A stretch of 35,425 nucleotides of DNA from positions 1-35,425 of IMG/VR virus record IMGVR_UViG_3300012002_000026; one strand, given 5' to 3'. Below the pieces are notes generated by a model. That model ran no database searches. It was given only the letters and a program-made list of their open reading frames with translations, and had not been told where the DNA came from. The stretch is from a virus. Positions 1 through 35,425 of this stretch are shown one piece after another (position 1 is the first letter of the stretch; the number at the start of each line of letters is the position of its first letter). The position numbers and the translations under genes were made by a program.

Positions 1-420
1 GCGGTGGCGGTTGAGCCGGCGGCTGACACGGCCAGCGAAGTGCAGCCCGAGTCAATCCACGTTTACGTCCGTCAGGTGCTCGGCTTCATCTTGGCGCTCG
101 GATACGTGCCCGCCAACGTTCGCGAGCCAATGCTGCGCAAGCTAGATGACCTCGTCACCTACACCGGCGAGCGCGGCGCGGGGCAGCCGGCGAAGCTGAA
201 GGTGGATGAAAGCGCCGCCCGGATCACCGCGTTCTACCGTGCCTACAAACACATGGCAGCGGAGGGCTTTACGGTTGATGACAATGCGCCCAAGCCCGCG
301 CGCGTCGTGATGACCGGGCCGGGCGGTAAAGGTTTTATTAACCAGTACGGCGAGGTCTGGATCAACGGGGAGAAGGTTGCCCGGTACAGCAACTCGCCGC
401 GTAAAGAGCGGCTGGCGTGA
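1..420 (+). CDS. Hypothetical protein, probably 5'-truncated by the window edge
   Basis: The frame is open from base 1; a GTG at base 4 could be a start but no ribosome site is visible, so the gene may begin outside the window. The readable part is about 138 residues. It has a helical N-terminal half rich in Ala/Val/Leu and a C-terminal part with a Gly-rich turn (TGPGGKG) followed by a short strand-rich segment (NQYGEVWINGEKVARYS). I recognise no family. It ends at TGA 418-420, just before a promoter, so it is the last gene of an upstream unit. Confidence 0.55.
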   Translation, partial: AVAVEPAADTASEVQPESIHVYVRQVLGFILALGYVPANVREPMLRKLDDLVTYTGERGAGQPAKLKVDESAARITAFYRAYKHMAAEGFTVDDNAPKPARVVMTGPGGKGFINQYGEVWINGEKVARYSNSPRKERLA

Positions 421-429
421 AAATAGGGG

Positions 430-481
430 TTTACATCTCTACCACAGCCAGGTAGGCTAAACCTACACCCCAGAAACGGAG
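430..481 (+). promoter_or_regulatory. Sigma70-like promoter P1 with conserved leader block
   Basis: TTTACA at 430-435, a 17-base spacer, and TAGGCT at 453-458. The -35 lies in GGGTTTACATCTCTA, which recurs exactly on the minus strand at 15601-15610 and upstream and in part (GGGTTTACAT) at about 8879. The leader carries AGAAACGGAG at 472-481, which supplies the Shine-Dalgarno for the gene at 489. The same block is found at 2304, 9329 and, on the minus strand, 15548-15557. Confidence 0.72.
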
Positions 482-488
482 CACCCGT

Positions 489-734
489 ATGACGCGCACA
501 CCTGACGAGCAGCACATCATCAACAACGCTACGCGCTACAGCCTGCGCCAGCATGTCGGCGTTAGCCGCGCGAGCGCGGCGGGCGATAAGTTCCGCCGCG
601 ACACGGCGACCACACTTGACGAGGCGCGCGCCAAAGCGGCGCAGTTCCCCGCCGGCAAGCCCGTCAGCATCTACGCCATCAATGACGCCGCGCCGGGCAG
701 CCTGGCAGGCGCGTTCGTGGAGAATGTAAAATGA
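489..734 (+). CDS. Small hypothetical early protein (81 aa)
   Basis: First gene behind promoter P1. ATG 489 lies 7 bases after the GGAG of the conserved leader. The product is basic and Ala/Arg-rich, with short predicted helices (residues about 5-25 and 45-60) and no membrane segment or Cys motif. It overlaps the next gene by 4 bases (ATGA), so the two are probably translationally coupled. No family is recognised; its place at the head of an early transcript fits a host-takeover or regulatory role, but that is inference only. Confidence 0.6.
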   Translation: MTRTPDEQHIINNATRYSLRQHVGVSRASAAGDKFRRDTATTLDEARAKAAQFPAGKPVSIYAINDAAPGSLAGAFVENVK

Positions 735-934
735 CGACTGAAATAGAGCAGCGCGCCCGAGAGCTTCGGGAGCAAGGCATGACTTACGCCGAGATCGGTA
801 AAATCCTCGGCGTTCTACCCGGTAAGGCGCGGACCATGTGCAACCGAGAGCGCGCCCGCCAGAACACAACTGAAAGTAACCAACGCTATCAGGCTCGCAA
901 TCGCACCCCGCTATGGCAGGAGGGCGCCCAATGA
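731..934 (+). CDS. Small HTH DNA-binding protein
   Basis: 67 residues. The N-terminal half (residues about 5-45) reads as a helix-turn-helix of the sigma-region-4/transposase type: a helix with RELREQGMTYAEIGKILG, then a turn and a second, Arg-rich helix. The C-terminal tail is polar (Asn, Gln, Arg). It probably binds DNA and could act as a small transcription regulator or packaging/replication accessory. Starts at ATG 731 inside the stop of the preceding gene and ends inside the start of the next one. Confidence 0.6.
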   Translation: MTTEIEQRARELREQGMTYAEIGKILGVLPGKARTMCNRERARQNTTESNQRYQARNRTPLWQEGAQ

Positions 935-1071
935 TGCCAGCACTCGGCACCATTTTCGGCTTCATAGCCACCCTGTCCGCTGTGTTCACTTACGGCGACC
1001 CACTAGCAGCGGCGTTGTTCGCCGCGATGACCGGCATCTGCGGATACTACGCGCTCAAGGAGCCTGAGTGA
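931..1071 (+). CDS. Tiny membrane protein (46 aa, two hydrophobic segments)
   Basis: ATG 931 (or ATG 934) to TGA 1069-1071. The product begins MMPALGTIFGFIATLSAV and has two hydrophobic stretches, residues about 4-19 and 24-40, separated by a short YGD turn, with a charged KEPE tail. It fits a two-span inner-membrane peptide. Gly-Gly-Arg-rich sequence with AGGAGGG at about 918-925 serves as ribosome site. Stop-start overlaps on both sides (ATGATG at 931; TGATG at 1069) support it as a real gene. Function unknown; superinfection exclusion or membrane targeting are possible. Confidence 0.6.
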   Translation: MMPALGTIFGFIATLSAVFTYGDPLAAALFAAMTGICGYYALKEPE

Positions 1072-1442
1072 TGCGTATGTGGATGGTCCCGCCCGCGCTG
1101 CTGTGTCAGCAACATCTGCTCGGCGAGCATGTGGAGACACACATGTTCCTTGGTGCGGTGCGCAAGGGTAAAAACCTCGGCGGCTACATGCGCCGCAACC
1201 AGTTCTTCCCCGAAGAGCTCAAGCCGCGCCACGACGCTCTGGCAGCCGAAATGCTGCGGCGCGGGCTGAAGCACAACTCGCCGCTAATGACGCAAGCCGG
1301 TGACGTGGAGCAACTCCTACCGTACACCTACGACCCCGAAAACCCCGGTCAGCCCGACACCGCACACGTTGACGAGGCCCTGCGCGACCTGCGCACGCGC
1401 TGCCTCAAGTGCGCCGCCCGACAGCAAGGAGTCAAGGCATGA
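1071..1442 (+). CDS. Pyrimidine-dimer DNA glycosylase, T4 endonuclease V (DenV)-like
   Basis: 123 residues starting at ATG 1071, which shares its A with the TGA of the previous gene; a GTG at 1068 is an alternative. The N-terminal stretch PPALLCQQHLLGEHVETHMF followed by GAVRKGKN matches the pattern of T4 endonuclease V (DQHL, an acidic residue in the next helix, then FGAVRK), and RHDALAAEMLRRGLKHNSPL matches the family's second conserved block. Enzymes of this family cut the N-glycosidic bond at cyclobutane pyrimidine dimers and nick the strand. The extra C-terminal part has a CLKCAAR tail. Suggests exposure to sunlight. Thr2 of T4 EndoV is not conserved at the predicted N-terminus, so the nucleophile is unclear. 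Confidence 0.72.
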   Translation: MRMWMVPPALLCQQHLLGEHVETHMFLGAVRKGKNLGGYMRRNQFFPEELKPRHDALAAEMLRRGLKHNSPLMTQAGDVEQLLPYTYDPENPGQPDTAHVDEALRDLRTRCLKCAARQQGVKA

Positions 1443-2296
1443 AAGACGCCTTCTACGCTTACATGCACGAGCGGTATCGCATCTTCCTGCGCAAGGAAGC
1501 CGGCGAGCCGCCGCCCTGGACTGACGACTGGATCTTGCGCAAGTACAAGTTCACAAATGTCAAGCGCGCGCATGACCGCACCACGCGGCACTTCAGGGCA
1601 ATCTACGACCAGCACCGCGACGCGCCTTATGAAGACATCGTGCTGAACTGCGCGGTGTACCGCTATTTCGGCACCGCTGAGATGGCGGACGCGCTGGGTT
1701 GGCTCACCGTTGACTCCTGGGACGCGGACGCTGTGGAACAAGTGGCGCGGGAGCGCGCGGCTGATGGGTTGCGGGTGTTCACCGGAGCGTACATGGTAAC
1801 AAACGCGCAGATCAAGGCACCAAAGGTCCACGTTGTGCCGCACTACTTTCTTGATCCGATTGGCCGGATCGGCGCTTCTAACGTCGCGGACACAGCAAGA
1901 GAAACACGCTCGTGGCAGTCAGCTTTCAATACGCTCGTTGGGCACAAGGGTTTCGGCGGCACCGGCTTTATCACCAAGGAGGTGCTTCAAGACGCTATCC
2001 TAACGCCAGTCCTAGAAGATGCCACCGACATTGACACTTGGACCCCGTTCGGGCCGGGTGCGCGGCGCGGCCTGGAGCGGATTTACGGGAAGTTGCGCAC
2101 TGACGAGCGGTTGCCCGCAACGCAAGACCTGCATGGTCTTCAGTATGACCCCGATATGTGGCCCGCTGGCTTCCCGCACCTAAACCTACACGACATTCAG
2201 TTCAGTCTCTGCGAGTTTGACAAACACCAGCGCGTACTGAATGGTGAAGGTGTCCCGAAAACCCTTTACAAATCGCGCGTACCCGCGTACACGTAA
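1439..2296 (+). CDS. aGPT-Pplase / HMUDK-helical family protein (thymine hypermodification)
   Basis: 285 residues from ATG 1439, with AAGGAG about 8 bases upstream and an ATGA overlap with the DenV-like gene. Three blocks are characteristic of the family predicted to act in alpha-glutamyl- and alpha-putrescinyl-thymine synthesis in phages: RKEAGEPPPWTDDWIL (residues 19-33), FTNVKRAHDRTTRHF (38-52) and a C-terminal DIQFSLCEFDKHQRV (252-266). Known members work on 5-hydroxymethyl-dU in phage DNA, transferring amino compounds to an activated base. No separate P-loop 5-hmdU kinase is seen in the window. Neighbours (glycosyltransferase, ThyA homologue, HD nucleotidase, polymerase, dCTP deaminase) fit a base-modification pathway. 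Family assignment is from memory of motifs; the exact reaction is not known. Confidence 0.72.
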   Translation: MKDAFYAYMHERYRIFLRKEAGEPPPWTDDWILRKYKFTNVKRAHDRTTRHFRAIYDQHRDAPYEDIVLNCAVYRYFGTAEMADALGWLTVDSWDADAVEQVARERAADGLRVFTGAYMVTNAQIKAPKVHVVPHYFLDPIGRIGASNVADTARETRSWQSAFNTLVGHKGFGGTGFITKEVLQDAILTPVLEDATDIDTWTPFGPGARRGLERIYGKLRTDERLPATQDLHGLQYDPDMWPAGFPHLNLHDIQFSLCEFDKHQRVLNGEGVPKTLYKSRVPAYT

Positions 2297-2313
2297 ACCA
2301 CACAGAAACGGAG
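2265..2313 (+). promoter_or_regulatory. Possible promoter P2 with conserved leader block
   Basis: TTTACA at 2265-2270, a 17-base spacer, then TACACG at 2288-2293, a weak -10. The sequence after it (TAAACC, ACACAGAAACGGAG) lines up with the leader of P1 (TAAACCTACACCCCAGAAACGGAG). AGAAACGGAG lies at 2304-2313 and supplies the ribosome site for the gene at 2320. It overlaps the end of the upstream coding region. The -10 is poor, so it may be a decayed or weaker copy. Confidence 0.45.
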
Positions 2314-2319
2314 GATCAG

Positions 2320-3096
2320 ATGACACTCCCAGTCTACATCCCCTCGCTCGGTCGGTACGGCTCGTTCAATAATCGAACACTGGCCTGGATGCCCCTAGAA
2401 CACCCAGTACGTTTTGTTGTCCCTCCGGAAGAGCACACAAACTATGCTCGGAAGACCGAAGCGCCTGTCCTCGCCTGCCCCGAAAAAGGCATCGCTGCCG
2501 TGCGGCGCTGGATCGGAGAACACGCAGCTCGGCAGGGTGAACCATACTTCCTGATGCTGGACGACGATGTTCAGTTCTACCGGCGGCGAGAGAACAGCGT
2601 CTATTTGCGCAACGCCGATCAACCCGGTGACATGGAAGAATGTCTAGCGCGGGTTGAAGAGTTTCTCAAGGCAGGGTACGCTGCGGTCGGAATCAGCCCG
2701 CGTGAAGGGAACAACAGGATTGAAGCACCCTACGCCGAGAACACGCGGCTCATTCGCGCGCTAGCGTTCCACACTGAACCGTTCCTCGCTTGCGAGCATC
2801 AGCGGGTGCAGGTGATGGAGGACTTCGACATCCTGCTCCAGTTACTGCGCTCGGGGCGACCTAACGCCAACATCTACGAGTTCGCTCAGGGGCAGAAGAG
2901 CACCAACGCACCCGGCGGGTGCAGCACGTACCGCACGCACCAGCTTCACGAGAAGAGCGCGCATCGGCTGGCAGAGTTGCATCCGAGTTTTGTCAAGCTG
3001 CGGGAGAAGCGCAACAAGACGGGTGGCGACTTCGGTACGCGCACCGAGGTGACGATCCAGTGGAAGAAAGCCTACGCAGAAGGAGTGAAGGGATGA
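2320..3096 (+). CDS. GT-A glycosyltransferase, TET-associated-glycosyltransferase-like
   Basis: 258 residues; ATG 2320 follows GGAGG. It opens with the strand VYIPSLGRYG (5-14), has a second strand RFVVPPEE (31-38), and a DDD metal site in YFLMLDDDVQFY (76-87), as expected for a nucleotide-sugar-dependent GT-A fold. Further on, VMEDFDILLQLLRSG and a GGCSTYR segment match the acidic and Gly-Gly-Cys blocks I associate with phage TET-associated glycosyltransferases, which put sugars on hydroxymethylated bases in phage DNA. No TET/JBP dioxygenase is visible here, so the hydroxymethyl group would come from the ThyA-like enzyme next door or from a gene outside the window. Ends in an ATGA overlap with that gene. 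Confidence 0.68.
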   Translation: MTLPVYIPSLGRYGSFNNRTLAWMPLEHPVRFVVPPEEHTNYARKTEAPVLACPEKGIAAVRRWIGEHAARQGEPYFLMLDDDVQFYRRRENSVYLRNADQPGDMEECLARVEEFLKAGYAAVGISPREGNNRIEAPYAENTRLIRALAFHTEPFLACEHQRVQVMEDFDILLQLLRSGRPNANIYEFAQGQKSTNAPGGCSTYRTHQLHEKSAHRLAELHPSFVKLREKRNKTGGDFGTRTEVTIQWKKAYAEGVKG

Positions 3097-4175
3097 AGAT
3101 TATCGACGCGCGGAACGTCAACGCAGCGCTGCCCGAAGGTATCCGCCAGCTAGAAACCTGCGGGATCCCGGAGCGGTCGCGCGCGGGTGAAGTCAAAGTG
3201 GTGCCCGGTCCCGTGACCACGGTGTACCGTGCCCCCGAGGAGCGCGTGCTGTTCAACGCGGCGCGGGACGCCAACCCGTTCTTCCACCTGTTTGAGTCTC
3301 TGTGGATGCTCGCTGGGCGGAACGATGTGGACTTCATCGCTGACCTGAACAAGAACATGAAGAACTTCAGCGATGACGATGTGACATTCCATGGTGCCTA
3401 CGGACATCGTTGGCGCTATCACTTCCAGATGGACCAGCTAGAGATGATCCACGAGTTGCTCAAGAACGCACCGTGGACCCGCCGCGCGGTCTTGACGATC
3501 TGGGATCCCAAAACTGACTTGTACCCGGAGGAGTGCGGCGCAGACCTGCCGTGCAACGATGTCGTTTTCTTCTGGCGGTCGCGCGGCGTACAAGATGAGC
3601 CAGACAAGCTGAACATGACGGTTAGCTGCCGGTCTAACGACATCATCTGGGGCGCTTACGGGGCCAACGCGGTCCACTTCAGTATCCTCCAAGAATACAT
3701 GGCGCGCGGGCTCGGCCTCCAGACCGGCACGTACTGGCAGGTGTCCAACAACTTCCATGCCTACCGTGACACGCTGGCGCCACTGCGCCATCTCTGGAGG
3801 GACGCGGCGGATGGCTATCGTAAGGCGGCGCGGGAGCCGTACAGCGCGGGCGAGGTAAAGCCCTACCCGCTGATGCAGGTGGACCGTGAGGATTGGGACC
3901 GCGACCTGGCGCTGTTCTTTGAGAACCCGATGGCCGTGGGGTTTGAAGACCCGTTCTTCCATCACGTTGCCAAGCCGCTCTGGGCGACGTTCCGCTCGTG
4001 GAAGAAGCACGCGGACCCGAACAGGTTTGAGAAGGCCGCGCGCTGCCTCTCGCGGTGTCGGGCGGAAGACTGGCGTCTTGCAGTCGGGCAGTGGCTGACG
4101 CGGCGCCACGCCGAGGCCAGCGCCAAGGGCAAGCCTCTACAGACGACACAGGGCGAGCTGGAGGATCTGCTATGA
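3093..4175 (+). CDS. Thymidylate synthase-family enzyme (dTMP synthase or dUMP hydroxymethylase)
   Basis: 360 residues from ATG 3093 (AGGAGTGAAGGG upstream). Clear ThyA fold: AYGHRWR (102-108), TRRAVLTIWDP (129-139), catalytic Cys154 in DLPCN, RSND (180-183), GAYGAN (187-192), and SNNFHAY (218-224) carrying the His/Tyr that bind the nucleotide. The His after the catalytic Cys in ordinary ThyA is Asn155 here. Asn192 aligns, with one inserted residue, to the Asn that reads uracil in ThyA; in dCMP hydroxymethylase that position is Asp. So dUMP is the likelier substrate. In phages with modified pyrimidines this family makes 5-hydroxymethyl-dUMP. Flanking genes favour that, but ordinary dTMP synthesis is not excluded. 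Confidence 0.85.
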   Translation: MKIIDARNVNAALPEGIRQLETCGIPERSRAGEVKVVPGPVTTVYRAPEERVLFNAARDANPFFHLFESLWMLAGRNDVDFIADLNKNMKNFSDDDVTFHGAYGHRWRYHFQMDQLEMIHELLKNAPWTRRAVLTIWDPKTDLYPEECGADLPCNDVVFFWRSRGVQDEPDKLNMTVSCRSNDIIWGAYGANAVHFSILQEYMARGLGLQTGTYWQVSNNFHAYRDTLAPLRHLWRDAADGYRKAAREPYSAGEVKPYPLMQVDREDWDRDLALFFENPMAVGFEDPFFHHVAKPLWATFRSWKKHADPNRFEKAARCLSRCRAEDWRLAVGQWLTRRHAEASAKGKPLQTTQGELEDLL

Positions 4176-4765
4176 ACACCGTGATGTACCTGTATGAATC
4201 AGGCGCGGTCAGCCGTTACCACACGGAACCGTTTCCGTCGCAATCAGTCGGGCAGCACACCTGGGGAGCGATGATGCTGGCCGATCAGTTGTTCCGCCCG
4301 CATCTACCGCGTGAGGTGTCCGATGAACTTCTCCGCGCGCTGCTTTACCATGACACGGCAGAGCGCTTGACTGGCGACACGCCCGCGCCGGCCAAGTGGG
4401 TTAACCCAAACCTGAACGAAGAACTAGACAGGGCAGAAACGGAGGTGTTCAACCAGAAACAAATTCCAAGGTTTCGCGACGATGACATGTTCAAACTGCT
4501 GATGAAGGCGGCAGACTACGGCGAGGCGCTGCTGTATTGCGCCAGCCAGCTCCACGCGGGCAATCGCTACGCAGAGAAGCCATTTCAGCGGCTACGCAAG
4601 ACGCTGCGAGACATGGCGTGTCGGCTTCCTGACTTTGCTTACGATGATGAGACGGAGTGGCGAGGCGCGCTCAACGGCTGCGGAAACGCTATCCGCGAAC
4701 TCGTGAATGAATCCATGCGGCTAGCGTACAAGCCGGTCAACTACTGCTGGGAGGATGAGAGATGA
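4172..4765 (+). CDS. YfbR-like HD-domain 5'-deoxynucleotidase / dNTP hydrolase
   Basis: 197 residues from ATG 4172, with GGAGG 7 bases upstream and overlapping the TS stop. The metal-binding set of an HD phosphohydrolase is complete: His29, His60-Asp61, Glu64 and Asp115. The block YHDTAERLTGDTPAPAKW (59-76) matches the YfbR signature, including the GD and the Pro-x-Pro-x-Lys. Arg15 corresponds to the substrate-contacting Arg of YfbR. The family dephosphorylates deoxynucleoside monophosphates; some phage relatives hydrolyse dNTPs to exclude a canonical base. Between a ThyA homologue and a polymerase it may remove dTMP/dTTP or dCMP/dCTP. The substrate cannot be read from sequence. Confidence 0.8.
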   Translation: MNTVMYLYESGAVSRYHTEPFPSQSVGQHTWGAMMLADQLFRPHLPREVSDELLRALLYHDTAERLTGDTPAPAKWVNPNLNEELDRAETEVFNQKQIPRFRDDDMFKLLMKAADYGEALLYCASQLHAGNRYAEKPFQRLRKTLRDMACRLPDFAYDDETEWRGALNGCGNAIRELVNESMRLAYKPVNYCWEDER

Positions 4766-5100
4766 GTGATATCATCAGTGATAGAAAGCACACAGCCCGA
4801 AAACGTCACACCTGTAATAGCTGTATGGGGTCAATTGAACCGGGAAAAACGTATTGGCGAACGCTTGTCAAAGATGGACCACGCGCCGTCTCATTCTGTG
4901 AGCATCTTGCCTGCCGTCGAGCAAGCGAGATTGTGGCTGCTCACCTACCTTTCGATGTTATCGCGGACGGGATGCCGCGCGTTTGCGAAATGGAGCCTGA
5001 AGAAATTGAGACGGTCGTGGCAGAGGATGGCGAAACAGCGCTCGCCGTGTGGCCAGGCCGTGCATACGGCTACCTTTCTGAAAAGGAGGACAACCAATGA
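4762..5100 (+). CDS. Small putative zinc-binding protein
   Basis: 112 residues; ATG 4762 overlaps the preceding stop. The N-terminal half has a Cys18-x2-Cys21 knuckle (HTCNSCMG) and a second set, Cys46-x-His48-x2-Cys51, with the spacing of a treble-clef or zinc-ribbon fold. In between is a small beta unit (GKTYWRTLV). The C-terminal half is acidic and probably partly disordered. Similar small phage proteins are found scattered without known function. Position within the nucleotide-metabolism run suggests an accessory role. Confidence 0.6.
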   Translation: MSDIISDRKHTARKRHTCNSCMGSIEPGKTYWRTLVKDGPRAVSFCEHLACRRASEIVAAHLPFDVIADGMPRVCEMEPEEIETVVAEDGETALAVWPGRAYGYLSEKEDNQ

Positions 5101-5588
5101 CCAACGACCAACACATCGTCTACATCAACTATGTTGCTAACGAGGACGCCGAAGGGCTCGTGGAAGCAGAGAAGAGCTACGCGGGCAGCTGGAAGAAGCG
5201 CGGCGGCGTTGGCGCGTTTATGATGTTGGCGCGCAAATGGGATAGGCTCGACGCGCGAGCTGAGAAGCACGGCTGGGACATCTTTGACGCGATCGCGCAA
5301 GACGAGCGGGCCGAAGGCGTGATTGATGACATCCGTGATCTGCGCCGTTACCTGATGCTGGTGGAAGCGGAGATGATAGCGCGCGGCGCGGTCGGCGCAC
5401 AAACGCCGCACCGGGATAACGCGGAGAAGACGCTGCCGCCAGCATCCCGCACCCCACCGTTACTGCCGCGTGAGTGCACGGCGAAGGAGTATGAAGACCT
5501 AGCACCGGTTGACCAAAAGAAGTACGAGTTCAAGAACGGACGCTACTGGCTGGCGCAGGTTCACTACGGGGATCGGGCGTCGCGATGA
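5097..5588 (+). CDS. Putative MazG/Nmad-like all-alpha protein
   Basis: 163 residues from ATG 5097 (AAAGGAGGACAACC upstream). Residues about 25-95 form a conserved-looking helical block: YAGSWKKRGGVGAFMMLARK, then WDRL, WDIFDAI and an acidic IDDIRDLRRYLMLVEAE. This pattern resembles phage proteins annotated as MazG-like pyrophosphohydrolases or the nucleotide-modification-associated domain 1 (DUF1599); these all-alpha folds bind nucleotides through acidic helices. The C-terminal third is Pro-rich with a short YEFKNGRYWL strand. If it is an NTP pyrophosphatase it could turn dUTP into dUMP for the ThyA-like enzyme. Family assignment is tentative. Confidence 0.45.
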   Translation: MTNDQHIVYINYVANEDAEGLVEAEKSYAGSWKKRGGVGAFMMLARKWDRLDARAEKHGWDIFDAIAQDERAEGVIDDIRDLRRYLMLVEAEMIARGAVGAQTPHRDNAEKTLPPASRTPPLLPRECTAKEYEDLAPVDQKKYEFKNGRYWLAQVHYGDRASR

Positions 5589-7555
5589 TGCAAGGTGATC
5601 TGTTCCCGCCGGAAAGCGACTGGAAACCGCCAGCCGAGTTACCGGGGTTTAGCGGCGCACGGCGTATCGGCCTGGACGTGGAAACCAAAGATCCGCAACT
5701 GCGCGACCTTGGACCGGGCAGTATGCGCGAAGGCTCACACATCGTCGGGGTCAGCCTGCACGTGCCGGGGTGGGGCAGCGCGTACTACCCCGTCCGGCAC
5801 GAGGCACCGGGGGCGAAGGTGTCCAACCTTTTTCCCCGGCAGATCTTCGGCTGGCTCGCGGAGGAGTTCGGTAAGTTTACCGGGGAGATAGTTGGCGCCA
5901 ACTTGCAATACGACATCGACTTTTTAATGTCGGAAGGTATCGACTTCACGCCCGACACACAATTTCTTGACGTGCAGGTGGCCGAGCCGCTGCTGGACGA
6001 GTACCGGTTCACCTACCGCCTAGAGGTTCTCGGACAGGAGTACGTTGGCGCGGGCAAGGATGAAGAGCTACTGAAGCAAGCCGCCAATGTGCTGGGCATC
6101 CCTCAGAAGGACATCAAGTCCAATCTCTGGCGCATGCCGCCCGAGTACGTCGGCCCCTACGCCGAGGAAGACGCCGCGCTGCCGCTGAAGATTATGGAGC
6201 TCCAAATCTTAGATTTGGAGAAACAGGGTTTAATGGAGGTGTTCCGGTGCGAGAGCGACCTCATCCCCGAGCTGGTGCGCATGCGTCGGCGCGGTGTCCG
6301 CATTGACGTGGAGAAAGCAGAGCAGGTCGGCGCACACGTGCGCGGGCTACGGGACAACTGGAAAGCGGAGATTAAGCGCCTTAGCGGCAAGCACCTGGAC
6401 CTGTGGGCAGCGGAAAGCCTTGGCCCTGCCCTAGAAGAGCGAGGGTTCCAGTTGCCGCGGACTGGCAAAACCGGGCAGTACAGCATCAAGAAAGACTGGC
6501 TGGAAGCCCATACCGACGCGGACGAGCTGGTGAAAGCGATCCAAAACGCGCGCCGATATGACAAGGTAGACAACACCTTCATCCAGGGGCACGTGCTCGG
6601 GCACCAGGTCAACGGGCGTATTCACTGTACGTTCAACCAGCTGCGCAGTGACGACAGCGGGACGATCAGCGGGAGATTCAGTTCGACGCAGCCGAACCTC
6701 CAGCAAATTTCCGCCCGCGACGAAGAACTAGCACCCATGATCCGGGGCTTGTTCCTGCCCGAGGAAGGCGAGGTCTGGGAGGCACTGGACTGGTCGCAGA
6801 TTGAGTTCAGGTTCCTGGTTCACTTTGCCGCTCAGATTGCTCGCTCGCACCAGTTCACCGGCCCGGCGGTACGCTCGGCTCTGGCCGCGCGGGAGCGGTA
6901 TGCGAGCGACCCGGACGCCGACTTCCACAAGATGTGCGCGGAGTTCGGCGGGATGGACCCGGAAGACAAGTTCGTCCGTAAGCGCGTGAAGAACGTCAAC
7001 TTTGGTAAGGTTTACGGGGCGGGGGCGCCCAAGATCGCCCTGACAATGGGCGTCAGCGAAAACGAAGCCCGTGACTTCATCCAGACGTACGAACGTGAGT
7101 TACCATTCGTCCCGGAGACCTATCAGGTCGCGCAAGACCGGGCGCGGCGGCGCGGCTTTATCCGCACCACGTTGGGGCGGAAAGCGCGCTTCCCATTCTG
7201 GGAGCCCAAGCGCGGCGAAGGCACCCCGCAGCTGTGGGAGAAAGCCGTGGAGACCTACGGTGAGCGCGGCGTGCGGCGGGCATACGTTTACCGTGCGCTG
7301 AACCGGCTGCTACAGGGCAGCGCGGCAGACCTGATGAAAGAAGCTATGCGCCAGTATGCGCGCTCCGACGCCTACAAGGTGCTCGGTCCCGCGCTGCTGA
7401 CCGTGCATGACGAACTGGCGCTTTCTCGGCCAGCAACCAAAGAAGGCGAGGAAGCGATCCAGGAAGTGCAGCGCATCATGAACACGTGCCTTAACCTGGA
7501 GGTGCCTATCGCCTCCGACCGTGAGTCTGGACCTAACTGGGGAGAAGTGAAATGA
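5585..7555 (+). CDS. polA-like: Family A DNA polymerase with 3'-5' exonuclease
   Basis: 656 residues; ATG 5585 overlaps the previous stop. An N-terminal DnaQ-like proofreading domain is intact: Asp31/Glu33 (GLDVETK), Asn106/Asp110 (GANLQYD) and Tyr192/Asp196 (YAEED). There is no 5'-3' exonuclease domain. The polymerase part has SGRFSSTQPNLQQI, motif A DWSQIEFR (402-409), the O-helix with Arg465, Lys469 and Phe473 followed by NFGKVYG, and motif C VHDEL (His608, Asp609, Glu610). Phe473 at the position of E. coli Phe762 predicts discrimination against dideoxynucleotides. This is the phage replicative polymerase. No helicase, primase or SSB is in the window. Its position between nucleotide-pool enzymes suggests it may have to accept a modified dNTP. 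Confidence 0.95.
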   Translation: MMQGDLFPPESDWKPPAELPGFSGARRIGLDVETKDPQLRDLGPGSMREGSHIVGVSLHVPGWGSAYYPVRHEAPGAKVSNLFPRQIFGWLAEEFGKFTGEIVGANLQYDIDFLMSEGIDFTPDTQFLDVQVAEPLLDEYRFTYRLEVLGQEYVGAGKDEELLKQAANVLGIPQKDIKSNLWRMPPEYVGPYAEEDAALPLKIMELQILDLEKQGLMEVFRCESDLIPELVRMRRRGVRIDVEKAEQVGAHVRGLRDNWKAEIKRLSGKHLDLWAAESLGPALEERGFQLPRTGKTGQYSIKKDWLEAHTDADELVKAIQNARRYDKVDNTFIQGHVLGHQVNGRIHCTFNQLRSDDSGTISGRFSSTQPNLQQISARDEELAPMIRGLFLPEEGEVWEALDWSQIEFRFLVHFAAQIARSHQFTGPAVRSALAARERYASDPDADFHKMCAEFGGMDPEDKFVRKRVKNVNFGKVYGAGAPKIALTMGVSENEARDFIQTYERELPFVPETYQVAQDRARRRGFIRTTLGRKARFPFWEPKRGEGTPQLWEKAVETYGERGVRRAYVYRALNRLLQGSAADLMKEAMRQYARSDAYKVLGPALLTVHDELALSRPATKEGEEAIQEVQRIMNTCLNLEVPIASDRESGPNWGEVK

Positions 7556-8112
7556 TCGTTTCCATGCACAATGCACCGCTGCCCGACCACCGCATCAAGA
7601 TGTGCGCTGAAGAAGGTATGATTGACCCGTTCGTGAGCACAAAGCAAGGCGACTTTCTGAGCTATGGGTTGTCGAGTTATGGGTATGACGTACGGCTGGG
7701 GGATGAGGTGGCTGAGTGGATGCACCAAGGCTTGCTAGACCCAGCGCAGGATAACTCCGGTAAGTTGGCGCGGAGTACGGTGCGGCCTGACGACGGGTTT
7801 GTGATGTCCCCCGGTGCGTTCGTTCTCGCCCACACGGTGGAGACCCTAGACATCCCGGCGAACGTGGTCGCTATCGTGCATGACAAGTCCACTTATGCCC
7901 GGCTCGGTATCGCGGTGCAGAACACCGTGCTAGAGCCGGGTTGGCGCGGACAGGTCACACTAGAGATCACTAACCACGCGCCACTGCCCGTCAAGCTGTA
8001 TCCCGGTCGCGGGATCGCGCAGATCCTGTTCTACGCCTCGTCGCCTTGCGACAAGGACTACGGGAGCGGCGGGCGCTATCAGAATCAAACTGGGGTGGTG
8101 GCGCCGCGCTGA
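7552..8112 (+). CDS. dcd: dCTP deaminase (possibly bifunctional deaminase/dUTPase)
   Basis: 186 residues; ATG 7552 overlaps the polymerase stop. Family blocks: SSYGYDVRLGD (41-51), DKSTYARLGI (111-120), EPGWRGQVTLEITNH with Glu138 at the same number as the catalytic Glu of E. coli Dcd, and a C-terminal YQNQTGVV that closes over the triphosphate. It turns dCTP into dUTP, or directly into dUMP if bifunctional like the archaeal DCD-DUT enzymes. No separate dUTPase is visible. Its product would feed the ThyA-family enzyme at 3093-4175. Confidence 0.9.
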   Translation: MIVSMHNAPLPDHRIKMCAEEGMIDPFVSTKQGDFLSYGLSSYGYDVRLGDEVAEWMHQGLLDPAQDNSGKLARSTVRPDDGFVMSPGAFVLAHTVETLDIPANVVAIVHDKSTYARLGIAVQNTVLEPGWRGQVTLEITNHAPLPVKLYPGRGIAQILFYASSPCDKDYGSGGRYQNQTGVVAPR

Positions 8113-8516
8113 TGTCTGAAGCCGCGCTCTGGGCAGCCACGCGGAAGCACCTACGGCGGGCGGACCTTATGCGGGTGGAGAATAGCGTGTGCCCCGGCAC
8201 GCCCGACGTGAATGGCTGCTACCGGGGCGTGGAATTCTGGATCGAGCTGAAGAAAGTGCCCCGCCCGCGCCGCACAACGACGCCTGTCAGAATTCCGCAC
8301 TTTACGCCGCAGCAGCGAGCGTGGATCAAGCGGCGGGGACGGCGGGCGTTCGTGCTGCTCCAGGTGGGGCGGGCGTACTTCCTCCACGGTCCCGAAGACG
8401 TGGATGCGCTGGGCGGGCTGACGTACGACGAACACTGGCAACGCGCGCGGCTGGCATGGTCGCAGAAGGAGAAGCATAGATGGCAGGAAGTCCTCAAACA
8501 CCTGACTACGACTTGA
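8112..8516 (+). CDS. PD-(D/E)XK nuclease, VRR-NUC-like
   Basis: 134 residues; ATG 8112 shares its A with the dcd stop. The catalytic pattern is visible: GTPDVNG (about 35-41), then a strand ending in EFWIELKK that supplies the Glu-x-Lys. Downstream, TPQQRAWIKRRGRRAFVLLQ matches the helix and strand that follow the active site in VRR-NUC and related phage endonucleases. Likely a structure-specific or nicking endonuclease used in replication or recombination. The last 37 bases overlap the start of the next gene in another frame. Confidence 0.72.
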   Translation: MSEAALWAATRKHLRRADLMRVENSVCPGTPDVNGCYRGVEFWIELKKVPRPRRTTTPVRIPHFTPQQRAWIKRRGRRAFVLLQVGRAYFLHGPEDVDALGGLTYDEHWQRARLAWSQKEKHRWQEVLKHLTTT

Positions 8517-8941
8517 CCCGTATTAGCGACGGGGAGAAGCTATACTTGCATCGGGAACTGATGGGATTTCGCGTGGGTGATGCGGCCGAGCATCATGGTG
8601 TGAGCCAAGCGGACTGGCGAGCGATGGAGCACGACAAGCAGGCGGTGCCCGATACGTTGGCAGGGAACGGTGTGATGCCTCATCGCGGAATGCTTGTGGC
8701 GACTGCTAGAGAGGGCGACTACACGTCTCTCAGTTTCTTGTGCCGCCTCGCCCGCCGCCGGGCGGGTATGACTGCCGGGGACACCGCGCGGGCCAGCGGG
8801 TGCTCGCGTGTGGCGTTGTGGAAGCGCGAGCGCGGCACCGGGAATGTGTGGGATCTTGTCGCGTTCTGGACAGAAAGGGGGTTTACATTCCCTGGGCGGC
8901 AGGGTAGGGTTGAGCGTGTAGTAGAAAGGGAGATGACATGA
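8480..8941 (+). CDS. Tandem-HTH transcription regulator
   Basis: 153 residues from ATG 8480, with AGAAGGAG upstream. Two helix-turn-helix-like units are visible: residues about 21-55 (RELMGFRVGDAAEHHGVSQA) and about 88-122 (LARRRAGMTAGDTARASGCS, then RVALWKRERG), the second close to an XRE domain. A tandem-HTH protein can bind two half-sites. Its 3' end contains promoter P3, so it may control the small-gene operon that follows. No dimerisation or sensor domain is evident. Confidence 0.62.
   Translation: MAGSPQTPDYDLTRISDGEKLYLHRELMGFRVGDAAEHHGVSQADWRAMEHDKQAVPDTLAGNGVMPHRGMLVATAREGDYTSLSFLCRLARRRAGMTAGDTARASGCSRVALWKRERGTGNVWDLVAFWTERGFTFPGRQGRVERVVEREMT
8879..8910 (+). promoter_or_regulatory. 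Promoter P3, inside the end of the HTH gene
   Basis: TTTACA at 8882-8887, a 17-base spacer and TAGGGT at 8905-8910. The -35 context GGGGGTTTACATT shares GGGTTTACAT with P1 and with the minus-strand promoter near 15606. It would start transcription near 8917, just ahead of the RBS GAAAGGGAG and the gene at 8938. Confidence 0.65.
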
Positions 8942-9153
8942 TGCAGACAGGTTTTAGCTTTCACCAGATCGCCAACATTCAAGACTACCATGTGTACGAC
9001 AAAGATGGTCGGCTGCTTGGGATCGTTGGTTCTCGCTCCAAAGGATGGATCGCGGTTCCAGTTGACGGTTCGCGAATTAAGTGGCCAGACGGCACCACCG
9101 CATTCTTTCAAAGCAGGTTCAATGCTGCTCAGCAGTTGGACGCACCGCTATGA
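8938..9153 (+). CDS. Small hypothetical protein (71 aa)
   Basis: First gene behind promoter P3; ATG 8938 (or 8941) with AAAGGGAG upstream, overlapping the preceding stop. The sequence looks mostly beta: YHVYDKDGRLLGIVGS and WIAVPVDGSRIKWPDG suggest a small sheet with repeated DG turns. No Cys, no membrane segment. No family is recognised. Location directly under an early-type promoter fits a host-interaction protein. Confidence 0.6.
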   Translation: MMQTGFSFHQIANIQDYHVYDKDGRLLGIVGSRSKGWIAVPVDGSRIKWPDGTTAFFQSRFNAAQQLDAPL

Positions 9154-9329
9154 TGAACCTTCGCCTCAAAGTCTTCGCCGCGCTAGACCAAGCCTACGTT
9201 GATGGCGGCATCAAAAACGACGAACACGACGTTCTGGTGCTGCCCATTTACGACGCTGAACTGAAACACCAGCCCGAGGACGTACTACAGAAGCACGTTG
9301 CTGAGTGGCGCAACTATCGTCGGGCCTAA
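9150..9329 (+). CDS. Small hypothetical protein (59 aa)
   Basis: ATG 9150 (or 9153) overlaps the stop of the previous gene (ATGATGA). The product is mixed alpha, with LRLKVFAALDQAYVDGG, a hydrophobic DVLVLPIYDAEL centre and a basic end (WRNYRRA). No family recognised. Upstream in-frame codons to 9081 are taken as overlap of the preceding gene, not as part of this one, because the overlap start fits the operon's pattern. Confidence 0.5.
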   Translation: MMNLRLKVFAALDQAYVDGGIKNDEHDVLVLPIYDAELKHQPEDVLQKHVAEWRNYRRA

Positions 9330-9343
9330 GAAACGGAGACAGC

Positions 9344-9547
9344 ATGATGGAACATCTCACAACCAACGAGTTCACCGCGTTCATGGCGGGGCGTGCCGAC
9401 GCGCGTGCAACCCGTTGGCACATAGAGGCCGAAATAAACGAACGCGATGGTCATGGTGGCCTTCTGGCGCGGGAGTACGCCGCAGAGTACGAAGCCGAGC
9501 GTGACGAGCTGTTGGCGATCTTAGCACAGCGAAAGGAGACTGCGTGA
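9344..9547 (+). CDS. Small helical hypothetical protein (67 aa)
   Basis: ATG 9344 follows AGAAACGGAG (9329-9338), the leader block that elsewhere comes with the TTTACA promoters; here I see no good -35. The product is largely helical and charged (residues 15-60: GRADARATRWHIEAEINERD, then EYAAEYEAERDELLAILAQR), perhaps coiled coil. It ends at TGA 9545-9547 overlapping the next start. Function unknown. Confidence 0.58.
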   Translation: MMEHLTTNEFTAFMAGRADARATRWHIEAEINERDGHGGLLAREYAAEYEAERDELLAILAQRKETA

Positions 9548-9840
9548 TGCCCCGAACAACCCACACAGCCGAAGTTGAGTTCGACCTAGACCCGTCGCCC
9601 GGTATCAGCGCGATCACGGTGTACGCCGGCGCCGAACAGACGGCCAAGGGGCACCCGCCAGACTTTGACGACCCCGGTGCGCCAGCGGAGTACGACATGC
9701 ACACGGTGCAGATTTATGACCATCACCGGCGCGTTTATCGGAACGTGAGCAAAGATGAATGGGAATGCCTGTTTGGGCCCGGCGCGTGGCGTGATCTGCT
9801 GGAGTTTTTGGAAGGCGAACTGGAGGAGACTGAACCATGA
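9547..9840 (+). CDS. Small acidic hypothetical protein (97 aa)
   Basis: ATG 9547 shares its A with the preceding stop; GTG 9544 is an alternative start. AAGGAG lies 8 bases upstream. The protein is acidic, with a beta-rich first half (VEFDLDPSPGISAITVYAGA) and a helical acidic end (WRDLLEFLEGELEETEP). Many phages carry acidic small proteins that mimic DNA or bind host factors, but there is no specific evidence for that here. Confidence 0.55.
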   Translation: MPRTTHTAEVEFDLDPSPGISAITVYAGAEQTAKGHPPDFDDPGAPAEYDMHTVQIYDHHRRVYRNVSKDEWECLFGPGAWRDLLEFLEGELEETEP

Positions 9841-10016
9841 CCCAATGCCCCGCCGGCCACAGGGTGCCGTGCGCCATCTGCGGCGCAGTCAACGTGAGCC
9901 AATGCAACGGTGGTGAATATGTGCCGCCGTACTTGCGCTCCATGCCGCGCACCGAGCGGGAAGCGCGGCGGATGATGCGGATGACGGAAGTTGAAAGGGA
10001 GCGCCATGAAACCTAG
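9837..10016 (+). CDS. Small Cys-rich zinc-knuckle protein (59 aa)
   Basis: ATG 9837 overlaps the previous stop (ATGA) and the frame runs to TAG 10014-10016. The first 25 residues hold Cys4, His8, Cys12, Cys15 and Cys23 (MTQCPAGHRVPCAICG, then SQC), consistent with a zinc knuckle. The second half is basic and helical (RTEREARRMMRMTEVERERH). GGAGGAG upstream gives a ribosome site. Its last 11 bases overlap the next gene. Function unknown; nucleic-acid binding is plausible. Confidence 0.55.
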   Translation: MTQCPAGHRVPCAICGAVNVSQCNGGEYVPPYLRSMPRTEREARRMMRMTEVERERHET

Positions 10017-10197
10017 CACACAAGCGGACCTGGACGCCGCTGCCGTTGCGCGGTCGCTGGCGATCTTGCGAACGGCGCGCGAGGAAATCAACGGGTGGTG
10101 CGGGATCACGGTGGATCGGGACACGCGCGGCGCGTTGGTGGACGTGTGCGATGCGCTGCATGACCTGGAGGTTAATCTGAAAGGGAGTGTGGAATGA
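10006..10197 (+). CDS. Small helical hypothetical protein (63 aa)
   Basis: ATG 10006 is preferred because AAAGGGAG lies 4-5 bases upstream; a TTG at 9991 is the only earlier start. The product is two helices (residues 7-30 and 42-57) around GWCGITVDRDTRGALVDV. It ends in a TGA overlapped by the next ATG. No family recognised. Confidence 0.52.
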   Translation: MKPSTQADLDAAAVARSLAILRTAREEINGWCGITVDRDTRGALVDVCDALHDLEVNLKGSVE

Positions 10198-10385
10198 CAA
10201 CCTACGACCGCTTCGTGCTGCGCTGGTTAGCCGGGCTGGAGGACAAGTTCGAGCCAGCGGCGGGCAGCCAGCTTAACGCCGCGTGCGAGACGCTGCGCGG
10301 TAACGGCTACATCACCATGAACGGCAACGTTACGCCGCGTGGCTGGCAGGCGCTTCAGCCTGCGCCGGGGGTGGGAGTACAGTGA
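10194..10385 (+). CDS. Small hypothetical protein, winged-helix-like (63 aa)
   Basis: ATG 10194, overlapping the previous stop. The arrangement FVLRWLAGLE - LNAACETLRGNGYI - TMNGNVTPRGWQAL resembles the end of a winged-helix domain, with a recognition helix and a beta wing ending in LT/TPRG. At 63 residues it would be a minimal version. Possibly DNA-binding; tentative. Confidence 0.48.
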   Translation: MTTYDRFVLRWLAGLEDKFEPAAGSQLNAACETLRGNGYITMNGNVTPRGWQALQPAPGVGVQ

Positions 10386-10576
10386 TGAGTGAACGCACAG
10401 AAACATGCACGCCAGAGGAACGTCGTTTGCTGGACCTGCTGTGGCAGGCGACACCGATGAACGTGGACGCAACCTACAACACGTTGCGTCTGTCCCTTGA
10501 AGGATGGCCGATGGGATACGGATCAGGGCATGAGACCGCTGAAGCGTTTTATGCTGCGGATCGGTCTAGGGAATGA
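10385..10576 (+). CDS. Small hypothetical protein (63 aa)
   Basis: ATG 10385 shares its A with the preceding stop; GTG 10382 is an alternative. GGTGGGAG lies upstream. The product has a helix RRLLDLLWQATPMNVDATYN and a Gly-rich middle. No family recognised. Ends in an ATGA overlap with the next gene. Confidence 0.48.
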   Translation: MSERTETCTPEERRLLDLLWQATPMNVDATYNTLRLSLEGWPMGYGSGHETAEAFYAADRSRE

Positions 10577-10854
10577 TCACGCTAACTATCATCCAGGGTG
10601 AGCCGAAAACCGTGGTGGAGCTTCCGGACGGAACACGATCACGCGAACGTAACGGTGTGTATAGTGCGGCTCGTAAGCTCTTGGCTCGGGGGTATGCCCC
10701 GGAAACTCTTACGCTCGCTGTGTGGTCGGACGGTACGCCTTCATTCGGTCCTCTACCGTTAGAGGAGTATGCGCGGTGGTCGCTCAGCGAAACGGATCGG
10801 GGCGGGCTGCGTCGGGTGAAGTATGTTCCGTTTGAAGGGTGGGGTGAGAAATGA
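10573..10854 (+). CDS. Small hypothetical protein (93 aa)
   Basis: ATG 10573 overlaps the previous stop. The N-terminal part is a beta hairpin (MITLTIIQGEPKTVVELPDG), then a helix (GVYSAARKLLARGYAPETLT) and another strand with FGPLPLEEYARWSL. This looks like a compact alpha/beta domain. No family recognised. Coupled (ATGA) to the HTH-zinc protein downstream, which suggests the two are needed together. Confidence 0.52.
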   Translation: MITLTIIQGEPKTVVELPDGTRSRERNGVYSAARKLLARGYAPETLTLAVWSDGTPSFGPLPLEEYARWSLSETDRGGLRRVKYVPFEGWGEK

Positions 10855-11195
10855 ACTGGCGTCTTGTCCAGGTTATAGAGGAAGAGCGACGAGCACAGGG
10901 GCTCAGTAAGTACGAGCTGGAGCGTCGCATGGGCGTCTGTAAAGGCGTGTGGCACCACATCAGTCAGGGTACGCAAAAGGGGCCTCACGCACAAATCCTT
11001 GAGGAAGCCGCACAGGCGCTCGGTGTGGAGTTTGCGGTGTTACCCCTCGGGGCTGGCGGCGCCTCGGCTGTGCGTCGCTGTGTGGTCTGTCAAACGGCAT
11101 TCGTGCCGCGTACCACGTGGCAGGTTACGTGTGGAGCGGACTCGTGTCGGATTAAGCGGGTGCAGATGGAAAAAAGGTCTTTACAAGATGGGTGA
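10851..11195 (+). CDS. XRE-type HTH regulator fused to a four-Cys zinc finger
   Basis: 114 residues from ATG 10851. Residues 5-60 form an XRE helix-turn-helix (IEEERRAQGLSKYELERRMG, then a recognition helix VCKGVWHHISQG). A Gly/Ala linker leads to Cys77-x2-Cys80 (RRCVVCQTAF) and Cys94-x4-Cys99 (CGADSC), the pattern of a small zinc ribbon of the sort seen in site-specific DNA-binding tails. It is the last gene before the NusG control region, and its end overlaps promoter P4, so it may regulate that promoter. Cys and Lys rich tail KRVQMEKRSLQDG. Confidence 0.68.
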   Translation: MNWRLVQVIEEERRAQGLSKYELERRMGVCKGVWHHISQGTQKGPHAQILEEAAQALGVEFAVLPLGAGGASAVRRCVVCQTAFVPRTTWQVTCGADSCRIKRVQMEKRSLQDG

Positions 11196-11209
11196 GGGCG
11201 CGGTAGGTT
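11180..11209 (+). promoter_or_regulatory. Promoter P4 ahead of the NusG-like gene
   Basis: TTTACA at 11180-11185, an 18-base spacer and TAGGTT at 11204-11209. The -10 has the same TAGGnT form as P1 and P3. It overlaps the last codons of the HTH-zinc regulator. Transcription would begin near 11216, giving an unusually long (about 260-base) leader before the NusG-like start. Confidence 0.5.
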
Positions 11210-11238
11210 GCGGTACACATCCGAAAAAGCAGCGTTCA

Positions 11239-11385
11239 ACCCTATTAGGCCACGTGCGTCTAATAGGGTCTAATAGCGTCTGGAGATCAGGGTTTGCCTC
11301 GTCTCCAGGGGTCCCGTAATAGCGCGTGAATCCGATATCGGTATAAAACATAAAACTAAGGTTAGATGGTGATAGCTAATAGGGT
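11239..11385 (+). repeat. CTAATAGGGT repeat cluster
   Basis: Inverted copy ACCCTATTAG at 11239-11248, then CTAATAGGGT at 11260-11269, an immediately adjacent CTAATAGCGT at 11270-11279, TAATAGCG at 11317-11324 and CTAATAGGGT at 11376-11385. The first two form a perfect 10-base inverted repeat with an 11-base loop. The last copy sits inside AGCTA-ATAGGG-TAGCT. In DNA this looks like an operator array; in RNA the first pair is a strong hairpin. Confidence 0.7.
11280..11308 (+). repeat. Inverted repeat CTGGAGA / TCTCCAG
   Basis: CTGGAGA at 11280-11286 and TCTCCAG at 11302-11308, perfect 7-base arms with a 15-base loop. There is no T-run after it, so it is more likely an operator or RNA structure than a terminator. 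Confidence 0.5.
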
Positions 11386-11473
11386 AGCTCCAAAAGTCGC
11401 GGTATATAAGGGTTTTTGGCCCTATTGGGTTTATTGGCCTATATGGGTCTTCAAACTGACGCGGAGAATCCGA

Positions 11474-12019
11474 ATGGAGAAAAGTATGATGTTAAATTAC
11501 GGGCGGGCGCGGGCGTATACGCGCGCGCGTGAGGGATGGCTGGTCGTGCGCAGCGCACCGAAGTTCGTGGGCGTGCTTCAAGCGATGGCCTGGTGGGCAG
11601 GCGCTGAGACCTGGAAACCTGTCTATGCTGCCCGGACACGGGTAGGGAAGAACCGGAAGCCGGCGATCCGGTATCCGCCAATGTTTCCGGGCTACTTGTT
11701 CGTCCGAGCGGAAGACGTGGACGCGTTCAAGCGCATACCGACGCACCGGTATCATATCCTGAGGCTTGATGAGAATCGGTTCTTTGAGTTAGGGAGCGAC
11801 GTAATGACAGCGATTGCAGAAGAGGAAGAACGGATGTGCCAGATCGGCAAGCCGCCGAAGGCTGCGGAACAGTTTTCGGTAGGTGATTTGGTTCAGCCGG
11901 CAGGGAACCTGTTTGGGGAGCCGATGAAGGTTGTGTCTATCTACGGGAACACATTGGAGCTGGATTTGAATGGAAAACGGTTGTCAGTGGATGCAAATGC
12001 TGCTACAAGGGTTTCGTAG
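11474..12019 (+). CDS. Phage NusG/RfaH-like transcription elongation factor
   Basis: 181 residues from ATG 11474 (GGAG 7 bases upstream); ATG 11486 and 11489 are alternatives. The N-terminal NGN domain shows GWLVVRS (21-27), Trp-rich helix (LQAMAWWAGAETWKPV) and the hallmark PPMFPGYLFVRAE (68-80). The C-terminal KOW domain starts near residue 134: FSVGDLVQPAG, PMKVVSIYGNTLELDL. NusG-family proteins bind the RNA polymerase clamp and suppress pausing; specialised paralogues (RfaH, LoaP) let polymerase read through terminators at chosen operons. It is followed at once by a promoter, structured leader and terminator upstream of the terminase genes, so a role as late-gene antiterminator is the simplest reading. 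That function is inference. Confidence 0.82.
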   Translation: MEKSMMLNYGRARAYTRAREGWLVVRSAPKFVGVLQAMAWWAGAETWKPVYAARTRVGKNRKPAIRYPPMFPGYLFVRAEDVDAFKRIPTHRYHILRLDENRFFELGSDVMTAIAEEEERMCQIGKPPKAAEQFSVGDLVQPAGNLFGEPMKVVSIYGNTLELDLNGKRLSVDANAATRVS

Positions 12020-12040
12020 CCGATGAAGATCGGTTATACT
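12012..12040 (+). promoter_or_regulatory. Putative late promoter
   Basis: TTTCGT at 12012-12017, a 17-base spacer and TATACT at 12035-12040. The -10 equals that of the minus-strand promoter near 15580, and AAGGGTTTCG resembles AAGGGTTTACA of the other promoters. The spacer and -10 edge contain CCGAT-GAAG-ATCGG (12020-12033), which resembles CCGATATCGG at 11332. The -35 is weak, so an activator may be needed. It overlaps the stop of the NusG-like gene. The expected start is near 12047. Confidence 0.5.
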
Positions 12041-12046
12041 GAGCCG

Positions 12047-12173
12047 TGCATAATCCATCGTCATAGGGTGGATTCTGCGGGACTTCGTGAGGGCTCTACG
12101 GAGCGATGCCTCTGCCCGCCTCAAAACTCTGGCGAAAGCCGGGGGGTGGGCGCTATTGTCCTAAACTCAGCTC
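12047..12173 (+). promoter_or_regulatory. Structured late-transcript leader
   Basis: Three hairpins can be drawn by eye: AATCCA / TGGATT at 12052-12074 directly at the expected 5' end; GCTC-TACG-GAGC at 12093-12104, a UNCG tetraloop closed by C-G and supported by an outer GAGG/CCTC pair (12089-12092 / 12109-12112); and GGC-GAAA-GCC, a GNRA tetraloop, at 12131-12140. No credible gene lies here: the open frame 12023-12241 lacks a ribosome site and reads as low-complexity Arg/Ser/Pro. The region may be an antitermination-type RNA or simply a stable 5' UTR. Confidence 0.45.
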
Positions 12174-12232
12174 GACCACGGCAGCCGCGATTCTCCTCCC
12201 CGTCGCTGGCGCTGTGGTCTGGGCTTTTCTTT
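12174..12232 (+). terminator. Terminator-like hairpin between the late promoter and the terminase genes
   Basis: Left arm GACCACGGC (12174-12182), A, GCC, GCGA; loop 12191-12202; right arm TCGC, T, GGC, GCTGTGGTC (12203-12219). That is about 16 base pairs with one G-U and two single-base bulges. It is followed by TGGGC and the T-rich run TTTTCTTT at 12225-12232. It fits an intrinsic terminator except for the short gap before the T run. Placed after the promoter and before terS, it resembles lambda tR'. Confidence 0.62.
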
Positions 12233-12245
12233 GTCAGGTGATTTG

Positions 12246-12695
12246 ATGGCTGCTCAGAAGCGAGGTCGAGGGCGACCGACCAGCTATAGTGAGAGCAGGG
12301 CGACTACCATCTTAACGCGCATCGCTAACGGCGAAAAGCTGCGCGACATTTGCAGTGAAGATGGTATGCCGTCGGCTTCGGCAGTATGTCAGTGGGCGGC
12401 GGAAGATCGCGAAGGATTTTCTAAACGGTACGTGCGCGCGCTAGAAGCACGTGGTTGGTACTGGGCAGAAGAGATGGTGTCGATAGCTGACGGCAGCGAA
12501 GACACCGATTCCGATGCTCAACGCGACAAGCTGCGCGTGGAAACTCGCAAGTGGCTGCTGACTAAGCTGATGCCCAACCGCTTTGGTGAGCGTCAACAAC
12601 TGGAGCACTCTGGACCCAACGGCGGGCCGGTACAAACAGATGGCACAATCCGCGTTGAGTTCGTCCAGGCAACCGGCGACGATTCAGCTTCCTGA
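12246..12695 (+). CDS. terS: Terminase small subunit
   Basis: 149 residues from ATG 12246 with AGGTG 5 bases upstream. Residues 1-12 are basic (AAQKRGRGRPTSYS). A helix-turn-helix follows: ILTRIANGEKLRDICSEDGM, then PSASAVCQWAAEDREGFSKR. This arrangement, with GRPTSY at the start and a helical oligomerisation region (AEEMVSIADGSEDTDSDAQR) behind, is that of the phage terminase small-subunit-like family. It recognises the packaging site and feeds DNA to the large subunit. Its last 56 bases overlap terL in another frame. Confidence 0.85.
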   Translation: MAAQKRGRGRPTSYSESRATTILTRIANGEKLRDICSEDGMPSASAVCQWAAEDREGFSKRYVRALEARGWYWAEEMVSIADGSEDTDSDAQRDKLRVETRKWLLTKLMPNRFGERQQLEHSGPNGGPVQTDGTIRVEFVQATGDDSAS

Positions 12696-13860
12696 CGCGT
12701 TCCAGGATCTGTTCACGCCAGCCCGGTACAAGGCATTCTACGGCGGTCGCGGCTCGGCTAAATCGCACAGCTTCGCCACGGCGCTCGTTATCCAGGCGAC
12801 TCAGCAGCCGCTTCGCGTTCTGTGCTGCCGCGAAATCCAGCGCAGCATCAAGGACAGCGTGAAGCGCCTTCTAGACGACAAGATCGAGGAGCTTGGGCTG
12901 GGCAGCTTCTACACCAGCACGGACACGGAGATACGCGGGCGCAACGGCTCGCTGTTCGTGTTCGCGGGGCTGCGGACTAACCCGGACACGCTTAAATCTA
13001 TGGAGGCTGTTGACATTGCCTGGGTGGAAGAGGCGCACGCGGTCAGTGAGCGTAGCCTCAACATCCTGGTGCCGACGGTGCGCCAGCCCGGTTCAGAGAT
13101 CTGGCTTTCCTGGAACCCGAACAACCAGACCGACCCGGTAGACGCTCGGTTCCGGGATGGCCCGCCGCCCAACAGCATCGTGCGCGAGGTCAGCTACGCC
13201 GACAATCCCTGGTTCCCTGACGTGCTCCGCGAGGAGATGGAGTGGGACCGGCGGCGCGACCCGGACAAGTACCTACACATCTGGCTCGGGCACTATCAGA
13301 AGCGGTCCGAGGCGCGGGTGTTTCACAACTGGGAAGTCCGGGACTTTGAGACGCCCGAGGGCGCACGCTTCTACTTCGGCGCAGACTGGGGGTTCGCCAA
13401 CGACCCGACCGTTCTGGTGCGCTGCTTCGTGGACGGGCGCACGCTCTACGTTGACGCGGAATCTTACAAGGTAGGCTGCGAGATCGACAACACACCCGCG
13501 CTGTTTGACAACATTCCAGGTGCGCGGCGCTGGCCCATCACGGCAGACAGCGCGCGCCCTGAAACGATCAGCTACATGAACCGCGCCGGCTTCCGCGTTC
13601 AGTCCGCCAAGAAGGGTCAGGGCTCGCTTGAAGACGGTGTGGAGTTTTTGAAGTCGTTTGATATCGTAGTTCACCCTGACTGCAAGCACACGGCGGATGA
13701 GTTAAGCTTGTACAGTTACAAGGTGGACCAGCAAACGGACGAAGTGCTGCCTCAGCTTGAGGACAAGCACAACCACGTTGTTGATGCGCTGCGGTATGCT
13801 GTCGAGGGCATGCGCAATCGCTCCACCATGCACCGCCGCAAGATCAAGGGGCTGATGTAG
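12640..13860 (+). CDS. terL: Terminase large subunit
   Basis: 406 residues if started at ATG 12640, within terS; no good ribosome site is visible, and TTG 12655 is an alternative, so translational coupling is likely. ATPase: Walker A GGRGSAKS (35-42), Walker B IAWVEEAH (Glu130-Glu131), coupling motif LSWNPNN. The C-terminal nuclease shows FGADWGFANDPT with the first Asp, ITADSA with the second, and DKHNHVVDALRYA with the last acidic residue. Family: Terminase_3/PBSX type. It pumps DNA into the prohead and cuts it. Length is typical. Confidence 0.95.
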   Translation: MAQSALSSSRQPATIQLPDAFQDLFTPARYKAFYGGRGSAKSHSFATALVIQATQQPLRVLCCREIQRSIKDSVKRLLDDKIEELGLGSFYTSTDTEIRGRNGSLFVFAGLRTNPDTLKSMEAVDIAWVEEAHAVSERSLNILVPTVRQPGSEIWLSWNPNNQTDPVDARFRDGPPPNSIVREVSYADNPWFPDVLREEMEWDRRRDPDKYLHIWLGHYQKRSEARVFHNWEVRDFETPEGARFYFGADWGFANDPTVLVRCFVDGRTLYVDAESYKVGCEIDNTPALFDNIPGARRWPITADSARPETISYMNRAGFRVQSAKKGQGSLEDGVEFLKSFDIVVHPDCKHTADELSLYSYKVDQQTDEVLPQLEDKHNHVVDALRYAVEGMRNRSTMHRRKIKGLM

Positions 13861-13863
13861 CCG

Positions 13864-15258
13864 ATGCCCGTCAACTCCACCCATCCGCATTACGACGCCG
13901 TTGCACCGTTCTGGATGATGATGCGCGACGCGATTGCGGGCGAGGACGCGATCAAGGAACGCGGGTCGGCATACCTGCCCATTCCGCCCTCGGTGGACAC
14001 GACCAAGGGCGAGCGCAGCCCGGAGTACCGGAACTATAAGTCGCGCGCCCGGTATCCGACTGCGGTGCATCCGGCGGTCGAAGGCATGGCCGGCTTGATG
14101 GGGCGCGAGGGCACGACGATTGAGCTTCCAGCGCAGCTTGAGTACCTGCGCGAAGAGGCGACACCGGATGGGCTGACGCTGGACGACTTGCTAGACCGCC
14201 TGCGCCACGAAGTCACGGGCGTAGGCCGCTACATCTTGTTGGTGGACGCGCCGCAGGAAGGTGGCGACCCATTTATTGCGACGTATCCGGCGGAGGCGCT
14301 GATCAACTGGCGCCATGACGGCGGAACGTTCACGATGGCTGTGTTTCATGAGGTTGTCCGCGAGCAAGACCCGAGCGATGAATTCGTGGACATCCTCGTG
14401 GACCAATGGCGGCAGGCCGTGGTTGTTGACGGCACCTACACGGTGCGGGTCTGGCGTCGGCAGAAAGAGAACGACAGCCGCTTTGAGATCGTGGAAGAGG
14501 TGGTCCCGACGCGCCAGGGCACACCGTTGAGCTTCGTTCCGGCGGTCGCCGTCGGCTCCCGCGACCTGCTGCCCGATCCTGACGCGATCCCGCTGCTGGG
14601 CGTGGCGAACAAGGCGCTGCACTACTATCGTCAGTACGCCGATTACGGCTTGCAGCTTTTTATGGCCGCGAACGGCACGACGCCCTATGCTATCGGCGTA
14701 TCCGAGGATGCGACCGGCGAAACTGGCAACGAGCCGCCCTCCGAGATCGGCCCTTCAACGATCTGGACATTCGCCAGCAAGGACGTGTCGGTCGGATACA
14801 TCGAGGTGTCCGGCAACGGGTTGGCAGCGCAGAAGGCCGAGCTAGACAGCATCGCCAAGGAGATTGCGCAGGCCGCGATGCAGGCGCTCGGCGACAACGG
14901 GCGCGGCACCGAGGCGGCGGAAGCCTTGCGCCTGCGGTTCCAGTCCCAGACGGCCACGCTCGCCAGCATCGCCAACGCTACCGCGACGGGTCTTGAGTTG
15001 GCGTTGTCCTACGCGGCGCAGTGGGTCGGCGCGGACGAGAACGCGGTCAATGTCACCACGTCCACCGAGTTCATCCGCGAGCAGCCTGATCCGCAGGTGC
15101 TGAGCGGCCTGCTGAATGGCGTGGAGCGCGGACTGATGCCGGAGACGATTCTGTCGTCCTACCTGCGACGGGTGCAGCTTACTGACATGAGCGACGAAGA
15201 TTTCGCTGCGTTCACGCCGGCTGCGCAGGCGCTGGCGAGTGGGGGTGTGGAGGGGTGA
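13864..15258 (+). CDS. Portal protein, DUF4055 family
   Basis: 464 residues from ATG 13864, three bases after the terL stop. The N-terminus has the pattern of DUF4055 phage portals: HPHYDAVAPFWMMMRDAIAG, GSAYLP, EYRNYKSRARYPTAVHPAVE, GLMGREG. A central region with GVGRYILLVDAPQ and ALINWRHDG is followed by a long helical C-terminal half (QKAELDSIAKEIAQAAMQAL). The portal forms the dodecameric ring at the capsid vertex that docks the terminase and later the neck. The end of the transcript after this gene is interrupted by a leftward cargo gene. Confidence 0.88.
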   Translation: MPVNSTHPHYDAVAPFWMMMRDAIAGEDAIKERGSAYLPIPPSVDTTKGERSPEYRNYKSRARYPTAVHPAVEGMAGLMGREGTTIELPAQLEYLREEATPDGLTLDDLLDRLRHEVTGVGRYILLVDAPQEGGDPFIATYPAEALINWRHDGGTFTMAVFHEVVREQDPSDEFVDILVDQWRQAVVVDGTYTVRVWRRQKENDSRFEIVEEVVPTRQGTPLSFVPAVAVGSRDLLPDPDAIPLLGVANKALHYYRQYADYGLQLFMAANGTTPYAIGVSEDATGETGNEPPSEIGPSTIWTFASKDVSVGYIEVSGNGLAAQKAELDSIAKEIAQAAMQALGDNGRGTEAAEALRLRFQSQTATLASIANATATGLELALSYAAQWVGADENAVNVTTSTEFIREQPDPQVLSGLLNGVERGLMPETILSSYLRRVQLTDMSDEDFAAFTPAAQALASGGVEG

Positions 15259-15267
15259 ATATTTGAC

Positions 15268-15297
15268 ACGCCCTGTTGCTGCTACAGCTAGGGGCGT
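15268..15297 (+). repeat. Inverted repeat after the portal gene
   Basis: ACGCCC (15268-15273) and GGGCGT (15292-15297), with an inner CTGT/ACAG pair. It lies 10 bases past the portal stop. No T-run follows. It might slow or protect the 3' end of the portal message; weak evidence. Confidence 0.35.
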
Positions 15298-15319
15298 CGC
15301 CGCCCGTCTCTGCGAATCG

Positions 15320-15349
15320 GCAGGAGGCGGCCCTTAGGCCGCCTCCTGC
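15320..15349 (-). terminator. Perfect 13-base-pair hairpin at the stop codon of the leftward cargo gene
   Basis: GCAGGAGGCGGCC (15320-15332), loop CTTA, and GGCCGCCTCCTGC (15337-15349). On the minus strand the TAA stop of the cargo gene falls in the loop. The stem is very GC-rich, but neither strand has a T-run after it, so termination would have to be by hairpin pausing or Rho; it may instead protect RNA ends from both directions. Confidence 0.55.
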
Positions 15350-15540
15350 TCCAGGATCATCTTGGCTTCTTCAACGGCATCCTTTTTGCGGTTGAAGGGG
15401 TCGCTGACGATGTTGGTATCCCACTTCGCGGCGGCGATCCAACCGGGGCCATCGAAGAGTTCGTCGTTGCGGAAGACTTCGACGGTGTGGCTGCCGTTGG
15501 TGATCTCGTAGTGGCCGGCGGTGATCTTGCGGGTTTGCAT
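15334..15540 (-). CDS. Leftward cargo (moron-like) gene, 68-aa protein
   Basis: Reads against the late operon between portal and minor head genes. ATG at 15540 downwards, with GGAG 7 bases upstream and its own promoter (15578-15606). The product is a compact beta-beta-alpha protein: ITAGHYEITNGSHTVEVFRN (6-25), WIAAAKWD, then a helix KDAVEEAKMILEQE. It resembles small phage proteins with a strand-rich sheet and a C-terminal helix, but I recognise no family. Its own promoter, opposite strand and hairpin at the stop codon are the features of a moron, a gene inserted for expression outside the late programme. Confidence 0.72.
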   Translation of the reverse strand: MQTRKITAGHYEITNGSHTVEVFRNDELFDGPGWIAAAKWDTNIVSDPFNRKKDAVEEAKMILEQEAA

Positions 15541-15547
15541 TGCGGTG

Positions 15548-15606
15548 CTCCGTTTCTGGCGTTCATCTCGTACCCTCAGTATAACGTCGCCCGTTAGAGA
15601 TGTAAA
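15548..15606 (-). promoter_or_regulatory. Promoter and leader of the leftward cargo gene
   Basis: On the minus strand: TTTACA (15606-15601), 17-base spacer, TATACT (15583-15578), then the leader CCAGAAACGGAGCACC, of which AGAAACGGAG is 15557-15548. Two blocks are identical to promoter P1: GGGTTTACATCTCTA around the -35 and CCAGAAACGGAGCACC before the start codon. The best promoter match in the window. Confidence 0.78.
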
Positions 15607-15637
15607 CCCTTAATTTTGGGCGAGCGATAAAAACCCG

Positions 15638-16714
15638 ATGCCCCAAACCCCGCGCGACATGATCGAGCGCCTAGCGCAAGAGCGGTTTCAGGGTCGCATG
15701 CGTGGCGCGTTCCTGCGTAGCCTGGACAAGATCAAGTCGGAGCTGACGCTGGAGGAGATCGCGCGGCGGATCGAGCAGGGCGACATTGAAGGCGCGGTGC
15801 GCGCGGTCGGGCTGACGCCGGACAACTTTGGCGAGATGCGCGAGGCGACCGCTGCATCCGTAGCAGCCGGTGGCGCAGAGACAGGCAAGTTCGTCCCGCC
15901 GCGCACAGGCAGCGGTGGCGACAAGATCAAGTTCCAGTTCAAGCCGGGAAACTCGCGCGCTGAAGCCGCTGTTGACGAATTGCACGTTGAAGCGATGCGC
16001 GGCCTGCGCGGTGGCCCGGCGATCACAGAAGAAGGTGCCAAGGCGATCCGGGCGCAAATTCGGGCAGGCATTGAGCGTGGCGACAACCCGCGCACGACGG
16101 CGCGGCGTATCCGGGGCCGCTGGAACCCGCAGACCAAGAAGTTTGACGGCGGCATCCTCGGGCTTACGGACACGCAAGCTGGCCACGTCCGCAACGCCGA
16201 GGCGCAACTGCGCAGCGGGAACAAGACGGAGCTGCGCAAGTACCTTGGGCGCAAGTTGCGCGACAAGCGGTTTGACCGCACGGTGCTGAAGGCCATCAAC
16301 GAAGGCACGTCGCTGGACGAAGCCTCCATCCAGAAGATGGTTACCGGGTACGAGCGCAAGTACGTCCAGTTCCGGGCGGAGACCATTGCTCGCGATCAGA
16401 CGTTGAGCGCGCTCACACGTGGGCAGGAAGAGGCGCTAGACCAAGCGGTCGAGGCCGGGCACACCGACAATCAGAGTATTCGCCGGTTCTGGCAGACAGC
16501 CGGGGATGATCGTGTCCGTAACGCACACCAGCGGATCCCTGGCATGAACCGGGGCGGTGTTCGCCGTGACCAGCGGTTTGAGACGCCGCTTGGTCCGCTG
16601 CGCTTTCCGCGCGATCCGCAGGGCACGCCAGCAAACACGATTCAGTGCCGGTGTTCATTGGCGGTGCGGATTGATGAGCCGCAACAGGCCGCAGCGGAAA
16701 CGGAAGACGCTTAA
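15638..16714 (+). CDS. Minor head protein, phage Mu F-like
   Basis: 358 residues from ATG 15638. No Shine-Dalgarno is visible before this ATG or before ATG 15659, which is odd in a window where nearly every gene has one; insertion of the cargo gene may have removed it. The N-terminal two-thirds is helical and charged. The C-terminal third carries the Mu-F pattern: RAETIARDQTLSALTRGQEE, RRFWQTAGDDRVRNAHQ, and a Cys-x-Cys end (NTIQCRCSLAVRI). The protein is a minor capsid component near the portal, found in SPP1 gp7/Mu F type phages and involved in head assembly or DNA ejection. Confidence 0.85.
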   Translation: MPQTPRDMIERLAQERFQGRMRGAFLRSLDKIKSELTLEEIARRIEQGDIEGAVRAVGLTPDNFGEMREATAASVAAGGAETGKFVPPRTGSGGDKIKFQFKPGNSRAEAAVDELHVEAMRGLRGGPAITEEGAKAIRAQIRAGIERGDNPRTTARRIRGRWNPQTKKFDGGILGLTDTQAGHVRNAEAQLRSGNKTELRKYLGRKLRDKRFDRTVLKAINEGTSLDEASIQKMVTGYERKYVQFRAETIARDQTLSALTRGQEEALDQAVEAGHTDNQSIRRFWQTAGDDRVRNAHQRIPGMNRGGVRRDQRFETPLGPLRFPRDPQGTPANTIQCRCSLAVRIDEPQQAAAETEDA

Positions 16715-16739
16715 ACCCATAGCTTCTGAGGAGGCAGAT

Positions 16740-17105
16740 ATGGCGGAAGTAAAGCAGATTGAAATTCGGGTACGCCCGGCAGTTCGTTACGTGCTTACGG
16801 AGTTTGAGTCGCTGGACGATGGCAATGCCCGTTGTTGGCAGGTTGGCGAGTTCGCTAGTTACGACAACGCACATGAACTTGCGTATGCGCTGGCAGGTTG
16901 GCGCGGCTACGATGCTGACGGCACCCCCTTTGCTGGGGTAGACACAGGCCAAGTGGCGGACGGGAGTTCAGAGCGCATGGTTCTGGACGCTCTCAACATG
17001 CTCGGCAGTGCATTAGCAGATCACGGGCACCAGTGGACGGGGCGCGAGCGCCGCGCTTATGAGGCTGCTGTGGCGATTATGCGTGGTCGCGAGACTGAAA
17101 GCTGA
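16740..17105 (+). CDS. Hypothetical protein in head operon (121 aa)
   Basis: ATG 16740 follows GAGGAGGCAG. The start is a beta strand pair (IEIRVRPAVRYVLTEFES), followed by YDNAHELAYALAGW and a C-terminal helical part ending RRAYEAAVAIMRGRETES. No Cys pairs or membrane segment. Ends in TGATG with the next gene. The location among head genes suggests a structural or assembly accessory, but no family is recognised. Confidence 0.58.
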   Translation: MAEVKQIEIRVRPAVRYVLTEFESLDDGNARCWQVGEFASYDNAHELAYALAGWRGYDADGTPFAGVDTGQVADGSSERMVLDALNMLGSALADHGHQWTGRERRAYEAAVAIMRGRETES

Positions 17106-17620
17106 TGACCCTCACAGTCGAAACAGGCGGCGCCAACCCGAGCGCGGACAGCTACGCCAGCACGGCGGACGCCGACAGCTACATCAACGATTGGCACGAT
17201 GACGCCGACTGGAACAGCGCCAGCGAGCAGGCCAAGGAACGCGCGCTACGCAAGGGCACGCGCTTCGTGGATGCGCACCGCTTCCTCGGCTATCGCCTGA
17301 GCCAGTCGCAGGCGTTGGATTGGCCGCGCGACGGTGTGGGCATTGTGGACGGGCAGCACGTCTACCCTGGCACCGTACCCGCCGCGATCAAGCGTGCGGC
17401 GATGGAAGCCGCGCTGCGCGTGGTGAAGGGCGATGACCTGCTCCCGGACCATGATGGTGGCACGATCAAGCGTCTCAGTCAGCAGGTCGGTGAGCTAAGC
17501 GAGACCACAGAGTTTGAGACACCGCGCCAGGCAGGCAAGCGGTACGAGGCGATCCAGGCGATCTTGAAGCCTTACCTGCAATCAGGATCGTCGCGCCGGT
17601 TGACGCGTTCAATCGGTTAA
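17105..17620 (+). CDS. DnaT-like / head-tail adaptor protein
   Basis: 171 residues. The N-terminus VETGGANPSADSYASTADAD followed by YINDW and a helix ending ALRKGTRFVDAHRFLGYRLS matches the family annotated as putative DnaT-like ssDNA-binding protein in phage head operons; structural work on relatives places these as portal-associated adaptors (HK97 gp6-like). The pattern QALDWPRDG and VYPGTVPAAIKRAAMEAALR is diagnostic of the family. Gene order between minor head and scaffold is earlier than usual for an adaptor. Confidence 0.72.
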   Translation: MTLTVETGGANPSADSYASTADADSYINDWHDDADWNSASEQAKERALRKGTRFVDAHRFLGYRLSQSQALDWPRDGVGIVDGQHVYPGTVPAAIKRAAMEAALRVVKGDDLLPDHDGGTIKRLSQQVGELSETTEFETPRQAGKRYEAIQAILKPYLQSGSSRRLTRSIG

Positions 17621-17622
17621 CT

Positions 17623-17668
17623 GCCTAATCCGTGATTGGGCAACCTGCAACCTAAGCGTCCGTGACGC
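17623..17668 (+). promoter_or_regulatory. Two CGT-capped hairpins before the scaffold gene
   Basis: GCCTAATC-CGT-GATTGGGC (17623-17641, 8 pairs with one U-G) and GCGTC-CGT-GACGC (17656-17668, 5 pairs), both with the loop CGT. They lie in the 60-base gap before the strong ribosome site AAAGGAG of the scaffold gene. Likely an RNA-stabilising or processing element that raises expression of scaffold and capsid genes; weak terminator is the alternative. Confidence 0.45.
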
Positions 17669-17680
17669 AAAGGAGATGTC

Positions 17681-18535
17681 ATGTCTTTGAAAGCCGTGCT
17701 TTCAGAAGAAGAGTTCAACGAACTGGACGAATCTTTCGCCAACCTGTTTGAGTTCAACTCTGACCGTGGTCAGTATGAACTCAAGGACGAAATTGTTAAG
17801 GAGCACCCTGGCTGGTCCAAGGTCAAAAAGTCTGCTGACCAGAACAAGAAGACTGCGGAGCAAAAAGAGAAAGAGCTTTCTCAGTTCCGAAAGAAATTCG
17901 GTCCACTTGCGGACGCTGAAGACATTGACCTGTCGGAGTACGATGAAGACCAGCTGGAACCAGTCCTGAAGTATCTGCGTGGCGAGACGGACACACCGCC
18001 TGCCGGTGGCGGGCAGCCGAGCGACCCCAAGGGCAAGAACGGCGTTGACGTTGACAAGATCAAGGCCAACGCCCGCAAGCCGCTGGAGCGGGAGCGCGAT
18101 GAGATCGCCAAGGAGCGCGATCAACTCCGCAACCAGCTCAACAGCATGGTGGTTGATAACGCCCTGAACGCCGCGCTTTCGGAAATCCAGGTGCAGGGAC
18201 CGTACCACAAGTACCTGCATCAAGCCTTCAAGTCGATGGTCAAGGTTGACCACGACGATGATGGCAACCCGACGGCCATGATTGAGGGCGAATACGGCGA
18301 ACAGCCCGTCAACAAGTACCTCAAAGACTGGGTGCAGACTGACGAAGGCCGTGCCTTCGTGGTCGGCAACAACGGCTCCGGGGCGCCGGGCTCCAAGCAG
18401 TCCTATGCCAAGGGGCCGAACCCCTGGATGACGGACCAGTGGAACACCACGGAACAGGCTCGCATCGCGCGCGAGGAGCCTGAAAAGGCCAAGAAGATGG
18501 CCACTGCGGCGGGCAAGACTCCGCCGCGCGTTTAA
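17681..18535 (+). CDS. Scaffold / minor structural protein
   Basis: 284 residues from ATG 17681 (AAAGGAG 7 bases upstream). Very rich in Lys/Glu/Asp/Gln with no hydrophobic core in the middle: EVKEH..KKSADQNKKTAEQ..LSQFRKKF. A coiled coil covers about residues 125-165 (ANARKPLERERDEIAKERDQ, LRNQLNSM). A C-terminal segment NPWMTDQWNTTEQARIAREE resembles the end of GP20-type scaffolds. The position directly upstream of the major capsid protein is what is expected. It would organise prohead assembly and then be removed or released. No protease motif is seen. Confidence 0.78.
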   Translation: MSLKAVLSEEEFNELDESFANLFEFNSDRGQYELKDEIVKEHPGWSKVKKSADQNKKTAEQKEKELSQFRKKFGPLADAEDIDLSEYDEDQLEPVLKYLRGETDTPPAGGGQPSDPKGKNGVDVDKIKANARKPLERERDEIAKERDQLRNQLNSMVVDNALNAALSEIQVQGPYHKYLHQAFKSMVKVDHDDDGNPTAMIEGEYGEQPVNKYLKDWVQTDEGRAFVVGNNGSGAPGSKQSYAKGPNPWMTDQWNTTEQARIAREEPEKAKKMATAAGKTPPRV

Positions 18536-18538
18536 TCG

Positions 18539-18560
18539 GGCGGGCACGGGCGTGTCCGCC
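18539..18560 (+). promoter_or_regulatory. Hairpin before the major capsid gene
   Basis: GGCGGGCAC (18539-18547), loop GGGC, GTGTCCGCC (18552-18560): nine pairs with one G-U, followed by TTCT. It separates the scaffold stop from the capsid ribosome site AGAAGGAG. A partial terminator or RNA 5'-end stabiliser. Confidence 0.4.
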
Positions 18561-18591
18561 TTCTAGCCAAGCAGAAGGAGTGTGCTAGGAC

Positions 18592-19590
18592 ATGGCTGAC
18601 ACGAAAATTGCGGATATTGTCCGCCCGGAACCGCTGTTCCGTGACTACATGGTGGAGCGGACGGCGGAGAAGTCGCGCGTTATCCAGTCGGGTATCGCGC
18701 AGCGTAACGCGGCCTTTGACGAGTTCGCCTCGGGCAAGGGAAGCGTCTTTGAGCTCCCGTTCTGGAACGACGTGACGGGCGACTCGGAAATCCTGAACGA
18801 CTCCAGTGCTCTCACCCCGTCGGCCATCACGGCGGAGAAGGAAAGCGCGGTCAAGCACTATCGCGGTAAGGCGTGGGGCGCTAACGACCTTGCGGCTGCC
18901 ATCGCGGGCGATGACCCGATGAACAGCGTACTGAACCGCGTGGGTGACTTCTGGCAGCGCGACCTCCAGAAGAACATTCTGATTCCGTCGCTGACGGGAG
19001 CGTTTGCTGGCCCGCTTGACAGCACGCACGTCAACGATGTGTCGATTGACAGCAGCGGCGACCCGGCGGATGCTAACCTGATCGGCACCACCAACATCCT
19101 TGACACCGTGAAGCTGCTCGGTGACAGCTGGGACCAGATCACTGCGATGGTGATGCACTCGGTTCCGTACTTCCGCCTTGTTAGCCTCAACCTCATCGAC
19201 TTTGAACCGCTTTCTGAGCAGGGCATTCGTGTCCCCCGGTTCCTGGGTCGTGAGGTGATCGTTGATGATGGTGTGTTCACTGAAGATGCTGGCAACTCCG
19301 GCACCAAGTACAGCACCTACATGTTTGGTGCTGGTGCCGTGGCTTACGGCGAGGGCGGTGCCCCGAGCCTGCCGGATGATGAGGCAGTTGAGACGGATCG
19401 CGACCGTCTGGCTGGTACAGATTACTTCATCACGCGCCGGCACGTCATCTTCCACCCGCGCGGTCTCAAGTGGACTGGCTCCGCCGCTGGTGTCAGCCCG
19501 ACCAAGGCCGAGCTGGAGAATGGCTCCAACTGGGCGAAGTCGTACGATGACAAGAACATCGCTATGCTGTCTCTCGTCACGAACGGCTAA
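18592..19590 (+). CDS. Major capsid protein (gp13-like family)
   Basis: 332 residues from ATG 18592; AAGGAG lies 11 bases upstream. N-terminal pattern FRDYMVERTAEKSRVIQSGI, FELPFWNDVTGDSEIL and YRGKAWGANDLAAAIAGDDP is typical of the phage coat proteins grouped with the gp13-type major capsid proteins of HK97 fold. Later, PYFRLVSLNLIDFEPLSEQG (P-domain helix) and a beta-rich C-terminus. No prohead protease or delta domain is seen, so maturation probably does not involve cleavage. The most abundant virion protein. Confidence 0.88.
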   Translation: MADTKIADIVRPEPLFRDYMVERTAEKSRVIQSGIAQRNAAFDEFASGKGSVFELPFWNDVTGDSEILNDSSALTPSAITAEKESAVKHYRGKAWGANDLAAAIAGDDPMNSVLNRVGDFWQRDLQKNILIPSLTGAFAGPLDSTHVNDVSIDSSGDPADANLIGTTNILDTVKLLGDSWDQITAMVMHSVPYFRLVSLNLIDFEPLSEQGIRVPRFLGREVIVDDGVFTEDAGNSGTKYSTYMFGAGAVAYGEGGAPSLPDDEAVETDRDRLAGTDYFITRRHVIFHPRGLKWTGSAAGVSPTKAELENGSNWAKSYDDKNIAMLSLVTNG

Positions 19591-19593
19591 CCC

Positions 19594-19956
19594 ATGCCCT
19601 ACGCCGTTAACGACCGGGTTGAACTGACTGCGGCGCGTGGCGGCTGGGACGGATACGTTTCCCGTGTCCTGAATGGGCCGGAGGGCTTGCCTCTGTACGA
19701 GGTGCGCTCTCCGGCTCGCGGGGACCGGGACGAAGGCACGCAAATCGTCGCGGAAGTGGACATCAGCCAAGGCTTGACCGCCGCGACGTTCAGTGCAGGC
19801 GATCAGGTCAACGTCGCTGGGCTAGGCGGCGTCGTTCAAACAGACAACGCAGACGGGACGTTTACGGTTGCTGTGGAGGAGGTGATGAACAAGCACCTGA
19901 CGGTCACGCGCAACCACGTTATCTCGCTCTGGCAACTGGCAGTACAGAACACATGA
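19594..19956 (+). CDS. Hypothetical capsid-adjacent protein with two SH3/KOW-like halves
   Basis: 120 residues from ATG 19594. Two similar beta units can be seen: VNDRVELTAARGGWDGYVSR followed by YEVRSPA, and AGDQVNVAGLGGVVQTDNAD followed by GTFTVAVEE. Each starts with a hydrophobic-x-D-x-V turn and contains a GG turn, as in small SH3-like barrels. Such proteins after the capsid gene are often decoration or stabilisation proteins. That role is inferred from position. Confidence 0.55.
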   Translation: MPYAVNDRVELTAARGGWDGYVSRVLNGPEGLPLYEVRSPARGDRDEGTQIVAEVDISQGLTAATFSAGDQVNVAGLGGVVQTDNADGTFTVAVEEVMNKHLTVTRNHVISLWQLAVQNT

Positions 19957-20225
19957 GCGCAACAGGACACAACCTTCGGCGTCGGCGCGCGGCGCAGGCG
20001 GTGCAAACCGCGAAAGCGCGGGACGCAGAGAAAACTGCGGCTGTCAAAGCGGCTGGCGTAGCACCCGCGCCCGAACCGGAACCCGCGCACACCTTCAACC
20101 TAACCGGTCCGTGGATGAAGAAGCGCGCGGAAGTCCGCGATGCGCTTGGTGCGGAAAGTGTACCGGCTTCCAAGGACGAAGCGCGGCAGTGGTTGGCGGA
20201 CGCTGGGTATCAAGTCGAGGGCTAA
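19953..20225 (+). CDS. Small hypothetical protein with a basic helix and LEM/SAP-like end
   Basis: 90 residues; ATG 19953 overlaps the previous stop. The first 30 residues are basic and helical (NLRRRRAAQAVQTAKARDAE), a Pro/Ala/Glu linker follows, and the end (MKKRAEVRDALGAESVPASK, EARQWLADAGYQVEG) looks like a short helix-extended-helix unit. A possible head-tail connector or DNA-contacting peptide; family not recognised. Confidence 0.5.
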   Translation: MSATGHNLRRRRAAQAVQTAKARDAEKTAAVKAAGVAPAPEPEPAHTFNLTGPWMKKRAEVRDALGAESVPASKDEARQWLADAGYQVEG

Positions 20226-20227
20226 AG

Positions 20228-20392
20228 ATGCCTGTCCGTCGCACTACTAAGAACGGTAAGCCTGCGTTCCAGTTCGGGCGTTCAGGCAAGAAGTTCACCT
20301 TCACCGCCGGCAACAAGGCCAGCCGCCAGCGCGCCCGTCGCAAGGCGCGGCGGCAGGAACGCGCGGCGTTTGCCAATGGGTTCCGTGAATGA
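20228..20392 (+). CDS. Very basic small protein, MPVRR family
   Basis: 54 residues from ATG 20228 (MPVRRTTKNGKPAFQFGRSG). This opening and the closing KARRQERAAFANGF are reminiscent of a group of 40-55-residue phage proteins with a strand-turn-strand and a basic helix. Highly Arg/Lys-rich, hence likely DNA or RNA contact inside the virion. Function unknown. Confidence 0.55.
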   Translation: MPVRRTTKNGKPAFQFGRSGKKFTFTAGNKASRQRARRKARRQERAAFANGFRE

Positions 20393-20757
20393 CCGGCGCA
20401 CTCGACAGCACTTTCCGCCCGCTTGCCGTGGACTTGGCAAAGAAGTTCGGCAAGACGGTGACGTTCGTGCGCGTAACGGGCAGCACCTTTGACCCCGGCA
20501 CAGGCGAAACAACCGAAACGACCAGCGAGACAACGTTCGCCGCCGTTCCGCCACAGGCATTCAGCTTTGACCGCATCGACGGCTCGCTCGTGCAGTCCGG
20601 CGACACCTTGCTCGGCCTACCGGCCTTGAGCGTGCCCGCCGCGCCGACCCTAGAAGACAAAGTGAAGCTGGACGGCCACACCTGGAACATCGTGCAGGTC
20701 CAGCCGACCTATAGCGGCGAGCAGGTTGCGCTGTATCAAGTACAGTTGAGGCGGTGA
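20389..20757 (+). CDS. Head closure / head-tail joining protein (inferred)
   Basis: 122 residues; ATG 20389 overlaps the preceding stop. A helix at the start, then a beta-rich body: KTVTFVRVTGSTFDPGTGET, KVKLDGHTWNIVQVQPTYSG, VALYQVQLRR. Length, position between connector genes and the beta-barrel pattern match head-closure proteins (SPP1 gp16/HK97 gp7 type). Sequence motifs are not specific, so the call rests on order and fold impression. Confidence 0.6.
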   Translation: MTGALDSTFRPLAVDLAKKFGKTVTFVRVTGSTFDPGTGETTETTSETTFAAVPPQAFSFDRIDGSLVQSGDTLLGLPALSVPAAPTLEDKVKLDGHTWNIVQVQPTYSGEQVALYQVQLRR

Positions 20758-21146
20758 TGACAGTCACGGTGGAAGGCATCGACGGCGCGATCCAATATAT
20801 TGACGGCGTGGTAGAGGGTGCGACGGGTGCGGCTATCGTGGAGATTGAAAGCCGCCTACGCGAACTTACTCCGCGCGACACCGGCTTCGCTGCGAATAGC
20901 TGGCACACCACTACGGACGAAAACGACGAAGGCAATCTAGGCAACAACCCAGACGCGGTGACGCGCGGCTATCCAGAAGCGTATGACCTCGGGGACACGA
21001 CTTACATCAACAATGGCGCCAACTACATCGGCGTGCTAGACGATGGACGCTCCAACCAGGCGCCGAACGGGATGACTTCCATCGTCATGGTCGAGGTGCC
21101 CGAAATCTTCGACCGGCAAATCCGCCGCCTGAGCCGGAGGCGCTAG
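20757..21146 (+). CDS. Tail completion protein, HK97 gp10-like
   Basis: 129 residues from ATG 20757 (shares its A with the previous stop; GTG 20754 is an alternative). RELTPRDTGFAANSW and YINNGANYIGVLDDGRSNQA are typical of the HK97-gp10-like family, where 'TP-x-DTG' and the 'N-x-x-YIxxL-x-xG' segment are conserved. These proteins sit at the head-tail interface in siphoviruses. Confidence 0.75.
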   Translation: MTVTVEGIDGAIQYIDGVVEGATGAAIVEIESRLRELTPRDTGFAANSWHTTTDENDEGNLGNNPDAVTRGYPEAYDLGDTTYINNGANYIGVLDDGRSNQAPNGMTSIVMVEVPEIFDRQIRRLSRRR

Positions 21147-21589
21147 TGCCGACGTTTGAGGAAGCCGCCAACACGCTGCGCAGCCGGTTCGCAAGCGAGT
21201 ACCACGCGCAACGCTCCGAGCCGATTGCGTGGGACAACCAAACGCGGCTGTTGAAGCCCGATGGGACGCAGCAGGCGGAAGCGCCGAACCAAGCGGCCTG
21301 GCTTCGCTTCAGCATCCGGCCCGCGCGCGCGACACAGATTAGTGTTGGCGGCGCTGGTGACCGTCGGTTCCGGCAGCCAGGCGTCGTGATTGTGCAAATC
21401 TTCATCCCGTCCAACAACGGGGACTACGAAGCCTACAGGATCGCGGACGCCATTGCTGCTGCTATGCGTGGTGTTACGACAGAAGGCGTGCGGCTGAAGG
21501 CGACCAGCCCGCCGCAATTCGTTGGCCCTGATGGCGCTTGGTGGCAGGCGAACAGCACCACTGAGTTTGAGTTTGACCTAACCGCATGA
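21146..21589 (+). CDS. Tail terminator protein (DUF4128/gpU-like)
   Basis: 147 residues starting with GTG 21146, which shares its first base with the previous TAG. Helix FEEAANTLRSRFASEY, then beta strands (AAWLRFSIRPARATQISVGG), VVIVQIFIPSNNGDYEAYRI, and an edge strand TTEFEFDLTA. This fits the tail terminators that cap the tail tube and join it to the head. Position before the tail tube gene supports the call. Confidence 0.72.
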   Translation: MPTFEEAANTLRSRFASEYHAQRSEPIAWDNQTRLLKPDGTQQAEAPNQAAWLRFSIRPARATQISVGGAGDRRFRQPGVVIVQIFIPSNNGDYEAYRIADAIAAAMRGVTTEGVRLKATSPPQFVGPDGAWWQANSTTEFEFDLTA

Positions 21590-21694
21590 CGCCGTCTGGC
21601 CCGGTCGGCGTTTCAGGCTGGCCCGCTCCGGTGGGTCTTCGCCGTTTGTTGAGGGGTGGGCGCCCTTCGCAGGCAAACCATAGGAGGCCCGCTG
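21589..21694 (+). other. Gap between tail terminator and tail tube genes
   Basis: About 105 bases with no gene. A small hairpin, ACGCCG (21589-21594) and CGGCGT (21606-21611), is followed by TTC; it could be a weak terminator. The rest is GC-rich and ends in the ribosome site TAGGAGG of the tail tube gene. Confidence 0.4.
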
Positions 21695-22873
21695 ATGGCT
21701 GATTCTAGCCTGGTTGAAATTTCTTACGTCAAAGAAACCACCTTTGGCGAAATTCCTAACAACCCGTTCAACAAGGTTCGCCATACCGGCGGATCGTTCG
21801 GCGTCACTACCAACACGACGCGCTCTAACGAGGTGCGCGGCGATGCCCAGCGCGGCCCCGCCGTCCGCACCGGCTTTGAGCCGCAGGCCACGCTCAACAT
21901 GGAGCTGTCGGGCCAGACGTTTGACGACTTCATGGAGCTGCTACAGCGGTCTACCTGGAGCACGGCAGCGGATGTGTCCGGCTCTGACATTTCTGCTGAC
22001 AGCACCGGCTCCAAGTTCGTGTCTTCGTCCAGCGTGGACTTCACTACTACCAACATTGCGGACAAGCAATGGGTGTTGGTGAGCGGTTTCACCGACGAAA
22101 CGATCAACGGCTGGTACAAGGTCACGTCCGCTGGCGGTAACACGGCTACTGAGCTTGAGGTTGTGCCCGCGCCGCCGGCTGACGAGGCGAGCGGCAGCAG
22201 CATCACCATCAAGGGTAGCTACATTCGTAACGGCACGGATCAGCCGTCCATGGCGTTGCAGCTTGAGCATCTTGACCTGACGGACAAGTACCGCCGGATT
22301 AAGGGCGGGCGCGTCGGCCAGTTCAGCCTTGACTTTAGCTCATCCGATATCATCACGGGCAGCTTTCAAATCCAGGGCACTGACCACGTTCTGGAGACAA
22401 CCAAGGCTGGCGACGGCACAGTCAACCCAGCACCGAATACTGAGGTGTTCAACGCCATCGACAACGTGACGGGCATCTTTCTGGATGACGAAAAGGTGTC
22501 CGGCGAGGTGTCGCAGTTCGGCATGCAGGCGAACATGAACCCGCGTCGTCTGGACGCCGTTGGCCGGCTGGGGGCGTTTGACATCGGCCTTGGCTCGCTG
22601 GACCTGACGGGTAGCATCACGTTCTACATGGACGATGACACGTGGTCGCAGCTTCAAGACTACGTGGATTTCAAGAAGTTCAGCCTTGCTGTGGCGTTTG
22701 AGGACGATGCCGGTAATGGTTACGTCATGGAGTTTCCGAAGGCCGTGCGCACCAATGAGCCCGGTAACGTGCCCGGCCCGGACGATGACGTGGTGCTGAA
22801 CTTTGACTTCAGCGCGGAGCCGGGCGAGAGCTACGGCAAAACGCTCCAGATCAGCCGCGCAACGGCTGCGTAA
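21695..22873 (+). CDS. Major tail tube protein
   Basis: 392 residues from ATG 21695 (TAGGAGG upstream). The start VEISYVKETTFGEIPNNPFN and the repeated pattern TTRSNEVRGDAQRGPAVRTG match phage tail tube proteins of the Phage_tube_2 type, where 'E-x-T-x-G' opens the protein and an R-x-S/N-E-x-R-G-D strand follows. Residues about 110-190 carry an extra beta-sandwich-like insert (WVLVSGFTDETINGWYKVTS). Forms the tail tube; expected in about three copies per ring in the 6-fold stack as hexamers. Confidence 0.8.
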   Translation: MADSSLVEISYVKETTFGEIPNNPFNKVRHTGGSFGVTTNTTRSNEVRGDAQRGPAVRTGFEPQATLNMELSGQTFDDFMELLQRSTWSTAADVSGSDISADSTGSKFVSSSSVDFTTTNIADKQWVLVSGFTDETINGWYKVTSAGGNTATELEVVPAPPADEASGSSITIKGSYIRNGTDQPSMALQLEHLDLTDKYRRIKGGRVGQFSLDFSSSDIITGSFQIQGTDHVLETTKAGDGTVNPAPNTEVFNAIDNVTGIFLDDEKVSGEVSQFGMQANMNPRRLDAVGRLGAFDIGLGSLDLTGSITFYMDDDTWSQLQDYVDFKKFSLAVAFEDDAGNGYVMEFPKAVRTNEPGNVPGPDDDVVLNFDFSAEPGESYGKTLQISRATAA

Positions 22874-22985
22874 CAAACCCGAGCCTGAGTTAGCGTGACG
22901 ATCCGCGCGGATCGGGTGGGGTGGTTTCTTGCTCGGGTTGCCACCCCACCCACCGTGCATCCGAGCAAACCCGAGAGAGGACATC
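22874..22985 (+). promoter_or_regulatory. Structured intergenic region before the tail chaperone gene
   Basis: 112 bases. It holds a 16-base palindrome CGATCCGCGCGGATCG (22899-22914); a perfect 11-base inverted repeat GGGTGGGGTGG (22914-22924) / CCACCCCACCC (22941-22951); CAAACCCGAG twice (22875-22884 and 22966-22975); and the complement CTCGGGTTG in the loop (22932-22940). The loop segment can pair with either flanking copy, so the stems are mutually exclusive. Termination/attenuation or RNA stability control between the tail tube and the low-abundance chaperones is likely. Confidence 0.6.
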
Positions 22986-23438
22986 ATGGGACTGTACGAC
23001 GTATACAAGACGGACGTGAAGAAAGAGTCCGACAAGGGCATTGAGATGGACCTGCCGGGTGGCGCCAAGATGTGGCTCCGGCGCGCTGGCGGGGCGAACA
23101 CCCGCTTTGACAAGGCGATGGACGCGGTGATGAAGCCGTTCCGCCGCCAAATCCAGCAGGGCATCTTGGAAGAGGGTAAGGCTCGTGAGCTTGAGGCCAC
23201 CGTGTACGCCCGCGCGGTCGTGATCGACTGGGAAGGCGTGACGGACGAAAAGGGCAAGATGCTGGATTGCACCGAGGAGAACATCGTCAAGCTGTTCTGC
23301 GACCTGCCGGACCTGTTCATGGACGTTAAACAGCAAGCGTCGGATATGGCAAACTTCCGGCGTCAGCAGCAGGAGAGTGACGCAAAAAACTCCAAGACGC
23401 GCTCTGGTACGAACTCCGATACAGCGGAAACCGCCTAA
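22986..23438 (+). CDS. Tail assembly chaperone, short form (lambda gpG-like)
   Basis: 150 residues from ATG 22986 (GAGAGGACATC upstream). The Arg/Gly pattern MWLRRAGGANTRFDKAMDAV followed by a helical core (LEATVYARAVVIDWEGVTDE) and NIVKLFCDLPDLFMDVKQQA is typical of tail chaperones acting in tape-measure folding. The last 15 residues after the slippery site are low-complexity (SKTRSGTNSDTAETA). A -1 frameshift at 23384-23390 yields the long form. Confidence 0.8.
   Translation: MGLYDVYKTDVKKESDKGIEMDLPGGAKMWLRRAGGANTRFDKAMDAVMKPFRRQIQQGILEEGKARELEATVYARAVVIDWEGVTDEKGKMLDCTEENIVKLFCDLPDLFMDVKQQASDMANFRRQQQESDAKNSKTRSGTNSDTAETA
23384..23390 (+). promoter_or_regulatory. -1 programmed frameshift site A AAA AAC
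   Basis: The codons GCA AAA AAC in the chaperone gene form the canonical X XXY YYZ heptamer. A -1 slip joins, without any stop, the frame that ends at TAG 23771-23773. The frame residues match: 22986 is 0 modulo 3 and the downstream frame is 2. This is the standard gpG/gpGT arrangement of siphovirus tail chaperones. Nested stems lie about 40 bases downstream (GCGGA ... TCCGC), too far to be a required stimulator. Confidence 0.88.
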
Positions 23439-23773
23439 AGGCGCTCCGCAAAGGCATCAAGAACGGCGCCAAATGGGCGTTGAACGTGATGGAAGGTTGG
23501 CCAGAGATCGGCCACGGCCTTCAGTTCTACAGGCGCGCGTTTAGCGAGCTACATTCGGCCCAGCCCCAAGGTATGGGAGGAGCTGGGCCGATCCCCTGGA
23601 CGGCGATAGACCGCTGGGCGGAACGCCATGGCGTCACCGACCCTGACGACTTTGAGGACCTAGTGCTCTACGTCCAAGTGATGGATCGAACGTGGCAAGA
23701 ATACCAGTCCGAGCAGTCGGGCAAGGGCGAGTCCGGCAAGCAGGGCGATGGTGACGACGTGGTGGAGTTCTAG
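23390..23773 (+). CDS. Tail assembly chaperone, frameshift extension (gpT-like part of gpGT)
   Basis: After the slip, translation continues at CTC 23390 and adds about 127 residues to the 135 read before it, giving a product near 262 aa. The extension runs LQDALWYELRYSGNRLKALR through NVMEGWPEIGHGLQFYRRAF and contains IPWTAIDRWAERHGVTD, which resembles the DUF1799-like second chaperone of other siphophages. A stand-alone start (TTG 23480) has no ribosome site. Ends in TAG overlapping the stop of the leftward gene. Confidence 0.82.
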   Translation, partial: LQDALWYELRYSGNRLKALRKGIKNGAKWALNVMEGWPEIGHGLQFYRRAFSELHSAQPQGMGGAGPIPWTAIDRWAERHGVTDPDDFEDLVLYVQVMDRTWQEYQSEQSGKGESGKQGDGDDVVEF

Positions 23774-23949
23774 CCGCTAGATGCGGACCAGAGCACCCAC
23801 ACAATGATGCCGATGACGGTGAACCATAGCGCCGTTTGGGTGAAATCGTACACCTTGCCGTGCGTGGTCCAGCCGCCGCAGTGCGGGCACTTTTCCGCGT
23901 TGCTGGCAACTTGTTGCTTACCGCAGGGGCACTGAGTCAGTTGGGTCAT
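23770..23949 (-). CDS. Leftward zinc-ribbon membrane protein (59 aa)
   Basis: ATG 23949 with AAAGGGAG 8 bases upstream on the minus strand; the stops of this and the preceding gene overlap in CTAG. The product has Cys7-x-Cys9 (CPCG) and Cys21-x2-Cys24 (CPHCGGW), a zinc ribbon, then one membrane helix (LWFTVIGIIVWVLWSASSG). The fold resembles bacterial zinc-ribbon membrane anchors. It lies inside the tail operon between the chaperones and the tape measure, which is unusual, and looks like cargo. A GCATGC-containing repeat (CATGCAGG at 23965 and 23976) and a TATA-like stretch lie upstream, but no clean promoter was found. Confidence 0.72.
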   Translation of the reverse strand: MTQLTQCPCGKQQVASNAEKCPHCGGWTTHGKVYDFTQTALWFTVIGIIVWVLWSASSG

Positions 23950-24013
23950 AATGGGTCTCCCTTTCATGCAGGTAGCATGCAGGATATACTAAACGAACGC
24001 AACGCGAAACCGT

Positions 24014-27000
24014 GTGAGGCGTCCATTGGCGCGTGAAATCCCAATCACGATCAAGGTTGATGGGCGACAGGCCAAGCGTGGCACCGATCAGGCCACGGAT
24101 AGCCTGTCTAACCTGAAACGGCGTGCCGATGAAACCAGCCGTAGCACGTCTGCGTTTCAGCAGCGCCTTAATCGCCTTGGCGGGGCTGCGCAGCGGGTAC
24201 AGAGTTCTGTTGTCAGCCTCCAAGGCGCATTGGTCAGCCTTGGCGCTGCGCTCGCCACACGCCAGCTTGTTCGCTTCACACAGCAGGCGTTGCAGACTGC
24301 GGAAAGCATTGGTGACGTGTCGCAGCGCACAGGCATCGCGGCGGAACGGTTGCAGGGTCTAAGGCGCGCGTTTGATCAGAATGGTGGGTCCGCGCAGCAG
24401 CTTGACGCCGCACTTTCTCGGTTCAACCGTCGCATCGGTCTGGCTCAGGAGGGCACTGGCGCGGCGGCTAAGTCAATTGAACGCCTCAACATTCAACTAA
24501 ACAACGCCCGTGGTGACGCACGCGCGACGGGCGACGTTCTTAATGACGTTATCGAGGTTATTCAGGGCATTGAAAGTGCGTCGGAGCGTTCGGCGGTTGC
24601 TTCCCGGTTCTTTGGTGAAGAGGCCGGTCCAAAACTAGCACCGCTGCTGGCGCAAGGCACCGATGCGATCAACCAGTATACGGAGCAACTACGCGAAGCC
24701 GGCGTGCTGTTCCGAGGCGAGCTTGTGCAGTCTGCCGGGCAGGCTAGTGCGTCACTTCGTCGGTTCAATGAGGATGTAGGAACGGCGTTCCAAATTGGTC
24801 TGCTGGAATCTTTCGTTTCCGAAACCGGACGTGTTGAAGATAGCCTAAAGTCGCTTCGTTCATCGGCGCGGGAGTTCGGTGAAGCGGCGGGCAACGCGCT
24901 CACGTTTGCGGCGCGCGCGGCGCAAAAGCTGTCCGACAATCTAGACCTTGTTATCACCGCACTGTCCGCGACTGCTGCGGGCCGTTTGCTGCGCGTGTTC
25001 GGTACACTTACGCGCTTATTCGGTGCGGCAGCCACAGCGGCCTTCACCTATCAGCAGCGCGTTGGTGAAGCATCAACCGCAAGCAACACGTTACGGCAGG
25101 CGTCCCAACGGCTCAACACCGTTCTTGGAAATGAAGTCAGCGCGCAAGGCCAGGCAGCCCAAGCAACGCAGCAGGCGACACGCGAAAAGCTGGAGTCGGC
25201 CAAAGCGACACTGGCGCAAATTGAGGCGCAGCGACAGTTAAACCAGACTGTTACTGAAGGGCAACAGCGTCCTGGCGCGAACGTCGCCCGCGAGCAAGGT
25301 GAACAGGTCTCGGAACTGCGTTCGGAAATTGAGAACCTAGAAGCGGGCTTAGCGCAACTTAACACACAAGAGTTGCTCGGAAATGTCGGTGACACCGCCG
25401 ACCAGACCGCCGCGTCTATGTCCGACCTCAACAATGTGCTTGAGTTTTCGGAGCAAGTGTTTGAGGGCAACTCCACTGCTGTTCAAGGCGTGATAGAATC
25501 CCTCCGACAAGAGATTGAGCTGGTCGGTGCTTCGCGTGAAGAGCGGCGGCTTTCCAACGCACTCCGGCAGGCTGGGGTTGACCTGACGTCGGAGCAGGGT
25601 CAGCAGATTGCCGCGCTGGTAGGTGAGCTTGAGTCCGAACGGCAGGCGCAAGAGCGCGCGAACGAGACACTTAGGATCGCCACTGAAGGATACCTGGACC
25701 TTCAAAACGCTTCCATGGACGCGGGCAGCGCGGTCAACGACAACACGGACGCCACCCGCGAACTTACTACCGCACAAAAGGAAGCCCAGCGCACAATCGA
25801 GAAAACGGGCGACGTGATCCAAGACAGCATCGTGGACACGTTTGACCTCGCGCTGGACGGTTTCCAAGACATGGACGGCGCACTGGAGCGGTTCGCGCGC
25901 AACTGGCAGAGCCTGACGGCTAGCGTGCTTGCGCAGCCGCTTACCCTGCCAATCCGGCAAGCGTTTGGTGGCGCGTCGGCGCAGCGTGCGGGTATTACTG
26001 GCGGAGGTGGGGCGCAACCCAGCGGCGCGGGCACCGCTGGTCTACGTACCGGGCTGCAAGGCGCACAGGCTGGCCTTGGCGTCAGCGAGTTCCTGTCCAG
26101 TGGCAAAACGTTTAGCGTTGACAGCATCTTTTCCGGCGATGTTTTCAGCGGAATTGGGGAAAACCTAACCAGCATCAACTTTGGCGGCACAACGGGCGGG
26201 ATCACAACGGCGTCGGGTTCGCCGGTGGCAACGGGACAAGGGGCGTTCGCTGCGCCCGGCGGCACAAGCGGCGGGTTTAGCATCCCAGCCGGTTCGTTCC
26301 TACAAGGCGGGCTGGGCGTACTTGACTTAGCTCAGGGTGATGTCGGCTCGGGCTTAGGCAATCTCGGTGGTGCAGCAGCACTAGCCACACTGCCCCCGCC
26401 GTTTAACGTGATCGGATCGCTCGGCCTACCCATCCTTGGCAGTTTCTTTAACGGTGCCTTTGAGGGCGGAGCCGCTGGCACGTTCCCGGCAGCCCGCGCG
26501 GACATCGGCAAGGATCTCCAAATCTCCAAGGGCTTCACCTCGGACAGCGGAGACATTGGCCCCTTCAAGAAGCAGCTTGAGGCACAACGTGACCTGCTTA
26601 CGCAGTTGGCCGGCAACCTTGGGCTTCCTGCCCGGCTTCAGAACGAGGTCAGCTTTGGCGCGGCGAGCGGCTTGGGTAGTGCGGAAAGAGAGAGCAGCCC
26701 GAAACGCCTGTTCGTTGGCGGTGCTGGTGGGCTGAAAGGCGATTTTACCCGCGATCCATCGGTCGGGACGTTTAAGAGTGGTGAAGAAGCTTCCAGCGCG
26801 CTGTTCAGAACGCTGTTCAGCCAGCTTGACCTGGATCAGCTAGAAGAAGAGCTGCGCAACAGAATCGAGACGGCTCTTGAGAACTCTGCGGAAGACGCCG
26901 ATCCGGGTAAGCTGGCAGAGAACATTCAGTTCGCGGCCGGCTTTGAAGATCGTGTTGAAGCGCTAAACAAAGGTGTTCAGAGCCTTTCGGAAACCATCTC

Positions 27001-29062
27001 GGGACAAGCTGAGCAGAACCTAAGCAATCTTACTACCAATGTCAGCGATTTCTTAGACAAGACGGAAGAACTTGGCCTAGGTATTGATAAAGCCAAAGAT
27101 GCGTCGGCAGAGTTTTTGAAGCGTCAGCTTGGCATCGTGGACGCGGTGGATCCTGAACAGCTCTCCAGCGCGGCGCAAGAACAAATCCGCCTGAACACGA
27201 CACTGGAGCAAGTGCAAGACCCGACAAGCGACTTCCGTGAGTTGCTGGATCGCGTCGGCATCAGCGCGGAGAATGCGGCTGATGGTATACGCGAACAAAT
27301 CAAAGAAAACCAGAACCTGAAGAAAGCGCAGGTGCGGTCCCGGCTTCTGCCACAGGACGCACAACAGGCTGGGTCGGACTTACTCGGCTTCCTTCAGGGT
27401 CAAGGGCAATTTGCGTTACCAACGCTTCAAGAAGATGCAAATCGAGGCATTCTTAGCCAAGAGCTTGTCGATAGGTTTGCCAGCGACCAGTTTGACGCAA
27501 TTCTCGGCGGGCTTGAAGTCGGTGCGCTGGAAGACCTGCGCGACCTGTTCCAGCGGTTTGCGGATACGATCCCGAACGCGGAGCGTGTGCTTGAGGCCCT
27601 TAACCAAGAGATCAAAAACACGAGTGATCTTCTACAGCGTGGCGAGCGCCTAGACATTCGGTCCCAGTTTGCCGACTTGTTTGACCCAAGTGTCATCGAA
27701 CAGCTTATTGCGAACGGGCTCGGTGGTACGGATACGGCGGCGCAGGTTCTTGAAGGCTTTCGCACGGGGCAACGTCGAAACGGTTTAGCGCAAAGCGGCC
27801 AAGAGTTCTTTGCCAATCGCATTCTTCAGCAGGCCAGTGCAGAAGGACTGAGCGTCGAGGAAACGACACGCGCGCTCGACATCTTCGCTTCCAGTATCGA
27901 GGAAGTCGGACAGCAGGCCGAGCGTTGGGCGCAGGTCAATCGCGACCTTGGCCAGACGTTAGACGACATTCTGATTGGCAGTGATAGCCCGCTTGACCCT
28001 GAGGCTCAGTTCCAGCGAGCACGTGAAAACTTCCGGGGTACGCTGTCGCGAGCGCAAGGTGGCGACATTGAAGCCGCACAAAACTTGAGTGAGGAAGCAA
28101 GCACCTTCGCCAGCCAAATCCGCAGCTTCCTTGGGTCAGGCCCGGAAGCGGCGCAAGCGTTTGAGCGTCTGCGGAGCGGTGTGCAGAGCGTGCGCGATGT
28201 GGCGGAAAGTGGTGGTACGCCGACAGAAACGGAAACCACGGTGCCGGAGGGCCTCAAGCAATTCCGCGATACACTGGCGGCGTTGGATAGCGATGCCATC
28301 AGCCTAGATGACGCACTCAGTCGTTTCGGCACGACGCTGGACAACCTACCACCCCGGTTTGACCCGATCCGTGGCATCTTTGATAACTTCTTGGCCGATC
28401 TTCAGGATGGCACAGGAACCACGCAGGAAGCCATTGATACGTTCCTGACAAAAACGGATGCACTACCGCCGCAGTTCGCGACGATCTTTGACACTATCAA
28501 TAAGGGTGCCTCGGGCATTCCCGATCAGGTGAAGTCGTCGCTTGATGCCACCCAGCCATTCATTGACAGCTTTTTCGCGACCTTTGGTGATCGCATCAAG
28601 GGGCTAAACGAAGCGGCGAACGATCTATTTGGTGATTTGGTTGGTGGTTCCAGCGGAGTCGCACTGCCGCTGCAAAACGTGATAGATCAGATTGACGTTG
28701 GACCGGGTGCCCGCTTCAGGGACGCATTCGGTGATCCTAACAGGTTCCTGACCACGGGCATTGGCGAGCCCGGAACACGAGGTGGTGGGCTCCGCAGCTT
28801 TGGCGGTCGTGATGTAACCGAGGAAAGCCTACTTGAAGGTGGCTTTGTTCGAGGACCAACGGTCACGAACGACAAAGGCCAACGTGAAACGCTGTTCATC
28901 AACGAGCGTAACGCTGAGGAAATCAAAGGGCTGCTCAACAGCATCGGTAAGGAAATTGCCCGCCAGAACAACGGTGAGGACTCGGAAGGGGGTGATAGCA
29001 AGCAAGACGCCCTCATTGATCGAATTGACCGTTTGTTGAGCGTTATGGAGAATGCGGCCTGA
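24014..29062 (+). CDS. Tail tape measure protein (1682 aa)
   Basis: Starts at GTG 24014, or more likely at TTG 24026, which has GAGG 6 bases upstream; no ATG is available near the beginning. The N-terminal 500 residues are helical with many Gln/Ala/Arg repeats (RRADETSRSTSAFQQRLNRL, LAQIEAQRQLNQT). A hydrophobic stretch around residues 755-820 (SFLQGGLGVLDLAQGDVGSG, PPPFNVIGSLGLPILGSFF) probably spans the membrane at DNA ejection. The rest is coiled-coil. By the usual 0.15 nm per residue the tail would be about 250 nm. It needs the chaperones at 22986-23773 and sets tail length. Confidence 0.93.
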   Translation: MRRPLAREIPITIKVDGRQAKRGTDQATDSLSNLKRRADETSRSTSAFQQRLNRLGGAAQRVQSSVVSLQGALVSLGAALATRQLVRFTQQALQTAESIGDVSQRTGIAAERLQGLRRAFDQNGGSAQQLDAALSRFNRRIGLAQEGTGAAAKSIERLNIQLNNARGDARATGDVLNDVIEVIQGIESASERSAVASRFFGEEAGPKLAPLLAQGTDAINQYTEQLREAGVLFRGELVQSAGQASASLRRFNEDVGTAFQIGLLESFVSETGRVEDSLKSLRSSAREFGEAAGNALTFAARAAQKLSDNLDLVITALSATAAGRLLRVFGTLTRLFGAAATAAFTYQQRVGEASTASNTLRQASQRLNTVLGNEVSAQGQAAQATQQATREKLESAKATLAQIEAQRQLNQTVTEGQQRPGANVAREQGEQVSELRSEIENLEAGLAQLNTQELLGNVGDTADQTAASMSDLNNVLEFSEQVFEGNSTAVQGVIESLRQEIELVGASREERRLSNALRQAGVDLTSEQGQQIAALVGELESERQAQERANETLRIATEGYLDLQNASMDAGSAVNDNTDATRELTTAQKEAQRTIEKTGDVIQDSIVDTFDLALDGFQDMDGALERFARNWQSLTASVLAQPLTLPIRQAFGGASAQRAGITGGGGAQPSGAGTAGLRTGLQGAQAGLGVSEFLSSGKTFSVDSIFSGDVFSGIGENLTSINFGGTTGGITTASGSPVATGQGAFAAPGGTSGGFSIPAGSFLQGGLGVLDLAQGDVGSGLGNLGGAAALATLPPPFNVIGSLGLPILGSFFNGAFEGGAAGTFPAARADIGKDLQISKGFTSDSGDIGPFKKQLEAQRDLLTQLAGNLGLPARLQNEVSFGAASGLGSAERESSPKRLFVGGAGGLKGDFTRDPSVGTFKSGEEASSALFRTLFSQLDLDQLEEELRNRIETALENSAEDADPGKLAENIQFAAGFEDRVEALNKGVQSLSETISGQAEQNLSNLTTNVSDFLDKTEELGLGIDKAKDASAEFLKRQLGIVDAVDPEQLSSAAQEQIRLNTTLEQVQDPTSDFRELLDRVGISAENAADGIREQIKENQNLKKAQVRSRLLPQDAQQAGSDLLGFLQGQGQFALPTLQEDANRGILSQELVDRFASDQFDAILGGLEVGALEDLRDLFQRFADTIPNAERVLEALNQEIKNTSDLLQRGERLDIRSQFADLFDPSVIEQLIANGLGGTDTAAQVLEGFRTGQRRNGLAQSGQEFFANRILQQASAEGLSVEETTRALDIFASSIEEVGQQAERWAQVNRDLGQTLDDILIGSDSPLDPEAQFQRARENFRGTLSRAQGGDIEAAQNLSEEASTFASQIRSFLGSGPEAAQAFERLRSGVQSVRDVAESGGTPTETETTVPEGLKQFRDTLAALDSDAISLDDALSRFGTTLDNLPPRFDPIRGIFDNFLADLQDGTGTTQEAIDTFLTKTDALPPQFATIFDTINKGASGIPDQVKSSLDATQPFIDSFFATFGDRIKGLNEAANDLFGDLVGGSSGVALPLQNVIDQIDVGPGARFRDAFGDPNRFLTTGIGEPGTRGGGLRSFGGRDVTEESLLEGGFVRGPTVTNDKGQRETLFINERNAEEIKGLLNSIGKEIARQNNGEDSEGGDSKQDALIDRIDRLLSVMENAA

Positions 29063-30672
29063 TGACCAGCACGCTTCTTCTGATCGCCACGCCATACAAC
29101 CCGACCTTGGAGTTGAGCCTTGACGGTTTGCCGCCAGCGGCGGGCACGTCACCTGCTGGCGAGGAGATCACGTTCGAGGCGCGCGGCGGCGAAGAGACGG
29201 TTTACCTCGCAGATACGGTAGGCTACCGCACCTCACCTAACGACTTTCCACCATCGCAGCCGTTTGAGGCTCGCCTGAGTAGCAGCTTCAACGTGCAAGC
29301 ATCCGCTTGGAGTGGGCGTGAACCGGATGGCCGGGCGCGGGTGAGTTTCGGTGACATTCAGGGCTCCAATGCGGACGGACGGTTTGACCCACAACTTCTC
29401 GACGGTTGGGACGGGCGTATCATCGAACTGCTGCAAGGCGATTCTCAGAACGCCTTTTCCAGCTTCAACCGCGTGTTTCTCGCGACCAGCGACGGGCTGG
29501 CGTGGGACTTGGATCAGTTTGTGATCCGGCTGCGTGATCGCCAGTTTCTGTTCGAAAATGACATTCACCAACAGTTTTACGGCGGTTCCGGTGGGCTGGA
29601 TGGCACCGAGGAACTAGAAGGCCAGGGAATCCCGCTCTGCTACGGCGAGTGCTTCAATGTGCCAGCCGTGGCCGAAGACCCGACACAACTGATCTACCGC
29701 GTCCACTTCACGTCAATCGAGGCTATAGACGAAATCCGCGTAGGTGGAGTGGCGAACCCGATTGAAGCGGACACTACAGACATCGTGAGTGCCAACCCAA
29801 CAGCCGGGAAGGCCGTAACGGACCTATCCACGGGCCGTTTCAAACTAGGCTCCAACCCGTCCGGTTCCGTGCGCGCGGACGTGCGCGGCGACAACGTGGG
29901 CGGTTACGTCAACACGACGGCAGACATTGTGCGCCGGATCGTCACGCGCCAACTTGGTGCGATCAACAATCTCTCCGATCCCGGCAGCCTTGATACCGCT
30001 TCGTTTAGTCAACTCAACACGGATGCTGGGCAGGTCGTGGGTTACTTCGTTGACACAAGCGAAGAAACATCTTCGGGAGTGATTAACGCGCTGCTATCTG
30101 GTGTCAGCGCGTATCGCTACTTCACGCGGCTTGGGTCGTTCGGAGTTAAGCAACTAAAACTGCCAGACAGTCCGATAGACACGATCACCGAAGCAGACAT
30201 TGACGCGAGCCGTGAGCTTCGCCGCACAGGTCCGCCGCGTCCGTTTTACAAACGGCGCGCACTCTATGCCCGAAATTGGGGTCCGCAGTCACGTGGCGAA
30301 CTGGCTGGAACGGTGTCGGAGGCAGATGTAGCGGACTTCACCCGACGCCCAGAAGACGGCCCGTTTGCATCATCGTCCGATCCAAACATTCAGGTGAAGC
30401 ACCGCCTCGCACCGAGCCGAGACCAGGACAGCTACTTCCGCAACCAAGCGGAGGCCAAGACTTTTGCGGACCAACAACTTGCATTGCACGGGGAATTACG
30501 TAGTGAGTACACGGTCCCCCTACGGCCAGACGCCCTGTTCAAATACTGGCTTGGTGACGAGATCACGCTCAAGATACCGCGCTTTGGCTTGGATGCTGGA
30601 CAGGATTTCGTTATTAAGGGTATCGAGGAAAACGCGCGTTCGCGCCGAGTAACCATCACGGTGTGGGGCTGA
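29062..30672 (+). CDS. Tail tip / baseplate hub protein (inferred)
   Basis: 536 residues; ATG 29062 overlaps the tape-measure stop. Long beta-rich protein with a PLCYGECFNVPAVAEDPTQL segment followed by YRVHFTSIEAIDEIRVGG, which recurs in phage hub proteins behind the tape measure. The end (IKGIEENARSRRVTITVWG) is a beta hairpin typical of hub domains. The N-terminal 70 residues include an edge PTLELSLDGLPPAAG. By order it follows the tape measure directly, as the Dit/Tal-like proteins do. No enzymatic motif seen. Confidence 0.65.
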   Translation: MTSTLLLIATPYNPTLELSLDGLPPAAGTSPAGEEITFEARGGEETVYLADTVGYRTSPNDFPPSQPFEARLSSSFNVQASAWSGREPDGRARVSFGDIQGSNADGRFDPQLLDGWDGRIIELLQGDSQNAFSSFNRVFLATSDGLAWDLDQFVIRLRDRQFLFENDIHQQFYGGSGGLDGTEELEGQGIPLCYGECFNVPAVAEDPTQLIYRVHFTSIEAIDEIRVGGVANPIEADTTDIVSANPTAGKAVTDLSTGRFKLGSNPSGSVRADVRGDNVGGYVNTTADIVRRIVTRQLGAINNLSDPGSLDTASFSQLNTDAGQVVGYFVDTSEETSSGVINALLSGVSAYRYFTRLGSFGVKQLKLPDSPIDTITEADIDASRELRRTGPPRPFYKRRALYARNWGPQSRGELAGTVSEADVADFTRRPEDGPFASSSDPNIQVKHRLAPSRDQDSYFRNQAEAKTFADQQLALHGELRSEYTVPLRPDALFKYWLGDEITLKIPRFGLDAGQDFVIKGIEENARSRRVTITVWG

Positions 30673-30673
30673 T

Positions 30674-31471
30674 ATGGCGAACCTGACCATCGCGAGTACG
30701 GAGCTTGTGCAAGCGGGTACGCTCACGGCCTCACACGAAGAGTCCACCATGCCGGCCAGCAACTTGCAGACTGATCCGCCGGATGAAAACTGGCGCAGCA
30801 CGAACCTGACGTCCAACATCATGCTTGACCTTGGGTCGGCTCAACCCATCAACCTTGTGTCGCTGATCGGAACGAATGCGCAGTCGGGTGATACCGTGCG
30901 GGTGCGCGCGGCGAACACCGAGGCAGACCTAACGAGCAGCCCTGGTTTGGACACAGGCGCGGTTAGCCTTTGGATTGAAAGCGACCTGTCGGACTGGGAA
31001 TACCGGACGTGGTATCGCTATTTTAGCGCAGCGCAGAATTACCGTTGGTGGCGACTGGACATTGATGCATCCTCCAACACTGACGGCTTCTTTGACGCAG
31101 GTGGGTTAATCGTGGACAGTGCTTACACTCCTGACATTAACGTGCAATACGGGTTTAGCGTGCAGCTACTAGACCCATCCCAACGCGCTACGATGATCGG
31201 TGGTCAGCTACGCGCATTGTCGCGTCCGGTTCGACGGCGGTTTGACATGACATACCAGTTCCAGAGCGAGGCGGACCTATACGACGGGCTGTTTAAGCTC
31301 CAGCGCAAGCGCGGCACAGCCAAGTCCGTCCTAGCGATTAAAGACCCGGAAGCCACGAACTTCGCCCACGACACTGCCGCTTATGGACTGCTGACGAACT
31401 TACGTCCTATCGTTCACCAATCCTTCAACCTCTTTGAAGCCCAGATGTCCGTTGAGGAGCAAATCGTCTAA
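30674..31471 (+). CDS. Tail protein with discoidin-like fold (inferred)
   Basis: 265 residues, starting one base after the preceding stop. Region 45-140 resembles a discoidin (F5/8 C) jelly roll: IMLDLGSAQPINLVSLIGTN, RVRAANTEADLTSSPGL, YRWWRLDIDASSNTDGFFDA. Such domains in phage tails bind carbohydrate. The second half (GFSVQLLDPSQRATMIGGQL, RRRFDMTYQF) is again beta-rich, like a distal tail protein. Assignment to tail tip is by neighbourhood. Confidence 0.58.
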   Translation: MANLTIASTELVQAGTLTASHEESTMPASNLQTDPPDENWRSTNLTSNIMLDLGSAQPINLVSLIGTNAQSGDTVRVRAANTEADLTSSPGLDTGAVSLWIESDLSDWEYRTWYRYFSAAQNYRWWRLDIDASSNTDGFFDAGGLIVDSAYTPDINVQYGFSVQLLDPSQRATMIGGQLRALSRPVRRRFDMTYQFQSEADLYDGLFKLQRKRGTAKSVLAIKDPEATNFAHDTAAYGLLTNLRPIVHQSFNLFEAQMSVEEQIV

Positions 31472-33057
31472 TGGTTGATTTTAACGCCGGTCCCGTCGTT
31501 GACCAAATCTTTGAGATCACCACGACCGAGGGCTTTTCGGATATTGCGCTTGGTGGTCCGAAGGGGACGTTCGGTCAATTCCAGACGCAGTATGCTGACG
31601 GCGAGGATGTGTTCTACAAAGAGCAGGCGACCCTTAGCGGCATATTCTACTTTGAGATTGGGCTGGCGACCTACAACGCAGGCACCAATACCCTGACCCG
31701 GCAGCAGGTGCTCCGGTCGTCTAACAGCGACAACCCGGTAGACTGGCCCGAAGGCACGAAAGACGTGTTTGCGGCTGCACCGGGAGGTTTAGTGTCGGCC
31801 CTACTTCAGACGCACATCGGCCCGTCCCGACCGGCTTGGCTGCCACCGGGCGGGCTGTGGGTGGATAGCAGCGTCACGCCGAACATCCTGCGACTTTACG
31901 ATGGCAACGCAGACACCACGCCCACGACTAACCTGAGCCAAGTGCCTGCGGACGTGGTTGGCGCGACCAGTAGTAACGTGACGTTTGATCTGTCCACGGA
32001 TTCGGTGCTGGAGGTAGAGCCGACCGGCGACCTTCAGATTGACGCGACAGGCTTGGCATCGGGCGACAACAACGCCGTTGCCTACATGATGATTAAGAAC
32101 GGTGGCTTTCACACGATCACGTTCACGTCAAAGTTTCTTTTTGAGGGCGGTACGGCGCCCGCGTTGTCCACTCCGCCGACCGTTAGGACGATTTCAGGAG
32201 GTGCCACAGAACAGCATATCATTGAGCTTTCTGACCTTGGCAATAATGGTGCTTTTAGCGTTCGCTGGAACAACACATCTACAAGGTTCTGGGTGCATAA
32301 TAGGACCGCCACGATATATGAGTATGATGTTGTAAATACAGGCACAGTTGGTGGCGGAGTCATACTTAATGCCACACTAGATTTGAGCAGCGATCTGAAT
32401 GATAATGGTAATATTGCAGCATTTCACATGAAGAATGACGGATCACGGTTTTGGATTGTGGAAGACAGAGGCAGTCCCCCATACAATTATTTTGAATATG
32501 ACACGACGACTGTTGGAACCGTGGCAGATGGAGTTTCAATTAGTGCCTCTAGCTCTTTAAATGTTGGTTTCCCACTAGCACTATATTGGTCTGACGATGG
32601 ATCAAAATTCTGGATCGCTAATTCTGCCGATGACCAGATAGAGGAGTTCATACTTAACACTTCGTTTACTCTATCAAATGGGAGAACGTTTCAAGGTTCC
32701 CGTAGTGTAACGGATACTCTCCCATTTGATATTTCATGGAAACCTGATGGTACACGATTTTGGATACTCGGAAGCGAATTTGGACCTCGTATATATGAAT
32801 ATACCCCGTCAGTTACAGGCACGGTAGTAAGTGGTATTACCTTGCAGGCAACATACAATTTTAATGTTAGTAGTTTTCCAAGGGGGCTCTTCTGGAGTAA
32901 TGATGGGTCAAAATTCTGGGTCACCGATGATGACAAAGAAATCAATGAATTTACCCCCGACAAAACCGAAAACGACGTGGTTGATGTCATCCAGTTAACG
33001 CAACGCGGAAGCGGCACGCTAGTCAGCACGGTCCTTGAGAAAAAGGTCTATCTGTAA
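31471..33057 (+). CDS. Tail fibre-like protein A with inserted beta-propeller repeats
   Basis: 528 residues. Residues 1-130 are nearly parallel to the next gene: MVDFNAGPVVDQIFEITTTE against MVDFKAGPIVDQIFETTTTE, then SSNSDNPVDWPEGTKDVF against SSNDDNPVDWPAGEKQVF, and WLPPGGLWVD against WLPVGGLWVD. Residues about 235-497 are an insertion of five repeats with the core DGS(K/R)FW(I/V), e.g. LYWSDDGSKFWIANS and LFWSNDGSKFWVTDD, the pattern of a beta-propeller (NHL/YVTN-like) blade. The C-terminal 30 residues (NDVVDVIQLTQRGSGT) return to the paralogue's pattern (NDFVDLLTLIQNGSD). Probably a receptor-binding or fibre protein. ATG 31471 overlaps the previous TAA. Confidence 0.72.
   Translation: MVDFNAGPVVDQIFEITTTEGFSDIALGGPKGTFGQFQTQYADGEDVFYKEQATLSGIFYFEIGLATYNAGTNTLTRQQVLRSSNSDNPVDWPEGTKDVFAAAPGGLVSALLQTHIGPSRPAWLPPGGLWVDSSVTPNILRLYDGNADTTPTTNLSQVPADVVGATSSNVTFDLSTDSVLEVEPTGDLQIDATGLASGDNNAVAYMMIKNGGFHTITFTSKFLFEGGTAPALSTPPTVRTISGGATEQHIIELSDLGNNGAFSVRWNNTSTRFWVHNRTATIYEYDVVNTGTVGGGVILNATLDLSSDLNDNGNIAAFHMKNDGSRFWIVEDRGSPPYNYFEYDTTTVGTVADGVSISASSSLNVGFPLALYWSDDGSKFWIANSADDQIEEFILNTSFTLSNGRTFQGSRSVTDTLPFDISWKPDGTRFWILGSEFGPRIYEYTPSVTGTVVSGITLQATYNFNVSSFPRGLFWSNDGSKFWVTDDDKEINEFTPDKTENDVVDVIQLTQRGSGTLVSTVLEKKVYL
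32170..32965 (+). other. AT-rich insertion encoding five beta-propeller-like repeats
   Basis: Hand count of six 60-base lines (32281, 32341, 32401, 32521, 32581, 32821) gives about 41% G+C (148/360), clearly lower than the flanking fibre genes. The repeats start at about 32256, 32412, 32578, 32728 and 32888. Two share 18 nearly identical bases, GATGGATCAAAATTCTGG (32596-32613) and GATGGGTCAAAATTCTGG (32902-32919). Both ends lie where the paralogue has only a short turn. Base composition and boundaries indicate a transferred module. Confidence 0.72.
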
Positions 33058-33860
33058 TGGTGGACTTCAAAGCAGGCCCTATCGTTGACCAGATTTTCGA
33101 GACGACCACGACGGAGGGGTTTGCCGACATCGTCCTTAATGGGGCCAAGGATCGCTTTGACACGTTTGGATCGGTCTACGCTGATGGCCAGTACGTGTTC
33201 TACCGCGAGCAGGCCATCGTCAACAACGCGATCACCTACGAAAACGGTGTCGCCACGTATGACGCAGGCAACAACGCGCTGGTTCGTCAGCAGGTTTTCC
33301 GTTCTTCTAACGACGACAACCCGGTAGACTGGCCCGCTGGCGAAAAGCAGGTGTTCACAAACGTCGCGGGCGGACTGGTGTCTGCGATGCTGGCAGGACT
33401 TCGTGGCAGTTCCGCACCAGCTTGGCTTCCGGTCGGTGGTCTGTGGGTGGACGATAGTAGCCAACCTTGGCAGTTGAAGGTCATAGAAGGCAGCGACGGT
33501 ATTGAGCTTCCGGGCAACCAAAGCCTACTAAGCTTACCCGGAAACGAAATCGGACAGGTTAGCAGTGACCTAACTTTGAACCTCGCCAAAACGTCGGTGT
33601 TCGCGTTTGAGCCAACTGCTGACATAGCGGTTGATGCTGCGAACCTAGCCCCAGGCAACACACGTGCTATCGCGCATCTGATGATTAAAAACGGCGGCGA
33701 TGTTAACCTGACCTTTGCGCCCAAGTTTGGTTTCGCGGATGACACCGTGCCGACTTTCTCGCAGTCTGGCACGAATGACTTTGTGGATTTGCTTACACTC
33801 ATTCAAAATGGCAGCGACGTGATAACCGTTAGCGCCGTTAAGCTAGGAGTGGTTCTCTGA
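33057..33860 (+). CDS. Tail fibre-like protein B (paralogue without insertion)
   Basis: 267 residues; ATG 33057 overlaps the stop TAA of protein A. It follows protein A along its whole non-inserted length (N-terminal DFKAGPIVDQIF, VFRSSNDDNPVDWPAG, WLPVGGLWVDD, and the C-terminal IAHLMIKNGGDVNLTF). The end contains a beta pair, FADDTVPTFSQSGTND and FVDLLTLIQNGSDVITVSA, where A has its propeller. Likely the base or adapter of a fibre; the duplication allows one copy to vary in the tip. Confidence 0.68.
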   Translation: MVDFKAGPIVDQIFETTTTEGFADIVLNGAKDRFDTFGSVYADGQYVFYREQAIVNNAITYENGVATYDAGNNALVRQQVFRSSNDDNPVDWPAGEKQVFTNVAGGLVSAMLAGLRGSSAPAWLPVGGLWVDDSSQPWQLKVIEGSDGIELPGNQSLLSLPGNEIGQVSSDLTLNLAKTSVFAFEPTADIAVDAANLAPGNTRAIAHLMIKNGGDVNLTFAPKFGFADDTVPTFSQSGTNDFVDLLTLIQNGSDVITVSAVKLGVVL

Positions 33861-34534
33861 TGGCTGATCGTTATGCCGTGATGGATGGAAATAGCTTCAC
33901 TGGCGTTGTTATCCCACGCCCTCGAAGCTACGCCGGTACGTCGTTCGGCGCGAACGCGGGCGAAGATACATACCGCAACGTCGGGCTATGGCCGGTTCAG
34001 GTAGACGATCCCGGCGCGCCATCCGAGTGGCACGTCCACAGCGAAACGACAACCGAAGTAGACATAGCCAACCAAGTTCTAATTGAGCACATCAGCTACG
34101 AAAAGATGCCGCTAGAAGATGTGCGCGAGGGGCGGATTGCCGAGATCGAAGCCAAGCACGAAGCCATCCTTAACGGCGGCTTTGACTACGACTTTGGTGG
34201 CAAGACCGCGACCCTGGAAGACGGCACCACCGAAACGGCTGGCGTCCGCACGCTACAGACGCGCCCGCAGGACCGCGAGCGGTGGGCGACGACCAATCAG
34301 GTGGCAGCGCAATTTATCGGCGCAGGGCAGCCAAACGAGCCGTTGCGTCCGTTCAGGACACAAGACAATGCGCGTGTGCCGATGACGGCGCAGGAGGCCA
34401 ACGACTGCCTCAACGCGATGCAAGTAAAATTCGGCGCGGCGCTGGAAACGATGTGGGATCACAAGGACGCGGTGCGCCAACTGACCGACGTGGACAGCGT
34501 GATCGCCTACGACATCACGACAGACTGGCCTTAA
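33860..34534 (+). CDS. DUF4376-type tail fibre protein
   Basis: 224 residues from ATG 33860, overlapping the previous stop. The N-terminal 100 residues are beta-rich; the rest (REGRIAEIEAKHEAILNGGF, DYDFGGKTATLEDGTTETAG, RERWATTNQVAAQFIG, MTAQEANDCLNAMQVKFGAA, MWDHKDAVRQL) has the pattern of DUF4376, a domain at the end of phage tail fibre and tip proteins (R-x-x-I, a G-x-x-YDF hairpin, W-x-T-x-N, and a final W-x-x-KDAV helix). Often the last structural gene before lysis. May be a fibre tip or assembly chaperone. Confidence 0.7.
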   Translation: MADRYAVMDGNSFTGVVIPRPRSYAGTSFGANAGEDTYRNVGLWPVQVDDPGAPSEWHVHSETTTEVDIANQVLIEHISYEKMPLEDVREGRIAEIEAKHEAILNGGFDYDFGGKTATLEDGTTETAGVRTLQTRPQDRERWATTNQVAAQFIGAGQPNEPLRPFRTQDNARVPMTAQEANDCLNAMQVKFGAALETMWDHKDAVRQLTDVDSVIAYDITTDWP

Positions 34535-34558
34535 CACCCAAACCCTGGCGGGGAACAA

Positions 34559-34891
34559 TTGACAGATGACCAAGACGAGCCGACCGGCAGCCGCGACCGC
34601 GCTGACGTGCGTGATGTCGTTCTCTCACAACATCAGATGCACGTGCTCTTACGAGACGCAGCCAAGGAAGGATCAAAACAGGCGCTGGCCGAACTAGGCT
34701 TAGAGAATGGCGAAGCCCGGCAGGATGTGGCCGACTTACGCGGGTTGGCAAAGTCACTGCGCACCGTGCGAACAACCGCGTTCACCACGGCAACCCGTGT
34801 GCTGACGCTTGCCGTGATCGCCACGCTGCTCGCGGGCCTGGCGGTGAAGACGAACCTGGGCAAGATCCTCAAACCGCTAGCGGGGCAATGA
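34559..34891 (+). CDS. Holin-like membrane protein
   Basis: 110 residues with TTG 34559 as start; GGGG lies upstream but the site is weak. The in-frame ATG 34637 (residue 27) is an alternative. The first 70 residues are charged and helical, possibly coiled coil (REVLLRDAAKEGSKQALAEL). One membrane helix, VLTLAVIATLLAGLAV (81-96), is followed by a short basic tail. Position directly before the lysozyme supports a holin or spanin-like lysis partner; the single span and N-terminal coil also fit an antiholin. Not proven. Confidence 0.6.
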   Translation: MTDDQDEPTGSRDRADVRDVVLSQHQMHVLLRDAAKEGSKQALAELGLENGEARQDVADLRGLAKSLRTVRTTAFTTATRVLTLAVIATLLAGLAVKTNLGKILKPLAGQ

Positions 34892-34892
34892 T

Positions 34893-35375
34893 ATGCAGGA
34901 CGCTGAAGGACGCGACGAGGAATTGCTCGCCATGCTCAAGGCCCACGAAGGCGAGCGCCGCAACGAGGCCGGCAACCACGTCGCCTACGACGACGCGAGC
35001 GGGCTGCCAATCAAGCCGGGCACGCACGTCGGCGGGCACGTCACGGTCGGCTATGGCCATCACGCCGGTCCGGGTAACGGAATCAGCGAGCGGATTGCGC
35101 AGCGGATGCTCGAGGAAGACGTCGCGATCGTCCGCGAGGGGCTGGACCGCCGGCTGCCGTGGTGGCGCAAGCTGCCGCGCAAGCCGCGCATGGCGCTGGT
35201 AGATATGGGGTTCAACATGGGCGTGCCAAACCTGATGTCGTTCAGGCGGATGCTGGCCGCGCTCCACGAGCGCGACTACGAGACCGCCGCCGCAGAGGCG
35301 CTGGACAGCCAGTGGGCTACGCAAGTCGGCCAGCGCGCGCAAACAGTCGCGCAGATGCTTAGGAGCGGCGAATGA
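34893..35375 (+). CDS. Endolysin, T4-type lysozyme (GH24)
   Basis: 160 residues from ATG 34893, one base after the previous stop. Catalytic triad pattern: Glu19 in AHEGERR, Asp in AYDDASG (33-34) and Thr51 in VTVGYGHH. The end MALVDMGFNMGVPNLMSFRR and YETAAAEALDSQWATQVGQRA matches the T4 lysozyme C-terminal lobe (FQMG ... F, then AA..L..SxW). No signal peptide or SAR helix is seen, so export depends on the holin. It cleaves the murein sugar backbone. Confidence 0.9.
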   Translation: MQDAEGRDEELLAMLKAHEGERRNEAGNHVAYDDASGLPIKPGTHVGGHVTVGYGHHAGPGNGISERIAQRMLEEDVAIVREGLDRRLPWWRKLPRKPRMALVDMGFNMGVPNLMSFRRMLAALHERDYETAAAEALDSQWATQVGQRAQTVAQMLRSGE

Positions 35376-35425
35376 CCCGCACCGACACTCACCCGCTCCC
35401 GCCCGGCGCCAAGGCGTTCTGGCTC
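35372..35425 (+). CDS. Start of a further lysis-cluster gene, cut by the window end
   Basis: ATG 35372 overlaps the lysozyme stop (ATGA). The readable start is MTRTDTHPLPPGAKAFWL, polar and Pro-rich. Too short to classify; by position it may be a spanin or another late gene. Confidence 0.5.
   Translation, partial: MTRTDTHPLPPGAKAFWL

Follow-up and report, generated by a model that had tools for sequence, protein, structure and literature searches.

The window analysed here, the whole 35,425-bp virus record IMGVR_UViG_3300012002_000026, raises the question of how a phage that carries a NusG-like gene, a leader and a terminator-like hairpin directly ahead of its late genes turns those genes on. 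We consider it probable, judging from sequence, that the NusG paralogue is a late-gene antiterminator that lets polymerase past the terminator of the leader and on into the late operon (22 kb) behind the hairpin, with LoaP-like biochemistry and a Q-like role.

All recognisable genes of the window lie on the + strand, from replication and nucleotide genes (to approximately 11.2 kb) through nusG to the late block, which extends from terS to lysozyme and is broken only by one small opposite-strand ORF. The features on which the argument rests are the following.

11196-11473 (278 bp), no strand assigned: AT-rich intergenic region, a gap between ORFs with direct and inverted CTAATAGGGT repeats
11474-12019, + strand: nusG, phage NusG paralogue of 181 aa (phrog_6386, Pfam NusG, family profile, AlphaFold2)
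11981-12009, + strand: sigma70-like site TTGTCA-17-TACAAG within the nusG 3' end, the top score of the window + strand
12035-12040, + strand: TATACT -10-like box without a recognisable -35, about 8 nt upstream of the folded leader
12047-12166, + strand: structured leader RNA, with a hairpin (12048-12078) and a multibranch part (12079-12162)
12089-12112, + strand: 24-nt hairpin GAGGGCUC(UACG)GAGCGAUGCCUC, its tetraloop C(UACG)G being of UNCG type (fold and motif scan)
12169-12234, + strand: intrinsic-terminator-like hairpin (12169-12225) and U-rich tail TTTTCTTTGT (fold energy)
12246-12695, + strand: terS, the first late gene, for a small terminase subunit of Sf6-like type (PF20901, E 7e-31; phrog_1482)
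12583-13860, + strand: terL, large terminase subunit (PF04466 and PF17288)

Several other features of the record were observed in passing. The 68-aa ORF on the - strand within the late operon (15334-15540) is moron-like and has its own sigma70-like promoter (15606-15578, TTTACA-17-TATACT). Two neighbouring late genes (31471-33057 and 33057-33860) have alike N-termini, MVDF.AGP.VDQIFE.TTTEGF, a hint that the start of a tail protein was duplicated. Proteins resembling glucosyl-HMC glucosyltransferase (phrog_842), the thymidylate-synthase fold and dCTP deaminase are encoded at 2320-4175 and 7552-8112, and these genes possibly form a modified-DNA pathway.

A NusG-family protein ahead of the late genes

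The nusG gene starts at an ATG with GGAGA upstream, and its product comprises an NGN domain (approximately residues 20-125) with the motif PMFPGYLFV and a KOW-like C-terminal part that is poorly resolved. The protein matched phrog_6386 ('transcription antiterminator') with E 3e-5 and Pfam NusG with 21.4 bits, slightly short of the 22.2-bit cut-off (23.1 bits in the genome search), while a profile made of the window protein and 21 phage relatives matched E. coli NusG (E 1e-29) and RfaH (E 3e-24), both over nearly the full length. AlphaFold2 predicted the NGN domain with a pLDDT of about 90, and the top structural matches in the PDB were RfaH and NusG chains. The identification of a NusG-like gene, made earlier from the PMFPGYLFV motif, is borne out by the PHROG match, the profile and the predicted fold, which together assign the gene product to the NusG/Spt5 family with a predicted NGN domain. 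The KOW domain claimed at the same time is weak in the window protein: the match of the family profile to NusG extends over the KOW region, and weak KOW matches occur in some relatives, whereas the C-terminal part of the window protein itself has no Pfam match and a pLDDT under 50.

Assignment to a named subfamily found no support among the curated models searched. The window protein scored 16 bits with the RfaH model (NCBIfam equivalog, cut-off 144.5 bits) and 14.3 bits with the LoaP model (NCBIfam, cut-off 125 bits), both below threshold, and did not match the UpxY and housekeeping NusG models; nor were close relatives of it present in the phages, viral_contigs or genome_contigs collections.

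Leader, hairpin and promoter candidates in the window

The nusG stop (12019) is separated from the terS ATG (12246) by 226 bases without a recognisable gene. A 72-aa ORF at 12023-12241 was rejected as a gene, as it has no family match and crosses the terminator; the start of terS in the ORF list is a TTG at 12231, in the same frame as the ATG. The leader, taken without the terminator, gave a fold z-score of -4.41, none of 200 shuffled sequences being equally stable, and the region of the terminator hairpin a z-score of -3.56. The terminator-like hairpin has 22 pairs in one fold (-33.4 kcal/mol) and is followed by TTTTCTTT (12225-12232); of the 198 terminator-like sites counted over the two strands of the window, no other reaches a hairpin energy so low. 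The leader and strong hairpin that had been read ahead of terS are thus confirmed, as is the T-rich tail, but with a pair count of 22 instead of the 16 claimed.

The tail, although T-rich, is interrupted and is not a pure T run, and its last T lies 13 nt before the terS ATG. A gap of this length is too short for a promoter between hairpin and terS, so that any transcript which includes the start of terS has to run through the hairpin. It might be supposed that the hairpin does not terminate transcription and is either a packaging signal or an element of the mRNA 5' end (a processing site, a stabiliser or a control on the translation of terS), given that it adjoins terS and its ribosome-binding site and that its tail is interrupted. 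We regard this as very unlikely: the T-rich tail follows the stem directly, canonical terminators occupy the same place in the PPF1-type phages described below, and a terminase of the Sf6/P22-like type belongs to headful packaging from a pac site, which in Sf6 lies within terS. A cos site is also unlikely, since the terminase is Sf6/P22-like.

Within the folded leader, the hairpin at 12089-12112 is a candidate recognition hairpin. UNCG-type hairpins with a stem of at least 4 occur only twice on the window + strand, this one included, and 1.65% of shuffled leaders contain one. The UNCG hairpin was not found in the relatives and was rejected as a general trait of NusG-bearing phages. Rfam had no match within the window, and no relatives of the window leader were present in the collections scanned. 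The locus L007, whose TerL is 80% identical to that of the window, differs in terS and in the region upstream, and is consequently of no use as a comparison for the leader.

Transcription of the leader had been ascribed to a TATACT promoter at 12012-12040. The TATACT box is present but is the weakest of the elements read there: its -35 position reads TTTCGT or TTCGTA and a scan for 9/12 promoter matches returned no site around it; a 5/6 match to the -10 consensus is expected by chance 0.05 times per 60 bp. A better site lies nearby, at 11981-12009, which ranks in the top 0.4% of 140-bp segments by consensus match and is a candidate late promoter. Either site could start the leader, or polymerase may arrive from upstream of nusG, where the gap at 11196-11473 is a possible nusG promoter or operator region. 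The repeats CTAATAGGGT / CCCTATTAG, both direct and inverted, at 11239-11448 upstream of nusG could be operator sites or an origin.

Gene order and leaders in related phages

Related phages had been suggested as a place to look for a conserved order of NusG gene, leader and terminator, and a NusG-like gene does recur ahead of the terminase on the same strand. A first TerL query gave 76 loci; 50 of these records, the longest of 72 kb, were searched over their full length with PF02357 and phrog_6386, and 13 relatives had matches, all of them on the terL strand and approximately 0.6-4 kb upstream of terL. With the profile made here and a second TerL query, 22 loci, the window included, had a NusG-like gene just upstream of the terminase; since these loci were collected through homology searches, they do not form a random sample. 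Queries with the NusG proteins of the relatives reached five annotated phages (Rhizobium PPF1, Sinorhizobium phi2LM21 and phi3LM21, Bradyrhizobium ppBjS10J-1 and Nostoc Nsp-JY10), and in 5/5 the NusG-like gene directly precedes the terminase module, non-coding DNA separating the two; the linear record of PPF1 is cut between nusG and terminase, and a few small genes intervene. A TerS query returned no relatives, and a portal query gave seven loci, none with a NusG gene, the modules being mosaic. In L062, L015 and L030 nusG is separated from terS by further genes, and the NusG proteins of L015 and of L030/L031 (at 1476-2498 in L030 and L031) carry long inserts between NGN and KOW.

The phages of PPF1 type form a family of 35 loci in which one conserved leader follows nusG; in 34 of the loci the leaders are distinct or nearly so. 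An intrinsic terminator stands at the end of this leader in 32/34 loci, against 40/192 for any such terminator in random 250-bp stretches of the same loci. It is typically GGCGGCCGAAAGGTCGCC with a T run, has the canonical build of a GC stem with a 4-nt loop and is located mostly about 170-190 nt past the nusG stop (outliers to 226 nt), and the first late ORF mostly begins 13-41 nt past the T run. The leader is conserved as a structure: among 24 aligned leaders, 21 cells were changed on both sides of a pair, compared with 4.0 +/- 1.8 after shuffling (0/500 shuffles as high), and in helix 1 the changes are compensatory at 5/7 pairs. The leader of this type also contains an invariant element, GUGC-NNNN-GCUAUG. 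The shuffles keep relatedness in, and sliding the pair partners likewise abolished the signal. A covariance model (R1) built here from the PPF1-type leaders, with the Nostoc phage held out, recovered the held-out leader with E 1e-12, and it detected a single leader copy per genome, beside nusG, in 23/24 records. L210 has a second, weaker copy (4679-4856; 5180-5346), and the terminator is missing after the first leader in L209 (4682-4817) and L210, the only two loci without one. Applied to the window with filters off, the model reached a best score of 1 bit, and the window leader was rejected as a member of this RNA family.

A second family, of Bradyrhizobium type (ppBjS10J-1 and four relatives), has a conserved element of its own, which is followed by a terminator in 3/5. 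The plan thus recurs with different RNAs. In L035, L037-L041 and L043 yet another conserved element, TTCGCCCCGACTACTGACA...GATCGCGGGCGAA, was observed between nusG and terS, just before terS, together with a motif CTTGCGCC...CGCAAATCA partly common to the ppBjS10J-1 group.

The single-copy conserved leader beside nusG and the fixed position of the gene in unrelated phages point to a target in cis. This argues against a host-takeover factor, that is, a paralogue that rivals host NusG genome-wide, for instance by blocking Rho or transcription-translation coupling, and whose position reflects only the timing of its expression. A single RNA polymerase site is common to all NusG-like proteins (PMC7819879), and the weak KOW of the window protein may mean that interaction with Rho or S10 is lost, both of which would suit such a factor; all considered, we find it highly improbable.

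A clear intrinsic terminator was not found in the nusG-terminase gap of L026, the L035 group, L041, L066 and L072, and phages that carry a NusG gene therefore do not all have the gate; low fold z-scores were obtained for the leaders of some lineages only, a generic structure across all NusG-bearing phages not being seen. Lineages without a clear terminator would be accommodated if the paralogue acted only as an RfaH-like processivity factor, displacing host NusG and guarding the late operon from Rho and pausing, with the hairpin as a leaky terminator of the early operon that is not specifically overcome. RfaH is described as rather inefficient at intrinsic terminators (PMC7819879), and among curated models the proteins of L026 and ppBjS10J-1 match RfaH best. 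The PPF1 protein, on the other hand, has LoaP as its best match (75.6 bits), and an incidental terminator would leave unexplained both the conserved single-copy leader and the short distance, 13-41 nt, from its terminator to the first late gene. We therefore judge a role in processivity alone unlikely, and retain antitermination at the leader as the preferred reading.

Promoter-like sites at the nusG stop, within the top 0.4-4% of the locus, were found in the window, L015, L030, L035, L038, L043, L020 and L128. The site straddling the nusG stop in L030 is TTGACA-16-TATAAT, and in L128 a TTGACA stands at the stop codon, with a 12-bp hairpin, its tail U-rich, 587 nt farther on. In L015 a perfect TTGACA-16-TATAAT occurs farther down, past an HNH-like ORF inserted between it and nusG (1014-1526). 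The PPF1-type phages have no evident consensus promoter and their nusG overlaps the preceding gene, and polymerase may thus simply continue from the early operon into the leader. Lineages may differ in this respect, some entering the leader in that way and others starting it from a separate, Q-like promoter.

A possible late-gene switch and its known counterparts

In the switch that we propose, RNA polymerase would start either ahead of nusG or from a promoter within the nusG 3' end, transcribe the leader (approximately 12047-12166) and stop in vivo at the hairpin (12169-12225), terS, terL and the remaining late operon staying silent as long as it does so. Once accumulated, the paralogue would bind the elongating polymerase via its NGN domain, recruited probably by the folded leader RNA, possibly by the UNCG-type hairpin at 12089-12112, in the way in which the dfn hairpin recruits LoaP. 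Polymerase carrying the paralogue would then pass the terminator and run along the operon.

The idea of a NusG paralogue in place of Q is supported because the arrangement recurs in unrelated phages and the PPF1-type leader shows compensatory changes, and because the terminators leave no room for a promoter and the Q families are absent: PF06530 and PF03589 had no match in the window and none over the cut-off in the related records searched. The sequence-only reading had described the geometry of lambda pR'-tR' with NusG for Q. Leader, terminator, recurrence and the absence of Q agree with that description, but a clear late promoter in the window does not emerge. As to its generality, we put at about even the chance that several unrelated phage lineages each use their own NusG paralogue with a dedicated leader and terminator as an early-to-late switch that replaces Q. 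On that same reading, housekeeping NusG would in such lineages have become an operon-specific late regulator, co-evolved with one leader per genome.

To our knowledge, none of the known phage antiterminators N, Q, p7 and put is a NusG paralogue. The known NusG paralogues RfaH, LoaP, UpxY and TaA serve capsules, antibiotics and conjugation. Gating of late genes by a phage NusG paralogue, if true, would join the fields of phage antiterminators and NusG paralogues, and would explain late timing in many phages that have neither Q nor their own RNA polymerase. Since each phage would bring a matched protein and leader, how NusG paralogues gain specificity becomes testable.

Among known systems, lambda Q with pR'-tR', like other lambdoid Q proteins, occupies the same place, as the last regulatory gene before the late genes, with a short leader and a terminator before the late operon and one target per phage. 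It differs in that the predicted fold of the phage paralogue is that of NusG and not of Q; for the late promoter of the Q system the window has candidate sites, and DNA-bound loading is a feature of Q. RfaH with ops and the plasmid-borne RfaH proteins (ActX, PrfaH) share the NGN fold, provide the closest solved structures and are examples of NusG paralogues of mobile elements in long operons; the ops element GGCGGTAG is absent from the window + strand. PHROG 6386 and the 'NusG' genes of PPF1, phi2LM21, phi3LM21 and Nsp-JY10 belong to the same family and stand at the same place before the terminase module, under names given by homology only. In the open-access literature searched, we found neither a functional study of a phage NusG paralogue nor a description of a leader RNA or terminator gate for these genes.

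HK022 put and Xp10 p7 are likewise cases of phage antitermination at intrinsic terminators. HK022 put works from structured nascent RNA and needs no phage protein. Xp10 p7 is a small phage protein of 7 kDa, and its fold is not that of NusG (PMC4513864).

The LoaP system of Bacillus velezensis, with its dfn and mln leaders, likewise uses a NusG paralogue for long operons (PMC12691694). Its read-through of the intrinsic terminator ahead of the first dfn gene requires a UNCG hairpin of the leader, to which LoaP binds (PMC12691694). The window system differs in that it concerns phage late genes, and its leader RNA may be unrelated in sequence to the leaders of LoaP. The leaders are alike in placing a UNCG-type hairpin upstream of an intrinsic terminator, and read-through of such a terminator, shown for LoaP, is what we propose for the phage paralogue.
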